DNA from: Homoserinimonas sp. OAct 916 | GTDB taxonomy: Bacteria > Actinomycetota > Actinomycetes > Actinomycetales > Microbacteriaceae | Assembly (NCBI RefSeq): GCF_003260275.1 | Contig: NZ_QJHB01000001.1 | Coordinates: forward strand, 310,001-374,000 | Length of the DNA: 64,000 nt | Direction of reading: 5' to 3' | Part shown: piece by piece, positions 1 to 64,000 of the stretch | Numbering within the stretch: position 1 is the first letter of the stretch | Layout: every line of letters begins with the position of its first letter | The notes under the pieces: generated by a model | What the model was told of the DNA's origin: nothing | Seen by the model: the letters and a program-made list of their open reading frames with translations, nothing else | The model's database searches: none | Position numbers and translations under genes: made by a program

Positions 1-706
1 GGGCATGCTCTTCGGCGTCGTTCAGCCGTCCGCTGCTGAAACTCGTCGAGATGTAGGGCACCGTCAGGGCCGCGGACACTCGTCTATCCGGGCCGAAGAC
101 CGGGTAGACCAGGTCGGTGACACCGGGCTGGATACTGTCATCGGCGCGCTCGAACCCGTGCTCGCGGATGGTGTCGAGCCGTTCGGCCATGGCCCGGCCG
201 GCACGCGGTTGCAGGGACGCGAGCCACGCGTCGCGCACATCGTCGTCCTGGTGCGCCATCAACAGCGCCCCGGTCGCGGTGGTGTCGATCGGAAACGTGG
301 CACCCACACGGACGTGGAATCCGAAATCGGCGGGACTCTCGACCTGGGCGAGGATCAGAACCCGTCCCGCCTCGAGCATCCCGAGGTTGCATGATTGCCG
401 CACCCGGTCGGCCAGAAGGCGCATCGGATACTGCGCGGCCAGGATCAGGCCCCGCACCCCGTGGTGCCGGTGGGCCAGATCGAACATTCGGAGCGACAAC
501 GAATACAGGCCGGACTGGGGATGCCGATAGATGTACCCCCTGGCCTGCAACGTCTGCAGCACCCGGAAGATCTGGCTGGCGGAGCGCTCGACCCGTTCCG
601 CGATCTCTCCCTGGGCCAGGCCACCGGATTGTCCCGCCAGAAGCTCCAGGATGTCCAACGCCTTGTCCAGCGCCGGCACCGAGTAATCGGGTGCGGTGGC
701 GCTCAC
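1..706 (-). CDS. IclR-family transcriptional regulator (3' end outside window)
   Basis: Reading leftwards from a GTG at 706, the frame is open to the window edge (235 codons). The N-terminus has the IclR winged-helix pattern: PALDKALDILELLA, then a helix-turn-helix around residues 25-60 with SASQIFRVLQTLQARGYI. The rest matches the IclR effector domain, including a ..GATFPIDTTATGALLMA.. stretch and ..ERADDSIQPGVTDLVYPVF... Its GTGA start overlaps the stop of the hydrolase homologue by 4 bp, so the two are translationally coupled. Inference: it probably controls its own operon and perhaps neighbouring nucleoside genes; a palindrome at 1898-1913 is a possible site. The C-terminal residues lie beyond base 1. 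The effector is unknown. Confidence 0.88.
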   Translation of the reverse strand, partial: MSATAPDYSVPALDKALDILELLAGQSGGLAQGEIAERVERSASQIFRVLQTLQARGYIYRHPQSGLYSLSLRMFDLAHRHHGVRGLILAAQYPMRLLADRVRQSCNLGMLEAGRVLILAQVESPADFGFHVRVGATFPIDTTATGALLMAHQDDDVRDAWLASLQPRAGRAMAERLDTIREHGFERADDSIQPGVTDLVYPVFGPDRRVSAALTVPYISTSFSSGRLNDAEEHA

Positions 707-1890
707 CGATCCACCTGCATGGTGGCGAGCATCCGCCTCGCGATCTCACGGTTGAGATCATCAGGAACCGGATGCGCACCCGCGGTGAGTTCCGCCGGCC
801 GCCTCGCCACTCGCTCAAGCGACATCGCCTGCAACAGGAAGCCGAGATCCATCGACTCGAGCGAGTTGCCCTTGGGCTCCCGGCCCGCCAGGTTGAACAT
901 TCGACCACCGGCAATCAATGTCAGGTACCGCCCGTCGGCGAACTCGACCTGTTCGATCCCGTCGTCGACCTCTCGTACCCGCTCGGCGTGCGCGGTCAGC
1001 GCCGACACATCGATCTCCCACGCAAAATGGCCGCAGTTCGCGAGAACGGCCCCGGACTCCATCCGGGCGAAGTCCTCTGGCCCCAAGACGTTCGGCCTCC
1101 CCGTTGCGGTGATGAAGACTTCTCCCCACCCCGCCAGATCACTCGTCGCGCCCACACGGAATCCGTCCATCGCTGCTTCGAATGCCTTCAGCTCATCGCG
1201 TTCCACCACAGCCACCCGGCCCCCGAGCGCGCGAAGGTACTGGGCGACACCGCGTCCGCACCAGCCGTAGCCGATTACGACGAATCGGCGCCCGGGCACC
1301 ATCAGGTTGGTGATGCGCATGAAACTCTCCACCACCGACTGTCCCACGGCGTGTTTGTTCTCGCCGATCTGCTTGAGCGGGCTGTCGTTGATCACGATGA
1401 CCGGGTACGGCACTCGGCCAGCGAGCTCACCGCGCAGCCGATCTCCCCCGGAGGTGGTCTCCTCGGTGGCGCCGATGATTCGTGCGGTGGTGCCGTCGCG
1501 CACACCCTGCGCAATCAGGTCGCCGCCGTTGTCCAGGATGATGTCGGGCTGCAATGCCAACACGTGCGTGAGGTTCTCGGCGTGCTGCTCGGCCGTGTCG
1601 TCACGCGCCCCGTAGATCGTCATGCCCTGGCTGCGCAGCACGGCGACGATGTCATCCTGGGTCGAGCCGTGGTTTCCGGTGGCGACGATTTCGGCGCCAC
1701 CGGCGGCAAGCACCTCGAGCAGCACGGCCGTCTTCGGGTCGAGGTGGATGGCCACTCCGATCCGCAGGCGGCGAAAGGGTCTGCTCTCGGCGAACTCGTC
1801 CTTGATCGCGGCCAGTAGGCGCATTCGCGAGCGGATCCAGTCAAGCCGTCGTTCCCCGTGCTGAACCAGGGTGTCGCCAGTGAGTACCAT
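703..1890 (-). CDS. S-adenosylhomocysteine hydrolase-like protein (divergent)
   Basis: The 395-residue protein has the adenosylhomocysteinase layout: substrate-binding HLDPKTAVLLE (His49), an Asp-Asn at 120-121, EETT at 143-146, NDSPLK with Lys173, and the Rossmann GYGWCGRG at 207-214 for NAD. It is shorter than usual (family about 430-490) and lacks the C-terminal KPDHYRY tail that closes over NAD in true SAH hydrolases. The catalytic Asp that follows Lys (human Asp190) is Glu177 here. It may hydrolyse SAH or act on another nucleoside thioether or adenosine-like substrate. The adjacent adenosine deaminase would remove the adenosine product. It is the first gene of a two-gene unit with the IclR regulator and is probably leaderless (TAAACT six bases before the ATG). 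Confidence 0.75.
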   Translation of the reverse strand: MVLTGDTLVQHGERRLDWIRSRMRLLAAIKDEFAESRPFRRLRIGVAIHLDPKTAVLLEVLAAGGAEIVATGNHGSTQDDIVAVLRSQGMTIYGARDDTAEQHAENLTHVLALQPDIILDNGGDLIAQGVRDGTTARIIGATEETTSGGDRLRGELAGRVPYPVIVINDSPLKQIGENKHAVGQSVVESFMRITNLMVPGRRFVVIGYGWCGRGVAQYLRALGGRVAVVERDELKAFEAAMDGFRVGATSDLAGWGEVFITATGRPNVLGPEDFARMESGAVLANCGHFAWEIDVSALTAHAERVREVDDGIEQVEFADGRYLTLIAGGRMFNLAGREPKGNSLESMDLGFLLQAMSLERVARRPAELTAGAHPVPDDLNREIARRMLATMQVDR

Positions 1891-1896
1891 GCATCG

Positions 1897-1913
1897 AGTT
1901 TACTCAGGTAAAC
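1897..1913 (-). promoter_or_regulatory. Leaderless promoter with overlapping palindromic operator
   Basis: TAAACT (1897-1902) sits six bases before the ATG at 1890, the spacing of a leaderless actinobacterial promoter. The inverted repeat GTTTAC-N4-GTAAAC (1898-1913) overlaps this -10 box. A repressor bound there would block transcription; the IclR protein encoded in the same unit is the obvious candidate. No Shine-Dalgarno sequence is seen. Confidence 0.45.
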
Positions 1914-1971
1914 GAGAGTTTTGTATATAAAACCTCTGACGCGGCCACGATTGGCGCCCCGCAAACTCCCC

Positions 1972-2030
1972 GGCAACGCGGGTGCGGCAACGCGGGTGCC
2001 TTGACACGAGTGCTGCGACACGAGTGCTGC
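1972..2030. repeat. Two adjacent 14-bp tandem duplications
   Basis: GGCAACGCGGGTGC is present twice in perfect tandem (1972-1985, 1986-1999). Three bases later GACACGAGTGCTGC is again present twice (2003-2016, 2017-2030). The pair lies in the spacer just after the add stop codon. No coding frame runs through it. Confidence 0.9.
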
Positions 2031-2063
2031 GACGACGGGTCAGTGATACCGCCGCCGGGTTGC

Positions 2064-3197
2064 TCAGTCGCCGGCGTCGAGCCCCTGGTCGAAGCCGTGC
2101 GCGATCTGGTCGGCCAGCTCCTCGCGGTCTTCCAGCGGCAGGAACGCCGCCGCCGCCGCATTCTGCTGGAACACCTCGAGGTCGGACACGTCGTAACTGA
2201 AGGCATCCGCCAGTATCGACAACTCCCTGCTCAAAGTGGTGTTGCTCATGAGTCGGTTGTCCGTATTGACCGTGACGGCGAACCCGAGTTGGTAGAGCAG
2301 GTCGAACGGGTGTTTCTCGATCTCACTCCCCCACGCCGCGATCGCCCCGGTCTGCAGGTTCGAGGTCGGGCTCAGCTCCAGCGCGATACGCCGGTCCTTC
2401 ACCCATTGCGCGACAGGTCCGACTGTGACGTACATCGTATCGGCATCCTCGCTGTCGACCTCCATGTCCTCGGCGATGCGCACCCCGTGCCCGAGCCTGA
2501 GCGCCCGCCCGTCGAAGAGGGCGGAGCGGATGCTGTCGATCCCGGCTGCCTCCCCGGCATGCACGGTGACGGGAAGATATTGCAGCGCCAGATAGTCGAA
2601 CGTGCCTGCCATGAGGCTCGCCGGAAAGCCGTCTTCCGGACCGGCAACGTCGAATCCGACCACACCGTCCAACCGATGACGCACCGCAAGTTCGGCGATA
2701 TCTCTCGCACGATCGCCCTGGCGCATCGCCGACAGGAGTTGGCCGACGCGGATGTCCCGGCCCAGGTGCGCCGCGTCGTCGACCCCCTCGTCGATCCCCT
2801 CCTGCACTGCGTGGACCGCGTCGTCGAGACTCAGGCCCCGCTCCAGGTGCTGTTCCGGAGCCCAGCGCACCTCGCCGTAGATCACGCCGTCGGCCACCAG
2901 GTCATTCACATATTCGCGGGCGCACCGCACCAACCCCTCCCGGGTCTGCATCACGGCGCACGTCACCTCGAACGTCTTCAGGTACTCGAGCAACGACCCC
3001 GAGTCGGATCGCTCGGCGAACCACCCGGCGAGCGCCTGGGGCTCCGTCTCGGGTAGCTCATAGCCGACCCCGTCGGCGAGTTCGATGATCGTCTGCGGCC
3101 TGAGGCCGCCGTCGAGGTGGTCGTGCAGGGAGATTTTGGGAAGATCTCGAATGCTCGCCCCACTCGCCAGCAGATAGTTCACATCTGTCAGTGCCAC
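2064..3197 (-). CDS. add: Adenosine deaminase
   Basis: Hydrolytically deaminates adenosine (and deoxyadenosine) to inosine in the cytosol. Diagnostic motifs: SLHDHLDG with zinc ligands His25 and His27, VTVHAGEA with the catalytic Glu, LGHG, SPTSNLQTG, and the NTDN zinc-Asp motif in the form common in actinobacterial Add. I chose the GTG at 3197 because a GGAGG lies five bases upstream, giving 377 residues, close to family length. An ATG at 3233 would add 12 residues but has no ribosome site. The gene stands alone on the minus strand, back to back with the nucleoside hydrolase. Its product is a substrate for that enzyme. Confidence 0.93.
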   Translation of the reverse strand: MALTDVNYLLASGASIRDLPKISLHDHLDGGLRPQTIIELADGVGYELPETEPQALAGWFAERSDSGSLLEYLKTFEVTCAVMQTREGLVRCAREYVNDLVADGVIYGEVRWAPEQHLERGLSLDDAVHAVQEGIDEGVDDAAHLGRDIRVGQLLSAMRQGDRARDIAELAVRHRLDGVVGFDVAGPEDGFPASLMAGTFDYLALQYLPVTVHAGEAAGIDSIRSALFDGRALRLGHGVRIAEDMEVDSEDADTMYVTVGPVAQWVKDRRIALELSPTSNLQTGAIAAWGSEIEKHPFDLLYQLGFAVTVNTDNRLMSNTTLSRELSILADAFSYDVSDLEVFQQNAAAAAFLPLEDREELADQIAHGFDQGLDAGD

Positions 3198-3323
3198 AAC
3201 ATCCTCCTCGACCGCCGGCGCCGGTGCCGGCATGCCAGTCCAAACCTACCGGCACCGCGCAACGAGCAACAGCGGCAGTTGCCCGGGATGCGGGTGCGCA
3301 CCGTCTCTGATCCCGTCTGCCGC

Positions 3324-3329
3324 TACATT
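3324..3329 (+). promoter_or_regulatory. Leaderless -10 box of the nucleoside hydrolase
   Basis: TACATT ends six bases before the ATG at 3336, so transcription should start at or next to the start codon. The GAGGA directly before the ATG is too close to work as a ribosome site. No convincing -35 is seen. Confidence 0.4.
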
Positions 3330-3335
3330 TGAGGA

Positions 3336-4277
3336 ATGCCGAAGAAGATCATCCTGGACTGTGACCCGGGTCACGACGATGCCATCGCGCTGCTGCTCGC
3401 CCACGGGAACCCCGAGATCGAACTGGTCGCCGTCACCACCGTGGTCGGCAACCAGACGTTGGACAAGGTGACTCGCAACGCCCTCGCCGTCGCCGAGATC
3501 GCCGGCATCACCGGGGTTCCGTTCGCCGCGGGCATGCACCGCCCGCTGGTGCGCGAGGTCGAGACCGCACCGTCGATCCACGGCGACTCCGGCATGGACG
3601 GCCCCGTTCTGCCCGAACCGACGATGCCGTTGGATCCCCGTCATGCGGTCGACCTGATCATTGACACCATCATGGCCCACGAGGTTGGCGAGATCACTCT
3701 GGTCCCGACCGGAGGTCTGACCAACATTGCAATGGCCGCCCGGCGCGAGCCCCGCATCGTCGAGCGAGTCAAAGAGGTCGTACTCATGGGGGGTGGCTAC
3801 AGCGTCGGCAACTGGAGCGCGGCCGCGGAGTTCAATATCGTGATCGACCCCGAGGCGGCCCACATCGTGTTCAACGAGAAGTGGCCGTTGACGATGGTGG
3901 GCCTGGATGTCACCCACCAGGCCCTCGCCACCCCCGATGTCGTGGCCGCTGTCGCCGCCGTCGGCACGAAGCCCGGCCAATTCGTGCTGGAGCTGCTGGA
4001 GTTCTTCGGCCGCACCTACAAAGTGGCCCAGGGATTTGATGCGCCGCCGGTGCACGACCCGTGCGCGGTCGCCTTCGTGATCGACCCGTCTGTCTTGCAG
4101 GTTCGCCGCGCGCCTCTCGACGTTGAGCTCACCGGCACCCTGACGTTGGGGATGACGGTCGCCGACTTTCGGTTGCCCGCACCTGCCGACTGCACCACCC
4201 AGGTAGCGGTGGGCCTCGATCAGGAGAAGTTCTGGGCTCTGGTGATCGACGCGCTGGAGAGGATCGGCAACCCCTGA
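3336..4277 (+). CDS. Inosine-uridine preferring nucleoside hydrolase
   Basis: Splits ribonucleosides into ribose and free base. The N-terminus carries the calcium-binding signature LDCDPGHDDAIA. The middle has a long strand-loop with MGGGYSVGN and AEFNIVIDPEAA, and a PPVHDPCAV motif near the C-terminus completes the active site, all typical of the IunH/Rih family. At 313 residues the length is normal. Substrate preference (purine or pyrimidine) cannot be read from the sequence. Context (adenosine and cytidine deaminases, a nucleoside importer) fits salvage and use of nucleosides as carbon source. Confidence 0.92.
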   Translation: MPKKIILDCDPGHDDAIALLLAHGNPEIELVAVTTVVGNQTLDKVTRNALAVAEIAGITGVPFAAGMHRPLVREVETAPSIHGDSGMDGPVLPEPTMPLDPRHAVDLIIDTIMAHEVGEITLVPTGGLTNIAMAARREPRIVERVKEVVLMGGGYSVGNWSAAAEFNIVIDPEAAHIVFNEKWPLTMVGLDVTHQALATPDVVAAVAAVGTKPGQFVLELLEFFGRTYKVAQGFDAPPVHDPCAVAFVIDPSVLQVRRAPLDVELTGTLTLGMTVADFRLPAPADCTTQVAVGLDQEKFWALVIDALERIGNP

Positions 4278-4341
4278 CCAGCATGATCCCATCGCTTGTG
4301 GCCACCGGCCGCGCCCGCCTCGCCCCCCGAGGCGGTCACCA

Positions 4342-6384
4342 GTGACCGTGTGGCTGGGCGAACTCGGAGTTCTCGGAGCGGCCCTGGCTGTGGTCTTCGT
4401 TCCCGGGCTGGCGCTTTCCTGGCTCCTCGGCGCGCGCGGAATCCTCCTGATCGGCTGGGCTGCCCCGTTCACGGCTGCGATCGTGGGGGTGACCGTGCTG
4501 GCTGCCCAGATCCTGCCCTTCCGGTGGGGACCGGCCGCCGTTCTGGTCAGCACGGTCGCCCTGTGCGCGCTCACCCGGGGCGCACGAGCGCTTTGGCGCC
4601 GCAGGTGGCCTGACGTGATGGCCGGCGGTGCCGGGCGACGCGACCTGGTCGTGGGGCTGATCGGGTTGCTGATCGGGGCCGCCTTGATCGCGCCGAGGCT
4701 GGCCGAAGCCTTCGGCGCCCCGTCGAACATCTCCCAGACCTTCGACAACGTTTACCACCTGAACGCGGTGCGGTTCATCGTCGACGGCGGCAGCGCCTCG
4801 CCGTTCCAGCAGATGATCCCCGGTTTCTATCCAGACCTGTGGCATGCCATCACCGCGCTGGTGGTGCAGACCACGGGCACCACCATCCCGATCGCCATCA
4901 ATATCGTCAGCATCGTTCTCGGTGCGTTCGTCTGGCCGCTCAGTTGCATGCTCCTTGTGCGCGTGATCGTCGGGGCCCGACCGGTAGCCGTGCTGCTCGC
5001 CGCTGTGCTCGCCGCCGGCTTCGCAGGTTTCCCCCTCCTGATGCTCGACTTCGGGGTGCTCTACCCCAATGTGCTCTCCATCTCGTTGTTGCCGGCCGTC
5101 TTCGGCGCCGTCATCGTGGTCGCGCGGCTGGGCGCGCAGCCGGTGATCAGCGCGCCAGCGGCCCTGTGGACGCTCCTGGCGCTGGTCCCCGCACTCGCAC
5201 TGGCCCATCCGAGCTCGCTGATGGCGTTGATCGCGGTGAGCTTCCCGATCGCCGTGGTGGCCGCGGTGCGCAACTTCCGCGAGCTGCGAGCCGCCGATGC
5301 CTCGCCCCGGGTCGTCGTGGCGACGGTGGCAGCCTGGTCGGCGGGGGTGAGCGCCGCGATTGTTCTGCTCCTTCTCGCACGCCCCACCCCGGAACAGGCG
5401 TTCTGGAAGCCCAATTCCACCGTCCTGAATGCCCTGTGGTCAGTCGTGTCGAACTCGGCGGCGGGGAAACCGGTCGCCTGGGCTGTCAGCATCCTGATGG
5501 TCATCGGTCTTGTGGCGCTGGTCGTGCAGCGCAGGCAGGGCTGGTTGGTCTGGTCCTTCATCGTGATGGCCGGGCTCTATGTCGTCTGCGCCAGCTTTCC
5601 TGTCGGGGTTCTCCGGTATGGCCTCACAGGGTCGTGGTACAGCGACAGCGTTCGCCTGGCCGCGCTACTGCCTGTCGTCGCACTCCCCCTGGCGACGGTC
5701 GGCGGCCTGTGGCTGATCGAATGGATCGTGGCGCTCAGCGCCCGCATTCGTTCCGCGAACCGCTCCGACAGCATCCGGGACGAGGCCGTCTCAGGGGCAG
5801 GCAGTGCACGTCCGGCACCCCCACCGATCAGCGCTGACGGAGCCCGCAGAAACAGCATCCGCCCGCGCGCCCTCACCTGGATCGTCGGCGCGGCGCTGAT
5901 CACCGCCGTGGCCCTTGCCAGCCAGACGGGAGCCGCGATGCAGGCCGCGACGGCATCGGCAGAGCGAAGCTATCGGATCGGCGAACACGCCCCGCTGCTG
6001 TCACTGGATGAACAAACGTTGCTCGAGCGGCTGGACGCAGACGTCCCCGTCGATGCAGTGATCGTCGGGAGCCCCTGGACCGGCACCTCCCTCTCATTCG
6101 CGCTGGCGAACCGCTATTCCCTCATCCCGCACATCTACACCGAACTCGACCAGGACATGACCACCATTGTTGATCACCTGAATCAGGCGAAAAGCGATCC
6201 GCAGGTGTGTCCGGCGCTGGCGCGCACCGGTGTGCGGTTCGTGCTCGACTTCGGCCCCCACGAGGTGCACAACGGTTCGCATCCGTATCCCGGCCTGGCC
6301 GACCTGTCCGATTCCGACGCCGTCACCCTCATCGACGAGCAGGGCGATGCCCGACTGTATGAAGTGACCGCCTGCATGAAGTGA
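4342..6384 (+). CDS. Polytopic membrane protein, DUF6541-like
   Basis: A 680-residue protein with a GTG start. The first ~480 residues contain about a dozen hydrophobic segments; a soluble extracytoplasmic C-terminal part (residues ~520-680) follows a final membrane segment. The layout resembles actinobacterial DUF6541 proteins and other GT-C-type membrane glycosyltransferases, so transfer of a sugar from a lipid carrier outside the membrane is a reasonable guess but not shown. The convergent neighbours, a GT2 enzyme and GtrA, support an envelope glycan role. A 17-bp tandem duplication covers the last codons and alters the C-terminus. Confidence 0.6.
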   Translation: MTVWLGELGVLGAALAVVFVPGLALSWLLGARGILLIGWAAPFTAAIVGVTVLAAQILPFRWGPAAVLVSTVALCALTRGARALWRRRWPDVMAGGAGRRDLVVGLIGLLIGAALIAPRLAEAFGAPSNISQTFDNVYHLNAVRFIVDGGSASPFQQMIPGFYPDLWHAITALVVQTTGTTIPIAINIVSIVLGAFVWPLSCMLLVRVIVGARPVAVLLAAVLAAGFAGFPLLMLDFGVLYPNVLSISLLPAVFGAVIVVARLGAQPVISAPAALWTLLALVPALALAHPSSLMALIAVSFPIAVVAAVRNFRELRAADASPRVVVATVAAWSAGVSAAIVLLLLARPTPEQAFWKPNSTVLNALWSVVSNSAAGKPVAWAVSILMVIGLVALVVQRRQGWLVWSFIVMAGLYVVCASFPVGVLRYGLTGSWYSDSVRLAALLPVVALPLATVGGLWLIEWIVALSARIRSANRSDSIRDEAVSGAGSARPAPPPISADGARRNSIRPRALTWIVGAALITAVALASQTGAAMQAATASAERSYRIGEHAPLLSLDEQTLLERLDADVPVDAVIVGSPWTGTSLSFALANRYSLIPHIYTELDQDMTTIVDHLNQAKSDPQVCPALARTGVRFVLDFGPHEVHNGSHPYPGLADLSDSDAVTLIDEQGDARLYEVTACMK

Positions 6385-6392
6385 CCGCCTGC
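6359..6392. repeat. 17-bp tandem duplication across a stop codon
   Basis: ATGAAGTGACCGCCTGC occurs twice in perfect tandem (6359-6375, 6376-6392). The stop codon of the DUF6541-like gene lies in the second copy. With a single copy the frame would end ..TACR instead of ..TACMK, so the duplication changed only the tail. Confidence 0.9.
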
Positions 6393-6422
6393 CGGTGACA
6401 CGGCCCGAGGCGCAGCCCCTGG

Positions 6423-7382
6423 TCAGTCGGCGAACGGCGCAAGGTTGGGCGTCGATGGGCTCGCCTGGATATCCAGCTGCAGGGCACTGATCAACAGCTG
6501 GGTGCCGATCATCAGGGGCAAGGCGGCCAGCATCACCGTGGCCGCGGTGGCGACGACGGAGCCCGCCACCTGAAAGGCCACCCAGATCGCGACGACAAGC
6601 CCGAAGCCGAACAGAATGATGCCGAGCACCAGAAGCAGAGCGATCGGGGAGAACGACCAGAGAACATAGCGGTACCAGATTCGTCGCCAGAATCCGCGCG
6701 TGAGAAGGCCCATGATCTCCGGAATCACCCGCCCCAGTTTGATCCCTGAGACCTCTGCGCCGTACAAAGCCGGGATGGGCACGTCAGTGGCCGAGACCTG
6801 CAAGATGTTCAAATGGATGAGCAGGTCGTTCTCGAAGCTGTACCGCTGGGCCACACGGCTGAGGTCCACCCGCTTCAACACCTCGGTTCGGATAGCGGTG
6901 TAGCCATTCTGCGGGTCGAACAAGTGCCAATATCCGGACGCCAGCTTGGTCATGAACGAGAGAACGATGTTACCGATCACGCGGTGCCTGGGCATCCCTT
7001 GGAACGACTCCGGTGAGAAGAACCGGTTCGCCTTGGCAAATCCGTAGCCCAGCTGGGTGACGTGATCCAGAAGTGCGGGCAGATGCTGCGGATCCATCTG
7101 GGCGTCGCCGGCCATCACCACGTTCACGTCTGAGCCCAGTGCCATCGCAGCCTGGTGCCCGGTGATGATCGCCCCTCCGACACCGAGGTTCTGCTCGTGT
7201 CTGATCAGTGTCACGCGAGGGTCAGCGCTCGAGCGCACCACGGTGCTCGTCTCATCGGGGCTGCAGTCGTCGACGATGACGATGTGGTCCACGTAATCGG
7301 GCATGGTGTCGATCACCGTCAGGATCATTTCGGCCTCGTTGTACGCCGGCACGACAGCGGCGATCACGGCTGAGTTGAACAC
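6423..7382 (-). CDS. Family 2 glycosyltransferase, DPM1-like, membrane anchored
   Basis: The catalytic GT-A domain (residues ~1-225) shows VPAYNEAE, the nucleotide-binding VDDCSPDET, a GDAQMDP motif in place of the usual DxD, and a later ENDLLIH. Two hydrophobic segments at about 232-262 and 270-300 anchor the protein. This arrangement is typical of enzymes that load a sugar onto polyprenyl phosphate for use outside the membrane. It overlaps the end of gtrA by 19 bp and is its likely partner: GT2 makes the lipid-linked sugar and GtrA helps it cross. The sugar is not identifiable. Confidence 0.88.
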   Translation of the reverse strand: MFNSAVIAAVVPAYNEAEMILTVIDTMPDYVDHIVIVDDCSPDETSTVVRSSADPRVTLIRHEQNLGVGGAIITGHQAAMALGSDVNVVMAGDAQMDPQHLPALLDHVTQLGYGFAKANRFFSPESFQGMPRHRVIGNIVLSFMTKLASGYWHLFDPQNGYTAIRTEVLKRVDLSRVAQRYSFENDLLIHLNILQVSATDVPIPALYGAEVSGIKLGRVIPEIMGLLTRGFWRRIWYRYVLWSFSPIALLLVLGIILFGFGLVVAIWVAFQVAGSVVATAATVMLAALPLMIGTQLLISALQLDIQASPSTPNLAPFAD

Positions 7383-7843
7383 TGGTCTCTCGTCCCTGCC
7401 TCACCCGAGGCGAATACCCAATAGCGGTAGATGAAGTAATTCCACACGGTGGTCACCGCTGTTGCGATGACTTTACCGCCAACCCACCCCACTGGTGAGT
7501 CATTGACCCACCCCACGATGAGGATCGTCGCCAGGGTGTTGAAGGCAACAAGGATCGCGTACCTCACCAGGGCCTGGCCGTGCGGTGACTGGGACGTGAA
7601 GGCGAACACTCGTTGGATCGAGTAGGTGAAGAAGAAGGAGACGAGGAACGCGGTGCCGGTGGCCAGCCAGAGGGGCCACAACAACACCAGTTTCAGCAAC
7701 GCGAGTATGCCGAGGTCGACCAGGAACGCCGCGCCGCCGGCGAGCAGGTACCTGGTGGCACTGTGGTTCACCAGCCGAACCAGCCCGTTCGATGGCGGCA
7801 GGGGAACCTCGGCGCCGGCATCGGCCTCTGTGCCACTGCGCAT
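7364..7843 (-). CDS. GtrA family membrane protein
   Basis: Four hydrophobic segments in about 160 residues, beginning with YLLAGGAAFLVDLGIL and ending with a ..TVWNYFIYRYWVF.. motif, identify GtrA (Pfam PF04138). The family is implicated in flipping polyprenyl-linked sugars. I chose the ATG at 7843 because AAGGCGA stands seven bases upstream; ATG 7861 or TTG 7894 would add 6 or 17 residues. It is the first gene of a pair with the GT2 gene, whose start lies inside its 3' end. The unusual G-rich tract lies ~90 bp upstream. Confidence 0.82.
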   Translation of the reverse strand: MRSGTEADAGAEVPLPPSNGLVRLVNHSATRYLLAGGAAFLVDLGILALLKLVLLWPLWLATGTAFLVSFFFTYSIQRVFAFTSQSPHGQALVRYAILVAFNTLATILIVGWVNDSPVGWVGGKVIATAVTTVWNYFIYRYWVFASGEAGTRDQCSTQP

Positions 7844-7934
7844 TGCGTCTTCGCCTTTCATAATCCGTCGCCGAGAGGTGAGTAGATGGGGCAATAGCCG
7901 GCCGATAACCTCATCTGCTGCACTCTCGGCGCGT

Positions 7935-8022
7935 GGGGGGGGGGTGGGGTTGGGGGGTTGGGGTTGGGGGGGGGTGGGGTGGGAGCGGGGGGTGGGAGGT
8001 GGCGGGGGTGGGGGTGCGGGGG
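7935..8022 (+). repeat. G-rich tract, potential multi-quadruplex
   Basis: 88 bases of almost only G and T on the plus strand with at least nine runs of four or more G, including GGGGTTGGGG units. It begins ~90 bp before gtrA and ends exactly at the deoA stop codon. Transcription of deoA uses the plus strand as template, so a G-quadruplex here would sit in the polymerase's path. No gene is encoded. Confidence 0.85.
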
Positions 8023-9327
8023 CTACTCGACGCGTTCGGCGATCAGGGGGCCGCCGTCGAGCACCTTCTCGGAGGCGCTCCCGATGCGGTACGCCCCCTC
8101 CAACGCCTCCAACGCACGCGCGAACCGCGCCGGCTCGTCTGCCGACAGCGTGAACAGGGGTTGCCCGGCCGTCACGGTGTCGCCCGGCTTGGCGTGCAGG
8201 TCGATCCCCACCGCGTGCTGCACCGGGTCCTGCTTGCGGGCGCGCCCCGCACCCAGGCGCCAGGCCGCGACACCGAAGGGTAGCGCCAGCTGCTCGACGA
8301 GCACGCCGTCACTGTCGGCGGTGACCACGTGAGTCTCGCGGGCGATCGGAAGCGCGGCATCCGGGTCTCCGTCCTGCGCGCGAATGAAGGCGCGCCAGGT
8401 ATCCATCGCCCGCCCGTCGTCGAGGGCCGCCTCCACGTCGGCGTCGGGCTGTCCCGTCAGGGCCAGCATCTCCCGGGCAAGCGCAACCGTGAGCTCACGA
8501 ACGTCGGCGGGGCCGCCGCCGGCGAGGATCTCCACCGACTCGCGCACCTCATTCGCATTGCCGATGGCGAGGCCGAGAACCACATTCATGTTCGTCAAAA
8601 GGGCCCGGGTCTTGACACCGGCGTCGTTGCCGAGGTCGACCATCGTACGGGCCAGTTCTCGGGAACGATCGATGTCTTTCAGGAATGCGCCGGAACCGAA
8701 CTTCACGTCCAGTACCAGCGACTCGGTGCCTTCCGCGATCTTCTTGCTCATGATCGACGACGCAATCAGGGGGATCGATTCGACCGTGCCGGTGATGTCA
8801 CGCAGGGCATACAGTTTGCCGTCGGCCGGGGCGAGCCCGGAACCGGCCGCACAGATGACTCCGCCGATCGAAGCCAGTTGGTCGAACATCTCCTGGTTCG
8901 TGAGGTTCGCCCGCCAGCCCGAGATCGACTCGAGTTTGTCGAGGGTTCCCCCGGTGTGGCCGAGCCCACGACCGGACAGTTGCGGCACGGCCACGCCGAA
9001 GCAGGCCACCAGCGGCATCAGGGGCAACGTGATCTTGTCGCCCACTCCGCCCGTCGAGTGCTTGTCGACGGTCGGTTTTCCGAGCGATGCAAAACTCATC
9101 GTCTCACCGCTTCTGATCATGGCCATGGTCAGGTCACGCACCTCGCGCCGGTTCATCCCATTCAGAAAGATCGCCATTGTCATGGCAGCCATCTGTTCGT
9201 CTCCGATGAACCCGCGCGTGTAGGCGTCGATCATCCACGAGATCTGCTCGGTCGACAGTTCGGCCGCATCCCGCTTGGCGTGGATCAGGTCGACAGTGTC
9301 GAAGGCTTCAAGGGCTGAGGAGGACAT
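8023..9327 (-). CDS. deoA: Thymidine phosphorylase
   Basis: Phosphorolyses thymidine and deoxyuridine to the base and 2-deoxyribose 1-phosphate. The phosphate-binding KHSTGGVGDK lies at residues 89-98 and SGRGLGHTGGTLDKLES follows, the family signature. At 434 residues with an all-helical N-terminal domain, a central alpha/beta domain and a C-terminal PYNP-type domain, it has normal length. It lies downstream of cdd in the same direction, so deoxyuridine formed by Cdd can be passed on. Its own -10-like TATGAT (9351-9356) suggests independent expression from the cdd transcript across a repeat-filled spacer. Confidence 0.95.
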   Translation of the reverse strand: MSSSALEAFDTVDLIHAKRDAAELSTEQISWMIDAYTRGFIGDEQMAAMTMAIFLNGMNRREVRDLTMAMIRSGETMSFASLGKPTVDKHSTGGVGDKITLPLMPLVACFGVAVPQLSGRGLGHTGGTLDKLESISGWRANLTNQEMFDQLASIGGVICAAGSGLAPADGKLYALRDITGTVESIPLIASSIMSKKIAEGTESLVLDVKFGSGAFLKDIDRSRELARTMVDLGNDAGVKTRALLTNMNVVLGLAIGNANEVRESVEILAGGGPADVRELTVALAREMLALTGQPDADVEAALDDGRAMDTWRAFIRAQDGDPDAALPIARETHVVTADSDGVLVEQLALPFGVAAWRLGAGRARKQDPVQHAVGIDLHAKPGDTVTAGQPLFTLSADEPARFARALEALEGAYRIGSASEKVLDGGPLIAERVE

Positions 9328-9350
9328 CGGTGACTGCTTTCTGTAGCGCG

Positions 9351-9356
9351 ATCATA
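9351..9356 (-). promoter_or_regulatory. Possible -10 box of deoA
   Basis: TATGAT on the minus strand, a 5/6 match to the sigma-70-type -10, about 24 bases before the deoA ATG. The -35 region is weak because it falls in the degenerate part of the 16-bp repeat array. Confidence 0.3.
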
Positions 9357-9370
9357 CTTCTGGACGAGCA

Positions 9371-9512
9371 TCGTGTTGGCTGGCCCTTGTGCTGAGTGGG
9401 CATTGTGTTGCGTCGGACTTGCGTGACACGGGATTTGTGTTGAGTGACGATTGTGTTCAGTGACGATTGTGTTCAGTGACGATTGTGTTCAGTGACGATT
9501 GTGTTGAGTGGC
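9371..9512. repeat. 16-bp tandem repeat array between cdd and deoA
   Basis: Four nearly identical units TTGTGTTSAGTGACGA (9435, 9451, 9467, 9483; S is G or C) are followed by a partial fifth. To the left, the 16-bp period continues with decayed units at 9371, 9387, 9403 and 9419. The array fills most of the spacer and is non-coding. The unit core GCATTGTGTTGC recurs at 14227-14238 in another spacer of the same block. Confidence 0.88.
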
Positions 9513-9554
9513 GCCGGTGGCCGATGCCGCAGAGAGGATCCTCAGGAGCACGGC

Positions 9555-9986
9555 TCAGGAGCCCGAATACTCGGCCAGGGTACGCGGTCCGAATGCGTCG
9601 GGAATGACCTCTTCGATGGTACGGATGCCCGAGACGGTCTCGAGTTGCATGCCGGGAACCGCGTGCTCGAACAACAGCTGCCGGCAGCGTCCGCAGGGCA
9701 TCAGGGTGTTGCCGTGCCCGTCGACGCAGGAGAAGGCCACCAGTTGCCCGCCGCCGGTGGCGTGCAGGGTTGAGACCAGTCCGCACTCCGCGCAGAGAGT
9801 CAGCCCGTACGACGCGTTCTCCACGTTGCATCCGGAGATGATGCGACCGTCGGTGACCAGGGCGGCAACCCCGACCGGGAACTTCGAATACGGCACGTAG
9901 GCGTTCTCGACCGCCGAGAGTGCCGCAGCACGCAGCACCCCCCAGTCGATCTCGCCGCTGGGCGCGGCTTGATTGGTTTCATTCAT
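9555..9986 (-). CDS. cdd: Cytidine deaminase
   Basis: Deaminates cytidine and deoxycytidine to uridine and deoxyuridine. The small tetrameric zinc type is evident: CNVENASYG at 53-61, catalytic CAEC with zinc Cys65 and proton-shuttle Glu67, and PCGRC with zinc Cys98 and Cys101. At 143 residues it is slightly longer than average because of a 10-residue N-terminal extension. TACAGT lies seven bases before the ATG, so it seems to have a leaderless promoter of its own rather than depending on the transporter genes upstream. Confidence 0.94.
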   Translation of the reverse strand: MNETNQAAPSGEIDWGVLRAAALSAVENAYVPYSKFPVGVAALVTDGRIISGCNVENASYGLTLCAECGLVSTLHATGGGQLVAFSCVDGHGNTLMPCGRCRQLLFEHAVPGMQLETVSGIRTIEEVIPDAFGPRTLAEYSGS

Positions 9987-9993
9987 GTTTTCG

Positions 9994-9999
9994 ACTGTA
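9994..9999 (-). promoter_or_regulatory. Leaderless -10 box of cdd
   Basis: TACAGT ends seven bases before the ATG at 9986, and no ribosome site is present between. This placement implies a leaderless cdd mRNA. Confidence 0.4.
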
Positions 10000-10082
10000 T
10001 CCGCCCTTCATCGCAACTGCCACCGCCGACGAAAGCCACCCTGTTCGCACAGGCCGGGGCGCCCGGCACCCGCCACAGGTCG

Positions 10083-11369
10083 CTATTTGATATACGGCTT
10101 GCCGTCAGCTGCCGGCGCTCTCGACTTTCCGACGAACCCGGCGACAGCCAGGATCGTGACGACGTACGGCAGCATCAGCATGAACTCACTCGGCACGGGC
10201 GAGCCGATCACGCCGAGCACGCTCTGCAGGTTCGTGGCGAACCCGAACAGGAGTGCCGCCATCGTGGCCTTCAGCGGATCCCACTGGCCGAAGATCACAG
10301 CGGCCAACGCGATGAAGCCCGCTCCTGCGGTCATCTCCTTGTTGAACGCACCGACTGAGCCCAGAGTGAAGTAGGCACCGCCCATTCCGGCCACGGCACC
10401 GGCCAGGGACACGTTCCAGAAACGGGTGACCCCCACTTTGATTCCGACCGTGTCCGCGGCCTGGGGGTGCTCGCCCACCGACCGCACGCGCAGCCCCCAG
10501 CGGGTGTGGAAGAGCCCGTACCAGACGACGAAGACCGTCACGTACATGATGTAGATGATGATTGTCTGCTGGAACAGCAACGGTCCGATGATCGGAATCT
10601 GGCTGAGCACCGGGATCTCGATCCGGGGGAACCGGGCCGGCTGGTTGAACATCTGCGGGTTCGCCGTCATGATCGTCGAGTAGAAGAAGCTTGTCAGCCC
10701 GAGAACCAGCACGTTGAGCACAACACCGACGATGATCTGGTCGACCAGATATTTGATCGCGAATGCGGCGAGCACGAACGACACCAGCATGCCGGCCACC
10801 ATGGCGCCGAACAGCCCGGCGAAGGCATTGCCGGTGAGGGTGGCCACCATGGCTGAGACGAAGGCACCGGCAAGCATCTGCCCTTCAATGGCAATGTTGA
10901 CGACCCCCGAGCGCTCCGAGATGACACCACCGAGCGCGCCGAAGATCAGCGGTGCGCTCAGTGCGACCGTTCCCAGCAGCAGTCCGTAGACCGGGATCGA
11001 TGCGCCGGCTCCCGCCCAGGCCAGAAAGCCCACCAGGAAGAGGAACGCGAAGATCGCAACGATCCACAGCGGCGTCTTGCGCTCGGTCTGCACGCGGTAG
11101 GCGCTGTAAGCGGTCAGCCCCGCGAGCAGCACCGTGATAACGATGCCCGTGGCAACCGTCGGCAGCTGGATCACCGGCAATTGGATGGCGGTGGCATCGG
11201 CGGTCAGCTTGAACGAGCTGGTGCCCTCCCTGCCGTTCAGCACGAACAGCAGTAGTGCCACGATGGTGACTACGCCGAAGGAGATCGGCGCCTTCCAGTT
11301 CTTGACGAAGGCCTTCTCCAGGACGATCTTGTCGGCCCCGGCCCCTGATGTCTGGCTCACAGCGCTCAT
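10083..11369 (-). CDS. Nucleoside ABC transporter permease (distal)
   Basis: An inner-membrane permease of the BPD_transp_2 (ribose/nucleoside) type, 428 residues with about ten hydrophobic segments. The signature ISERSGVVNIAIEGQMLAGAF is the conserved loop that couples to the ATPase, and it is typical of NupQ/BmpC-type permeases that work with BMP lipoproteins. The N-terminal ~110 residues carry extra hydrophobic segments beyond the core. Its start codon shares one base with the stop of the preceding permease (TAATG), so the two are co-translated. Confidence 0.92.
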   Translation of the reverse strand: MSAVSQTSGAGADKIVLEKAFVKNWKAPISFGVVTIVALLLFVLNGREGTSSFKLTADATAIQLPVIQLPTVATGIVITVLLAGLTAYSAYRVQTERKTPLWIVAIFAFLFLVGFLAWAGAGASIPVYGLLLGTVALSAPLIFGALGGVISERSGVVNIAIEGQMLAGAFVSAMVATLTGNAFAGLFGAMVAGMLVSFVLAAFAIKYLVDQIIVGVVLNVLVLGLTSFFYSTIMTANPQMFNQPARFPRIEIPVLSQIPIIGPLLFQQTIIIYIMYVTVFVVWYGLFHTRWGLRVRSVGEHPQAADTVGIKVGVTRFWNVSLAGAVAGMGGAYFTLGSVGAFNKEMTAGAGFIALAAVIFGQWDPLKATMAALLFGFATNLQSVLGVIGSPVPSEFMLMLPYVVTILAVAGFVGKSRAPAADGKPYIK

Positions 11370-12679
11370 TAGACTGCCTCAATCTTCGTCCGCTTGCGGA
11401 ACACGCCGGGGGTGGGCAAGTGGAACACCGCCCGCACCAAAGGTGGCGCCGCGATGAACAGCACAATCATCGACTGTACGACCAGCACGATATCAATCGG
11501 AATGCCCTGTGCGGCCTGCATCGCATATCCGCCCGCTTTGAAGGCTCCGAACAGAATGGCGGCCCAGAAGATGCCCCAGGGTTTCGACCGGCCGAGCAGG
11601 GCCACGGTGATCGCGTCGAAACCGATCCCCGCGTCGATTCCCGAGCTGAAGCCCGTTGTCACTGTGCCGAGAATCTGGGAGACACCGGCGAGCCCGACCA
11701 GCGCGCCGGAGATCACCATCGACCAGATGAACATCGCACCGACGTTGATTCCTGCCACCCGCGCGGCGTTCGGGTTGTACCCGACCGCCTTGAACTTGAA
11801 GCCGAGGCTGGAGCGTTCGAGGATCCACCACACGATGATGACGGCGATGATCGCGAAGACCAGTCCCAGGTTGACGCTGTACCTCTCGCCGAACAGAGGC
11901 GGGAACACCACGGTGTCCTTCATCGGCGGCGACTTCGGGTTGTTCGACCCGGGCGCCTGCAGTGCGCCGGGGGTGCGCAGCAAGAACGAGACCAGATAGA
12001 ACGCCACGAAGTTCAACATGATCGTGGTGATGACCTCGTGCGCCCCGGTCTTCGCCTTGAGCAGGCCGACGATGCCGCCCCAGAGCGCCCCGCCGATGAG
12101 ACCACCGATCACGGCAACGATCATGTGGATGCCCGCGGGCAGGTCGAGCGCGAAGCCGATCCAGCCCGCGATCGCGATTGCAATCAGCATCTGGCCACGG
12201 CCACCGATGTTGAACAGGCCCACCCGGAAGCCGAGGCCGATGCCGAGACCGGCCATGATCAGCGGGGTGGCGAAGTTCAAAGTGTCCATGAACGGTTTGA
12301 TGCCGTTCAGGAAACCCTCGCGACGGAAGTTGTAGACCGAGCCCTGGAACAGCGAGCTGTATGCCCCGGACACCGCGAGCCAGACGGCGTTGAGCATATC
12401 GCCGGGCTTGGCAAAGAAGTAGCCCGCCGTCGCCTGTACGGTCTTGTCGGTCACGGCGATCAGGATCGCTCCGGCAACCATGGCGAGCACGATTGACAGG
12501 ATCGAGATCATGATCGACCCGCCCATGATCTCGTTCATCGCGACCCGCCAGCGCGACGGTGGTTCCGGTTCCACCGGACCCGTGGACACCAACGGCCCTT
12601 CCAGATGCGCGATCCCGGTGTCGGACATGCCCGAGCTCGACAGTCCGGGGTTCGGCTCGTTGGTCGGTTGGTCGGTCAT
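11369..12679 (-). CDS. Nucleoside ABC transporter permease (proximal)
   Basis: The 436-residue partner permease. A proline- and serine-rich cytoplasmic head (1-45) precedes about ten membrane segments; the coupling-loop motif is FNIGGRGQMLIAIAIAG, with the BPD_transp_2 GLGIGLGFRVG before it. It pairs with the distal permease to form the channel. It overlaps the ATPase gene by 4 bp (ATGA) and the next permease by one base, so the three genes form a tight translational unit. Confidence 0.92.
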   Translation of the reverse strand: MTDQPTNEPNPGLSSSGMSDTGIAHLEGPLVSTGPVEPEPPSRWRVAMNEIMGGSIMISILSIVLAMVAGAILIAVTDKTVQATAGYFFAKPGDMLNAVWLAVSGAYSSLFQGSVYNFRREGFLNGIKPFMDTLNFATPLIMAGLGIGLGFRVGLFNIGGRGQMLIAIAIAGWIGFALDLPAGIHMIVAVIGGLIGGALWGGIVGLLKAKTGAHEVITTIMLNFVAFYLVSFLLRTPGALQAPGSNNPKSPPMKDTVVFPPLFGERYSVNLGLVFAIIAVIIVWWILERSSLGFKFKAVGYNPNAARVAGINVGAMFIWSMVISGALVGLAGVSQILGTVTTGFSSGIDAGIGFDAITVALLGRSKPWGIFWAAILFGAFKAGGYAMQAAQGIPIDIVLVVQSMIVLFIAAPPLVRAVFHLPTPGVFRKRTKIEAV

Positions 12680-14196
12680 GCAACTGCTCCTCGGCTGTCG
12701 TGATGTTCTCCGGCCATCATCAGCCCGAGAACGTCTCTCGAAGTATCTCCCGGAACGATGCCGATGATTCCGCCGCGGTACATCACCGCGACGCGGTCAG
12801 CCAGTGCGGCGACCTCGTCGAGTTCGGTGGAGACCACGATGACTGCCACCCCGGCATCCCTGGCGGCCACGATCTGGGTGTGAACGAACTCGATCGAACC
12901 CACGTCAAGGCCCCGGGTGGGCTGTGCCGCGACGAACAGGCGCAATTCGCGACTCAACTCGCGTGCGAGCACGACCTTCTGCTGGTTTCCGCCGGAGAGC
13001 CGGCCGACCAGCGTACGGATCCCCTGCGCCCGGATGTCGAACTGCTCGACCTTCTCCTCGGCGAAGGTCGCAAGGTAGCCAAGTTGCAGGTTGCCGAACT
13101 TCACGAACGGCTCCCCGTCGGAGCGGTCGAGCATGAGGTTCTCGGCCACGGTGAAGTCCCCGACCAGCCCGTCCACGTTGCGGTCCTCCGGGACAAAACC
13201 CACCCCGGAGTTCAGCACCTTGTTGACGCTCAGCCGGTTCAGCGGCTTCCCGTCGAGCGAGATCTCACCGGTGACGTGCTGCTGCAGGCCCATGATCGCC
13301 TCGGTCAACTCGGTCTGTCCGTTGCCTTGGACTCCGGCGATCGCCAGGATCTCGCCTGCTCGCACCTCGAACGAGACCCGGTTCACCACCATCTGGCCGA
13401 CGTGGTCTATCACCGACAGGTCTTTCACGACGAGGGCCGGTGCGCCGGGATCGGCCGGGCCCTTGTCGATCATCAGGTCGACGGCGCGGCCGACCATCAG
13501 CGATGCCAGTTCCTCGTTCGTCGCGGTGGGTTCGGCCTCACCCACCACCTTGCCCAATCGGATGACCGTGATGCGGTCGGCGACCTCGCGCACTTCGCGC
13601 AGTTTGTGGGTGATGAACACGATCGCGGTACCGGCGTCGCGCAGCTGCTTCATGATCAGCATGAGCTCATCGGTCTCCTGCGGCGTCAACACGGCCGTCG
13701 GCTCGTCGAAGACCAGCACCTGGGCGTTCTTGGAAAGCGCCTTGATGATCTCGACCCGTTGCTGCACCCCCACGGGCAGGTCTTCGACCAACGCGTCGGG
13801 GTCGAGGTCGAAACCGAACCGGTCGCTGAGTTCGCGAACCGTCTTGCGCGTCGCCGTCATGTTGAGGCGTCCGCCGAAGGTGGTCTCCTCGTGGCCGAGC
13901 ATCACGTTCTCGGCGACGGTGAACACGGGGATCAGCATGAAGTGCTGGTGCACCATCCCGATTCCGGCAGCCATTGCGTCGCCGGGACCGGCGAAGTCCT
14001 GCACCACGTCATCGAGCAGGATCTCGCCCTCTTCGGCGTGGTACAGCCCGTAGAGCACGTTCATAAGGGTGGACTTGCCCGCACCGTTCTCGCCGAGAAG
14101 GCAGTGGATCTCGCCGGGATTGACCGTCAGGTTGATGTTGTCGTTGGCGACCAGAGAACCAAATCGCTTGGTAATGCCTCGAAGTTCGAGCTTCAT
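12676..14196 (-). CDS. Nucleoside ABC transporter ATPase, duplicated domains
   Basis: A sugar/nucleoside-type ATPase with two nucleotide-binding domains in one 506-residue chain. Domain 1 has GENGAGKST (~35-43), the degenerate signature LPVGVQQRVEI and a Walker B VLVFDEPTAVLT. Domain 2 has a degenerate Walker A GVQGNGQTEL, signature LSGGNQQKV and an atypical Walker B LFVAAQPTRGLD. The asymmetry is normal for RbsA/NupO-like proteins. It energises import with the two downstream permeases. A terminator-like hairpin separates it from the lipoprotein gene upstream. Confidence 0.93.
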   Translation of the reverse strand: MKLELRGITKRFGSLVANDNINLTVNPGEIHCLLGENGAGKSTLMNVLYGLYHAEEGEILLDDVVQDFAGPGDAMAAGIGMVHQHFMLIPVFTVAENVMLGHEETTFGGRLNMTATRKTVRELSDRFGFDLDPDALVEDLPVGVQQRVEIIKALSKNAQVLVFDEPTAVLTPQETDELMLIMKQLRDAGTAIVFITHKLREVREVADRITVIRLGKVVGEAEPTATNEELASLMVGRAVDLMIDKGPADPGAPALVVKDLSVIDHVGQMVVNRVSFEVRAGEILAIAGVQGNGQTELTEAIMGLQQHVTGEISLDGKPLNRLSVNKVLNSGVGFVPEDRNVDGLVGDFTVAENLMLDRSDGEPFVKFGNLQLGYLATFAEEKVEQFDIRAQGIRTLVGRLSGGNQQKVVLARELSRELRLFVAAQPTRGLDVGSIEFVHTQIVAARDAGVAVIVVSTELDEVAALADRVAVMYRGGIIGIVPGDTSRDVLGLMMAGEHHDSRGAVA

Positions 14197-14230
14197 GTTG
14201 AGTCAATCTACCTTTCGGCGTGCACCGCAT

Positions 14231-14277
14231 TGTGTTGCCACGACGAGCTGTGTTGCCATGAAGCGACGTGTCGCTTC
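14231..14277. repeat. Short direct repeat and dyad upstream of the transporter ATPase gene
   Basis: TGTGTTGCCA occurs at 14231 and again at 14249, an 18-bp period. It is followed by the dyad GAAGCGAC-GT-GTCGCTTC (14260-14277). Both lie 35-80 bp before the ATPase start. They may be an operator, a stem-loop in the mRNA, or remnants of the array seen at 9.4 kb. Confidence 0.5.
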
Positions 14278-14313
14278 AAAATGAAGGATGCCAGGGAAAA
14301 AATAACGTGTGAC

Positions 14314-14342
14314 GGGGAGACCAGCAGAGCGCTGGTCTCCCC
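14314..14342 (-). terminator. Intrinsic terminator or attenuator after the BMP gene
   Basis: A perfect 12-bp stem (GGGGAGACCAGC / GCTGGTCTCCCC) with a 5-nt loop lies 22 bp beyond the stop of the substrate-binding gene. On the minus strand a TTATTTTTT run begins nine bases after it. Within an otherwise colinear transporter operon, such a hairpin usually makes the binding protein more abundant than the ATPase and permeases. Confidence 0.75.
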
Positions 14343-14364
14343 GACACAACGATGTCAGTGCCTG

Positions 14365-15474
14365 TTACTTAGGTGACGACGGCGACTCGACCTTGATCGT
14401 GCCGGCGATGATGTCTGCCGTGATGGCGGACAGCTCGGCCTGCAGATCCGGGTTGATCTTCGACTCGTAGTCGTGGAACGGCGCGATGCCCACTCCACCG
14501 TTCTCCAGCGTGCCGATATACGGCGTGCTGTCGAACTTGCCGTCGGCCGCGGCCTTGGTGACTTCTTCAACACCGGGCTTGATGCCCTTCATGATCGAGG
14601 TCAGGAACAGGTCGGAGTTCTCCGGGTTGGTCTCGAACACGTCAGCGTCGACACCGATCAGGGCGATCGGCTTGCTGGCGTCGCGAATCGCTTCGGCGGC
14701 GCTCAGGAAGATCGGTCCGCCGACTGGGAGGATCACGTCGGCACCCGCGTCGATCAGCGTCTGTGCTGCCTGCTTCGCGTCGGTTCCGGCGGCGAAGCCA
14801 CCGGTGAAGCTGCCGTTCTGGGATTTGACATCCCAGCCCTTGACCTCGACGGTGTCTTTGTTCTTCTCGTTGTAGTAGTTCACTCCGTCAACGAAACCAT
14901 CCATGAAGATGGTGACGGGCGGGATCGGCAATCCACCGAACGTTCCCACGATCTTCGAGGTCGAGTAGCTCGCGGCTGCGTAGCCGGCCAGGAATGCTGC
15001 CTGGGCGGTGTCATAGACCAACGGCTTGACGTTCGGCAGGTCGATCGAGTTGTCGTCGATGATCGCGAAGTTGATGTCCTTGTTCGCCTTGGCCGCGTCG
15101 TCCGTGGCTGCAGCCAGGTTGAAGCCGACCGTGACGATCAGGTTGCAGCCCTGGTCGATCAGGTTGTTGATGTTGGGTGCGAAGTCGGTGTCTGACTGGG
15201 ACTCAGCCTGCTTGAACTGGGTTCCGAGCGCGGCCGAGGCCTCCTTCAGCCCCTCGAAGCCCAACTGGTTGAACGACTTGTCGTCGAACCCGCCCGAGTC
15301 CGAGACCATGCAGCCCAAGAAGTCGGCGTTGGTCGCGGGTGCTTGCGATTCGGTTGCACCGCTTGCAGACGGTGCAGGTGCGGCGTCGGGCGCGGATGCG
15401 CAGGCAGCCAACATGCCAACCATGGCCATCGTGGTCAGGCCCGCGAGCGCAGCCCTGCGTGTGGTGAGTCTCAA
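14365..15474 (-). CDS. BMP-family nucleoside-binding lipoprotein (operon copy)
   Basis: The extracytoplasmic receptor of the importer. The signal peptide LRLTTRRAALAG..MVGMLAAC ends in a lipobox (LAAC), so it is a lipoprotein. The mature part has the BMP/Med family marks: SGGFDDKSFNQLGFEGL, IVTVGFNLAAAT and TFGGLPIPPVTIFMDGF. I chose the TTG at 15474 because GGAGG stands five bases upstream (369 residues); an upstream ATG would put an unlikely polar stretch ahead of the signal peptide. It is the first gene of the transporter operon, separated from the ATPase by a terminator-like hairpin. Confidence 0.92.
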   Translation of the reverse strand: MRLTTRRAALAGLTTMAMVGMLAACASAPDAAPAPSASGATESQAPATNADFLGCMVSDSGGFDDKSFNQLGFEGLKEASAALGTQFKQAESQSDTDFAPNINNLIDQGCNLIVTVGFNLAAATDDAAKANKDINFAIIDDNSIDLPNVKPLVYDTAQAAFLAGYAAASYSTSKIVGTFGGLPIPPVTIFMDGFVDGVNYYNEKNKDTVEVKGWDVKSQNGSFTGGFAAGTDAKQAAQTLIDAGADVILPVGGPIFLSAAEAIRDASKPIALIGVDADVFETNPENSDLFLTSIMKGIKPGVEEVTKAAADGKFDSTPYIGTLENGGVGIAPFHDYESKINPDLQAELSAITADIIAGTIKVESPSSPK

Positions 15475-15528
15475 AATATCCTCCAAGGTGCTGGCCCTGC
15501 ATGGTGCGAGGGCTGTCATTAGGTATGA

Positions 15529-15589
15529 CGCTACCGAATGAACTGCCTGCGCATGTGAGCATTCTCACTTCGCTACCGAACAGTTACAA
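15529..15589 (-). promoter_or_regulatory. Promoter with operator dyad for the nucleoside transporter operon
   Basis: Minus strand: -35 TTGTAA (15584-15589), 17-bp spacer, -10 GAGAAT (15561-15566). The dyad GTGAG-N4-CTCAC (15555-15568) covers the -10. The 10-bp direct repeat TTCGGTAGCG (plus-strand CGCTACCGAA at 15529 and 15571) flanks it with a spacing of 42 bp, close to four helical turns. This looks like a repressor-controlled promoter; the regulator is unknown. Confidence 0.45.
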
Positions 15590-15670
15590 TCGCGCCAACT
15601 CGCTGAAGTCTACGACAGTTGAGAATTACTTCGTGACGAACCCGATGCTCTCGTTCCCGTCGCCGTGGAC

Positions 15671-16765
15671 TCAGTTGCTACTCGGGGTGCTCGGCGATGT
15701 GACAACGATGGCGCCGTCAATGATCTGCTGGCGCAACTGGTCGATCTCGCCGGCCAGTTCGGTGCTGACCAGGTCGGCCCGATCGTGGAACGGCGCGATC
15801 TCCACCCCACCATTTTTGAGCGTACCGATGAACGCGCTGTTGTCGAAGACACCGTCGATGTCGCCGCCGACGATGCTGATCACGGCATCCTGAGTGTTCT
15901 TCAACACACTGGTCAGGACGATCGGCCGAAACTCGGCCGGCAGCGTCTCGAAGCCGTCGTTGTCGACCCAGATCAGGCTGGCCGCGCCACCGGCGTCGAC
16001 CACTGCGGCGGCGGCCCCCTCACCGACCTGGCCGGCCACCGGCAGAATCACGTCGGCCCCGGCATCCAGGAAGGCCTGCGCCTTCGCCTTGCCCTTGGTG
16101 GTGTCCTCATAGTCGCCGGTGAACTCGCCGTCCTGCTTGGCCTTGTTCCAGCCGAGCAGTTTCACGGTGGTGCCGTGCACCTGGTTGTACTGGTCGATGC
16201 CGTCGGAGAAGCCGTCCATGAACAGGGTCACCGGCGGCTGGTTGTCGCCGCCGAAGGTGGCCACGATGCCGGTCTTCGAGACGCCCGCCGCCAGATAGCC
16301 TGCAAGATACGAGGCCTCGGCCGTGTTGAACACGATCGGCTTGATGTTCGGGGCGTCGACCTGCTCGTCGACGATGGAGAAATGCACGTCGGGGTGGGCT
16401 GTCGCCTGGGCAAGGGTCGCATCGGCCAGTTCCCAGCCGACCGTGAGCACGTACTGGCATCCCGTTGCGACGGCCTGCTCGACGTTAGGGCCGACATCCG
16501 TTTCGGTCTTGGAGACGATGGCCTGCACGTCAATGCCGTACTTCTCACCGGCGCTCTGCAGCCCCTCCCAACTGGACTGGTTGAACGACCTGTCTTGCAG
16601 GCCACCGGAGTTGGTGACCATGCGAGCACAGTAGTCCGCGTTCGCCGACGCGCTTTCCGACGGTGACGGCCCCGTGGAAGTGTCGGGCGCACTCGCACAG
16701 CCCGCGAGGAGCAGGCCGGCGGCTGAGAGCAGGACGAGGGGCCGAAGAAACGCAGATTTGGGCAT
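15671..16765 (-). CDS. BMP-family nucleoside-binding lipoprotein (second copy)
   Basis: A second BMP lipoprotein of 364 residues with lipobox LLAGC (Cys23), SGGLQDRSFNQSSWEGL, YVLTVGWELADAT and TFGGDNQPPVTLFMDGF. It clearly shares ancestry with the neighbouring copy but has diverged substantially, so it may bind a different nucleoside and share the same ATPase and permeases. TAGACT lies six bases before the ATG, consistent with its own leaderless transcript. The 200-bp gap before the next BMP gene holds a separate promoter, so the two receptors can be regulated independently. Confidence 0.9.
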   Translation of the reverse strand: MPKSAFLRPLVLLSAAGLLLAGCASAPDTSTGPSPSESASANADYCARMVTNSGGLQDRSFNQSSWEGLQSAGEKYGIDVQAIVSKTETDVGPNVEQAVATGCQYVLTVGWELADATLAQATAHPDVHFSIVDEQVDAPNIKPIVFNTAEASYLAGYLAAGVSKTGIVATFGGDNQPPVTLFMDGFSDGIDQYNQVHGTTVKLLGWNKAKQDGEFTGDYEDTTKGKAKAQAFLDAGADVILPVAGQVGEGAAAAVVDAGGAASLIWVDNDGFETLPAEFRPIVLTSVLKNTQDAVISIVGGDIDGVFDNSAFIGTLKNGGVEIAPFHDRADLVSTELAGEIDQLRQQIIDGAIVVTSPSTPSSN

Positions 16766-16771
16766 GGGAAG

Positions 16772-16777
16772 AGTCTA
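16772..16777 (-). promoter_or_regulatory. Leaderless -10 box of the second BMP gene
   Basis: TAGACT ends six bases before the ATG at 16765 on the minus strand. No ribosome site is seen. Confidence 0.4.
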
Positions 16778-16826
16778 GAGGGAACCCACCACGGGGACAG
16801 TTGGGCGAGAGAGCCGGGCGGTCCTG

Positions 16827-17957
16827 CTACAGAACGTCGCCGCGCCCGGAGAGTCGCAGCGCGTCGACGACCGACTTCACCTTCTGGGCGTTGGCTCCGG
16901 TGGTCACCAGCAGTGCGTCGGGGGTGTCCACCACCACGATGTCGTCCACGCCGATGAGGGCGATTGTGCGGCCCCCCTCGGAGACGACGATCCCGCTGGA
17001 TGAGTCGGCCAGCACCCGGGCATCGGCTCCCAGGATCGCCAGATTCGACTTGCGGCCGCCCGAGTGAAGGCGCGCGATCGAGGCGAAGTCTCCCACGTCG
17101 TCCCAGTCGAAGTCGCCGGGAACGACGGCCAGCCTCCCGGCGGCGGCGGCGGGTTCCGCCACCGAGTAGTCGATCGCAATCTTGGTGAGGTTCGGCCACA
17201 CCGCGTCGACGACCATGCCGCGGCGTGACGTGTCCCAGGCTTCTGCGAGCTCGATCACCCCGGCAGCCAACTCGGGTTGGGAGAGGGCCAACTCCTCGAG
17301 AAGCCGCTCCGCCCGGGCAATGAACATTCCGGCGTTCCAGAGATAGTTGCCGCTGGCCAGGTATCGTTCGGCGGTTCGGGCATCCGGCTTCTCCACGAAT
17401 TCCGACACCGTGAGGGCGTGCGGCGCCCCGGCACAGTTCAGCGGCTCCCCGGCATGGATGTAACCGAAGCCCACCGATGGGCCCGACGGTTTGATGCCGA
17501 TGGTGGCGATGTAGTCGGCACGCGCGGCGACCACCGCCTCCTCCACGCAGTGCCTGAAGCCGGTCTGGTCGGTGATCACGTGGTCGGCGGCGAAAGAACC
17601 GATGATGACGCCGGGTTCCCGCCTACTCAGGATCGCAGCGGCCAGTCCGATCGCCGCAGACGATTCGCGCGGGTCGGATTCGAGAACAACGTTCTGGTCG
17701 GCGAGCGTCGGCAGTTGGGCCTCCACGGCGGCACGGTGCGCCCGGCCGGTCACCACCATGATGCGCTGCTCGCCCGACACGGGGGCCAGCCGGTCCCAGG
17801 TGTCTCGCAACAGGGTCTGGCCGCTTCCGGTCAGGTCGTGCAAGAACTTCGGAGCGCCGGCGCGGGAGAGCGGCCACAGCCTGGAGCCGATGCCGCCGGC
17901 CGGGATCACACTGTAGAAACCTTCTATCGGTGCTGCGGATCTGCGAGCTCGAGTCAT
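16827..17957 (-). CDS. manC: Mannose-1-phosphate guanylyltransferase
   Basis: Makes GDP-mannose from GTP and mannose 1-phosphate. The nucleotidyltransferase signature is IPAGGIGSRLWPLSR followed by PKFL, then FAADHVI and FVEKP. At 376 residues it is the short, monofunctional form without the isomerase cupin domain. GDP-mannose feeds polyprenyl-phosphate mannose, phosphatidylinositol mannosides and other envelope glycans, so this gene fits functionally with the GT2/GtrA/DUF6541 group at 4-8 kb. TAGTCT six bases before the ATG suggests a leaderless mRNA; GAAGG directly before the ATG is too close to act as a ribosome site. Confidence 0.92.
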   Translation of the reverse strand: MTRARRSAAPIEGFYSVIPAGGIGSRLWPLSRAGAPKFLHDLTGSGQTLLRDTWDRLAPVSGEQRIMVVTGRAHRAAVEAQLPTLADQNVVLESDPRESSAAIGLAAAILSRREPGVIIGSFAADHVITDQTGFRHCVEEAVVAARADYIATIGIKPSGPSVGFGYIHAGEPLNCAGAPHALTVSEFVEKPDARTAERYLASGNYLWNAGMFIARAERLLEELALSQPELAAGVIELAEAWDTSRRGMVVDAVWPNLTKIAIDYSVAEPAAAAGRLAVVPGDFDWDDVGDFASIARLHSGGRKSNLAILGADARVLADSSSGIVVSEGGRTIALIGVDDIVVVDTPDALLVTTGANAQKVKSVVDALRLSGRGDVL

Positions 17958-17963
17958 CCTTCG

Positions 17964-17969
17964 AGACTA
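17964..17969 (-). promoter_or_regulatory. Leaderless -10 box of manC
   Basis: TAGTCT on the minus strand ends six bases before the ATG at 17957. Confidence 0.4.
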
Positions 17970-18051
17970 GCGCTCGGGCCCCGAAACCGGCCGAAGCGAG
18001 GCCGCGGACCCGGGCGGCGTGCCGAACGAGAAGCCCGATCGACGAAAGCGG

Positions 18052-18110
18052 TAGAGTATTTTTACGCATAGTGCGCATGAGTGCTGGTTCATCGGGGGAG
18101 TTCGCCCCCG
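18052..18110 (+). promoter_or_regulatory. sdh promoter and leader hairpin
   Basis: A -10-like TAGAGT (18052-18057) is followed by a short leader with a hairpin of CGGGGG and CCCCCG arms (18093-18110). AGGAGGG then lies eight bases before the sdhC GTG. The -35 is not clear. Confidence 0.35.
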
Positions 18111-18139
18111 GAATTGCACAGCCGTAGGAGGGTTGTCCC

Positions 18140-18565
18140 GTGTCATCTCAACCGACAGAGACCCAAGCGCCGACACGCCGACGCAAGCCACGGCCGGCGG
18201 GAACGCTGTACCGCGGCGACATCACCGGCCTGTGGTCATGGGTTCTGCACCGGATCACCGGTGTCGCCATTTTCTTCTTTCTGCTCGTCCACATCCTGGA
18301 CACAGCCTTGGTGCGCATCAGCCCGGCCGCGTACGACGCGGTGATCGGCACCTACAAGACCCCGATCATGGGCCTCGGAGAAGTCGCTCTCGTGGGCGCG
18401 ATCGCCTACCACGCCTTCAACGGTCTGCGCATCATCCTGGTCGACTTCTGGCAGTGGGGAACCACACACCAGCGTCTCCTGTCCTGGATCGTGATCGCGC
18501 TGTGGGTCATCACCATGGCCGGTTTCGTCCCCCGTCACTTGATCAGCGTCTTCACCGGCCAGTAG
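18140..18565 (+). CDS. sdhC: Succinate dehydrogenase cytochrome b subunit
   Basis: Membrane anchor of complex II that binds haem b and quinone (menaquinone in actinobacteria). Three hydrophobic segments; RGDITGLWSWVLHRITG near the N-terminus is the SdhC signature, and the helices hold HILD and YHAFNGLRI with likely haem-ligand histidines. 141 residues, normal length. The GTG start has an excellent AGGAGGG at eight bases. First gene of sdhCDAB. Confidence 0.94.
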   Translation: MSSQPTETQAPTRRRKPRPAGTLYRGDITGLWSWVLHRITGVAIFFFLLVHILDTALVRISPAAYDAVIGTYKTPIMGLGEVALVGAIAYHAFNGLRIILVDFWQWGTTHQRLLSWIVIALWVITMAGFVPRHLISVFTGQ

Positions 18566-18578
18566 GAGCGCCGAACAC

Positions 18579-19028
18579 ATGTCTGTCACCATCGAAAACC
18601 CACGCTCCCCATACACGCGCCCTCGCGTGGGCGGGTTGAACATCGAGAAGTGGGGCTGGATCTACATGCGCGTCTCCGGCGTCGTGCTGGTCGTGCTGAT
18701 CTTCGGGCACCTGTTTGTGAACCTGATGCTCGGCACCGGCGTGCACCAGATCGACTTCGCCTTCGTCGGCGGCAAATGGTCCGACCCGTTCTGGCAGTGG
18801 TGGGACACCATCATGCTGTGGCTGGCCATGATCCACGGCGCCAACGGAATGCGCACCATCGTGAACGACTACGTGCGCAAGGTCCAGGTCGCCCGGGTGC
18901 TCAAGGTCGCACTCTTCGCCTCGGCCGCCATCCTGATCATCCTCGGCACCCTCGTCGCGTTCACCTTTGATCCCTGCCCGGCCGGCGCTCCCGCCGACCT
19001 CGTCGCATCCTTCTGCCCGGTCTCGTAG
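18579..19028 (+). CDS. sdhD: Succinate dehydrogenase hydrophobic anchor subunit
   Basis: Second membrane anchor of complex II, 149 residues with three hydrophobic helices. [19 protein letters not shown] and [16 protein letters not shown] are typical of actinobacterial SdhD, with His residues in helices 1 and 2 that can ligate haem. It lies 13 bp after sdhC. The last ~15 residues are hydrophilic and contain two cysteines ([14 protein letters not shown]), an unusual tail for this subunit. Confidence 0.92.
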
Positions 19029-19059
19029 CCCGGGCCCGAGCAACATACCGGAGACATTC

Positions 19060-20913
19060 GTGACTGATAAGAACGCCCGCCCCGCCCCCCACGAGCATTC
19101 TGGGGCCGGCGCAGCCGACGACCCCTATGCCTCGAAACTGATCGACGGGGTGCACTACCACCAACACGACATCGTGATCGTGGGTGCGGGTGGTGCTGGC
19201 ATGCGCGCAGCAATCGAAGCGGGGCCGCACGCTCGCACCGCCGTGATCTCGAAGCTCTACCCGACCAGGTCACACACCGGGGCGGCGCAGGGCGGAATGG
19301 CCGCGGCGCTGGCCAACGTGGAAGAAGACAACTGGGAGTGGCACACCTTCGACACCGTCAAGGGAGGCGACTACCTGGTTGACCAGGATGCCGCAGAGAT
19401 CCTGGCGAAGGAGGCGATCGACGCGGTCATCGACCTGGAAAACATGGGTCTGCCGTTCAACCGCACCCCCGATGGCAAGATCGACCAGCGCCGATTCGGC
19501 GGGCACACGCGCGACCACGGCAAGGCGGCGGTTCGCCGCGCCTGCTACGCAGCAGACCGCACCGGCCACATGATCCTGCAGACACTGTTCCAGAACTGCG
19601 TCAAGCTCGGCATCAACTTCTTCAACGAGTTCTACGTGCTCGACCTGGTGATGAGCGAGGTCGACGGGGTGCGGAAGCCGTCCGGAGTCGTCGCCTACGA
19701 GTTGGCGACCGGCGAACTGCACGTCTTCCAGGCGAAGGCCGTGATCTTCGCGACCGGCGGCTTCGGCAAGATGTTCAAGACCACCTCGAACGCCCACACT
19801 CTGACCGGTGACGGCGTAGGCATCATCTGGCGCAAGGGCCTGCCGTTGGAAGACATGGAGTTCTTCCAGTTCCACCCGACCGGCCTCGCGGGCCTCGGCA
19901 TCCTGCTGACCGAGGGCGCCCGCGGTGAGGGCGCGATTCTGCGCAACGCCTCCGGCGAACGCTTCATGGAACGTTACGCCCCCACCATCAAAGACCTTGC
20001 CCCCCGGGACATCGTCTCCCGCTGCATGGTCAAGGAGGTGGCCGAGGGCCGCGGCGCCGGACCACACAAGGACTACGTCTACCTCGACTGCACCCACCTC
20101 GGCGCCGAAGTGCTCGAGACCAAGCTGCCCGACATCACCGAGTTCGCCCGCACATACCTGGGTGTCGACCCGGTCACCGAACCGGTGCCGGTGATGCCGA
20201 CCGCGCATTACGCGATGGGTGGCATCCCGACCAACGTGAACGCCGAAGTGCTCAGCGACAACACGACGGTCGTACCCGGCCTGTACGCGGCAGGCGAGTG
20301 CGCCTGCGTCTCGGTGCACGGCTCCAACCGCCTCGGCACCAACTCCCTGCTGGACATCAACGTCTTCGGCAAACGAGCGGGAAAGAACGCGGTCGAGTAT
20401 GTGAAGACCGCACCGGATGTCCCGCTGCCCGAAGACGCGGCGCACTACGTCCGCGCGATGATCGACGACCTGCGCAACTCGACCGGCACCGAACGCATCG
20501 CGGCCATCCGCAAGGAGCTGCAGGAGGAGATGGACAAGAACGCCCAGGTGTTCCGCACCGACGAGTCGTTGGCCGGCGTGTCCGGCACCATCCACCGGCT
20601 GCGGGAGCGCTACCGCAACGTCGGCGTTCAGGACAAGGGCCGCAGATTCAACACCGACCTGCTCGAAGCCGTCGAACTGGGATTCCTGCTCGACCTCGCC
20701 GAGGTCGTCGTGTTCTCCGCCCGCAACCGCAAGGAAAGCCGCGGCGGCCACCAGCGTGACGATTATCCGAACCGCGACGATGCCACCTACTTGAAGCACA
20801 CCATGGCGTACCTGTCGGGTGACCCGCATTCCTCGGATGCCGGCGACCACATCCGCCTGGACTGGAAACCGGTGGTCATCACGAATTACCAGCCGATGGA
20901 GAGGAAGTACTGA
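19060..20913 (+). CDS. sdhA: Succinate dehydrogenase flavoprotein subunit
   Basis: Oxidises succinate to fumarate with covalently bound FAD. The N-terminal Rossmann motif is [11 protein letters not shown]; the FAD-linking His72 sits in SHTGAAQGG; substrate-binding and catalytic stretches [16 protein letters not shown] and [10 protein letters not shown] are all present. I chose the GTG at 19060 because GGAG stands six bases upstream, giving 617 residues; upstream in-frame codons overlap sdhD. The ~35-residue Ala/His-rich N-terminus before the Rossmann fold is longer than in most homologues. The stop shares one base with the sdhB ATG. Confidence 0.96.
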
Positions 20914-21677
20914 TGTCGATCGCACCCGCGGCTCTGCCAGAGGCTGAGGCGCCGATCCTGCCGTTCACCGTCACCCTGATCATTCGGCGGTTTGACCCCG
21001 AGGTCGACGAGGAGCCGCACTGGCAGGACTTCGACGTGGAGCTGTACTCCACCGACCGCGTGCTCGACGCGCTGCACAAGATCAAATGGGAGGTCGACGG
21101 GTCGCTCACGTTCCGCCGCTCCTGTGCCCACGGGATCTGCGGCTCCGACGCCATGCGCATCAACGGGCGCAACCGATTGGCGTGCAAGACGCTGATCAAA
21201 GACCTCGACATCTCCAAGCCGATCTACGTCGAGGCCATCAAGGGCCTGCCGCTGGAGAAGGACCTCGTAGTCGACATGGAGCCGTTCTTCGAGTCATTCC
21301 GTGCGGTGCAGCCGTTCCTGATCCCAAAGAGTGCACCGACTCCCGGCCACGAGCACACACAGTCGGTGGCGGAACGCGCGGTCTTCGACGACACCACCAA
21401 GTGCATCCTCTGTGCAGCGTGCACCTCGAGCTGCCCGGTGTTCTGGACCGACGGGCAATATTTCGGGCCGGCGGCGATCGTGAACGCCCACCGATTCATC
21501 TTCGACTCCCGCGATGACGCCGCTCAGGTGCGTCTCGACATCCTGAACGACCGCGAGGGTGTCTGGCGCTGCCGCACCACCTTCAACTGCACCGATGCCT
21601 GCCCGCGCGGCATCAAGGTGACTCAGGCGATCGCCGAGGTCAAGCAGGCGATCATGAACAACTCGGCGAAGAAGTAG
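20913..21677 (+). CDS. sdhB: Succinate dehydrogenase iron-sulfur subunit
   Basis: Passes electrons from SdhA to quinone. The N-terminal ferredoxin domain ligates [2Fe-2S] through Cys71, Cys76, Asp79 and Cys91 (CAHGICGSD..); Asp in the third position is also known in E. coli SdhB. The C-terminal domain holds CILCAACTSSCPV (first Cys164) and a second run with CRTTFNCTDACP, ligating the [4Fe-4S] and [3Fe-4S] clusters. 254 residues. Translation is coupled to sdhA by TGATG. Confidence 0.96.
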   Translation: MSIAPAALPEAEAPILPFTVTLIIRRFDPEVDEEPHWQDFDVELYSTDRVLDALHKIKWEVDGSLTFRRSCAHGICGSDAMRINGRNRLACKTLIKDLDISKPIYVEAIKGLPLEKDLVVDMEPFFESFRAVQPFLIPKSAPTPGHEHTQSVAERAVFDDTTKCILCAACTSSCPVFWTDGQYFGPAAIVNAHRFIFDSRDDAAQVRLDILNDREGVWRCRTTFNCTDACPRGIKVTQAIAEVKQAIMNNSAKK

Positions 21678-21687
21678 CCCTACGCGC

Positions 21688-21732
21688 ACAGGAGCGGTCC
21701 GCGCGTTTCGGGTACACGCGGCCCGCTCCTGT
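21688..21732 (+). terminator. Terminator hairpin after sdhB
   Basis: Starting 10 bp after the stop, ACAGGAGCGG..CCGCG pairs with CGCGG.CCGCTCCTGT with one mismatch in about 16 positions and a loop of ~13. No T run follows, as is common in high-GC actinobacteria. Confidence 0.6.
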
Positions 21733-21794
21733 CGCCGTCGACGCCTGGGCTCAACACACCGGGTGCGTTGGCTCCGACGTTGACGGGGGATCGC

Positions 21795-21954
21795 AAAAAA
21801 CTGTTGCACACAATCCAGTGGCAAGGATCGCGTAATTCTCAGCTGGGGAGCGAGAACCGCATTCAAGGAATTTGATCACTCAGATCACATCCTTACCCAC
21901 CGATGGGAGGCGACAACTTCGGGTCTTGGCGCCTCTCGCAACATCCATTGCGAC
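21795..21954 (-). ncRNA. Candidate small RNA between sdhB and the YihY gene
   Basis: A minus-strand promoter, -35 TTGTCA (21985-21990), 18-bp spacer and -10 TACAAT (21961-21966), each a 5/6 consensus match, would start RNA near 21954. The ~160 nt downstream contain consecutive short hairpins: TCGCAA/TTGCGA (21936-21953), GAGGCG/CGCCTC (21907-21935), CCCA-ucgg-TGGG (21896-21907), TGATC/GATCA (21873-21887) and TTCTC/GAGAA (21836-21856). It ends at a T6 run (plus-strand A6, 21795-21800). No open frame of note lies within. It does not match 6S, SRP, tmRNA or RNase P sequences as I know them. Existence and function are inference. Confidence 0.4.
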
Positions 21955-21960
21955 ACGACC

Positions 21961-21990
21961 ATTGTAAGCTCAGCGCCCGCTAGCTGACAA
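21961..21990 (-). promoter_or_regulatory. Strong minus-strand promoter in the sdhB-YihY gap
   Basis: TTGTCA-18-TACAAT on the minus strand is the best sigma-70-type match I find in the window. It points away from the YihY gene and towards sdhB, with no protein gene in that direction before the sdhB terminator. The two boxes are also nearly complementary to one another, forming an imperfect hairpin. Confidence 0.5.
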
Positions 21991-22034
21991 TTGCTCGCCT
22001 TGACCCCAGAACGGGGGTGGGCAGAGATGAAGCA

Positions 22035-22065
22035 GGGGCGAGGTGGCCCCAGCCAACCTCGCCCC
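22035..22065. other. Stem-loop in the sdhB-YihY gap
   Basis: Perfect 10-bp inverted repeat GGGGCGAGGT / ACCTCGCCCC with an 11-nt loop. The rest of the gap (22066-22394) shows no coding frame with actinobacterial codon bias; it holds an 11-bp tandem repeat GTACAGCCGAG near 22245-22265. Together with the candidate RNA this accounts for the 729 bp between sdhB and the YihY gene. Confidence 0.5.
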
Positions 22066-22394
22066 CGATACCCCCCAGCCGAAAATTATGCGGCACGCCT
22101 CCCGATCTGCGTACCCGACTTCCCGAAAAGTTTGGTGCGCAGAGGCCCGCCGCAAGCCTGTGTCGCTGTGAAGCAACGAACCTCAGGATAGGGGACGAAT
22201 GAAAGACCCGACCAGTCCCACTTTCGGGTCGCCCCCAGCCGGGGTACAGCCGAGGTACAGCCGAGCGACCCGCAGAAGTGTGGGCAACCCTCGAGATGCA
22301 CTCTGCCCGACCTTCCGGCCCACGACTGCCCGTTCCCTGCGGGTCAGAGAATTTCACTGCATCCCACGGGTCGTTGGGACGGGGTCGCCGTCGG

Positions 22395-22400
22395 TACGAT
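22395..22400 (+). promoter_or_regulatory. Leaderless -10 box of the YihY/BrkB gene
   Basis: TACGAT ends six bases before the ATG at 22407; TTGGGA lies 15 bp upstream of it as a weak -35. Confidence 0.4.
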
Positions 22401-22406
22401 CGTTGG

Positions 22407-23384
22407 ATGGCATCCCACGATTCACCACTGTCACGGATGAGCGCCCGCCTGCAACCGCTCATCGCCTGGGCCAAGACCACCCGGATCGCCCGTATGATCG
22501 CGCGCTTCAACGAGAGCCGCGGCAACCTTCTCGCCAGCGGGCTGGCGTTCAGCGCAATATTCGCGTCGTTCGCAGGCGTTTTCCTGCTGTTTGCGATCGC
22601 CGGGTTTGTCCTTGAGAAGCAGCCTGAGATCCGTGACCAGTTGGTCTCGATGGTGGCTCGGGCGATCCCTGGACTGATCGACACCGGGGAAGGCGGCGCG
22701 ATCGACCTCGACACCCTGTTCGCCAGTCAGATCCTGGGCTGGGCGGGGTTTATTGCTGCCGGAGTGCTGCTGTGGACGGCGCTCGGCTGGATGAATTCCG
22801 TACGACAGGCGATCCGCATCATTTTTGAACTGCCGCCGCTGGTCATGAATTTCTTCCTGCTCAAGGTTCGCGACCTGGGCCTGATCATCGCGCTCGGAGT
22901 CGTGGTGTTCCTGTCGGCCACGATCTCGGTCATCGGAACGAAGTTGCTGACAACCGTGTTCGGGTGGATCGGCATCACCAGCGATTCCATACTGCTCAAC
23001 ATCAGCGTGCGCATCGTGGCATTCGCCGTCGCCCTGGTCGTTGACACTGTGACGCTCGGCGCCATGTTTCGTGTTCTGGCCGGCATTGCGATCCCCTGGC
23101 GCCTGTTGCTCGGCGGGTCCCTGCTCGGAGGTGTCGCCCTCGGCGTGCTGAAGGTACTGGGAACCCTGGTCATCGGGGGCGCCGGAAACAACCCGCTGCT
23201 CGCCGGCTTCGTTGTGATCATCAGCCTGATGCTCTGGTTCGTTCTGGTCTTCCGGGTGATTCTGATGGCCGCGTCGTTCGTCGCCGTCGAGATGGACGAC
23301 TCAGACGCTCGCGGCACGAGCTCAGGGCGCCCGCCCAAAGTGGTTGCCGAGACCCCCGCCGAGACCGACCACGCCGCGCTCTAG
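22407..23384 (+). CDS. YihY/virulence factor BrkB family membrane protein
   Basis: A 325-residue integral membrane protein with about six hydrophobic segments. The family hallmark is the N-terminal RGNLLASGLAFSAIFASFAGVFLLF helix region and the central ..VLLWTALGWMNSVRQAIRIIF... Older annotations call such proteins ribonuclease BN, which is wrong; function is unknown. The C-terminus (290-325) is hydrophilic. The start is set by the first ATG with a leaderless -10 box; longer frames upstream have no ribosome site. The next gene, xthA, follows after 10 bp but has its own -10 box. Confidence 0.85.
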   Translation: MASHDSPLSRMSARLQPLIAWAKTTRIARMIARFNESRGNLLASGLAFSAIFASFAGVFLLFAIAGFVLEKQPEIRDQLVSMVARAIPGLIDTGEGGAIDLDTLFASQILGWAGFIAAGVLLWTALGWMNSVRQAIRIIFELPPLVMNFFLLKVRDLGLIIALGVVVFLSATISVIGTKLLTTVFGWIGITSDSILLNISVRIVAFAVALVVDTVTLGAMFRVLAGIAIPWRLLLGGSLLGGVALGVLKVLGTLVIGGAGNNPLLAGFVVIISLMLWFVLVFRVILMAASFVAVEMDDSDARGTSSGRPPKVVAETPAETDHAAL

Positions 23385-23387
23385 ACT
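23382..23387 (+). promoter_or_regulatory. Leaderless -10 box of xthA
   Basis: TAGACT ends seven bases before the ATG at 23395. It overlaps the stop codon of the upstream gene. Confidence 0.4.
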
Positions 23388-23394
23388 TGAAACC

Positions 23395-24255
23395 ATGAGT
23401 TCTGCCCCGACACCGACCCGCCTGCGCATCGCCTCGATCAACACGAACGGGGTGCGCGCCGCCTTCCGCAAGGGCATGGGGGCCTGGTTGGAGACCCGAG
23501 ATGTGGACATCCTCGCCATTCAGGAGGTCCGCGCATCCACCGACGACCTCGAAGGCCTGCTCGGTGACGAATGGAGCATTCTGCACGACGCCGCCACCGC
23601 CAAGGGCAGGGCCGGCGTCGCACTTGCGAGCCGAAACGCCGCACACATCCACCGGGTCGCTATCGGCGACGAGGACTTCGACAGCGCCGGCCGCTGGTTG
23701 GAGGCGGACTACGAGGTGAACGGACGTCTGGTCACGGTGGTGAGCGCCTATGTGCACTCGGGCGAGGCGGACACCCCCAAACAGGTCGAGAAGTACAAGT
23801 TCCTCGACGGAATGACCCGGCGCCTGCCCGAGTTGGCCGCGCACAACCCGCTTTCGGTGGTCGTGGGCGACCTGAACGTTGGACACCGCGAACTCGATAT
23901 CAAGAACTGGAAGGACAATGTGAAGCGCTCGGGGTTCCTGCCCACCGAGCGGGCCTACTTCGACCGCTTTCTGGGCGAGAAGGATTCGTCGGTCACGGGC
24001 GTCGACGGCAGCACCGGCCCCGGTCTCGGCTGGGTTGACGTGGGTCGAGAATTCGCGGGAGAAGTGGACGGGCCGTTCAGCTGGTGGAGTTGGCGGGGAC
24101 AGGCCTTCGACAACGACACCGGCTGGCGTATCGACTACCACCTGGCGACCCCCGAGTTGGCAGCGACCGTGGCGCACTACGCGATCGACCGGCCGGCAGC
24201 CTACGACCAGCGCTGGTCCGACCACGCCCCCGTGGTCGTTGACTACCTGATCTGA
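23395..24255 (+). CDS. xthA: Exodeoxyribonuclease III (AP endonuclease)
   Basis: Incises DNA at abasic sites and degrades 3' ends in base-excision repair. The EEP-fold motifs are in order: SINTNGVRAAF, AIQEVRA with the metal-binding Glu, VVGDLNVGH with catalytic Asp and Asn, RIDYHL, and C-terminal SDHAPVVVDY with the catalytic Asp-His. 286 residues, normal length. The ATG at 23395 follows a TAGACT at leaderless distance. Confidence 0.94.
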   Translation: MSSAPTPTRLRIASINTNGVRAAFRKGMGAWLETRDVDILAIQEVRASTDDLEGLLGDEWSILHDAATAKGRAGVALASRNAAHIHRVAIGDEDFDSAGRWLEADYEVNGRLVTVVSAYVHSGEADTPKQVEKYKFLDGMTRRLPELAAHNPLSVVVGDLNVGHRELDIKNWKDNVKRSGFLPTERAYFDRFLGEKDSSVTGVDGSTGPGLGWVDVGREFAGEVDGPFSWWSWRGQAFDNDTGWRIDYHLATPELAATVAHYAIDRPAAYDQRWSDHAPVVVDYLI

Positions 24256-24334
24256 CCGGGCACCCGCAGCGCCGAGCCCACCACTGATCCGACCCCGCAT
24301 CCAAGGCTCACGCCCCCGCAACCGAAAGACATGA

Positions 24335-25348
<1,014 letters not shown>

Positions 25349-25391
25349 CCCGGGCTGTGACGACCAAGCAAGGGGCGAACAAGGAGACACC

Positions 25392-25952
25392 ATGCAACCC
25401 GTGATCCTGCACACGAAGCGAATGGAGCTCAGCGCTCCGACCGAGGCCGACATCGACCAGATCACTCACATCTGTCAGGACGAGGACATCCTGAAGTGGA
25501 CCACCGTACCGTCCCCGTATTCTCGAGCAGACGCCGAGTTCTTCGTGACACAGATCGTGCAGCCCGGCTGGGAGTCGAAGGTGGCACTCACCTGGGCGAT
25601 GCGCCAGGGCGGCGACCTCATCGGCATGATCAGTCTCACCGCCCTCGACGAATCGATGTACGAGCTCGGCTACTGGATGGCCCCCATCGTTCGCGGCCAG
25701 GGTCTGATGGTGGAGGCGGTGCAGCGTGTTGCCGATTACGGATTCGCAGCTGACGGCCTGAACCTCGGCCGCATCGAATGGCACGCCTATGTGGGCAATG
25801 CAGGGTCGGCCTCCGTCGCCCGCCGCTCGGGCTTCACCTACGAGGGACTGCTGCGCATGGAGGGCCTGCAGCGCGGAAAGCGGCACGACAGCTGGGTTGC
25901 CGGCCTGTTGCCGACCGACGACCGCGCCGAGAAACCGGGTTGGCCGGCATGA
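25392..25952 (+). CDS. GNAT acetyltransferase, RimJ/RimL-like
   Basis: 186 residues with the layout of ribosomal-protein N-acetyltransferases: LHTKRMELSAPTEADI at the N-terminus, a central YELGYWMAPIVRGQGLMVEAV containing the acetyl-CoA pyrophosphate loop R-G-Q-G-L-M, and the C-terminal HAYVGNAGSASVARRSGF. AAGGAG lies six bases before the ATG. The substrate is unknown. It overlaps the HAD gene by 4 bp (ATGA), so the two products are co-made. Confidence 0.88.
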   Translation: MQPVILHTKRMELSAPTEADIDQITHICQDEDILKWTTVPSPYSRADAEFFVTQIVQPGWESKVALTWAMRQGGDLIGMISLTALDESMYELGYWMAPIVRGQGLMVEAVQRVADYGFAADGLNLGRIEWHAYVGNAGSASVARRSGFTYEGLLRMEGLQRGKRHDSWVAGLLPTDDRAEKPGWPA

Positions 25953-26680
25953 GGACCCCGCGCGTCGTGCTCTTCGACCTCGACGACACGCTGTTCGCCC
26001 ATCGCGCGGCGGTCGACCGCGGGATCGCGGACTACTCACGCCGCCTGGGCGCTCCCTACGAACGGATCGAGCCCCAAGCCGCGTCACGCCTCTGGTACGA
26101 ACTCGAAGAGCGGCACTACCACTCCTATCTGGCCGGCGATCTGGACTTCGAGGGGCAGCGCCGCGCCAGGGCCCGCGACTTCGCGGCCGCAGCCGGGGTG
26201 CACCTGAACGATGAGCTGGCCGGGGTCTGGTTCGATGACTACTTCGAGCACTACGTGGCCAGCTGGATGCTGCACGACGACGCCCTTGCGTGTTTCGACG
26301 CACTGACCGCCGGCATTCCAGGGGTGCGCTTCGGAATCATCACCAACGGGGACCGCGTCTTCCAGTCCCGCAAGATCGAGCGGGTCGGGTTGACCCACCG
26401 CATCGAGCGCGCCGTCTTCTCCGGTGAGTTAGGCATCACGAAACCTGAGGCCGGCATCTTTCACCACACGATCGGCCAGTTCGGTGTTGACACCTCAGAC
26501 GGTGTGTACATCGGCGACCGTTTGGTCACCGATGCGCTCGGGGCCGCCCGGGCCGGGCTCACCGGCGTCTGGTTGAACCGCTCCGGGCAGCTTCCCGACC
26601 CGGCGGATGCGGCCGAGGCGCGCGCCCTGGGCGTGATCGAGATCCACAGCCTCGACGAGCTGCTCCCGCGCCTGCTCTGA
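25949..26680 (+). CDS. HAD-superfamily hydrolase
   Basis: A 243-residue haloacid-dehalogenase-like phosphatase. Motif I DLDDTLF with nucleophile Asp and acid/base Asp; motif II ITNGD; motif III Lys in GITKPEAGIF; motif IV YIGDRLVTDALGA. A helical cap sits between motif I and II (subclass I). The most similar characterised group is the YjjG/HAD-IA nucleotidase-type, but the substrate cannot be read. I set the start at the ATG that overlaps the acetyltransferase stop, because it directly precedes the strand carrying motif I. Confidence 0.88.
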   Translation: MRTPRVVLFDLDDTLFAHRAAVDRGIADYSRRLGAPYERIEPQAASRLWYELEERHYHSYLAGDLDFEGQRRARARDFAAAAGVHLNDELAGVWFDDYFEHYVASWMLHDDALACFDALTAGIPGVRFGIITNGDRVFQSRKIERVGLTHRIERAVFSGELGITKPEAGIFHHTIGQFGVDTSDGVYIGDRLVTDALGAARAGLTGVWLNRSGQLPDPADAAEARALGVIEIHSLDELLPRLL

Positions 26681-26835
26681 CCTGCGCGACGACTCGGTTT
26701 CGAGATCATCCTTTTTCGCCGGACCCCGCAACCCGATCTCGGTCAATGGCCAACGGATTGCACAGCAATCGTCTCGACCACCAGCACGCGAGATTCCCGC
26801 ATCCGCACCTGTTGTTCTAGGATGGAGTCAGTAAT

Positions 26836-26979
26836 GTGCTCCGGGGTCGGTGAGAGTCCGAACCGGCGGTGATAGTCCGCGACCCGCACCCACGAACGAT
26901 CTGGGAAGATCGCACGCGAGTGCGGTTGATGTGGTGAAATTCCACGACCGACGGTTAAAGTCCGGATGGGAGGATGCAC
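26836..26979 (+). promoter_or_regulatory. FMN riboswitch (RFN element)
   Basis: The conserved core is unmistakable: GTGCTCCGGGGTCGGTG.., AGTCCGAACCGGCGGT, AGTCCGCGACCC, GTGGTGAAATTCCAC and CCGACGGTTAAAGTCCGGAT, closing with GGAtGCAC that pairs with the 5' GTGC as P1. It lies ~100 bp before ribD and should switch off the rib operon when FMN is abundant. Confidence 0.96.
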
Positions 26980-26984
26980 ACGCT

Positions 26985-27063
26985 GACGGTTGACGTGTTG
27001 AACCGTCGGTGAGGCTGTGAACTGCGCACTGCCATCGCCCGGAGTTCGATAGATTTTCGAACT
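26985..27063 (+). terminator. Expression platform of the FMN riboswitch
   Basis: Hairpin 1 is GACGGTT/AACCGTC (26985-27007); hairpin 2 is AGTTCGA/TCGAACT (27043-27063), just before the GAGG that serves ribD. The 3' arm AACCGTCGGT (27001-27010) is exactly complementary, over 10 nt, to ACCGACGGTT in the aptamer (26947-26956). The two pairings exclude one another, as expected of a terminator/antiterminator or sequestering switch. No T run follows hairpin 1. Confidence 0.6.
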
Positions 27064-27075
27064 TGAGGATACGAG

Positions 27076-28185
27076 ATGACGGATGCGACCGGCCGCTGGG
27101 ACCCAGCGATGCAGCGAGCGATCGAGCTCGCGCGCCTGGGCCCCGCCCGCGACCGCAACCCGCAGGTCGGCTGCGTCATCCTGAATGACGACGACCAGAT
27201 CATCGCAGAGGGCTGGCATCGAGGTGCCGGCACCGAGCACGCAGAGGTCGCCGCTCTGGACGCCCTTGGTCCTGGTGCCGCACGCGGTGCGACCGCGGTC
27301 GTCACCCTCGAACCGTGCAACCACAGCGGCACCACGGGGCCGTGTGCCGAGGCGCTGCTCGCGGCCGGAATCGGACGCGTTGTCTTCGGCACCGCCGATC
27401 CAGGAACGCGTTCGTCAGGCGGGGCCCGCACCCTGGTCAAAGCAGGCATCGCCGTTGAGTCTGGGGTGCTCACGGTCGAGACCACGGCATTGATCTCGGA
27501 CTGGCTGGTCAGCGCCCGCCTCGGCCGCCCCCATGTGACCGTGAAGTGGGCCAGCAGTCTGGACGGTCGCGCGGCAGCCAACGACGGCAGCAGCCAGTGG
27601 ATCACCGGCCCCGAGGCCAGAGCGCACGTGCACACCCAGCGCGCGCGCGCTGCAGCAATAGTGGTCGGTACCGGCACGGCGCTGGCCGACGACCCCAGCC
27701 TCACCGCCCGCGACCCGCACGGCTCCCTGTTGCCGGAGCAACCGATACCGGTCGTCGTCGGCCTGCGCGAACTTGCCACCGGTGCCCGGGTGTTCACGCA
27801 CCCGCACAAGGTCATCCTCGAACAAAGCCATGACCTCGCCGGCATGCTCGACCGGTTGCGCCAACGTGGCCTCCACCGCGTCTTCGTCGAGGGCGGCCCG
27901 CACCTTGCAAGCGCCATGGTCGAGGCGGGCCTGGTCGACGAGTACCTGGTCTACCTGGCGCCAACTCTGCTCGGCGGCGACCGGATGGCGCTCGGCGACA
28001 TCGGGGTCGACACCCTTCAGCAGCGCAGAAACCTGCGCATCACCCACGTCGAACGGCTCGGCGACGACCTGCTGGTCGTCGCCGTTCCAGGTTCTGTTGG
28101 CTCCCCGGCATCCGCAGACGCCGCACCTGCGAGCCCGACCGAGACCCCAGCCCAGCCCCTCCCGGGCCCGAATGAAGGCTTCTGA
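27076..28185 (+). CDS. ribD: Bifunctional riboflavin deaminase/reductase
   Basis: Catalyses the second and third steps of riboflavin synthesis. The N-terminal deaminase domain (1-~145) has zinc and catalytic motifs GTEHAEVAAL and PCNHSGTTGPCAEAL. The C-terminal NADPH-dependent reductase (~150-345) begins VTVKWASSLDGRAA and ends with FVEGGPHLASAMVEAGLVDE. A ~30-residue Ala/Pro-rich tail closes the protein. 369 residues. The ATG directly follows the FMN riboswitch leader; ribE begins at the next base after its stop. Confidence 0.96.
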   Translation: MTDATGRWDPAMQRAIELARLGPARDRNPQVGCVILNDDDQIIAEGWHRGAGTEHAEVAALDALGPGAARGATAVVTLEPCNHSGTTGPCAEALLAAGIGRVVFGTADPGTRSSGGARTLVKAGIAVESGVLTVETTALISDWLVSARLGRPHVTVKWASSLDGRAAANDGSSQWITGPEARAHVHTQRARAAAIVVGTGTALADDPSLTARDPHGSLLPEQPIPVVVGLRELATGARVFTHPHKVILEQSHDLAGMLDRLRQRGLHRVFVEGGPHLASAMVEAGLVDEYLVYLAPTLLGGDRMALGDIGVDTLQQRRNLRITHVERLGDDLLVVAVPGSVGSPASADAAPASPTETPAQPLPGPNEGF

Positions 28186-28800
28186 ATGTTCACCGGAATC
28201 GTCGAAGAGCTCGGCCGGATCGACCAGATCGAGATAACCGCCGACGCCGCCCGCCTCACCGTACATGGCCCTCTCGCTGTCACCGGTGCCCGGGAGGGCG
28301 ACTCGATCGCGGTGAACGGCGTCTGCCTGACCGTGGTCACCACCACCGGCCAGGCGTTCACCACGGACGTGATGGCACAGACCCTGAAGATGAGCACGCT
28401 GGGTTCGCTGGTTGCCGGTTCGCCCGTGAATCTTGAGCGCGCCGCCCTGGTCGGTGGCCGCCTCGGCGGGCACATCGTGCAGGGCCACGTGGACGGCACC
28501 GGCCGCCTGCTCGCCATCACCCCGGGCAGCGCCTGGCGCGTGCTGCGATTCAACCTTCCGGGCGAACTCGCCGGCCTGGTGGTCGATAAGGGGTCGATCG
28601 CCGTCGACGGCGTCTCCCTCACTGTGAGCGCGATCAGCGCGCCCGATGAGAAGGATGCCTGGTTCGAGGTCTCCCTCATCCCGGAAACCCTGCGCGCCAC
28701 GACGCTCAGGCTCAAAGCCGTCGGCGACACAGTAAATCTTGAAACTGACATTCTTGCCCGACACGTCGAGCGCCTGCTCGCAGTTAGGAGTGCATCATGA
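28186..28800 (+). CDS. ribE: Riboflavin synthase, alpha chain
   Basis: Dismutates two lumazine molecules to riboflavin. Starts with the invariant MFTGIVEELG. Two homologous beta-barrels follow: the first with VNGVCLTV, the second with GGRLGGHIVQGHVDGTG and VDGVSLTV. 204 residues, normal length. It lies between ribD and ribBA, overlapping the latter by 4 bp. Confidence 0.96.
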   Translation: MFTGIVEELGRIDQIEITADAARLTVHGPLAVTGAREGDSIAVNGVCLTVVTTTGQAFTTDVMAQTLKMSTLGSLVAGSPVNLERAALVGGRLGGHIVQGHVDGTGRLLAITPGSAWRVLRFNLPGELAGLVVDKGSIAVDGVSLTVSAISAPDEKDAWFEVSLIPETLRATTLRLKAVGDTVNLETDILARHVERLLAVRSAS

Positions 28801-30050
28801 CTCTCGCCACCATCCCAGAAGTACTGGCCGCGCTGCGCGCCGGCACCCCCGTGATCGTCGCCGACGATGAGGGTCGCGAGAACGAGGGCGACGCCATCAT
28901 GGCGGCCGAGCACGCGACCAAGGAGTGGGTGGCGTGGATGGTGCGGCACACCTCCGGCTACCTCTGCGCGCCCATGCCCAATCATCTCGCCGACAGGCTC
29001 GAGCTCCCCTTGATGACCACGCTCAACCAGGACACCCGCGGCACCGCCTACACCGTGTCGGTCGACGCGGCCAACCGGGTCTCAACGGGCATCAGCGCCT
29101 CCGACAGGGCAGAGACGTTGCGCACCCTCGCCGACCCGACCTCGACGCCTACCGCGTTGATCCGCCCCGGGCACATCCTCCCGCTGCGCGCGGTCGACGG
29201 CGGGGTGCGAGTTCGTGGGGGCCACACCGAGGCGACGGTCGAACTCATGAAACTTGCCGGCCTCCACCCGGTCGGGGTCATCGGCGAACTCGTCGAAGAT
29301 TCTGGCGACATGATGCGGATGCCCTCGCTGCTGAGGCTCGGTGCCGAATACTCACTGCCGGTCACCACGGTGCAGGCGATCATCGACTGGCTGGACTCGC
29401 ATTCGGAACCGCCGGCCCCCCTCGGATCGGATTCCGAGGCACGGGTGCGCTTCGAGGTGGAGACTCTCGTTCCGACGGTGCACGGCTCCTTCCGCATGCG
29501 CGCGTACCGCGACCAGATGACCGGCGCCGACCACGTGGCCATCATCTCCGGCAACCCGGGCCAGAACGCCTTCGTGCGGGTGCACTCGGAGTGCCTGACC
29601 GGAGAGGCGTTCGGCTCGCTGAAGTGCGAGTGCGGGCCCCAACTGCAGGAGGCGTTGAATATCATCCACGACCGCGACGGGGTCGTGGTCTACCTGCGCG
29701 GCCACGAGGGTCGCGCGATCGGCCTGGTGAACAAGTTGCGCGCCTATGAGTTGCAGGAGGAAGGTCTCGACACTGTGGATGCGAACGTCGCCCTCGGCCT
29801 GCCGATCGACTCTCGCGACTACGGTGCAGCGGTCGCGATCCTGAAGGATCTCGGTCTGGAGAAGGTGAAGTTGCTGACCAACAATCCGGAAAAATCCGAC
29901 GCATTGACCGAGCGCGGCATCGAGGTCTCAGAACGCATCCCCCTGATCGTCGGCATCGGTGACAACAACCGGTCCTATTTGAAAACCAAGCGCGACCGAA
30001 TGGGCCACGCCCTCTCGCTCGCCCACGACAGCACAGGAGACCCCCTATGA
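28797..30050 (+). CDS. ribBA: Bifunctional DHBP synthase / GTP cyclohydrolase II
   Basis: Supplies both branches of riboflavin synthesis. The N-terminal RibB domain has [16 protein letters not shown] and a [20 protein letters not shown] motif. The C-terminal RibA domain has the zinc ligands in [18 protein letters not shown], then [20 protein letters not shown] and [17 protein letters not shown]. Both active sites look intact. 417 residues. Coupled to ribE and ribH by 4-bp ATGA overlaps. Confidence 0.97.
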
Positions 30051-30532
30051 GCCACGAAGGAACCCCCACGATCGCAGTCGACGGCACCGGGCTTCAGGTG
30101 GTGATCGTCGCCGGGCGGTGGCACGAGAAGATCTCGGACGGGCTGATCGGCGGGGCAACCCGTGTGCTCGAGCAATCCGGCGCCCGCTTCTCTCTGGTGC
30201 GAGTGCCGGGCAGTTTCGAACTGCCCGTCGCGTGCAAGGTCGCGTTGGAGTCGGGGGCGGATGCAGTGGTCGCGTTGGGCGTCATCATCCGCGGCGGCAC
30301 ACCCCACTTCGAGTACGTGTCCGCGGCCGCGACTGACGGCCTGACCCGAGTCGCGCTCGACACCGGCAAGCCGGTTGGTTTCGGCGTGCTCACCCTCGAT
30401 GACGAGCAGCAGGGCCTCGACCGCGCCGGGCTGGTCGGCTCCATCGAGGACAAGGGTGCCGAAGCGGCGACCGCCGCGTTGGAGATGGCGCGCGTGCTGG
30501 CCGGGTTGCGCGGATCGTCTCGACTGGGCTGA
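30047..30532 (+). CDS. ribH: 6,7-dimethyl-8-ribityllumazine synthase
   Basis: Penultimate enzyme of the pathway; condenses the RibB and RibD products. Key stretches: [43 protein letters not shown] with the catalytic His, and [16 protein letters not shown]. At 161 residues it is a typical icosahedral-type subunit. Last enzyme gene of the FMN-controlled operon. Confidence 0.96.
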
Positions 30533-30548
30533 GTCAGGCACCAGCAGG

Positions 30549-30554
30549 TAGGCT
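30549..30554 (+). promoter_or_regulatory. Leaderless -10 box of the 31-residue ORF
   Basis: TAGGCT ends six bases before the ATG at 30561, the same geometry as seen at seven other genes in this window. Confidence 0.35.
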
Positions 30555-30560
30555 TGTGCC

Positions 30561-30656
30561 ATGACCAATATCGGCCGCGTGCTTGTCTCGATCTTCACCG
30601 TCGGTGCCGCGGCCCTCCTGGTGGCATTCGTCTTGAAGGTTCTCGCCGTCTTCTGA
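30561..30656 (+). CDS. Small membrane peptide downstream of ribH
   Basis: A 31-residue frame starting MTNIGRVLVSIF and ending VLKVLAVF. Residues ~5-30 form a single hydrophobic helix with a positively charged N-terminal flank, so the peptide should insert in the membrane. The TAGGCT at leaderless distance supports a real start, and codon third positions are GC-rich as in neighbouring genes. No family is recognised. It could be a small structural or regulatory membrane protein, or a chance frame. Confidence 0.5.
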   Translation: MTNIGRVLVSIFTVGAAALLVAFVLKVLAVF

Positions 30657-30731
30657 CTCTCGGCACACCAGTTTCTGGACAGGGCGCGCTGCCAATCATG
30701 GTCGGCCCCCCTCCACCCACCGGGTGCCGGG

Positions 30732-30765
30732 CAGAATCGGTCGAGGAGCAGAATCAGTCGAGGAA
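30732..30765. repeat. 17-bp near-perfect tandem duplication across a stop codon
   Basis: CAGAATCGGTCGAGGAG (30732-30748) and CAGAATCAGTCGAGGAA (30749-30765) are adjacent, with two differences. The second copy contains the last codons and stop of the permease gene on the minus strand. Confidence 0.8.
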
Positions 30766-31584
30766 CAGGGTCGTCAGGCGCTTGGTGGTGAACACCATGC
30801 CGATGACGATCATCACCAGGTAGTAGAGCACGTGCCACGCCGTCCCGGCATCCACGGTGCCGGTGGTCAGCCCGCGGATGAGCTCCACCCCGTGCCACAG
30901 CGGCAAAGCCATCACGACCAGCTGGATCGGCTCCGGGTACACGGTGATCGGATAGAACGTGGCCGAGAACAGGAACATCGGCAGCAGCACGAAGTTGATC
31001 CAGTCCATCTGCTGGAAGGTGGTCATGTAGCTGGTGACGGCCATGCCGAAACTCGCGAAGGCGAAGGCGATCAACACCACTGCCGGCAGCGCCAGCAGCG
31101 CCCACCAGGACAGGTTCAAGCCCAGGAACTGCATCACCACCATGAAACCGACCCCATACAGTGCGCCGCGCAGGAGCGCCAGCGAAATCTCACCGAGCGC
31201 GACGTCGAGCGGGCCGAGCGAAGTCGACAGCATGCCCTCGTACAGCTTCGAGAACTGCATCTTGAAGAACACATTCCAGGTGCTGTCGTAGATGGCGCCG
31301 TTCATGGCGGCGACCGCGAGCAGGGCCGGCGCGATGAATGCCGCGTAACTGACCTCGTCGCCGTTCGTGGTGGTGACGGTGCCGACCAGGGCGCCGAGGC
31401 CGAGCCCCATCGACAACAGGTAGAAGATCGGCTCGAAGAAACCGGAGACGACCACCAGCCAGTTGGTGCTGCGGGTGGCGAGCACACCGCGGGCCATCAC
31501 CGAGTTGGCGTTGCGGGCGTAGATCGACCCGAGCAGCCGGTTTCTGCGCGCAGACGCCCGGCCCGCGGCCAGCGTCTCGGTCAT
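30754..31584 (-). CDS. ABC-2 type transporter permease (distal)
   Basis: 276 residues, six hydrophobic segments after a ~40-residue cytoplasmic head. The ABC2_membrane/NodJ-DrrB pattern shows in PIFYLLSMGLGLGALVG, FEPIFY and the LPLWHGVELIRGL motif late in the chain. It overlaps the preceding permease gene by 4 bp. With that permease and the ATPase at 32.5-33.4 kb it makes an exporter; the heterodimeric channel and context do not reveal the cargo (lipid-linked glycan or drug are typical). Confidence 0.9.
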   Translation of the reverse strand: MTETLAAGRASARRNRLLGSIYARNANSVMARGVLATRSTNWLVVVSGFFEPIFYLLSMGLGLGALVGTVTTTNGDEVSYAAFIAPALLAVAAMNGAIYDSTWNVFFKMQFSKLYEGMLSTSLGPLDVALGEISLALLRGALYGVGFMVVMQFLGLNLSWWALLALPAVVLIAFAFASFGMAVTSYMTTFQQMDWINFVLLPMFLFSATFYPITVYPEPIQLVVMALPLWHGVELIRGLTTGTVDAGTAWHVLYYLVMIVIGMVFTTKRLTTLFLD

Positions 31585-32402
31585 TTGTTCAGCCTCCGCT
31601 TCGCGAAGCGGACGGCGAGCCACCAGCCGACCGCCAACAGACATGCCGGATAGGCCACGTGCACGACCGACAGCCACAGCGGCTCGACGGCGCCGTAGCT
31701 CAGCACCCGGGAGAGTTCGACCCCGTGCCACAGCGGCGACAGCCAACCGATCCACTGCAGGAAGATGGGCAGCTGGCTGAGCGGGAAGAAGGTGCCGGAG
31801 AACAGCGTCATCGGCAGGATGACGAAGCGCATCAGCATCGCGAGCTGGCCGGTGTCTTCGGTCAGGGTTGCTGTGTAGGCCATCAGCAGGGCGCCGAAGC
31901 CGAGGCCGACCAGCAGGGCAACCGGGATCATCAGAACACCCGCCGGCCGGACGACCGCGCCGAACAGCAGCATGAAGACGTAGTAGAGACCACAGGTGGC
32001 GAACATGCGGGCGGCCACCGAGATGACCACACCGTTGATGATCTGGGCCGGCGAGATCGGGGCGGCGTTCATGCCGTAGAAAGTCGGGTTCCACTTGAAA
32101 CCGAGCATGATCGGGTAGGTGAACTCCTCCGATGCCACCGTGATAGCCGCCATGCCCAGCAGCGCCGGCGCGACGAACTGCAGGTAGCCGACCCCGTTCA
32201 CGGCGTCGGGCCCAAGGTTCTGGTCGACCAGGGTGGCGAGCCCCACCCCGAGGGCATAGAGGTAGATCAACGGATTGCCGATTCCGGTGACCGTGATCGT
32301 CTGCGCGTACGAGCGCATCACCCGAAACCGGTGCTCGGCCACATACCACGAGCCGAACCGTCGCACCCGGCTGGCCCGGGCGGTGGGTGTCCCGGCGCTC
32401 AT
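31581..32402 (-). CDS. ABC-2 type transporter permease (proximal)
   Basis: 273 residues with six hydrophobic segments; shows the same LSPLWHGVELSRVL motif as its neighbour, indicating an old gene duplication. The stretch YPIMLGFKWNPTFYGMNAAPISPAQIINGVV is characteristic of NodJ-like permeases. The chosen ATG at 32402 gives a short basic cytoplasmic head; upstream in-frame starts run into the spacer after the ATPase gene. Confidence 0.9.
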   Translation of the reverse strand: MSAGTPTARASRVRRFGSWYVAEHRFRVMRSYAQTITVTGIGNPLIYLYALGVGLATLVDQNLGPDAVNGVGYLQFVAPALLGMAAITVASEEFTYPIMLGFKWNPTFYGMNAAPISPAQIINGVVISVAARMFATCGLYYVFMLLFGAVVRPAGVLMIPVALLVGLGFGALLMAYTATLTEDTGQLAMLMRFVILPMTLFSGTFFPLSQLPIFLQWIGWLSPLWHGVELSRVLSYGAVEPLWLSVVHVAYPACLLAVGWWLAVRFAKRRLNK

Positions 32403-32517
32403 GCGGTGCTCTCGCGTGGCGAGAGACAGCCTTCCGGCTGGAGGAAAATCGCGCGCCCACATCTTTCGGCCGCTTGACCATCGCTCAGGGCGCGGGAGAG
32501 GCTGCGGAACGCGGTGC

Positions 32518-33444
32518 TCATTCGACGAGGCTCCGACCTGTGAGGCGAAGAAATACGTCTTCCAGGCTGGAGCGGCGCACCAGGCTGGTGATCGGGGTGA
32601 GCCCGGTGGACGGGATGCGGGAGAGTTCGGCCTCGCCGTCGGAGCTGTAGACCAGCACGCGATCGGGCAGCACCTCGATGCGATCACCGAATCCGACGAG
32701 CCGCTCCCCCGCATCCGCGTTGTGGCCAGAACCGAACCGCATCTCCAACACCTCACGGGACGAATACGAGGCGATCAGGGAGGCCGGGGTGCCTTCGGCC
32801 ATGATCCGGCCCTTGTCCACGACGACGAGACGGTCGCAGAGTTGCTCGGCCTCGTCCATGTAGTGCGTGGTCAGCACAAGCGTGGTGCCCTGCTCCTTGA
32901 GCCGGAACAGCCGGTCCCAGAGGATGTGCCGCGCCTGCGGGTCGAGGCCGGTGGTCGGTTCATCCAGAAGCAGGATGCGTGGTTCGTTGATCAGGGCGCG
33001 AGCGATTGTCAGGCGGCGCTTCATGCCGCCGGACAGGTCGTCGACCTTTGCCTTCGCGCGTTCGGTGAGCTGGGCGAATTCGAGCAACTCATCGGCACGG
33101 GAGGCGATCTGCCGGCGGGGCAGGCCGAAATAGCGCCCGTAGACCAGCAGGTTCTCGCGCACGCGAAGTTCGGTGTCGAGGTTGTCGGCCTGCGGCACGA
33201 CACCCAGTCGGGAGCGGATCTCCGGGCCGTATTCGTCGGGATCGAGACCGAGAACACTGAGGGCTCCGCTGGTTCTGGTCGACACGGCGCCGACCATGCG
33301 CATGACGGTCGACTTCCCGGCCCCGTTCGGGCCGAGGAACCCGAAGGACTCTCCGGGCGCGATCTCGAAGGAAACGTTGTCGACGGCCGCGAAATCTTTG
33401 TACTTCTTGACGAGGTTCACTGCGGTGATGACGGGCTCTGGCAC
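32518..33444 (-). CDS. ABC-2 transporter ATPase, DrrA/NodI-like
   Basis: 308 residues. Walker A GPNGAGKST, Q-loop VVPQADNLD, signature LSGGMKRRL, Walker B ILLLDEPTTGLD and H-loop LTTHYMDEAEQL are all present. The C-terminal ~70 residues match the DrrA accessory domain. I chose the GTG at 33444, which directly precedes the first beta strand (PVITAVNLVKKY). It is the first gene of the unit, 115 bp ahead of the permeases. Confidence 0.93.
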   Translation of the reverse strand: MPEPVITAVNLVKKYKDFAAVDNVSFEIAPGESFGFLGPNGAGKSTVMRMVGAVSTRTSGALSVLGLDPDEYGPEIRSRLGVVPQADNLDTELRVRENLLVYGRYFGLPRRQIASRADELLEFAQLTERAKAKVDDLSGGMKRRLTIARALINEPRILLLDEPTTGLDPQARHILWDRLFRLKEQGTTLVLTTHYMDEAEQLCDRLVVVDKGRIMAEGTPASLIASYSSREVLEMRFGSGHNADAGERLVGFGDRIEVLPDRVLVYSSDGEAELSRIPSTGLTPITSLVRRSSLEDVFLRLTGRSLVE

Positions 33445-33580
33445 AAGATCCAACTCTAGTCGAGGTGCCGTGCAGCCTCCTGCGGCTGACGCGTGGCAGA
33501 CCGGAACATGTGATGGTGGAACGTCAGCGTTCTCCAAGCAGTGCCCGTGACAGACTTGTCTCTGGCAATTGGAGCAACAG

Positions 33581-35464
33581 ATGACTGAAACCCCCACCCG
33601 GCGCCGACTCGGCCGTGGCCCACGCACGCCCGACACGGGTCCGCGTGCCACGTTCAAGCAGCTGATGCCGTATCTCTTGGAGCACAAGAAGGTGCTCTCG
33701 GTCGTGATCGTTCTGAGCATCCTCGGCGCGGCGGCCAGCCTGGCCCAACCCCTCCTGGTCAGCCAGGTGATCACTGTGGTCGGTGAGGGCGACCCGCTCG
33801 GCGGCCTCGTGTGGGTGCTTGTCGCGCTCGTGATCATCGCCGCCCTGATCTCGGGTTTTCAGCATTACCTGTTGCAGCGCACCGGGGAGGGCGTGGTGCT
33901 CTCGAGCCGGCGCCGACTGGTGGGCCGCATCCTGCGGCTGCCGATCAGCGAGTTCGACGCCCGACGCACCGGTGACCTGGTCTCTCGTGTGGGCAGTGAC
34001 ACCACCCTGCTGCGGGCCGTTCTCACGCAGGGCCTGGTCGACGCCATCGGCGGGGCGCTCACCTTCGTCGGGGCGATCATTGCGATGCTCGTGATCGACC
34101 CGGTGCTGTTCGCCCTCACCGCACTGGTGATCGCGATTTCGATCGTCGTGGTGGTCACGCTGTCGTCACGCATCCGGGTGGCCAGCCGAAAGACGCAGGA
34201 GAAGGTCGGTGACCTGACCGCCGCGGTGGAACGGGCGATCAGCGCTGTGCGCACGGTTCGGGCCTCCAATGCGACCGATCGCGAGATCGCCAGTGTCGAT
34301 GTCGAGGCAAAGGGTGCCTGGCAGAAAGGCATCGAGGTCGCCAAGATCTCGGCGCTGGTGGTTCCGGTCGCCGGTATCGCGATGCAGGTGTCGTTCCTCG
34401 TGGTGCTCGGCGTCGGGGGCTTCCGGGTGGCCAGCGGCAGCATCACGGTCGCATCGCTGGTCGCGTTCATCCTCTTCCTGTTCCTGATGATCATGCCGCT
34501 CGGCACCGCGTTCGGGGCCGTGACCTCGGTGAACGCCGCCCTCGGGGCGCTCGGACGGATCGAGGAGATCATCGCCCTACCTGCCGAAGGGGATGGCGAC
34601 CGTGAGATCATGCCTCTCGCGATGACGGTCGGTCCGGCGAACGCCTCGGTGCTGCCCGATGCCCCGGCGATCCGGTTCGCCGACGTGCACTTCCACTACC
34701 CCGATGCGCCGGCACCCGTTGCACCGGATCTTCGTGCGCCAAATGCCGAGGCGGATGCGGCGGCCGTCCCTGCGGCACACGAGCGTGGGGTGCTGCACGG
34801 GGTCAGTTTCGAAGCCCCTCGGGGCAAACGCACCGCATTGGTCGGCCCCTCGGGTGCCGGCAAGAGCACCATCCTCGCCCTGATCGAGCGATTCTATGAC
34901 CCGAGCGCGGGAACCGTGGAGCTCGGCGGTCTCGACATCCGCTCTCTGGACCGGGAAGCCCTGCGCGCCCAGATCGGCTATGTGGAACAGGATGCCCCTG
35001 TGCTGGCCGGCTCACTGCGCGACAACCTCCTGCTGTCGGCGCCGAACGCCAGCGATGAGGCCTGCATCAAGGTGCTCCACGAGGTGAACCTGACCGAGGT
35101 GCTCGAGCGCAACCCGCTCGGTCTGGGGGCGCCCGTTGGCGAAGAGGGCATCATGCTCTCCGGCGGCGAGCGCCAACGATTGGCGATCGCCAGGGCCCTG
35201 CTCGCGGCCCCACCGATCCTGTTGCTGGACGAGTCGACCGCGAGTCTCGACGGATTGAACGAGCAGAGGCTGCGTCTGGCAATCGACGCGGTCGCCGAGA
35301 ATCGCACGCTGATCGTGATCGCACATCGGTTGTCGACGGTGGTCGACTCCGACCAGATCGTGGTGCTCGAGCACGGTCGAGTGGTCGGGGTGGGAACCCA
35401 TTCGGAGTTGGTGGTCTCGACGCCGTTGTACCGTGAATTGGCCAAGCACCAATTGCTGGTGTGA
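33581..35464 (+). CDS. ABC exporter half-transporter (ATPase fused to membrane domain)
   Basis: A 627-residue MsbA-like exporter. The membrane domain (residues ~25-335) has six hydrophobic helices. The ATPase domain has GPSGAGKST, Q-loop, signature LSGGERQRLAIARA and LLLDESTASLDG. Between the two domains lies a ~70-residue Ala/Pro-rich linker, longer than usual. TTGGAG lies seven bases before the ATG. It must dimerise to work; no partner half-gene is adjacent, so a homodimer is likely. The cargo is unknown. Confidence 0.92.
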   Translation: MTETPTRRRLGRGPRTPDTGPRATFKQLMPYLLEHKKVLSVVIVLSILGAAASLAQPLLVSQVITVVGEGDPLGGLVWVLVALVIIAALISGFQHYLLQRTGEGVVLSSRRRLVGRILRLPISEFDARRTGDLVSRVGSDTTLLRAVLTQGLVDAIGGALTFVGAIIAMLVIDPVLFALTALVIAISIVVVVTLSSRIRVASRKTQEKVGDLTAAVERAISAVRTVRASNATDREIASVDVEAKGAWQKGIEVAKISALVVPVAGIAMQVSFLVVLGVGGFRVASGSITVASLVAFILFLFLMIMPLGTAFGAVTSVNAALGALGRIEEIIALPAEGDGDREIMPLAMTVGPANASVLPDAPAIRFADVHFHYPDAPAPVAPDLRAPNAEADAAAVPAAHERGVLHGVSFEAPRGKRTALVGPSGAGKSTILALIERFYDPSAGTVELGGLDIRSLDREALRAQIGYVEQDAPVLAGSLRDNLLLSAPNASDEACIKVLHEVNLTEVLERNPLGLGAPVGEEGIMLSGGERQRLAIARALLAAPPILLLDESTASLDGLNEQRLRLAIDAVAENRTLIVIAHRLSTVVDSDQIVVLEHGRVVGVGTHSELVVSTPLYRELAKHQLLV

Positions 35465-35605
35465 AGCATCTGGTGCCGTGGGCTCCGCACAATGATCACC
35501 GAGCACGCGCTGCTTCAGGTTATCCCGGGGCACGAGGACGAGGGTGTGTGCTGAGCTCAAGCCGGCTCCCTGTCACAAGGTTATTTCCGGCGGCACACTG
35601 GGAGC

Positions 35606-35983
35606 ATGATCGGTCGCCTGCATCACGTCGTGCTCGACACGGCGGACCCAGCCGGGCTTGCACGGTTCTACTCCGCGCTGCTCGGGCTGCCCATCACGTA
35701 CACCTCTGATGACTGGGTCGTGGTCGCGGCCGACGACACGTCCTCGGGTCTGGCGTTCCAACGCGCGCCCGGTCACCGTCCACCGCTGTGGCCGGATCCG
35801 TCGAGTTCTCAGCAGTTTCACCTCGACATCATGGTCGACGACGTGGCTCAAGCAGGTAGCCGGGTAGAGGCGCTCGGGGCGAGGCGGCTCGACGACGGAG
35901 AGAATGTCTTCGCCGACCCGTCCGGCCATCCGTTCTGCCTTGTCGCTCGGCCGGGCTGGGCCGCCTCGATCACCGGCCGTTGA
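35606..35983 (+). CDS. VOC-superfamily (glyoxalase-like) protein
   Basis: 125 residues forming one vicinal-oxygen-chelate module pair: LHHVVLDTADPAGLARFYSALLGLP in the first repeat and QFHLDIMVDDVAQAGSRVEALGARR in the second, ending FADPSGHPFCLVAR. Members bind metals or small hydrophobic molecules; many are enzymes of unknown substrate. GGGAG directly precedes the ATG by a few bases. It converges with the mannosidase gene. Confidence 0.85.
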   Translation: MIGRLHHVVLDTADPAGLARFYSALLGLPITYTSDDWVVVAADDTSSGLAFQRAPGHRPPLWPDPSSSQQFHLDIMVDDVAQAGSRVEALGARRLDDGENVFADPSGHPFCLVARPGWAASITGR

Positions 35984-36014
35984 CTCCACCGGCCGTGCGG
36001 CGCTTCGAGCGGTC

Positions 36015-39000
36015 TCACGCCCGGCGATAGCGCAGTGTCACCAGTTGGAATGGTCTCAGCTCCAGGTCAACACGCCGGCCGTCCGCGCCTATCACAGCCC
36101 GGGGCTCACCGGCGACCCGCTCCAGCAGGTCGGTCTCAACCGTTTCGTGCGCGTCGAAGGTGCGCACGATCTGCGCCCGTGCCCGCGTTCCGTGCGCTTC
36201 GTACAACCGCACGATCACATCCCCCGAGCGGTCCTCGGCGAGCTTCACCGCCTCGATAACGACGGCGGGATCATCAACCGTGAACAGCGGTTCCACTGTG
36301 GAGTTCGCAACCGCCAAGAAGCGCCTGAGCGGCAGGTTCATGCGATATCCCTCGGCCACAGCGTCCGCGATGCTCGCGCCTGGCAGTACCGAGACTCGCA
36401 GCCGGTGTTCGCCCTGATCTGATTCGGGGTCGGGGTAGATCGGCGCCCGCAACAGCGACAACCGAACCTGGGTGGACGTGTGACCTGTGGTATCCCGAAT
36501 CCGGCTGATGTCGTGCCCGTAGGTGCTGTCGTTCGCGACCGCCGCCCCGAACCCCGGCTCCCCCACGTGAACCCAGCGGTGGGCGACCGTCTCGAACCGG
36601 GCGACATCCCAACTCGTATTCGTGTGAATGGGCCGGTACAGGTGCCCGAACTGGATCTCGGAAGCTGCCCGGTCCGCTGCCAGGTCGAAGGGGAACGCCA
36701 GTTTGAGCAGTTTTTGCCGCTCGTGCCAGTCGACCACGAACGAAAGCTGAACCGAACGAGCGCCGCCCGCGAGGGTGATCTCCTCCGTCACCGTCGAATC
36801 ACCGAACCTGCGGCGCACCCGCACCCCCACGAGGTCTGGTTCGTCGGCGAATTCCGCCACCCACTCCGCCTGGCCCACGTCCACCGGCCGCTGGCCGTAA
36901 TCAGCGTCGAGATCCCAGGCGTCCCACTGGTTGGGCACGTCGTGGAACAGTTGCAGCTGGTTGCCCCGCGCGGCCTGCGGCACCAGTTCGCGACCGGTGG
37001 CCAGGTGCACGAGGGAGACGAACTCGCCGTTCTGATCAATCACTACCCGCAGATGCTCGTTGGCCATTTCGATGCCGGCGTCGGTATGTGCGATGGATGC
37101 GGCGCCCGAGTGACCGGTGGTGCCACCGCCGAGACCCGGCACCCCGTCCTGCTCATAGGGGCCCGCGTTGAGGTGTACGGTCTCGTCACCGGTTCCGCAG
37201 ATCTCGTGTGCCGCTGAGGTGATCAGCGCATTGAGCGTCTCGGCGACAGCTGCATAGTTGTGCTCTGCCTCGCGGTGCACCCACGCGATCGAAGTGCCCG
37301 GCAAGATATCGTGGAACTGCTGCAGCAGCACCGTTTGCCACACCTGTGCCAGCCGGTCGTACGGGTATGCGGAACCCTTCCGCACCGCAGCGGTGGCCGC
37401 CCACAGTTCGGCTTCGCGCAGAAGGTGTTCACTTTGACGATTGCCGCGCTTGGTGCGCGCCTGCGAAGTGAAACTGCCGCGGTGGAACTCCAGGTACAGC
37501 TCGCCCGACCAGACCGGTGGGTCACCGTACTCGGCCTCCGCCTGCTCGAAGAACTGCCGGGGACTCGACAGCCGCACCACAGGCGAACCCTCCAGGTCGG
37601 CGAAGCGCCTGGCCGCCGCGATCATCTCCCGGGTCGGGCCGCCGCCGCCGTCGCCCCAGCCGAATGGAACCAGAGACGTGTTCGCCGCACCCTTCTCGGC
37701 GAAATTGCGTTCGGCCCGCGCCAGTTCAACTGCGGACAGTTCGGAGTTGTAGGTGTCGACCGGCGGGAAGTGGGTGAAGATTCGTGTGCCGTCGATACCC
37801 TCCCAACAGAAGGTGTGGTGCGGCATCAGGTTGGTGTCGTTCCAGGAAGATTTCTGGGTGAGGAACCAGCGCGAGCCCGCCTGCGCCACGATCTGCGGCA
37901 GAGCCGCCGAGTAGCCGAACGAGTCGGGCAGCCACACCTCCAGCGGTTCGAGGCCGAACTCGCGCAGAAAGAATTGTTTGCCGGCCACGAATTGGCGTGC
38001 CAACGCGTCGCCGCCGGGCATGTTCGTGTCGGATTCCACCCACATGCCGCCCACCGGCACGATCTGGCCGGCGGTGATCGCCGCGGCAACACGGGCAAAC
38101 AGGTCAGGGTAATGCTGCTTGAGCCATGCGTACTGTTGGGCGCTGGAAGCGGCGTAGACGAAGTCGGGGTTGCCCTCGGATAATTCGAGCACATTGGCGA
38201 AGGTGCGTGCCACCTTTCGCACGGTCTCGCGCACCGGCCACAGCCACGCCGAGTCGATATGGGCGTGGCCGACCGCGTGGATCTGATGCGCGCTGGCGGC
38301 GGCGGGGCGGGCAAGCACGTCGGCAAGTGCATCCCGCGCATCGCTGGCTGTACTGGCGAGGTCGCTCGGGTCGGTCGCGTCGACCGCCCGCTCCAGTGCC
38401 CGCAGGATCTGCGCCTTTCGGGACGAACCTGCCGGCAGTTCGGCAAACAGGCCACGGAGCACGGCGACATCCTGCGCCAGGTTCCAGACCGTGTCGTCCA
38501 GCAGGGCCAGATCCATTCGCATCAGGGTGTAGATGGGCTCCGTACCGGCCGTGGCCGGGTCACCCTGGGTGGTGGGCACGAACGTGAACCCGGCAGTGAC
38601 GTCGGGGTTCGACGCCGCTTCGATGAACAGGTCGACCGGTGAGCCCTGGCTGACCGGCACCGCCTGATTGCGCGGTTCGACAGCTTTCACGATGGTGCCG
38701 TCAGGGAGATAGGCCAGACCCTCGGCCTGAAAGCCGGGAGTCGCCGGGGTGAACCCGAGATCGATGACCACTTCGGTGCGACATTCGGCGACTGACTGCC
38801 ACCAGGCAGGCACGTGGCCGGTGACGTGAAACCACGTTGTTCCCCATGGTTTGCCCCATGGGCGGCCCACCTCGAACGGTTCGAACCGCTGGGTGACCGC
38901 CTCGGAGAACGGCACCGGTTCCCCGGGCGCCTCCCAGCGGGTGATCACAAGCGGCATCCGTTCCCGGTGAATCGCCGGGATCAACCGTTCCCTCACAAAC

Positions 39001-39041
39001 CGGTCGATTGTGAGCAGAACAAGCGCACTGTCGTCATGCAT
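36015..39041 (-). CDS. Alpha-mannosidase, GH38 family
   Basis: A 1008-residue cytosolic-type GH38 enzyme that removes alpha-linked mannose. The catalytic N-terminal domain carries HAHIDSAWLWP (zinc ligands His261 and Asp263) and LPDSFGYSAALP with nucleophile Asp373, then a third conserved run FHDILPGTSIAWVH. A helical bundle and large beta domains follow. I chose the ATG at 39041, which has AAGGG seven bases upstream. No signal peptide is present, so substrates are intracellular, perhaps imported or recycled mannosyl glycans. manC at 17 kb makes the opposite flow. Confidence 0.93.
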   Translation of the reverse strand: MHDDSALVLLTIDRFVRERLIPAIHRERMPLVITRWEAPGEPVPFSEAVTQRFEPFEVGRPWGKPWGTTWFHVTGHVPAWWQSVAECRTEVVIDLGFTPATPGFQAEGLAYLPDGTIVKAVEPRNQAVPVSQGSPVDLFIEAASNPDVTAGFTFVPTTQGDPATAGTEPIYTLMRMDLALLDDTVWNLAQDVAVLRGLFAELPAGSSRKAQILRALERAVDATDPSDLASTASDARDALADVLARPAAASAHQIHAVGHAHIDSAWLWPVRETVRKVARTFANVLELSEGNPDFVYAASSAQQYAWLKQHYPDLFARVAAAITAGQIVPVGGMWVESDTNMPGGDALARQFVAGKQFFLREFGLEPLEVWLPDSFGYSAALPQIVAQAGSRWFLTQKSSWNDTNLMPHHTFCWEGIDGTRIFTHFPPVDTYNSELSAVELARAERNFAEKGAANTSLVPFGWGDGGGGPTREMIAAARRFADLEGSPVVRLSSPRQFFEQAEAEYGDPPVWSGELYLEFHRGSFTSQARTKRGNRQSEHLLREAELWAATAAVRKGSAYPYDRLAQVWQTVLLQQFHDILPGTSIAWVHREAEHNYAAVAETLNALITSAAHEICGTGDETVHLNAGPYEQDGVPGLGGGTTGHSGAASIAHTDAGIEMANEHLRVVIDQNGEFVSLVHLATGRELVPQAARGNQLQLFHDVPNQWDAWDLDADYGQRPVDVGQAEWVAEFADEPDLVGVRVRRRFGDSTVTEEITLAGGARSVQLSFVVDWHERQKLLKLAFPFDLAADRAASEIQFGHLYRPIHTNTSWDVARFETVAHRWVHVGEPGFGAAVANDSTYGHDISRIRDTTGHTSTQVRLSLLRAPIYPDPESDQGEHRLRVSVLPGASIADAVAEGYRMNLPLRRFLAVANSTVEPLFTVDDPAVVIEAVKLAEDRSGDVIVRLYEAHGTRARAQIVRTFDAHETVETDLLERVAGEPRAVIGADGRRVDLELRPFQLVTLRYRRA

Positions 39042-39193
39042 GGGCCGACCCTTCGCGGTGGTTCTCAGCCTATGCCTGCCCACCCCCCGGCACCATGTCC
39101 CCTTCGATCACGGCGAGGGGCCAGGATCGGCGCCTCCGACGGCGATTCTGGCGCGTATCTTGACCCTTCAGCGGATCGGGGCGTGCGTGCGAG

Positions 39194-40060
39194 CTATTTG
39201 GGTTGCATACGGATGGCGCCGTCAAGCCGGATGACCTCGCCGTTCAGCATCGGGTTCTCCACGATGTGGCGAACGAGTGCAGCGTACTCGCTCGGCCTAC
39301 CCAGACGGGACGGATGCGGCACCTGGTGCCCGAGGGATTCCCGGGTCGCCTCCGGAAGGCCGGCCATCATCGGCGTCTCGAAGATGCCGGGTGCGATAGT
39401 CATCACCCGGATCTGCGCGCGCGCCAACTCTCGGGCGAGCGGCAGCGTCAGCGCCGCCACCGCGCCCTTGGAGGCGGCATAGGCCGGCTGCCCGATCTGC
39501 CCGTCAAACGCGGCCACACTGGCGGTGTTCACGATCACGCCCCGTTCACCGTCGATGGCACGAGTCTCGGCCATAGCCGCCGCGGCGAGCCGTGCCACGT
39601 TGAACGTTCCGATCAGATTGATCTTGATGACCCGTTCGAACGCGTCGAGTGCCAGCGGCCCCTCGCGCCCGAGCATGCGGCCGGGAGTGGCGACACCCGC
39701 GCAGTTGACCAGTATCCGCAATGGGCCGAGCTCACCGGCGGCGGACACCGCCTGCATCACCTGGTCCTCATCGGTCACGTCGGCTGGCACGAACGCCGCC
39801 CTTACCGCAGAGACCCGACCGGCTGCCCTGCGCCGAGAACGGCGGGTTCCAGACGTGGGTTCCGCCGCCGGCTCCGCCTCCACCACGACCGGGGCGGCTC
39901 CGCCCTGCTCGCGCAACTCGGCTGCGACGGCCTCGCCCGCCGACGTCGGCAGGTCGACGATGACCACGTTCACACCCGCCGCAACCAGTTCCTTCGCGGT
40001 GGCGAGGCCGAGCCCGGAGGCTCCCCCTGTGACGATGGCGGAGCATCCGTTCAATTTCAT
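39194..40060 (-). CDS. Short-chain dehydrogenase, HSD10/FabG-like, with inserted segment
   Basis: NAD(P)-binding [12 protein letters not shown], NxAG motif NCAGVAT, catalytic Ser-Tyr-Lys in [22 protein letters not shown], and PG motif APGIFETPM identify a classical SDR, most like 3-hydroxyacyl-CoA dehydrogenase type II. Between beta-3 and the VPADVTDED loop it carries an extra ~30 residues rich in Ala, Glu and Arg (about 60-88), making it 288 residues against ~255. It lies downstream of a thiolase, suggesting beta-oxidation or acyl-CoA metabolism. Confidence 0.9.
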
Positions 40061-40114
40061 TGCTGGAATCCGTTTCGCTGGAAGTGAGTGGGGAAAAAGG
40101 TGAGTGGAGCAGAT

Positions 40115-41296
40115 TCAGAGTCGTTCGATGATGGTCGCGTTGGCCATGCCGCCGCCTTCGCACATGGTCTGCAACCCGTATCGGCCCCCGGATGCCTCGA
40201 GTTCGCCGAGCAGGGTCGCCAGCAGTCGGGTGCCCGATGAGCCGAGCGCATGCCCGAGCGCGATCGCACCGCCGCGGGGGTTCATCCTGGCCAGATCGGC
40301 GCCGACCTCTTCGCACCACGCCAACGGGACGGGCGCGAACGCCTCGTTCACCTCGTAGGCGTCCATATCGTCGATCGACAATTCCGCCCTCTGAAACACC
40401 TTCCACGTGGCGGGTATCACCCCGGTGAGCATCAGCATCGGGTCGCTGCCGGTCACGGCGAAGTCGACGAATCGTGCTCGGGCCCTCAACCCGAGGTTGG
40501 CTGCGCGTTCGGCGCTCATGATCAGTGCGGCGGATGCCCCGTCGGTCAGTGGCGACGAGTTTCCCGGGGTGATCTTCCACTCGATCTCCGGGAATCTTTC
40601 GGCGAGCCGGTCGGTGCGAAATGCCGGTTTCAAACCGGATAGCCCCTCAAGCGTTGTTCCTGTCCGAATGGTCTCGTCGACCGTGACGGGGGGCGACGAC
40701 GGCGGAAAGACGGGTACGATCTCCTGCTCGAAGTCTCCCCTGGCGGTGGCAATTCCGGCCAGTTCGTGAGAGCGGGCCGAGTACTCGTCCAGCTGGGAGC
40801 GGCTGAACCCCCACCGGGTTGCGATCAACTCGGCTGACACGCCCTGGTTGACCAGGCCGTCTGGGTAGCGCTTGGCCAGCAGTTCACCGGACGGATCCGC
40901 CCCGGCCAGCGACGACCCGAGAGGCACCCGGCTCATCGATTCCACACCGCAGGCAATCACCACATCGTTGAGTCCGGTCATCACGGTCTGCGCAGCGAAG
41001 AGGGCGGCCTGCTGGCTGGAGCCGCACTGGCGGTCGATGGTGGTGCCGGGAATCTGCTCCGGGAACCCGGCGGACAGAAGCGCGTGCCGGGCGATGTTGA
41101 AGGTCTGTTCGCCCACTTGGGACACACAGCCGGCCATCACATCGTCGACGAGTTCGGGATCGAGATTGTTGCGAGCCACCAGGGCGTCGAGCACCCCCGC
41201 GAGCAGGTCGGTCGGGTGCACCCCCGACAGGGCGCCGCCCGGCTTGCCCCGCCCGGATGGCGTACGAATCACATCGACAATCACGGCTTCGTGCAT
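40115..41296 (-). CDS. Acetyl-CoA acyltransferase (thiolase)
   Basis: Condenses or cleaves acyl-CoAs. Nucleophile Cys91 lies in TIDRQCGSSQQAA; C-terminal GGAIALGHALGSSGTRL holds the catalytic His, and CEGGGMANATIIERL the second Cys. 393 residues. It follows mvaS by 74 bp on the same strand and could supply acetoacetyl-CoA to the mevalonate route, although the RQCGSSQQ form is typical of FadA-like degradative thiolases, so a role in beta-oxidation with the SDR downstream is equally possible. GGGAGG precedes the ATG. Confidence 0.93.
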   Translation of the reverse strand: MHEAVIVDVIRTPSGRGKPGGALSGVHPTDLLAGVLDALVARNNLDPELVDDVMAGCVSQVGEQTFNIARHALLSAGFPEQIPGTTIDRQCGSSQQAALFAAQTVMTGLNDVVIACGVESMSRVPLGSSLAGADPSGELLAKRYPDGLVNQGVSAELIATRWGFSRSQLDEYSARSHELAGIATARGDFEQEIVPVFPPSSPPVTVDETIRTGTTLEGLSGLKPAFRTDRLAERFPEIEWKITPGNSSPLTDGASAALIMSAERAANLGLRARARFVDFAVTGSDPMLMLTGVIPATWKVFQRAELSIDDMDAYEVNEAFAPVPLAWCEEVGADLARMNPRGGAIALGHALGSSGTRLLATLLGELEASGGRYGLQTMCEGGGMANATIIERL

Positions 41297-41370
41297 GGCG
41301 CCTCCCGCATCAGGGTCTTCGTCCTCAGCCTACGCTGGGACGGGGTGAGCCATCCGGCCCTCTCGCAGAG

Positions 41371-42849
41371 CTAGGCCTGAGCGGCCTCCACGTAACGGTA
41401 GAACTCAATGCCGAGGTCAGCCACGTCGGGCCCGGCTGTGGTGCCCACACGGTCGACCACGAATTCGTCAGACGCCTGTGGGGGCGAAAGCGTCGCGGCG
41501 CGCCCGTCATGCAGTGCCTCGTACTGGTGCTGGTCGAGATCGATGGGGTCGGCCAATGCCTCGGTGAAGTTGATGCGGGATGCCGCCTCGCGCCACCCGT
41601 CGGCCACGCGCATCGGCAGTGCTTCTGCGGCGTCGCCGCTGCCGTAGCCGAGAGCCAACCACTCCTGCCCGGCTACCCGGAGATCGTCGTCGTGGGCTTC
41701 TACGAAGCCGGACGCGATCCACGCCGGAAGTGCCGCGGTGTAGAGGTTGCCGAGGTCACGCATGGCGTTCTCGCCGAGGCCGAGCTTCTTCTCGACGAGG
41801 GTCGCCCAGGTCTCGGTCTTACGCAGGTGCCTGCGAACTTGGCCGGAGAGCGGGAACAGGTCGCTGGTCTCCTCGGAGACGCTCACGCCCTGCCCGCGGA
41901 ACGGTGACGGCGCTGACAGCTCGGCCACCAGGGCGTCGTAGTCGACGCCCGTGGCAACACTCAGTTCGCGCAGGATCTCCTTTCCGCCGTTCACGTCGGC
42001 GGCGAGCGCGAACAGGTAGGTCATCACCCAGCCGATGGCGGGCATCTGCTGGTACGGCCGGTGCATGAACACCGAGTCGACCTCGTCGAAGTAGGCGAGG
42101 TTCGCACCGTCGCGCTTGGCGAGCATGTTCATGACGGCATGGTGCGTCGCGTCGATGTAGCAACTGGTCGAATAGCGGCCGTTGAACACCGGCAGGTCTT
42201 GCATCTGCCCGTCATCGCGCTTGGGCTGGTCCCGGAACCGGGCGAACGGCTTGCGAAAATCGACAGCCCGATAGTCGGAGTCGCTTCCCGCGCCGGCCAG
42301 GTCGATCGTCAGCAGTTTGGGATCTGATTCGAGGAGCATCGCCACGGCGCCGGCACCCTGGGTGGGCTCCCCACTGGAGCCGCGCCGGTACTCGGCGATG
42401 TCGGCCCCGACCACGATCGCCTTGCGGCCGGCACCGTCACTGGACAGGTAGCGCAGCGCCGACTTGACGCCGTACATGGCGCCGAGGCAGGCGTGCTTGA
42501 ACTCGGGAACCTCGCAGTCACGAGCGAGCTCGGGTTTGCCGTTCGCGACCAGGGCGTCATTGATCATCCCCTTGACAATGATCGCACCGGCCGAATTGTC
42601 ACTGGACGACTCGGTGCCGAGGGCGAGATAGCCGACGTCACGCGGGTCGATGTCATAGTCGCGGATGAGCCGCCACACGGCGTTGGCCGCCATCGTATAC
42701 ACGCTCTGGGCAGGCCCGCGCATGCGGAAACTCCTGCCCACCACGTTGCGTACCTTGTCCCACGATTGGTCATTCCAATCACACCACTGCTCCAATTGAA
42801 CACGGTAGGGAGGCAGGTAGAGGGACAGTCCACTTATTCCGGGTACCAA
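41371..42849 (-). CDS. mvaS: Hydroxymethylglutaryl-CoA synthase
   Basis: Joins acetyl-CoA and acetoacetyl-CoA to HMG-CoA. Starting from TTG 42849, catalytic Glu80 (LALGTES), nucleophile Cys121 (KHACLGAMYGVK) and the His motif HRPYQQMP can be seen; the ..GISGLSLYLPPYRV N-terminus matches the family. At 492 residues it is about 100 longer than most bacterial MvaS, mainly in the C-terminal half. The TTG follows GAAAGG at six bases; an in-frame GTG 36 bp upstream is an alternative. It heads a minus-strand unit with the thiolase and SDR. Confidence 0.85.
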   Translation of the reverse strand: MVPGISGLSLYLPPYRVQLEQWCDWNDQSWDKVRNVVGRSFRMRGPAQSVYTMAANAVWRLIRDYDIDPRDVGYLALGTESSSDNSAGAIIVKGMINDALVANGKPELARDCEVPEFKHACLGAMYGVKSALRYLSSDGAGRKAIVVGADIAEYRRGSSGEPTQGAGAVAMLLESDPKLLTIDLAGAGSDSDYRAVDFRKPFARFRDQPKRDDGQMQDLPVFNGRYSTSCYIDATHHAVMNMLAKRDGANLAYFDEVDSVFMHRPYQQMPAIGWVMTYLFALAADVNGGKEILRELSVATGVDYDALVAELSAPSPFRGQGVSVSEETSDLFPLSGQVRRHLRKTETWATLVEKKLGLGENAMRDLGNLYTAALPAWIASGFVEAHDDDLRVAGQEWLALGYGSGDAAEALPMRVADGWREAASRINFTEALADPIDLDQHQYEALHDGRAATLSPPQASDEFVVDRVGTTAGPDVADLGIEFYRYVEAAQA

Positions 42850-42866
42850 GTTTGCCCTTTCCGCAA

Positions 42867-42997
42867 GGGTGCCGATCACTCCACCGGCACCCTGCGATAT
42901 TACCAAGCGAATCCGAGCGGTATGCCGGTGGCGGTTCCGCACATCCTCATCCGGGTGGATTCGATCACGCCGAGTGCTGGCCCTGGTGCCCAGCACT
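42867..42997. other. Two perfect stem-loops in the mvaS / importer gap
   Basis: GGGTGCCG/CGGCACCC (42867-42892) lies in the mvaS leader, 18 bp before its start. AGTGCTGG/CCAGCACT (42973-42997) lies further upstream. The rest of the 346-bp gap holds the divergent promoters, not resolved by eye, and the palindrome at 43161. No gene is visible. Confidence 0.5.
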
Positions 42998-43160
42998 TCG
43001 CACACGTATACCCCTAGCGATATTTCTCTTCACTCGCGTTGCGACGACGCCACCAGGCACCGGGTAAGCTCGGGATTGACCCTCCGGTCTGTCTTGACCG
43101 GTTGCAGCTGACCTCGATTTGGGCGGCAGGTCCTGGCAGGAGCCAGCCCTGGATTCCCCG

Positions 43161-43176
43161 CGTCTGCATGCAGACG
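43161..43176. promoter_or_regulatory. Perfect 16-bp palindrome upstream of the importer operon
   Basis: CGTCTGCATGCAGACG is fully self-complementary and ends 20 bp before the ATG of the substrate-binding gene. Its size and place suit a dimeric repressor. No cobalamin riboswitch box is found in the same leader. Confidence 0.5.
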
Positions 43177-43196
43177 ATTTCCCCCATCGAGGTCAC

Positions 43197-44228
43197 ATGT
43201 ATTTCGTTCCCCACCGAGGTATTTTCGTTGTTGCCATCGCGGCCAGTGCATTGCTGGTCGCAGGATGCAGCGCCGCCGGCGCCGAGCGCGCAGCGGTTGA
43301 ATCCCCGGCGTCCGCCGCCCCGCCGGTCGCAGCCGCGACAACCACGTACCCGGTCACCATCGACAACTGCGGAACCGAGGTGACCTTCACCCAGGCACCG
43401 ACCCGCGTGGTGACCATCAAATCGTCCACCACCGAGTTGCTGGTGGCGCTCGGGCTGACCGACCGCATCATCGGACAGGCATTCCCCGACGGACCGATGC
43501 CCACCGCAGTTGCCGGGCATTCGATCACACCGGTCGAGATTCCGGTGATCAGTGACAAGGTGCCCGGGCAGGAGGCGGTGCTTGACCTTGAGCCCGATCT
43601 GGTCTTCGCCGGCTGGGAATCCAACTTCGGCCCGGAGGGAGCTGGCGACCGCGATGCTCTGCACTCCCTCGGCGTGCTCAGCTACGTGGCGCCCTCCGCG
43701 TGCAAGGAGCCCGGGTACAAACCGGAGAAGCTCAGCTTCGACGATGTGTTCGCCGACGTCAGCGAGGCCGGAGCGATCTTCGATGTGCCGGATGCCGCCA
43801 CCACACTGGTCGCTGATTCGCGTGCGGTCCTCGACGACATCGCCCCGCTGCCCGCGCCGCTCACTGCCCTCTGGTGGTCCTCTGGTGTGGACCTCCCCTA
43901 CGTCGGCGCCGGCACGGGTGCCCCGCAAATGATCATGGAGGCGGCCGGGCTCACGAACGTGGCCGCGCGGGTGGACGACACGTGGACCCAGATGAGCATG
44001 GAGGCGATCGTTGACGCCAACCCACAGGTGATCGTGCTCGTCGACAGCGCCTGGAGCACCGCGGCGAAGAAGAAGGAGTTGCTGGCGGCGAACCCGGCCA
44101 CGGCCGGGCTGGATGCGGTGAAGAACGAACGCTATATCGTTGCACCGTTCGCGGAGACGGAGGCGGGCGTGCGCAACGCCGACCTGGCCGCCCAGATCGC
44201 CGTCGAGGCGGCGAGGTTCACTCCCTGA
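43197..44228 (+). CDS. ABC importer substrate-binding lipoprotein, F420-0 type (putative)
   Basis: Lipoprotein with lipobox LLVAGC (Cys24). The mature protein has the class III (BtuF/FhuD) fold with a long central helix. Features such as TIDNCGTEVTF, VVTIKSSTTELLVALGL, AGWESNF, YVAPSACKEPGY and YVGAGTGAPQMIMEAAGL closely resemble the actinobacterial group named proposed F420-0 transporter binding protein rather than siderophore or B12 receptors. That role was predicted from genome context and has not, to my knowledge, been shown biochemically. The start ATG follows GAGG. Coupled to the permease gene by TGATG. Confidence 0.75.
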   Translation: MYFVPHRGIFVVAIAASALLVAGCSAAGAERAAVESPASAAPPVAAATTTYPVTIDNCGTEVTFTQAPTRVVTIKSSTTELLVALGLTDRIIGQAFPDGPMPTAVAGHSITPVEIPVISDKVPGQEAVLDLEPDLVFAGWESNFGPEGAGDRDALHSLGVLSYVAPSACKEPGYKPEKLSFDDVFADVSEAGAIFDVPDAATTLVADSRAVLDDIAPLPAPLTALWWSSGVDLPYVGAGTGAPQMIMEAAGLTNVAARVDDTWTQMSMEAIVDANPQVIVLVDSAWSTAAKKKELLAANPATAGLDAVKNERYIVAPFAETEAGVRNADLAAQIAVEAARFTP

Positions 44229-45292
44229 TGCAAACGACCGCGCTTCGGCCTGCGGCGGCCGCCGCCTCTGCGCACAGACCCGGGGCTCGCATCCGTGTCC
44301 CGGTGTTGGGTGCAGGGCTCGGCGTGGTGCTCGCCGTATCCGTATTGTTCGCGGTCACGATCGGACCCGCACAGATCACGTTCGGCGAGGCCTGGCAGTC
44401 GGTGTTCGCTCACCTGGGATTTGGTGACCCGGCGCTGTCTCCGCTGCGGGACGGGATCATCTGGCAACTGCGCATGCCACGCATCCTCACCGCCGGGGCG
44501 GTCGGCGCGGGCCTCGCACTGTGCGGCGCGGTGATGCAGGCCCTCACACGCAACCCGCTGGCCGACCCCTACCTGCTCGGCCTCTCTTCGGGCGCTTCAC
44601 TCGGCGCCGTCGGCGTCATCCTGCTCGGTGTGGGCGTGCTCCTCCCGGTCGCGGCCTTCGGCGGGGCCATCGTCGCCCTGGCCGCCACACTGCTGGTGGC
44701 CAGCGCCGCCGGCACCCTCACCCCGACACGCACGATCCTGGCCGGGCTGGCTGTCTCCTCCTTCTTTGGCGCACTCACAAGTCTGGCGATCTTCTGGTCG
44801 GCCACTGGCGACACCTATCGCGAGATCCTCAGTTGGCTGCTCGGCTCCCTCTCTGGTGCCCAATGGTCGTCGGTGGCAATCGCGGGGGCGGCACTCGCGG
44901 TGGTGGGCGTTCCCCTGCTCTTCTCCGGGCGAGTTCTGGATGCGTTCGCCTTCGGCGACACGGCCGCATCCGCCCTGGGGGTGAGCGTGACCCGAACCCG
45001 CTGGATCATGCTCACTGCCACCGCCCTGCTGACCGGAGCCCTGGTGGCCGTCTCCGGTGCGATCGGATTCATCGGCCTGATCCTGCCGCACATGGTGCGG
45101 TTGGTGGTCGGCCGCGGCAACCGCCGCGTGCTGCCGCTTGCGGCCCTCACCGGCGCCATCTTCCTCATCTGGGTCGACACGGCTGCCCGCACGGTGTTCG
45201 ACCCGCGCGAGCTGCCGGTCGGAATCCTCACCGCCGCGATCGGCGCCCCCGTCTTCGCCCTTCTCCTACTGCGTTCCCGGAGTTCATCATGA
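44228..45292 (+). CDS. FecCD-family ABC importer permease (putative F420-0 type)
   Basis: 354 residues with about nine to ten hydrophobic segments. The BtuC/FecCD signature GAVMQALTRNPLADPYLLGLSSGAS is clear, as is AIGFIGLILPHMVRLVVG near the C-terminus. It forms the channel with its own dimer. The gene order binding protein-permease-ATPase and 1-4 bp overlaps on both sides mark a single transporter operon. Confidence 0.9.
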   Translation: MQTTALRPAAAAASAHRPGARIRVPVLGAGLGVVLAVSVLFAVTIGPAQITFGEAWQSVFAHLGFGDPALSPLRDGIIWQLRMPRILTAGAVGAGLALCGAVMQALTRNPLADPYLLGLSSGASLGAVGVILLGVGVLLPVAAFGGAIVALAATLLVASAAGTLTPTRTILAGLAVSSFFGALTSLAIFWSATGDTYREILSWLLGSLSGAQWSSVAIAGAALAVVGVPLLFSGRVLDAFAFGDTAASALGVSVTRTRWIMLTATALLTGALVAVSGAIGFIGLILPHMVRLVVGRGNRRVLPLAALTGAIFLIWVDTAARTVFDPRELPVGILTAAIGAPVFALLLLRSRSSS

Positions 45293-46167
45293 CCCTCTCC
45301 CCCACCCGCCCCGCCCCACAGGCCCGGCCCTCAATACCGCCGGCATTCCCGCAGCCGGTCGCCGCACCGGATGCCGCAGGGCTGAGTGCGCGACGCATCA
45401 GCTTCAGCCGCCAATCCACCCTGATCATCGACGGGGTGGACTGCACCGTCCCCGTGGGCGGGTTCGCCGCAGTGATCGGCCCGAACGGAGCCGGCAAGAG
45501 CACCCTGCTGCAGGTGATCGCCGGTATCCTGCCCGCGTCGGAATCGGCCACCGCGCGCCTGGGCGACACCGATCTTGTGGGCATGCGCCGTCGGGATCGA
45601 GCGCGCATCGTCGCGTTGGCCGAGCAACACTCCGCCGAAGACTCCGGCATGCGGGTTTCCGACGTGGTGATGCTCGGACGCACCCCCCACCTCGGCCGCT
45701 GGCAGGCAGAGGGAGCAGAAGACAAGCGCATCGTGCAGGACGCCCTCGAGGCCGTATCGCTTCGTGAGTTCGCAGATCGGGCCTTCGACACTCTGTCGGG
45801 CGGCGAGCGCCAACGGGTGCACCTGGCCCGGGCACTGGCCCAGCAGCCGCGCCTGCTTCTGCTCGATGAACCCACGAACCACCTGGATGTGCACGCACAG
45901 CTGTCGCTGCTGTCTCTGGTTCGGGCGCAGACGGCCTCAGGTCTCACCGTGGTCGCCGCCCTGCACGACCTGAACATCGCGGTGGCCTACGCCGACCACG
46001 TGATCGTGCTGAAGGCCGGCCGCGTGCGGGCCGCCGGCCCCGCCCAGCAGGTGCTCACTCCCGAACTCATCTGGGACGTGTATGGGGTGCGTGCCGAGAT
46101 CCTGACCAACCCGATCACCGGCCGACCACTGATCGCGTTCGACACCGGCGACCGGCCCGCATCCTGA
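45289..46167 (+). CDS. ABC importer ATPase (putative F420-0 type)
   Basis: 292 residues; Walker A GPNGAGKST, signature LSGGERQRVHLARAL, Walker B LLLLDEPTNHLD and a His switch follow the FecE/BtuD pattern. The ~45-residue Pro/Ala-rich N-terminus before the first strand is unusual. The chosen ATG overlaps the permease stop by 4 bp. A longer open frame upstream is only a shadow of the permease gene. Confidence 0.92.
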   Translation: MTLSPTRPAPQARPSIPPAFPQPVAAPDAAGLSARRISFSRQSTLIIDGVDCTVPVGGFAAVIGPNGAGKSTLLQVIAGILPASESATARLGDTDLVGMRRRDRARIVALAEQHSAEDSGMRVSDVVMLGRTPHLGRWQAEGAEDKRIVQDALEAVSLREFADRAFDTLSGGERQRVHLARALAQQPRLLLLDEPTNHLDVHAQLSLLSLVRAQTASGLTVVAALHDLNIAVAYADHVIVLKAGRVRAAGPAQQVLTPELIWDVYGVRAEILTNPITGRPLIAFDTGDRPAS

Positions 46168-46226
46168 CAAAAGCCGGGCGAGACGGCGGATTCGACGTCG
46201 CGCAGACGACCCGCCACGATGGGGGC

Positions 46227-46835
46227 ATGGAGTTTCAAACAGTGGTGGACCGCCGCCGCATGGTGCGCCGTTACCAGGCCGAGCCGGTCGCCGCCCACAC
46301 CATCGACCGGATGCTGCGCAACGCCGTGCGCGCACCGAATGCAGGGTTCACCCAGGGCTGGGCGTTTCTGGTGCTCGATGAGCCCCGAGACCTGGCCCGC
46401 TTCTGGGCCGCGACCACTCCCCCGGGCACCTCCAGCAACCGCTGGCTCGACGGCATGCGCAGCGCACCGCTGATCATCGTGCCGCTGTCATCGAAAGCGG
46501 CCTATGTGCGCCGCTACGCTGAGTCGGACAAGGGCTGGCCCGCAGATGAGGAGCCGCGCTGGGCGGTGCCGTATTGGCACGTGGACGCCGGAATGGCGGC
46601 CCTTTTGATTCTGCAGACCGCCGTCGACGAGGGTCTCGGCGGCTGTCTCTTCGGGCTGCCACCCGACCGCATCCAGGCGTTCCGGGCCGAGTTCGGTGTT
46701 CCCGACGAATATTCTCCGGTGGGGGCCGTCACGCTCGGCCATCCGGAGGCTTCGGCTCAGGCGTCTGGCTCAGCGACCAGGCGTCCCCGGGTTCCCCTCG
46801 AGGAGCTCGTGCACCGCGGGCAGTGGCGCTCGTAG
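46227..46835 (+). CDS. Nitroreductase-family flavoprotein
   Basis: 202 residues with the FMN-binding nitroreductase pattern: RRRMVRRYQAEPV at the N-terminus, NAVRAPNAGFTQGW, and GMAALLILQTAVDEGLGGCLFGLP. The family reduces nitro groups, flavins or quinones; one branch is fused to CofE in FbiB of the F420 pathway. Its location 60 bp after the proposed F420-0 importer makes a link with deazaflavin metabolism tempting, but the sequence alone does not prove it. Confidence 0.87.
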   Translation: MEFQTVVDRRRMVRRYQAEPVAAHTIDRMLRNAVRAPNAGFTQGWAFLVLDEPRDLARFWAATTPPGTSSNRWLDGMRSAPLIIVPLSSKAAYVRRYAESDKGWPADEEPRWAVPYWHVDAGMAALLILQTAVDEGLGGCLFGLPPDRIQAFRAEFGVPDEYSPVGAVTLGHPEASAQASGSATRRPRVPLEELVHRGQWRS

Positions 46836-46919
46836 CTCGGCGACCGAGGGCTGGCCCGCGACTTTCCCTCAGGAGCCGAAGTGCGACTAAAATATGGTGG
46901 ACGCGATCGGAGCACCACT

Positions 46920-47942
46920 GTGGCAGACACCATCCGCGGTGACCTCACTGCGGTCGCGCGGGCGCACAGCAACATCGCTCTGGTCAAGTACTGGGGAAAG
47001 CGCGACCCCGCCCTGAACACCCCCGCGACCGGCTCGATCTCGGTGACCCTGGATGCGCTGGCCACGGATACCCGCGTTTCGTTCGATCCGTCGCTGGCCG
47101 CCGACCAGTTTCATCTGGACGACAGGCCCGAACCGGCATCCCGGGTGAGTGCCCTGCTCGATGTGGTTCGAAGTCAGGCCGGCCTCACCCTGCATGCCCG
47201 GGTCAACAGCACGAACAACTTTCCGTCGAGCGCGGGTCTTGCCTCTTCGGCATCCGGGTTCGCGGCCCTCGCCCTCGCCGCCAGCCGCGCCGCCGGTCTT
47301 GCCCTGACCCCCAGGGAGCTCTCGGTCCTGGCCAGGCGCGGCTCCGGTTCGGCCGCACGTTCGGTGTTCGGCGGCTACGTGGAGATGCATGCCGGTACCG
47401 CAGCTTCCGGCCTGGACTCCTTCGCCGAGCAGTTGCTCCCCGGGGCGGACTGGCCGCTGTCAGTCGTGGTCGCGATCACTGAGCCCCAGCCGAAACCGGT
47501 CAGCTCCACCGCCGGGATGCTGGGCAGCGCAACGACTTCGCCGTTCTATCCGGGCTGGCTCGAGACTGCCGACCGCGACCTCGACACGATGCGACGGGCC
47601 ATCACGGAGCGTGACTTTCGCACGCTAGGCGAGGAAGCCGAGCACAGCTGCCTGAAACTGCACTCCCTGATGCTGACGACGCGCCCCGCGTTGATCTATT
47701 GGAACGCGGGCACCATGGCCGCCATGCACCGGGTCATCCGCCTGCGTGAAGAAGGGCTGCCCGCTTACTTCACCATCGACGCGGGGCCGCAGGTGAAGGC
47801 TCTCTGCGCCCCCGAAGACGCGTCAGCGGTGGCCGCCGAACTGGGTGCTGTGCCCGGGGTGCGCCAGGTGCGGATCAGTGCCCTCGGCCCGGCCGCACAT
47901 CTCGTGGATGACATGGCCCCAGCTGAACCCGGGAACCCCTGA
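46920..47942 (+). CDS. mvaD: Diphosphomevalonate decarboxylase
   Basis: Last step of the classical mevalonate pathway: ATP-dependent decarboxylation to isopentenyl diphosphate. GHMP-kinase fold with the MDD hallmarks NIALVKYWGKRD (18-29), ATGSISVTLD, NNFPSSAGLASSASGFAALA (99-118) and GSAARSVFGGYVEM. A conserved Asp lies in FTIDAGPQVK. I chose GTG 46920, with GGAG seven bases upstream, giving 340 residues. Its stop shares a base with the next ATG. Confidence 0.94.
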   Translation: MADTIRGDLTAVARAHSNIALVKYWGKRDPALNTPATGSISVTLDALATDTRVSFDPSLAADQFHLDDRPEPASRVSALLDVVRSQAGLTLHARVNSTNNFPSSAGLASSASGFAALALAASRAAGLALTPRELSVLARRGSGSAARSVFGGYVEMHAGTAASGLDSFAEQLLPGADWPLSVVVAITEPQPKPVSSTAGMLGSATTSPFYPGWLETADRDLDTMRRAITERDFRTLGEEAEHSCLKLHSLMLTTRPALIYWNAGTMAAMHRVIRLREEGLPAYFTIDAGPQVKALCAPEDASAVAAELGAVPGVRQVRISALGPAAHLVDDMAPAEPGNP

Positions 47943-48967
47943 TGATCAGGCCGCTCCACTCGCGGGCCCCCGGCAAGCTGTTCCTGATCGGCGAATACGC
48001 CGTGCTCGACGGGGCGCCGGCCCTGCTGACAGCCGTCGACCGGTACGTCGAGGTCACCCTGCGTCCATCGCCCGACGACCTCTGGCGGGTGGCCATGCCC
48101 GGCACCGGTATCGACCCGATCACCCTCGGGGTCGACGGGGGGTTACCGGACGGCCTGAGCCGCCGCCAGCGTGAGTCCCTGCGCGTGTTCGACGCGGTGC
48201 GGGGCGAGGTGCTCTCTGCGGCAACGCGGCCTCCCTCACCGTTGGAAATCTCGATCGACAGCCAAATCTTCCACGAGGGTGGGGCAAAGCTGGGGCTCGG
48301 ATCCAGCGCCGCGGTCGCTGTTGCGCTCACCCATGCCCTAGCCCGCGCCTGTGACCTTCGCCTTGATTCCGGGCACGTGCGAGAGCTCGCAGACACCGCC
48401 CATCGTGCGGCACAGGGCGGAGTCGGCTCGGGTGGCGACGTGGCAGCCTCCAGCCACGGCGGCCTGATCGAATTCACCCCCGGCCGGGATCCTGTTCCCC
48501 TCACCTGGCCCACCGACCTGGAAATGATGGTGGTCACAACCGGGCAGGGCGCAGTCACCACCGATCTGGTCGGCCGGGTGCGCGCCTTACGCGCAGATGA
48601 CCCCACCCGGTATCAGCGACTGATCGACCGTCTGGCTGCCCTGGCACGATCAGCACGGGACACCCTCGGCGACACGGACAGTTTTCTCCGACTCTGCTCG
48701 AACTACTTCGATGCGCTCAGCGAACTCGACGCCGCGACCCGTGCTGGCATCATCACCGACCGCCACCGCGAATTGCACACCCTGGCCGCGGCTCACGGCG
48801 GCGTGTTCAAAACCTCGGGAGCCGGTGGCGGCGATGTCGGTCTGGCGTTCAGCCGCTCCGGCGAACCCGCAACGCGGCTGGCCGACGCCCTGGTCGCGGC
48901 CGGAGCCGATATCATTCCACTGTCCGGCGGAGCGCCGGGCGTTCACCCAGGAGGCGGAGATGGCTGA
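47942..48967 (+). CDS. mvaK2: Phosphomevalonate kinase
   Basis: Phosphorylates mevalonate 5-phosphate to the diphosphate. 341 residues of GHMP kinase: motif 1 RAPGKLFLIGEYAVLDG (8-24), motif 2 KLGLGSSAAVAVALTHAL (GLGSSAA at 118-124), motif 3 KTSGAGGGDVGLAF. APGKLFLxGEYAVLDG together with the phosphate loop is characteristic of PMK rather than mevalonate kinase. Coupled to mvaD by a 1-bp overlap and to the fusion gene by 8 bp. Confidence 0.92.
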   Translation: MIRPLHSRAPGKLFLIGEYAVLDGAPALLTAVDRYVEVTLRPSPDDLWRVAMPGTGIDPITLGVDGGLPDGLSRRQRESLRVFDAVRGEVLSAATRPPSPLEISIDSQIFHEGGAKLGLGSSAAVAVALTHALARACDLRLDSGHVRELADTAHRAAQGGVGSGGDVAASSHGGLIEFTPGRDPVPLTWPTDLEMMVVTTGQGAVTTDLVGRVRALRADDPTRYQRLIDRLAALARSARDTLGDTDSFLRLCSNYFDALSELDAATRAGIITDRHRELHTLAAAHGGVFKTSGAGGGDVGLAFSRSGEPATRLADALVAAGADIIPLSGGAPGVHPGGGDG

Positions 48968-51275
48968 CTCACGCCTACCCAAATTTCACAAACTGTCTGT
49001 CGATGATCGGCTTGCGCTGCTGCGCGACCACGGGGCACTCACACAGGCCGACTACGAGGCGCTGCTCGGCGGGAAGTACGTCTTGACCCCGGAACAGGCC
49101 GACCGCCTGACTGAGAATGTGATCGGCACTTTCTCACTCCCCCTTGGACTCGGTCTCAACTTCCAGCTCAACGACCGTGACTACCTGGTGCCGATGGTGG
49201 TGGAGGAGCCGTCCATCATTGCGGCGGTGAGTTCCGCCGCGAAAGTGGTGCGCCGCGCGGGCGGATTCACCACGTCGTCGGATGAGCCGTTGCTGATCGG
49301 ACAGTTGCAGATCCTCGATCTGGATGAGCCGCTGAAAGCGATCGCTGTTCTCGAAGCGCGCAAAGACGAGGTGATCGCATTGGCGAACAGCGGACACCCG
49401 AACATGGTGCGCCGCGGTGGGGGCGCTCGTGACCTGGAAGTGTTCCGGCACGCGCGAACCGCGAAGAACGGTGATCTGGTGGTCGCCCACCTGGTGGTCG
49501 ACACCCGTGACGCGATGGGTGCCAACCTCGTCAACTCGATGTGTGAGGCGGTGGCACCGCTCGTCGAACAGATCACCGGCGGACGAGTCTTCCTCCGGAT
49601 CCTGTCGAACCTCACCGACCGGGCGCTGGTGCGCGCCCGCGCTATGGTTCCTGCTGCGTTGTTGGAGACCTCCGAATTCAGCGGCGAACGCGTGCGAGAT
49701 GGAATAGTGCTCGCCAGCGAGTTCGCCGAGCTCGACCCGTATCGGGCAACCACCCACAACAAGGGCATCATGAACGGAATCGATGCCGTGGCGCTCGCGA
49801 CCGGCAACGACTGGCGGGCGATCGAGGCCGCCGCACACGCGTTCGCAGCCCGCGACGGACGCTACTCGCCGCTGACCCGTTGGTCAGTGGATGAAACGGG
49901 TGCTCTGGTCGGCGAACTGGAAATGCCGCTCAAGGTGGGCACCGTCGGCGGACAGGTGGAGTCGAATCCCGCGGTGAAGCTGGCACACACGCTGCTCGGG
50001 GTGCGCTCGGCGACCGAACTGGCCGAGGTGATGGCTGCCGTTGGCCTGGCCCAGAATATGGCTGCCCTCCGGGCCCTCTCGACCGAGGGAATCCAGCCCG
50101 GGCACATGCGCCTGCATGCCCGTGCCGTGGCTGTGGCGGCCGGAGCCGACCGCGGAATCTTCGACGAAGTGGTTTCACGGCTGGTCGCCAGCGGTGACAT
50201 CAAGGTGTGGAAGGCCAGGCGCATCATCGACCAGGTGAACCAGGGGCTGCCCCCGACCGGCGCGATCAGCGTCATCGACCGCGCCGCAATCGATGCGGCC
50301 AGGGCGGCCAATGCCAGGTCCGCACCGATTCCCGCGGGCGCCACCGATGCCGACCAGGTCGGCTACGGAAAGATCATCGTGCTCGGGGAGCACGCGGTCG
50401 TCTACGGCGGCCACGCGATCGCGGCCCCGATCAACCTGTCGATTCGGGCGCGAGCAGAAAAACGCCCCTCGGGGCTCAACGTGTCGATCCCCGACTGGGA
50501 CATGCGCGTCGCACCCGATCAGCCGGTCGGAGTCGACACGTTGCAACAGGTGGCGGCTCTCATCACCGGCCGCCTGGGGGTGGCCGATGAGGGCATCCAC
50601 GTGGACGTGTTCGCTCACCTGCCGCGTGCGAGTGGGCTGGGGGCCTCGGCCGCTCTGGCCGTCGCGGTGATCCGCGCGGTGGCTGGCTGCTTCAACATCT
50701 CCCTGTCCGACCGCGCGGTCTCCGAGCTGGCCTACGAGTGCGAACAGATCGTGCACGGCACTCCGAGCGGCATCGACAACACCGTGGCGACGTTCGGTCG
50801 ACCGATCCTGTACCGCAAGGCGGATGCCACCGCCCAGAGTGAGATCCAAGGCATCTACACCCCCCAGCCGATCCCGATCGTGATCGGGCTCACCGGGGTG
50901 AAGTCGTTGACCGCTCACACGGTCGGGCGCGTGCGCGAGGCGTGGAAGCGCAACCCGACCCGCTACGAGCAGATCTTTACACAGATCAACGACCTCGCAC
51001 TGGCTGGAGCAGACGCGATGGAGTCCGGCAACCTGATCGAGCTCGGGGAACTGATGAACATCAACCAGGGCATGCTCAACGCGCTGCAGGTCTCCAGCCC
51101 GGAGCTTGAGGAACTGGTGGACATCGCCCGGCGGGCGGGAGCGCTCGGGGCGAAACTCACGGGCGGCGGTGGCGGCGGCGCGATGATCGCGTTGGCCGGG
51201 CCCGACGGCAGTGAGCCCATTATGAACGCGATGCGCCGGGCCGGCTACCGCAGTTTTCTCACTGAGATCCGCTGA
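48960..51275 (+). CDS. mvaA: HMG-CoA reductase (class II) fused to mevalonate kinase
   Basis: One 771-residue frame contains two complete enzymes. Residues 1-~435 are class II HMG-CoA reductase: Glu83 (VEEPS), the cofactor motif DAMGANL (184-190), Lys268 (NKG), Asp284 (GNDW) and His382 (GHMRLH), in near-register with the P. mevalonii enzyme. Residues ~465-771 are mevalonate kinase: GKIIVLGEHAVVYGG (470-484), PRASGLGASAA, GTPSGIDN with Asp606, and LTGGGGGG (733-740). The linker (~440-464) is Ala-rich. No in-frame ATG, GTG or TTG lies between residue 427 and the kinase's first motif, so separate translation of the kinase is unlikely. AGGAGG precedes the ATG. Confidence 0.93.
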   Translation: MADSRLPKFHKLSVDDRLALLRDHGALTQADYEALLGGKYVLTPEQADRLTENVIGTFSLPLGLGLNFQLNDRDYLVPMVVEEPSIIAAVSSAAKVVRRAGGFTTSSDEPLLIGQLQILDLDEPLKAIAVLEARKDEVIALANSGHPNMVRRGGGARDLEVFRHARTAKNGDLVVAHLVVDTRDAMGANLVNSMCEAVAPLVEQITGGRVFLRILSNLTDRALVRARAMVPAALLETSEFSGERVRDGIVLASEFAELDPYRATTHNKGIMNGIDAVALATGNDWRAIEAAAHAFAARDGRYSPLTRWSVDETGALVGELEMPLKVGTVGGQVESNPAVKLAHTLLGVRSATELAEVMAAVGLAQNMAALRALSTEGIQPGHMRLHARAVAVAAGADRGIFDEVVSRLVASGDIKVWKARRIIDQVNQGLPPTGAISVIDRAAIDAARAANARSAPIPAGATDADQVGYGKIIVLGEHAVVYGGHAIAAPINLSIRARAEKRPSGLNVSIPDWDMRVAPDQPVGVDTLQQVAALITGRLGVADEGIHVDVFAHLPRASGLGASAALAVAVIRAVAGCFNISLSDRAVSELAYECEQIVHGTPSGIDNTVATFGRPILYRKADATAQSEIQGIYTPQPIPIVIGLTGVKSLTAHTVGRVREAWKRNPTRYEQIFTQINDLALAGADAMESGNLIELGELMNINQGMLNALQVSSPELEELVDIARRAGALGAKLTGGGGGGAMIALAGPDGSEPIMNAMRRAGYRSFLTEIR

Positions 51276-51400
51276 CCGCGCAGACTCCCGCAGAGCGTGC
51301 ACCACTTGGAACGCTTCGCGCAAGTTCGAACCGGAGCGATGGGTTCCCGATGGCGCCCGTGTCGCCGGTGCTGCCGGTGCCGATGTCGCCGGTGTCGCCA

Positions 51401-51424
51401 CGGATGCCCCCTCTCGGGCATCCG
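51401..51424 (+). terminator. Hairpin downstream of the mevalonate operon
   Basis: Perfect 9-bp arms CGGATGCCC / GGGCATCCG with a 6-nt loop, 126 bp after the stop of the fusion gene. No T run follows. The stretch before it holds degenerate GTCGCCGGTG repeats (51360-51400) and no gene. Confidence 0.5.
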
Positions 51425-51512
51425 TCGGGTCGGATTTCTCGCGTGCGGGAGAGCAGCATGACGCATCAGACCACACGGTCACTGGTCAAACTTTCGCAGC
51501 CGCCTCGGTGCG

Positions 51513-51572
51513 CGCGCCCCTTGGCACGCTGCGCCCCCGTTGGAAAGAGCGCGAAGCGTGCCAAGGGGCGCG
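51513..51572. terminator. 18-bp perfect inverted repeat, bidirectional terminator candidate
   Basis: CGCGCCCCTTGGCACGCT is repeated exactly in inverted orientation (AGCGTGCCAAGGGGCGCG), with a 24-nt loop. It lies 19 bp beyond the stop of the minus-strand aldehyde dehydrogenase and 240 bp beyond the plus-strand mevalonate operon, separating convergent units. Confidence 0.65.
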
Positions 51573-51590
51573 AGCCTCAAGGGATGGGTG

Positions 51591-53078
51591 TCAGGCCGCG
51601 GGGTCAGGCGTCAGCGTGTACTTCGTATACAGGTACTCGTGGATGCCCTCGAGCCCGCCCTCGCGGCCGAGGCCAGACTGCTTAACGCCGCCGAACGGCG
51701 CCGCGGCGTTCGAGATGACGCCCATGTTCAGGCCCATCATGCCGGTCTGCAGCCGGTCGATCATGCGCTGGCCGCGGGAAAGGTTCTCGGTGTAGACATA
51801 GGCGACAAGCCCGTACTCGGTGTCGTTGGCCAGCCTGACCGCCTCGTCCTCGTCGTCGAACGGAACAATCGACAGCACCGGCCCAAAGATCTCCTCACGC
51901 AAGATATCGCTGCCGGCAACAACTCCGGAGATCACGGTCGGCTCGTAGAAGCTGCCCTCCCGGTCAACCTTCGCGCCGCCGGTTCGCAGGGTCGCGCCGC
52001 GTTTCAGCGCATCCTGCACCAGCTCGTCGGCCTTGGCCACCGCCTTGTTGTCGATCAGCGGCCCGATCACGACACCGTCCTCCGTGCCGCGGCCGATCGC
52101 GAACGAGTTCACCCGGTCGGTCACCCGTCGGGCGAACTCGTCGGCGATCGACGAATGCACGATGAACCGGTTCGCTGCGGTGCACGCCTGGCCGATGTTG
52201 CGGAACTTCGCAGCGATGGCACCTTCGACAGCCTTGTCGAGGTCGGCATCCTCGAAGATGACGAACGGCGCGTTTCCGCCCAGCTCCATCGAGGTGCGCA
52301 GTACAACGCGGGCCGACTGCTCGATCAGCCGCTGGCCGACCGGAGTGGAACCGGTGAAGCTCAGCTTGCGCAGCCGCGGGTCGCCGATGATCGGGGCGGA
52401 GACCGCACCGGAGGTCGAGGTGGTGATCACGTTCACCACGCCCTTGGGCAGGCCGACCTCTTCCAACAGTTTCACGAAGTGCAGTGTGGACAGCGGGGTG
52501 AGGGCGGCCGGCTTCACGACCACAGTGCAGCCGGCGGCGAGCGCCGGGGCAATCTTGCGGGTCGCCATGGCCAGCGGGAAGTTCCACGGGGTGATCAGGA
52601 AGCTGGGACCCACCGGGTGCTGCGAGACGATCATGCGGCCGGTGCCCTCGGGGTTGGGTCCGTAACGGCCGGTGATGCGCACAGCCTCCTCGCCGAACCA
52701 GCGCACGAACTCGGAGGCATACTTCACTTCGCCGAGGGACTCGGCCAGCGGCTTGCCCATCTCGACGGTCATCAGCAGTGCGAACTCGTCCTGTCGCTCG
52801 ATCAGCAGGTCGAAAGCGCGTCGCAACAGGTCACCGCGAAAACGCGGCGAGGTGGCAGCCCAGGCGTCTTGCGCCGCGACGGCCGCATCCAGCGCGCCGA
52901 TCCCGTCTTTGATGCTCGCGTCGGCGATCGAGGCGATCACCTGGTTGTTGGACGGGTCACGCACGTCAAGGGTGGCACCAGTTGTCGAATCCACCCATTC
53001 CCCACCGATGAACAGTTGGTGAGGAACACGGGCGAGGAGGTCGGCTTCGGTCAGCACGGTCTCGGTCAGCGCAGTCAT
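51591..53078 (-). CDS. gabD: Succinate-semialdehyde dehydrogenase
   Basis: NAD(P)-dependent oxidation of succinic semialdehyde to succinate. Aldehyde dehydrogenase fold with catalytic Cys299 (NIGQACTAANR), general base Glu265 (MELGGNAPF) and Asn in TPWNFPLAM. The FRNIGQACTAANRF run and 495-residue length are typical of GabD. It is the last gene of the hpa island and would oxidise the succinic semialdehyde released by HpaI, the terminal reaction of the homoprotocatechuate route. Confidence 0.9.
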   Translation of the reverse strand: MTALTETVLTEADLLARVPHQLFIGGEWVDSTTGATLDVRDPSNNQVIASIADASIKDGIGALDAAVAAQDAWAATSPRFRGDLLRRAFDLLIERQDEFALLMTVEMGKPLAESLGEVKYASEFVRWFGEEAVRITGRYGPNPEGTGRMIVSQHPVGPSFLITPWNFPLAMATRKIAPALAAGCTVVVKPAALTPLSTLHFVKLLEEVGLPKGVVNVITTSTSGAVSAPIIGDPRLRKLSFTGSTPVGQRLIEQSARVVLRTSMELGGNAPFVIFEDADLDKAVEGAIAAKFRNIGQACTAANRFIVHSSIADEFARRVTDRVNSFAIGRGTEDGVVIGPLIDNKAVAKADELVQDALKRGATLRTGGAKVDREGSFYEPTVISGVVAGSDILREEIFGPVLSIVPFDDEDEAVRLANDTEYGLVAYVYTENLSRGQRMIDRLQTGMMGLNMGVISNAAAPFGGVKQSGLGREGGLEGIHEYLYTKYTLTPDPAA

Positions 53079-53170
53079 GGGCTCTCTTCTTCTTTTTCTA
53101 CTTGTTTCTCAAGGTTTCGGGCCGGCACCCTCGTGGCGCAGACCGCTCCAGTTTACTCGCCAATACCGGG

Positions 53171-53974
53171 TCAGTACGAGGAGCGCTCGGGGCCTTCATC
53201 CCTCGACAACCAGCGGGCTGTGAGCTCTTCGGATCCGCGTGCCAGCAGCGCGACATCCGCCCCGACAAGCACGAACGAAACGCCCGCGGCCAGATACGCC
53301 TCGGCCGCATCGGGGTCGAAGGCGTTCACCCCGACCGGCTTGCCGACGGCCCGCACCGCGTCGAAGGCCCGAACGACGGCGGCTGTGACCTCCGGGTGCG
53401 TCTGCTGCCCGAGAAGGCCCATGGAGGCGGACAGGTCACTCGGCCCGATGAACACGCCGTCGATCCCGTCGACTGCTGCGATCTCGGACGCGGCCTCCAC
53501 GCCCTGGGAGGTTTCGATCTGCACGAACAGCGAAACGTGTGAGTCGGCGTCGGTGAGGTAGTCGTCGACCCGGTTCCAGCGCGCCGACCGGGCGAGTGCC
53601 GAACCCACACCGCGTCGCCCGCGAGGCGGATATCGCACGGCTTCAACCACGGTGCGGGCGTCATCGGCCGAGGAGATCATCGGTACGAGGATGTTCTGCG
53701 CGCCGAGGTCGAGGACCTGTTTGATGGCCACCACATCACCGATTGGCACGCGCACCACAGGTGTCACGGGGTATGCCGCCACTGCCTGCAGTTGCGTGAG
53801 GGTCGACTCGAGCGTGTTCGGCGAGTGCTCCATGTCGATGAGCAGCCAGTCAAGCCCGGCGCCGGCGCAGATCTCTGCCACCAGAGGGCTGCCTGAACAC
53901 ACCCACATTCCGACCAGCGGGCGGGGCGAGGCGGCCAGTCGATCGCGGAAGGTCGGATCTAGACGAAGCGACAC
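53171..53974 (-). CDS. hpaI: HpcH/HpaI family aldolase
   Basis: Class II pyruvate aldolase that cleaves 4-hydroxy-2-oxoheptanedioate to pyruvate and succinic semialdehyde. Hallmarks: DWLLIDMEHSP with His50, VRVPIGD, ..QIETSQGVEA.. (metal Glu) and FIGPSDLSASMG (metal Asp). I selected GTG 53974, which has GGGGA seven bases upstream and gives 267 residues, the length of HpaI; it overlaps hpaH by 16 bp. Longer frames would include the hpaH 3' end. Confidence 0.9.
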   Translation of the reverse strand: MSLRLDPTFRDRLAASPRPLVGMWVCSGSPLVAEICAGAGLDWLLIDMEHSPNTLESTLTQLQAVAAYPVTPVVRVPIGDVVAIKQVLDLGAQNILVPMISSADDARTVVEAVRYPPRGRRGVGSALARSARWNRVDDYLTDADSHVSLFVQIETSQGVEAASEIAAVDGIDGVFIGPSDLSASMGLLGQQTHPEVTAAVVRAFDAVRAVGKPVGVNAFDPDAAEAYLAAGVSFVLVGADVALLARGSEELTARWLSRDEGPERSSY

Positions 53975-54744
53975 GAGATGGTCCCCAGTTCTCGATAGTC
54001 GGCGAGCACGGTGTCGCCCGGGTGCACCCACATCGGCTGGGTGAACGACCCCGCAAGTACGATCTCACCCGCTTCGAGCCGGTCACCGTGCTGGGCGAGC
54101 TTGTTCGCCAACCAGACGACGCCGCTCGCCGGGTGGTTCAGCACGGCGGCGGCCACACCGGTCTCCTCGATCATCTCGTTGCGGTACAGCAGTGCCGAGA
54201 CCCACCGCAGGTCGACGTCGTCGGGCCGCACCGGATTGCCGCCGTAGACCATGCCGCCGAGCGCGGCGTTGTCACTGATGGTGTCGACAATGGTGCGTCC
54301 TTCCATCTCAACGCGAGAGCTGAGGATCTCCAACGCCGGAACGACGTATTCGGTCGCGCGCAATACATCGAAGACCGTGACATCGGGGCCTTCGACTGGC
54401 TCGGCGAGCACGAATGCCAGCTCGACCTCGATGCGCACGTTCGAGAACCGGGCGTGCTCGATGACCGAGCCGTTCTCGTACACCTGGTCGGCGAAGATCG
54501 CACCGTAGTCCGGTTCGGTGATGCCGGTGGCCACCTGCATCACCTTTGAGGTGAGCCCGATCTTGCGCCCGATCTGCCTGCGGCCGGCCTCGATGCCGCG
54601 CCGGCGCCACTCGTTCTGCACGGCGTAGGAATCCTCCACCGTCATTGACTCGTGGCGCGCTGTCAACAGGGGCACCATGGTGCGATTCCGCTCCGCCTCA
54701 GCCAGCTCATCCGCGATCTGTGCGATGGTCTCCGAATCGAGCAT
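53959..54744 (-). CDS. hpaH: 2-oxo-hept-4-ene-1,7-dioate hydratase
   Basis: Hydrates the product of the decarboxylase/isomerase step. 261-residue FAH-fold hydratase of the HpaH/MhpD group: GRKIGLTSKVMQ, EVELAFVLAEPV with metal Glu residues, and the C-terminal LAGSFTQPMWVHPGDTVLADY. A purine-rich AGGAAGGA lies about eight bases before the ATG. The gene overlaps hpaI. The 168-bp gap upstream of it, before hpaD, is unusually long for this operon and contains short repeats. Confidence 0.92.
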   Translation of the reverse strand: MLDSETIAQIADELAEAERNRTMVPLLTARHESMTVEDSYAVQNEWRRRGIEAGRRQIGRKIGLTSKVMQVATGITEPDYGAIFADQVYENGSVIEHARFSNVRIEVELAFVLAEPVEGPDVTVFDVLRATEYVVPALEILSSRVEMEGRTIVDTISDNAALGGMVYGGNPVRPDDVDLRWVSALLYRNEMIEETGVAAAVLNHPASGVVWLANKLAQHGDRLEAGEIVLAGSFTQPMWVHPGDTVLADYRELGTISCRFV

Positions 54745-54861
54745 CCCATTCTTCCTTCCTACAAACAGCGATCAGGTCTGCATTCCCGGCGGCGTGCTGC
54801 TCATCGCGCCGTACCATTCATTGCGGCGAAGCCGATACTTCTATACAGGCGTGAAGCTTTG

Positions 54862-54896
54862 CCGACGTGCAGATCTACCGACGTGCAGACGTGCAG
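54862..54896. repeat. Short tandem repeats between hpaD and hpaH
   Basis: CCGACGTGCAGA occurs at 54862 and 54878 (16-bp period) and ACGTGCAG then repeats directly (54881, 54889). The 16-bp period matches that of the array at 9.4 kb, although the sequences differ. Confidence 0.7.
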
Positions 54897-54912
54897 TCTC
54901 GCACACTGTGCC

Positions 54913-56070
54913 TCAGAGCTGGTGGCCGAGCTTGTACTCGCCCTGCTTCCACGATGGCAACCCTTCAGGCTCGTCGCCCTTGCGGGTGTACGAGAAACCG
55001 TCGGCGCCTATGGTCACCGCCAGTTCGGAGGTGTCGGTGCGCGCCACCACCGGCTGTGGGTTGCCGTCGAGGTCGAGCACGAGCGAAGCGTCGGTGTACC
55101 AGGAGGGAACCACCGGGTTTCCCCACCAGTCGCGGCGCTGGTTGTCGTGCACGTCCCAGGTGACGACCGGGTTGTCGGGGTCTCCGGTGTAGTAGTCCTG
55201 CGTGTAGATCTCGACTCGGTGCCCATCCGGGTCACGCAGGTAGAGGTAGAACGCGTTCGAGACACCGTGCCGGCCCGGGCCGCGCTCGATCGCATCCGAG
55301 CGGCGGAGCGCCCCGAGCTTGTCGCAGATCGAGATGATGTTGTGCTTCTCGTGGGTGGCGAACGCGATGTGGTGCATGCGCGGGCCGTCGCCGCCGGTCA
55401 TGGCGGTATCGTGCACGGTGGGCTTGCGGCGCATCCACGCGGCATAGGTCGTGCCCGCCTCGTCCTGAATGTCCTCGGTCACCCGAAACCCGAGATCCTC
55501 CATGTACGCGACCGCGCGCGGCACGTTCGGGGTGACCTGGTTGAAGTGGTCCAGCCGCACGAGGGCGCCGGGGGTGTACAGCTCATAGCGCCAGGCGAGG
55601 CGCTCGACGTGCTCGACATCGTGGAAGAACTCGTACGGGAAGCCCAGTGGATCCTCCACACGCACCGAATCGCCGATGCCCCTGGTGAAGCCCTCCGCGC
55701 GCCGTTCGACCCGGCATGCGAGCTCCTCGTAGAAGGCGACCGCCTTGTCGAGATCCTCGGGGGAGCGCACGCGGTACGAGAACGCCGCAACCGCGGCGAC
55801 CGGGCCCTGGCGCAGCACCAGGTTGTGGTGGATGAACTCCTCAAGTGGCCGCAGGTAGATGCTGCTCTCGTCTTCCCAGGTGACCACGAGGTCCAGCACG
55901 TCCACGTAGAACGCGCGCGACGCCGCGAGGTCGGTGACGACGATCTCCATGTAGGCGCAGCGCAGGATGTCGGGAGCTGGGGATTTCGGCGTGGGAATCC
56001 TCGCCGAAGTGGGGATCGGGGTTTCCGCCGTGACGACGGGTTCCGGCGAATCGGGGGTGATGGTGCTCAT
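54913..56070 (-). CDS. hpaD: 3,4-dihydroxyphenylacetate 2,3-dioxygenase
   Basis: Extradiol ring cleavage of homoprotocatechuate, VOC fold. It closely follows the Brevibacterium fuscum enzyme as I know it: metal ligands His175, His234 and Glu287, plus active-site His220 and Tyr277, align with its His155, His214, Glu267, His200 and Tyr257 at a constant offset of 20. Long shared runs include LDHFNQVTPNVPR, GPGRHGVSNAFYLY and IYTQDYYTGDPDNP. The 20-residue offset is a Pro/Thr-rich N-terminal extension. 385 residues. Preceded by AAGGA at seven bases. Confidence 0.96.
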   Translation of the reverse strand: MSTITPDSPEPVVTAETPIPTSARIPTPKSPAPDILRCAYMEIVVTDLAASRAFYVDVLDLVVTWEDESSIYLRPLEEFIHHNLVLRQGPVAAVAAFSYRVRSPEDLDKAVAFYEELACRVERRAEGFTRGIGDSVRVEDPLGFPYEFFHDVEHVERLAWRYELYTPGALVRLDHFNQVTPNVPRAVAYMEDLGFRVTEDIQDEAGTTYAAWMRRKPTVHDTAMTGGDGPRMHHIAFATHEKHNIISICDKLGALRRSDAIERGPGRHGVSNAFYLYLRDPDGHRVEIYTQDYYTGDPDNPVVTWDVHDNQRRDWWGNPVVPSWYTDASLVLDLDGNPQPVVARTDTSELAVTIGADGFSYTRKGDEPEGLPSWKQGEYKLGHQL

Positions 56071-56120
56071 GTCAGCGTCCTTGGCTTGTCGGGGGTGGAG
56101 TGTGTCTGGCGACGGTCGGT

Positions 56121-57671
56121 TCAGCGGGGGTCGGGGTTGTCAAGTGACGCCTCGAAGGTCTCCGACTTGCCGAAGGTGGGGTTGTGCACGGCGCCGAGCG
56201 TGATGTGCACGGCCTGCTGGTCGGTGTAGAAGTCAATCGAGCGGTAGCCGCCCTCGTGTCCGAGGCCAGACGCCTTCACTCCGCCGAACGGTGTGCGAAG
56301 GTCGCGCACGTTATTGGAGTTCAGCCACACCATGCCGGCCTCGATCGCCTGCGAGAAATTGTGCGCGCGTTTGAGGTCGTTGGTCCACAGGTACGCGGCC
56401 AAACCGTATTTCACCCCGTTGGCGAGTTCCAGGGCTTCTTCGTCGGTGTCGAACGGGGTGATCGCCACGACCGGCCCGAAGATCTCCTCCTGGAAGATTC
56501 GCGCATCCGGCGCCACATCGGCGAAGACCGTCGGCGCGACGAAGTTGCCCTGCTCGAACCCCTCGGCGCGGCCGCCGCCGGCAACCAGGCGTCCCTCCGA
56601 TTTGCCGATCTCGATGTAGCTCATCACCTTGTCGTAGTGCTCGGGGTGTACGAGCGCCCCGACCTCGGTCTTCGGATCATGCGGGTATCCGACGATCACG
56701 CGCTTCGCCTGCGCGGCGTAGCGCTCGACGAACTCGTCATAGATCGACCGCTCCACCAGAATGCGGCTGCCCGCAGTGCAGCGCTCGCCGTTGAGCGAGA
56801 AGACACCGAAGATGGTCGCATCGATCGCGGCGTCGAGGTCGGCGTCGGCGAACACGATGGCGGGAGACTTGCCGCCGAGTTCCATCGACAGGCCCTTGAG
56901 GAAAGGCGCAGCATTGGCGAAGATCAACTGGCCGGTGCTGCTCTCGCCGGTGAAGGAGATGAGCGGCACATCGGGGTGCTTCACCAGCGCGTCACCCGCA
57001 TCCTCGCCGAGCCCGTTGACGAGATTGAAGACGCCTTGGGGCAGCCCCGCCTCTTCAAAGATGCCCGCCCACAGCGATGCCGACAGCGGGGTGAACTCTG
57101 CGGGTTTGAGCACGACGGTGTTCCCCGTGGCCAACGCAGGGCCGAGCTTCCAGGACTCGAGCATGAATGGGGTGTTCCACGGGGTGATGAGGCCCGCAAC
57201 GCCGATCGGCTTGCGGTTGACGTAGTTGATCTGACGACCCGGCACCTTGTAGGTGTCGTCGGCCTGGGCCACGATCAGGTCGGCGAAGAAGCGGAAGTTC
57301 TCGGCGGCACGGCGAGCCTGGCCGAGGGCCTGGGTGATCGGCAGGCCCGAGTCGAAGCTCTCCAGCTCGGCGAGCCGGGCATCACGGGACTCGACGATGT
57401 TCGCGATGTTGTGCAGGATGCGTGAGCGCTCGCGTGGCAGCATCGTCGGCCACGGGCCTTCGGTGAACGCGCGCCTGGCCGCCGCGACGGCCAGGTCGAT
57501 GTCGGCCTTCTTTCCGGCGGCCGCCTGCAGGTAGGTCTCATTCGAGACCGGGTCGAGCACGTCGAACGTGTCGCCATCGACCGAGTCGACGAACTCGCCG
57601 TCGATGTAGTGCTGGATACGGGTGGGCAAATCGGCGGGGACGTGCCGGGTGTCACGTGCGGTGTCGGTCAT
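56121..57671 (-). CDS. hpaE: 5-carboxymethyl-2-hydroxymuconate semialdehyde dehydrogenase
   Basis: Oxidises the ring-cleavage product. Aldehyde dehydrogenase with Asn166 (TPWNTPF), Glu264 (MELGGKSPA) and catalytic Cys298 (NGERCTAGSR). HpaE-type features include HYIDGEFVDS, DFYTDQQAVHITLG at the C-terminus and a 516-residue length. I chose the ATG at 57671 with GGAGG five bases upstream. It follows the GntR gene by 13 bp and precedes hpaD by 50 bp. Confidence 0.94.
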   Translation of the reverse strand: MTDTARDTRHVPADLPTRIQHYIDGEFVDSVDGDTFDVLDPVSNETYLQAAAGKKADIDLAVAAARRAFTEGPWPTMLPRERSRILHNIANIVESRDARLAELESFDSGLPITQALGQARRAAENFRFFADLIVAQADDTYKVPGRQINYVNRKPIGVAGLITPWNTPFMLESWKLGPALATGNTVVLKPAEFTPLSASLWAGIFEEAGLPQGVFNLVNGLGEDAGDALVKHPDVPLISFTGESSTGQLIFANAAPFLKGLSMELGGKSPAIVFADADLDAAIDATIFGVFSLNGERCTAGSRILVERSIYDEFVERYAAQAKRVIVGYPHDPKTEVGALVHPEHYDKVMSYIEIGKSEGRLVAGGGRAEGFEQGNFVAPTVFADVAPDARIFQEEIFGPVVAITPFDTDEEALELANGVKYGLAAYLWTNDLKRAHNFSQAIEAGMVWLNSNNVRDLRTPFGGVKASGLGHEGGYRSIDFYTDQQAVHITLGAVHNPTFGKSETFEASLDNPDPR

Positions 57672-57684
57672 TGGGGCCTCCGGA

Positions 57685-58383
57685 TCAGTGGGAGTGGATG
57701 TCGGATGGTTGGTGGCTGTCGGCATTGCGACGTGCGGCAGTGAATGCGTCAATGGTGCGCCACCGGTGGTTGCGCGCGGCCAACTCGATTTCGAGGGGGT
57801 CGGCATCGGCTCGAATCAGGTTGAGGATCTCGGCGTGTTCTTCCACAGAATGGTGGGCGCGGCCGGGCACGAACGAGAACGTTGAGTCGCGCAGGCCGGA
57901 CAGCCTGGACCAGCCGCGATAGACCAGTTCACGCAGTTGCACGTTGGGGCAGGGCTCGAACAGGACGGAGTGGAACTGCTGGTTGAGGGTGGTGAACATG
58001 TGGGCGTCGAAGTGGTCGAGCAGTTGGCACATTCGCTCGTTGATCTCCTTCGCCTGGGTGAGGTCATCGGTGGTGAGCCACGGCGCGGACAGGGCGGTGG
58101 CCGCGCCCTCGACAATGCCCAGGGCCTGCATGGTGTCGACGTACTCGTCGGGGTCGACGAGCGACACGCGCGCCCCGACATTGCGCTCGAAGGTGACGAG
58201 GCCTTCGGCCTCAAGCCTGCGGATCGCCTCGCGCACGGGCACGACACTCATGTTCAATCCGTCGGCGATGGGGCCGAGCACCAGGCGAAAGCCTGGGCCG
58301 TACTCGTGGCGGGAGATCCGTTCGCGGATCCAGTGATAGGCACGCTCGGATTTGCTGGAGGCGGCCAGTGCGATCTGGGTCAC
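57685..58383 (-). CDS. GntR-family regulator (FadR/FCD type)
   Basis: 232 residues. The N-terminal winged helix contains ERAYHWIRERISRHEY and MSVVPVREAIRRLEAEGLV, the recognition helix of the family; the C-terminal helical FCD domain (~90-230) has a likely metal/ligand pocket (DAHMFTTLNQQFHSVLF). It lies inside the hpa operon, with GTG 58383 overlapping the FAH-RraA stop by 4 bp. It probably represses the island until an aromatic or its pathway intermediate binds; candidate sites lie at 59941-59964. Confidence 0.9.
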   Translation of the reverse strand: MTQIALAASSKSERAYHWIRERISRHEYGPGFRLVLGPIADGLNMSVVPVREAIRRLEAEGLVTFERNVGARVSLVDPDEYVDTMQALGIVEGAATALSAPWLTTDDLTQAKEINERMCQLLDHFDAHMFTTLNQQFHSVLFEPCPNVQLRELVYRGWSRLSGLRDSTFSFVPGRAHHSVEEHAEILNLIRADADPLEIELAARNHRWRTIDAFTAARRNADSHQPSDIHSH

Positions 58384-59921
58384 CGTGCGTCCTCCGCGGG
58401 TTTCGGCTCGGCCGGACGAGCGTCGTATTTCGCCCGCCACTCGGCATTCATGGGAAACAAGCCGTCGATGGGGTTCCCCGCAGTCACCTGGTCGGCGACC
58501 CAGGCGTCTTCGTCCTCCTGCGCCAGTGCCGCATCCACAACCTCTTCGACGAGGCCGGGAGGGATGACGATCACGCCGTCGCCGTCGCCGACGATGATGT
58601 CGCCCGGCTGCACGGCCGTGCCGCCGCATCCGATCGTCACGTCGTGGTCCCACGGCACATGCTTGCGCCCGAGAACCGCGGGGTGGGCACCGACGGAGTA
58701 GATGGGGAGGCCGACCTCGGCGACGGCGTCGTAATCGCGGATGCCGCCGTCGGTGACGATGCCGGCGGCACCCTTCGCGCGGGCGCGGAGTGCGAGCACG
58801 TCGCCGAGAGTGCCGGAGCCGGTCTCGCCCCGAGCCTCGATGACGATCACTTCGCCCGCGGCGACGGCGTCGAACACGCGCTTCTGTGCGTTGTAGCCGC
58901 CGCCGTGAGTCTTGAACAGGTCTTCGCGGCCGGGCACGAACCGCAAGGTCTTGGCCGTGCCGACGATCTTGGTACCTGCATGCATGGGGCGCACGCCGTC
59001 GATGGTGACGTTGTTCAGCCCGCGCTTGCGCAGTTGCCCCGACAGCGCCGCGACGGGCACCAGCTCGAGTTTGCGTCGCACCTCGGCGGTGAGCCCGCCC
59101 GCCGAGGGTGGCTCTTCGCCGGCGAGCCCCGCGGCGGCCGCGGAGCCCCAGGCCTCGGTGCGCTGGGTGTCGTCGACAGAGGGAAGCGAGCCGAGCGCGG
59201 GGTCAAATTCCGCTGTGCCCTGCGTGACAGTGGTGACGAGCCTCCCCGACGTCGGCGCACCAGCAGAGCCCGGGGAATCCACTTCCACTTCGACCACGTC
59301 GCCGGGCACGACCACGGATGAACCGGCCGGCGTGCCGGTGAGGATCACGTCGCCCGGCTCGAGAGTGAAGTGTTGCGACAGGTCTGCCACCAGCTGGGGG
59401 AGCGTGAACAGCAGATCGGCCGTCGTGTCGTCCTGGGCGGGCCGGCCGTTGACCCAGGTGCGCACGCGCAGGGACGCCGGTTCGACCGCGCTCGCGTCGA
59501 TCAGTGTGGGGCCGATCGGGGTGAAGCCGTCACCACCCTTCGACCGCACATTCGAGCCCTTGTCATTCGCGCGCAAGTCGTAGAGGCCAAAGTCGTTCGC
59601 GGCTGTCACCGAGGCGACATGGGACCAGGCATCTGCCAGCGATACCCGCCGCGCACTCGTTCCGATGACCAGTGCCACCTCGCCCTCGAAGGCGAGAAGC
59701 TCGGTGCCGGCAGGCCGCTCGATGGTGCCGCCCGATGCGGCAACCGAGCTCGACGGTTTGAAGAAATACGACGGCGCGGCAGGGCGGCGGCCACGCTGGG
59801 CGGCGCGGGACGGGTAGCTGAGGTGAATGGCGATGATCTTGCCGGGCCGCCCGGGAAGGGCGGAGAAGCGGGCATCGCCGGCATCCGACAGATGGCTGCC
59901 ATATGCGGTGTCGTTGTTCAT
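58380..59921 (-). CDS. FAH-domain isomerase/decarboxylase fused to an RraA-like aldolase domain
   Basis: 513 residues in two parts. Residues ~20-240 are a fumarylacetoacetate-hydrolase fold: FEGEVALVIG (metal Glu79, Glu81), AANDFGLYD and DVILTGTPAG. Residues ~275-485 are an RraA/HMG-aldolase-like domain: GTLGDVLALRARAKGAAGIVTDGG with IRD (Arg395, Asp396, matching the catalytic Arg-Asp pair of HMG/CHA aldolase) and GDIIVGDGDGVIVIPP. In E. coli HpaG both halves are FAH domains. Here the second appears replaced by an RraA domain, a family known to decarboxylate oxaloacetate. It should take the HpaE product through decarboxylation and isomerisation; no HpaF gene is seen. Confidence 0.88.
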   Translation of the reverse strand: MNNDTAYGSHLSDAGDARFSALPGRPGKIIAIHLSYPSRAAQRGRRPAAPSYFFKPSSSVAASGGTIERPAGTELLAFEGEVALVIGTSARRVSLADAWSHVASVTAANDFGLYDLRANDKGSNVRSKGGDGFTPIGPTLIDASAVEPASLRVRTWVNGRPAQDDTTADLLFTLPQLVADLSQHFTLEPGDVILTGTPAGSSVVVPGDVVEVEVDSPGSAGAPTSGRLVTTVTQGTAEFDPALGSLPSVDDTQRTEAWGSAAAAGLAGEEPPSAGGLTAEVRRKLELVPVAALSGQLRKRGLNNVTIDGVRPMHAGTKIVGTAKTLRFVPGREDLFKTHGGGYNAQKRVFDAVAAGEVIVIEARGETGSGTLGDVLALRARAKGAAGIVTDGGIRDYDAVAEVGLPIYSVGAHPAVLGRKHVPWDHDVTIGCGGTAVQPGDIIVGDGDGVIVIPPGLVEEVVDAALAQEDEDAWVADQVTAGNPIDGLFPMNAEWRAKYDARPAEPKPAEDAR

Positions 59922-59935
59922 GAGCTCCCTCGCTC

Positions 59936-59980
59936 TTGCGTCGTATTTGAAATCGTATATGATCCTAATCAGGACGGCAA
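59936..59980. promoter_or_regulatory. Divergent promoters and GntR-type operator
   Basis: Rightward (transporter): TTGCGT (59936-59941), 16-bp spacer, TATGAT (59958-59963). Leftward (hpa operon): TTGCCG (59975-59980), 17-bp spacer, TACGAT (59952-59957). Both -10 boxes sit in a direct repeat TCGTATTTGA / TCGTATATGA (59941, 59953; 12-bp period) within the dyad-like ATCGTATATGAT, which resembles FadR-subfamily sites. One regulator could control both directions. Confidence 0.55.
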
Positions 59981-60057
59981 GCCACCCGAGGGAATGTCAG
60001 TCACGACAGTGAAACCAGCAGCCCGCTGGCTGATCGACGACGAAGGAGTCACCGCAG

Positions 60058-61446
60058 ATGTCTGCACCCAACGCCCCACAGTCGGGATTCACCCCCACCG
60101 GCACCATCCAGACCGCGCACGATCGCCGCCGTGTCGTCGTCGCCACAGTCGTCGGCACCACCATCGAGTGGTACGACTTCTTCATCTACGCCACCGCGGC
60201 AGGCCTCGTCTTCAGCAAGGTCTTCTTCGAACCGCTCGGGCCCCAGGCCGCGATCCTGCTGTCGTTCGCGACAGTGGGCCTGAGCTTCCTCTTCCGTCCG
60301 TTCGGCGCCTTTCTCGCCGGTCACTTCGGCGATCGCTTCGGGCGGCGCGTGGTGCTCGTCTGGACCCTGATCCTGATGGGCTCGGCAACGACGCTGATCG
60401 GCGTTCTGCCCACCTATGCGGCGATCGGCGTGGCCGCCCCCATCCTGCTCGTGCTGCTGCGGGTTCTGCAGGGCATCTCGGCAGGCGGCGAATGGGGCGG
60501 TGCCGTGTTGATGGCCGTCGAACACGCCAAGACCGAAAAACGTGGCCTGTTCGGGGCAGCCCCGCAGATCGGCGTGCCGATCGGCCTGCTGCTGGCCTCG
60601 GGGGTCACCGCGCTGATGGCGATCATCGCGCCAGGTGATGCGTTCGTGGAGTGGGGCTGGCGCGTGCCCTTCCTGCTGTCGATCATCCTGATCCTCTTCG
60701 GCTACTGGGTGCGTCGCCGGGTGGAGGAGAGCCCGGTGTTCCTTGAGATCGCCGAGCGCAAGGAGAAGGCAAAGATGCCGATCGTGCAACTCTTCAAGAA
60801 GCACACGCCGCTGGTGATCATCGCCGCCCTCGTGTTCGCCGGCAACAATGCGGTCGGCTACATGACCACCGGCGGCTACATCCAGAACTACGCCACCAAC
60901 CCGGAGGGCGTGGTCGCCCTTGAACGCGGACCGGTGCTCCTCGCGGTCACGATCTCGGCGGTGTTCTGGCTGGCGTCGACGTGGTTCGCGGGCTGGCTCT
61001 CGGACAAGCTCGGGAGGCGCAACACCTACATCGTCGGCTGGATCTTGCAGCTGGTCGGAGTATTCACGCTGTTTCCACTGGTCAACACCGGCGATGTCTT
61101 CCTTCTCGGGGCGGCTCTTGCGATCCTCACCATCGGCCTCGGCTTCACCTATGGCCCGCAAGCCGCGCTCTACTCCGAACTGTTCCCCGCATCCATCCGC
61201 TTTTCGGGGGTATCGATCTCGTACGCCATCGGTGCGATCGTCGGCGGCGCCTTCGCCCCCACCATCGCCACGGCGCTCGTCCAGGCGACCGGAACGACCT
61301 GGTCGGTCACCTGGTATCTCGCGGGGATGACAATGGTCGGTCTCATCGCGACGCTGATGCTGCGCGACCGCACCGGCATCCCACTCGGACCCGATCACGA
61401 AGAAGAGCAGGCCAAGAGCCCGATCTACGGGCTGTCCAGGTCCTGA
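60058..61446 (+). CDS. MFS transporter, metabolite:H+ symporter type
   Basis: 462 residues, twelve hydrophobic segments. The MHS-family marks are VVGTTIEWYDFFIYATAAGL at the N-terminus and GHFGDRFGRR in the 2-3 loop; a second LGRRNTY follows in the 8-9 loop. AAGGAG lies ten bases before the ATG. Divergent from the hpa operon and followed by the monooxygenase gene, it most likely imports the aromatic acid (for example hydroxyphenylacetate). Confidence 0.92.
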   Translation: MSAPNAPQSGFTPTGTIQTAHDRRRVVVATVVGTTIEWYDFFIYATAAGLVFSKVFFEPLGPQAAILLSFATVGLSFLFRPFGAFLAGHFGDRFGRRVVLVWTLILMGSATTLIGVLPTYAAIGVAAPILLVLLRVLQGISAGGEWGGAVLMAVEHAKTEKRGLFGAAPQIGVPIGLLLASGVTALMAIIAPGDAFVEWGWRVPFLLSIILILFGYWVRRRVEESPVFLEIAERKEKAKMPIVQLFKKHTPLVIIAALVFAGNNAVGYMTTGGYIQNYATNPEGVVALERGPVLLAVTISAVFWLASTWFAGWLSDKLGRRNTYIVGWILQLVGVFTLFPLVNTGDVFLLGAALAILTIGLGFTYGPQAALYSELFPASIRFSGVSISYAIGAIVGGAFAPTIATALVQATGTTWSVTWYLAGMTMVGLIATLMLRDRTGIPLGPDHEEEQAKSPIYGLSRS

Positions 61447-61482
61447 CGCCCCGCGTTGACACACCAGAACCGAGGAGATTCC

Positions 61483-63360
61483 ATGCAGTTCCACCACCAC
61501 GGCTACTTGTCCGAAGATCCGCGAGTGAGCCCTGCGGCCGGCACCGGGATCGATCGCTCCGAGGGCCTCCCCGACGAGGTCGACGTGCTGATCGTGGGCA
61601 GCGGCCCGGCCGGTATGCTGCTCGCCGCGCAGATGTCACAGTTTCCGAATGTCACCACGCGCGTCGTCGAACGCCGCGGCGGCCGCCTGGTCCTCGGTCA
61701 GGCTGACGGAATCCAGCCACGCAGTGTCGAGACGTTCCAGGCCTTCGGATTCGCACCGCGCATCATCGCCGAGGCGTACAACATCGCCCATATGAACTTC
61801 TGGAGCCCCGACCCCGAGAACCCGCAGAACATCATCCGTACCTCGCGCACCGAGGACTACGCTCAACACATCGGCGAGTTTCCCCACCTGATCGTGAATC
61901 AGGCGCGGGTGCTCGACTACTTCGCCGAGGCCGCGTTGCACGGGCCCGCGAGGATCACCCCCGACTACGGCATCGAGTTCACCGGTCTGACGGTGGGAGC
62001 CGATGGCGACTATCCCGTCACCGTCAACCTCAGGGACGTCGAGGGTGAGAGGCAGGAGCGAGTGGTCCGTGCGAAGTACGTGGTGGGCTGCGACGGTGCG
62101 CGCAGCCTCGTTCGCGACGCGATCGGCCGCAAACACCTGGGTGGCGTCTCGCAACACGCTTGGGGCGTGATGGACGTTCTCGTGAACACCGACTTCCCCG
62201 ACTGGCGCATCAAGTGCGCGATCAACTCGGAGGCCGGCAACATCCTGCACATCCCGCGCGAGGGCGGCTACCTGTGCCGAATGTACATCGACCTCGGCGA
62301 GGTGGCTGAGGACGACAAGCACCGTGTGCGCCAGACCCCATTGGAGGCCATCATCCAGAAGGCGAACGACATTCTGCATCCGTACTCGCTGGATGTGAAG
62401 AATGTCGCCTGGCACAGCGTGTACGAGGTCGGGCATCGGGTCACCGACAAGTTTGACGATGTGCCCGTCGGCATGAACCACACGCCGCGGGTGTTCCTGA
62501 CCGGTGACGCCTGCCACACCCACAGCGCGAAGGCCGGCCAGGGCATGAATGTGTCAATGCAGGACGGGTTCAACCTGGGCTGGAAGCTCGGCCACGTACT
62601 CACCGGCCGAAGCCCCGAATCGCTGCTGTCGACCTACTCGGATGAGCGCCAGCCGGTGGCGCAGCAGTTGATCGACTTCGACCGTGAATGGTCGAGCCTG
62701 ATGGCCCGCAGGCCGGAGGAGATCGCCGACCCCCGGGAGTTGGCGGACTACTATCTGAAGACCTCGGAGTTCCCGTCGGGCTTCATGACGCAGTACCCCC
62801 CGTCGATGATCGTGGGCGCTATGGAACACCAGTCACTGGCCGAAGGCTTCCCCATCGGCAAGCGTTTCAAGTCCGCCCAAGTGGTGCGCGTATCCGACGG
62901 CAACAATGCGCACCTCGGCCACCACGCCAAAGCCGACGGCCGCTGGCGCATCTACGCGTTCGCCGATAGACCGTCAGCCGGTGAGAGTTCAGCGCTGGCC
63001 GACTGGGCCGAGTGGCTGTCATCCTCGCCCGCGTCTCCACTGGTGCGCTGCACCCCGGCCGGAGGCGATATCGACAGTGTCTTCGACGTGAAGGTGATCT
63101 ACCAGCAGGGGTTTGAAGACGTTGAGATCGCGCGTGTGCCCCCGACGTTCCTGCCGAAGACCGGGCCGTTCGAACTGACCGACTGGGAGAAGATGTACGC
63201 GGTCAAGCGCGACGAGGACATCTTCGACGTGCGCGAGATCTCGCGCGATGGCGCCGTTGTCATCGTGCGCCCCGACCAGTACGTCGCGCACGTACTGCCC
63301 CTGGCGGCGACCGATGAGCTGGCGGCGTTCTTCGCGCAGAATCTCCTGCCGGCGTCGTGA
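61483..63360 (+). CDS. FAD-dependent aromatic monooxygenase (PHBH/phenol hydroxylase type)
   Basis: 625 residues. FAD-binding GSGPAG (39-44), the DG motif VGCDGARSLVRD and the GD motif FLTGDACHTHSAKAGQGMN are intact, followed by a C-terminal thioredoxin-like domain as in phenol 2-monooxygenase and 3-hydroxybenzoate 4-monooxygenase. I chose ATG 61483, with GAGGAG six bases upstream. Since 4-hydroxyphenylacetate is handled by HpaB next door, this enzyme may open a second entry, for example from 3-hydroxyphenylacetate to homoprotocatechuate. That substrate is inference. Confidence 0.87.
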   Translation: MQFHHHGYLSEDPRVSPAAGTGIDRSEGLPDEVDVLIVGSGPAGMLLAAQMSQFPNVTTRVVERRGGRLVLGQADGIQPRSVETFQAFGFAPRIIAEAYNIAHMNFWSPDPENPQNIIRTSRTEDYAQHIGEFPHLIVNQARVLDYFAEAALHGPARITPDYGIEFTGLTVGADGDYPVTVNLRDVEGERQERVVRAKYVVGCDGARSLVRDAIGRKHLGGVSQHAWGVMDVLVNTDFPDWRIKCAINSEAGNILHIPREGGYLCRMYIDLGEVAEDDKHRVRQTPLEAIIQKANDILHPYSLDVKNVAWHSVYEVGHRVTDKFDDVPVGMNHTPRVFLTGDACHTHSAKAGQGMNVSMQDGFNLGWKLGHVLTGRSPESLLSTYSDERQPVAQQLIDFDREWSSLMARRPEEIADPRELADYYLKTSEFPSGFMTQYPPSMIVGAMEHQSLAEGFPIGKRFKSAQVVRVSDGNNAHLGHHAKADGRWRIYAFADRPSAGESSALADWAEWLSSSPASPLVRCTPAGGDIDSVFDVKVIYQQGFEDVEIARVPPTFLPKTGPFELTDWEKMYAVKRDEDIFDVREISRDGAVVIVRPDQYVAHVLPLAATDELAAFFAQNLLPAS

Positions 63361-63377
63361 GCCGACTCCTCGCCCGA

Positions 63378-64000
63378 TCAGTCGTGGCGGGCGAGGAGAT
63401 CGCGGATGCCCCGGCGCGCAGGTTCCACGTCATAGCTGTTCACCAGGGCGCCGGCCATCCGCACCGGGTCGCCGAAGAAGAAGTACTCGTACAACGCCTG
63501 CCGGGAGGCGAACCCGGAGATCGATGCGTCGTGGGCGAGCTTGAACAGCTTCACCCGCTCGGGGCCGGTCAGCGACTTGGCCTGCAGGTACAGCTCAATG
63601 TCGCCCACTTCGGAACTGGCCAGGTCGGCCTCGCCGGGCAACGCCATCAGCCCTGAGGCACACAAGGTGCGTATGATCTGCGGAAAGCGCTGCGCGACCT
63701 TCGGGTACCAGTTGCGCGCCGCATTCAGCGGCTCCCATTTCGGTTGCATCATGCCGAATTGATTGAGTTCGGCATCGACCTCCGCGGTCCGCATCAGCGC
63801 CTTGCCGATCTCGACGTCGATGATGAGTTCGGTCAGGGACTCCTGGACGTGTTGAAAGCCGTCAATCCCAATGGATGCGGCGATCTCGCTGGCCAGCCCC
63901 AAAAAGAACGTACTCTTGCTGATCGTGCGGGCGATCACCTGCCCGGTCATCAGCGCGGCCGCCCCCGTCTCGGAATAGAAGCCGTTGCAGAGCTCCGGGT
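63378..64000 (-). CDS. hpaB: 4-hydroxyphenylacetate 3-monooxygenase, oxygenase component (5' part outside window)
   Basis: The last 207 codons of HpaB, reading into the window from the right edge (..PELCNGFYSETGAAALMTGQ onward). Diagnostic C-terminal runs: NWYPKVAQRFPQIIRTL, ASGLMALPGEADL, IELYLQAKSLTGPERVKLFKLA and YEYFFFGDPVRMAGAL. The enzyme uses FADH2 from a separate reductase (HpaC) to make homoprotocatechuate, the HpaD substrate. It converges with the monooxygenase gene. The ATG at 63950 is internal, since the frame remains open to base 64000. Confidence 0.92.
   Translation of the reverse strand, partial: PELCNGFYSETGAAALMTGQVIARTISKSTFFLGLASEIAASIGIDGFQHVQESLTELIIDVEIGKALMRTAEVDAELNQFGMMQPKWEPLNAARNWYPKVAQRFPQIIRTLCASGLMALPGEADLASSEVGDIELYLQAKSLTGPERVKLFKLAHDASISGFASRQALYEYFFFGDPVRMAGALVNSYDVEPARRGIRDLLARHD

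What the first reader, a model, noticed from the sequence alone, without database searches (positions are those of the whole stretch)
48960..51275. Single-polypeptide fusion of HMG-CoA reductase and mevalonate kinase
Both halves keep all expected catalytic residues (Glu83, Lys268, Asp284, His382; kinase motifs 1-3). There is no stop and no in-frame ATG, GTG or TTG between residue 427 and the kinase's first motif, so the kinase cannot easily be made alone. The two enzymes catalyse consecutive steps (HMG-CoA to mevalonate to phosphomevalonate), so the fusion could channel mevalonate. The known bacterial fusion in this pathway that I recall (enterococcal MvaE) joins thiolase to reductase, a different pairing.
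Basis: partly seen in the sequence, partly recalled or inferred. Interest (0 to 1): 0.8.

Follow-up and report, generated by a model that had tools for sequence, protein, structure and literature searches.

The report
Fused HMG-CoA reductase and mevalonate kinase
One bacterial gene encodes two successive enzymes of the mevalonate route to isoprenoids joined by a floppy tether; the joined form is not a one-off but looks like an old, single-origin fusion shared by scattered members of several bacterial phyla.

Summary
Window 48960-51275 (+) is one 771-codon frame: a complete class II HMG-CoA reductase (residues 1 to about 427), a 42-residue linker and a complete mevalonate kinase (470-771); both halves pass curated family cut-offs. 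It ends an MDD-PMK-[HMGR-MK] run; HMG-CoA synthase and a thiolase lie on the other strand of the window. The own genome shows no other HMGR or clear MK, no DXR match, and a type I IDI, so this protein probably carries its isoprenoid supply. It is neither an error nor unique: 43 of the 80 best public loci have both halves in one frame, in Actinomycetota, Proteobacteria, Acidobacteriota, Calditrichota and one Planctomycetota MAG; in Calditrichota 35 of 40 genomes have a junction-spanning frame. Trees of each half put all sampled fusions in one clade, nearest to Myxococcota with separate HMGR and MK, in one case same-frame neighbours split by one stop. Ten searches of an open-access library listed no paper that I could see describing it. 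Bifunctionality is very likely but unassayed; channelling is untested, and monomer AlphaFold models give no confident interface.

The parts
48960..51275 (+). HMGR-MK fusion gene, 771 aa
48960..50240 (+). class II HMG-CoA reductase part (residues 1-427), ending in the C-terminal helical region that carries H382
   Evidence: TIGR00532 411 bits; PDB 1qax (P. mevalonii HMGR) E 3e-129 over residues 3-425; Foldseek 9dcp_A 54% identity over 424 columns
50241..50366 (+). linker, residues 428-469; no ATG/GTG/TTG codon; pLDDT below 50 at 432-462
50367..51272 (+). mevalonate kinase part (residues 470-771)
   Evidence: TIGR00549 237 bits; PDB 2hfs (L. major MK), 6mde and 4hac (M. mazei MK)
47942..48967 (+). 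phosphomevalonate kinase-like GHMP kinase, overlapping the fusion by 8 bp
   Evidence: TIGR01220 143 bits, below its cut-off of 166; a homologue is found with MDD at 46 of 53 other fusion loci
46881..47942 (+). diphosphomevalonate decarboxylase (exact start uncertain)
   Evidence: TIGR01240 280 bits, over its cut-off of 171
41371..43005 (-). HMG-CoA synthase of a divergent, long form (start uncertain)
   Evidence: PF01154 51 bits, cut-off 25; TIGR01835 155 bits, below its cut-off of 360; 47-72% identical homologues at 15 of 53 other fusion loci, many of which have short flanks
40115..41296 (-). thiolase, probable acetyl-CoA acetyltransferase
   Evidence: Thiolase_N/C; TIGR01930 415 bits, cut-off 241

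Best explanation
The gene encodes a bifunctional biosynthetic enzyme. The N-terminal class II HMG-CoA reductase reduces HMG-CoA to mevalonate, and the C-terminal GHMP-type mevalonate kinase, held on a flexible tether behind the C-terminal part of the reductase, phosphorylates it to mevalonate 5-phosphate. The pair feeds the neighbouring PMK and MDD. The likely gain is fixed 1:1 production of the two enzymes and prompt trapping of a leaky intermediate made by a reversible reductase, by local concentration rather than through a rigid tunnel. Shown by sequence: one frame, both complete domains with catalytic residues, operon context, one clade for each half. Inferred: both activities, use for biosynthesis rather than breakdown, kinetic benefit. 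Cofactor preference is undetermined.
For: Curated families over cut-off for both halves. Catalytic positions checked are invariant in 49 of 49 fusions. Homologues of both MDD and PMK lie at 46 of 53 other fusion loci, and of HMGS at 15. Own genome: one HMGR; besides the fusion the protein matches only the PMK and a short stretch (64 aa, E 1.5e-6) of a 479-aa frame elsewhere; no DXR match; type I IDI over cut-off. So the mevalonate route is probably its isoprenoid source. DXR was over its cut-off in 12 of the 50 fusion genomes given. Position 146, Asp in the NAD-bound P. mevalonii and Delftia enzymes, is His in 48 of 49 fusions, and Tyr in the S. pneumoniae enzyme solved with NADPH: weakly against a P. 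mevalonii-like enzyme. Distances of the two halves covary (Mantel r 0.85, 0 of 2000 permutations as high), as expected if they travel as one unit. Linkers are variable in length and rich in A, G, P, T and S; pLDDT is below 50 at 432-462 in the window's protein.
Against: No activity, expression or mass data. NCBIfam names the reductase family 'degradative' (a name, not a test). Asp146 is also found in separate HMGRs of Chloroflexota whose genomes carry an MK over cut-off, so that residue does not tell breakdown from synthesis. Covariation of halves is also expected from shared ancestry alone. 5 of 53 fusion loci show neither MDD nor PMK (for L046 the contig is short). DXR absence rests on one model; other MEP enzymes were not searched, and most genomes have no stated completeness. 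G313, G138 and G068 (98-100% complete) carry the fusion and DXR together, so the fusion is not always the only route.
Confidence: 0.9

Rival explanations
1. Assembly or sequencing error joining two adjacent genes.
For: Adjacent separate HMGR and MK genes do exist elsewhere: Bacillaceae loci L078-L082 and L085-L087, and Myxococcaceae L070.
Against: Single-frame fusions in 43 of 80 loci, full-length in 9 of 369 genomes of the class of Dyella and 32 of 40 Calditrichota genomes.
Confidence: 0.01
2. The fusion truly channels mevalonate: a fixed arrangement of the two active sites passes it directly.
For: Consecutive steps joined; the kinase sits directly behind the C-terminal (flap, recalled) region of the reductase; the fusion is retained over large distances.
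Against: pTM 0.59 and 0.65 for a long- and a short-linker member, linker of 12-90 residues. AlphaFold was run as a monomer, while both parent enzymes are oligomers (recalled), so an interface between subunits is not excluded.
Confidence: 0.15
3. The fusion serves only co-expression: cleavage after translation makes separate enzymes.
For: The linker is low-confidence and variable, hence perhaps protease-accessible.
Against: No stop and no usable internal start in the window's copy; the single-frame form is kept in the sampled fusion clade. Cleavage itself cannot be tested here.
Confidence: 0.08
4. The reductase half works in the breakdown direction, using mevalonate as carbon source as in P. 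mevalonii.
For: Best PDB match is P. mevalonii HMGR and the NCBIfam name is 'degradative'.
Against: A mevalonate kinase is attached, PMK, MDD and HMGS are neighbours, and no DXR match in the own genome. The His146 argument is weak, see above.
Confidence: 0.03

Closest known systems
MvaE of enterococci (acetoacetyl-CoA thiolase-HMG-CoA reductase fusion; recalled)
   Same: A class II HMGR fused to the enzyme of another mevalonate-pathway step.
   Different: Thiolase on the N side there; here a kinase on the C side, the immediately following step. No thiolase domain in this protein.
Stand-alone class II HMGR (P. mevalonii 1qax, S. pneumoniae 5wpj)
   Same: Nearly the whole domain and the catalytic residues align.
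   Different: Those chains end at about 426-428 residues; here the chain continues into linker and kinase. His146 instead of Asp146 of P. mevalonii.
Mevalonate kinases of Leishmania major (2hfs) and Methanosarcina mazei (6mde, 4hac)
   Same: Whole kinase fold and motifs.
   Different: Free-standing enzymes of 303-332 aa.
IspDF of the MEP pathway
   Same: A natural two-enzyme fusion in the other isoprenoid route (named in a passage of PMC13001223).
   Different: Joins non-consecutive steps (same passage); here the steps are consecutive.
Adjacent HMGR|MK genes of Myxococcaceae MAG L070
   Same: With L094/L179, the nearest separate relatives of both halves in the trees; HMGR and MK in the same frame with one stop between.
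   Different: Two genes, MK probably starting at its own GTG.

Membership tests
Class II HMG-CoA reductase | Curated family score | tested here: met
   TIGR00532 411 bits against cut-off 260
Class II HMG-CoA reductase | Catalytic Glu83, Lys267, Asp283, His381 (P. mevalonii numbering; roles recalled) | tested here: met
   E83, K268, D284, H382 align with 1qax and are invariant in 49 of 49 fusions
Class II HMG-CoA reductase | Reductase activity | not testable with these tools
   no assay
Degradative NADH-type HMGR (P. mevalonii) | Asp at position 146 (role as NAD determinant recalled) | tested here: not met
   His146 in the window and in 48 of 49 fusions; but Asp146 is also in HMGRs of MK-bearing Chloroflexota, so the feature is a poor marker
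Mevalonate kinase (GHMP) | Curated family score | tested here: met
   TIGR00549 237 bits against cut-off 163
Mevalonate kinase (GHMP) | Motif 1 Lys/Glu-His, motif 2 GLGxS, catalytic Asp, glycine-rich motif 3 (motifs recalled) | tested here: met
   K471, E477, H478, G559/G561/S563, D606, G737-G740 invariant in 49 of 49
Mevalonate kinase (GHMP) | Kinase activity on mevalonate | not testable with these tools
   no assay
MvaE-type thiolase-HMGR fusion (recalled) | Thiolase domain in the same polypeptide | tested here: not met
   No thiolase domain in 48960-51272; separate thiolase gene at 40115-41296

The most novel reading that the evidence does not exclude
An ancient HMGR-MK enzyme, made once by loss of a stop between neighbouring genes in a lineage near Myxococcota, nearly universal in Calditrichota and moved as a cassette between phyla, works as a flap-tethered two-step catalyst: opening and closing of the reductase's C-terminal region, to which the kinase is attached, hands mevalonate to the kinase within an oligomer, so that these bacteria have a built-in HMGR-MK metabolon.
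Probability: 0.15. Interest if true: 0.75.

Novelty: new variant of a known kind. Interest (0 to 1): 0.5.

Why it matters
HMGR is a main control point of the mevalonate pathway, and engineers often add or balance HMGR and MK (established knowledge). A natural fusion of the two, kept in distant phyla with linkers from 12 to 90 residues, offers ready-made parts and a clean test of whether proximity of these two steps matters. Its near-universal presence in the sampled Calditrichota and patchy presence elsewhere also makes it a marker of lateral spread of the mevalonate route in bacteria.

Tried and rejected
Uniqueness of the fusion: rejected. Apparent full-length hits in Bacillaceae (L078-L082, L085-L087) are two adjacent genes, so tblastn coverage alone was not trusted. 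Spread on sequenced plasmids: of 53 plasmid records with a match, none covers 80% of the query in one place. Rigid channel: two AlphaFold monomer models give no confident domain arrangement. Literature search with the prefix 'Caldit': 59 papers, 20 listed, none by its title on Calditrichota. The paper PMC6107057 (origin of isoprenoid biosynthesis) is not held, so I cannot say whether it mentions the fusion. The own-genome IDI region was looked at only as open frames and by BLAST to the window's pathway proteins, without a hit. In one search the linker of L014 was mis-set by a motif search and that of L068 came out negative; one search gives alignment-based lengths.

Rows dropped: of 54 loci with both halves in one frame, L001 (duplicate of L002), L013 and L069 (cut by contig ends) were left out; L009 and L011 (near relatives of other rows) were also left out of alignment A1, where the window stands for L002, giving 49 rows. 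Trees used 95 of 136 MK rows and 94 of 145 HMGR rows, thinned by hand; the HMGR set still held two identical pairs. The bootstrap MK tree used 55 rows, without the separate kinases L182-L187 among others; no bootstrap tree was made for the HMGR half. One search examined 50 fusion genomes, not all of those now known.
Full report
WHAT IS THERE. Window 48960-51275 (+) is a single ATG-started frame of 771 codons. Pfam finds HMG-CoA_red at 14-387 and the two GHMP kinase domains at 529-612 and 685-763. NCBIfam gives TIGR00532 at 411 bits (cut-off 260) and TIGR00549 mevalonate kinase at 237 bits (cut-off 163). The reductase part aligns with P. mevalonii HMGR 1qax over residues 3-425, the kinase part with L. 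major MK 2hfs and M. mazei MK. The AlphaFold2 model (mean pLDDT 87) has both domains well formed and a linker below pLDDT 50 at 432-462; Foldseek returns HMGR structures at E down to 1.7e-43 and MK structures from E 3.3e-22.

CONTEXT. The fusion overlaps a PMK-like gene (47942-48967) by 8 bp, itself preceded by MDD (46881-47942). On the other strand lie an HMG-CoA synthase (41371-43005; 155 bits against a cut-off of 360 for TIGR01835) and a thiolase (40115-41296). In the window HMGS and MDD are separated by a siderophore-type ABC transporter and a nitroreductase. Downstream, on the opposite strand, are an aldehyde dehydrogenase, an HpcH/HpaI aldolase and a glyoxalase-family gene. The own genome (3.64 Mb, completeness 100) has one HMGR; besides the fusion the protein finds only the PMK and a 64-residue stretch of a 479-aa frame. 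It has a type I IDI over cut-off on another contig, no type II IDI over cut-off and no DXR match. By established pathway knowledge this is a complete mevalonate route and probably the only isoprenoid source; other MEP enzymes were not searched.

HOW WIDESPREAD. Fifteen others show an HMGR without the kinase (48-53% identity), and many show an MK-like match alone (about 31-42% for the better ones). The family is probably Microbacteriaceae, since its loci nest with Cryobacterium records; the tool does not name it. Their record titles name Cryobacterium, Nakamurella, Salinisphaera, Dyella, Rhodanobacteraceae, Woeseiaceae, Pseudomonadales, other Gammaproteobacteria, a Rhodospirillaceae MAG, Acidobacteriota, Calditrichota and a Planctomycetota MAG; many are MAGs, where single placements may be binning errors. 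In 369 genomes of Dyella's class (the centre included), 9 have full-length fusions and one more (G617) a truncated one. In 396 genomes of the own phylum, 3 have it (own, G891, G913). In the phylum of L039 (a Calditrichota MAG by title), 32 of 40 genomes have a full-length single-frame match and 3 more (G1216, G1210, G1203) a cut frame that crosses the junction; 3 have only partial matches at contig ends and 2 none. No plasmid record covers 80% of the protein.

ORIGIN. Trees of the MK half (47 fusions, 48 separate) and the HMGR half (47 fusions, 47 separate) each put all sampled fusions on one side of one branch (SH-aLRT 95 and 100). A bootstrap tree of 55 MK rows gives 93/96, with one clade in 92% of 200 bootstrap trees and not in the rest. 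So one origin fits both halves, for the separate proteins sampled. In both, the nearest outsiders are Myxococcota (L070; L094 with its genome's MK L179). Their MK branches are long and the tool warns of long branches and uneven letter make-up, so this placing is provisional. L070 has HMGR and MK in the same frame, separated by a single TGA and one codon before a GTG that probably starts the MK: the simplest precursor one could draw, or a later split. His-Pro at 146-147 is in 78 of 81 fusion HMGRs, and in only 3 of 64 separate rows, those of L070 (twice, also as L181) and L094. Within fusions, the Microbacteriaceae are sister to Salinisphaera-type Proteobacteria in both trees, and another actinobacterial fusion (L139) groups with Dyella in the two larger trees (support 92 each) but weakly in the bootstrap tree (46/77). 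This points to transfer of the fused gene between phyla. Homologues of both MDD and PMK are at 46 of 53 other fusion loci, PMK alone at 2, neither at 5, so a cassette probably moved. Divergence of the two halves is correlated (Mantel r 0.85); shared ancestry alone would give this too.

HOW IT WORKS. Catalytic positions checked in both enzymes are invariant in 49 of 49 aligned fusions, so both activities are probably kept. Position 146, Asp in the NAD-complexed P. mevalonii and Delftia HMGRs, is His in 48 of 49 fusions; the S. pneumoniae enzyme solved with NADPH has Tyr there. This is weak evidence: Asp146 is also present in separate HMGRs of Chloroflexota whose genomes hold an MK over cut-off. 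The PMK/MDD/HMGS neighbours are the better argument for biosynthesis, despite the family label 'degradative'. The linker runs from 12 to 90 residues (median 23), rich in Ala, Gly, Pro, Thr and Ser. Even for L072, with 12 residues, the whole-chain confidence stays modest (pTM 0.65). I therefore favour a flexible tether giving equal amounts and local capture of mevalonate, not a fixed tunnel. That the reductase's last helices form a mobile flap is recalled, not tested.

PATHWAY DEPENDENCE. Of 50 fusion genomes examined, DXR is over cut-off in 12, of which 10 are Cryobacterium records or genomes of the own family; the other 38 have no match, but most have no stated completeness. So many, not all, carriers may depend on the mevalonate route.

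LITERATURE. Ten searches of the held open-access library listed no paper that, by title, start of abstract or term counts, describes an HMGR-MK fusion; held more papers than they listed. I looked at passages only, in PMC13001223 and PMC13412983; none of those shown mentions it. Subscription journals and protein databases were not searched, so prior notice, for instance as a domain architecture, is quite possible.

VERDICT. A real, intact, conserved two-enzyme fusion: each part is ordinary, the joining is a new variant of a known kind (pathway-enzyme fusion). Interest moderate: surprising in breadth and age, testable, but without evidence of new chemistry.

Noticed in passing
41371-43005 (-): HMG-CoA synthase scores far below the bacterial equivalog cut-off (155 of 360 bits) and is long (544-codon frame); homologues at 47-72% identity lie at 15 of 53 other fusion loci, in actinobacterial and proteobacterial records, so it may be a distinct HMGS subfamily travelling with the fusion.
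   Followed up: partly
own genome G000: No DXR match, although DXR is found in 5 of the 10 other fusion-bearing genomes of the family given; possibly an actinobacterium that lost the MEP route and relies on mevalonate.
   Followed up: partly
43119-46835 (+): A siderophore-type ABC transporter (binding protein, FecCD permease, ATPase) and a nitroreductase lie between HMGS and MDD, which are close neighbours in Cryobacterium loci such as L048.
   Followed up: no
51591-56070 (-): Aldehyde dehydrogenase, HpcH/HpaI aldolase and glyoxalase-family genes: looks like an aromatic (homoprotocatechuate-type) degradation cluster, by recall of the families.
   Followed up: no
L074 (record titled Endozoicomonas sp. 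G2_2): Its fusion groups with Salinisphaera in both trees; either transfer or a misnamed record.
   Followed up: no
L068 and L036: L068 lacks residues at the end of the HMGR part, and L036 has a two-residue gap shortly after the invariant K268; real variants or sequence errors.
   Followed up: no
L070 4560-5000: Myxococcaceae MAG with HMGR and MK in the same frame separated by one TGA: possible relic of the pre-fusion state or a secondary split.
   Followed up: partly
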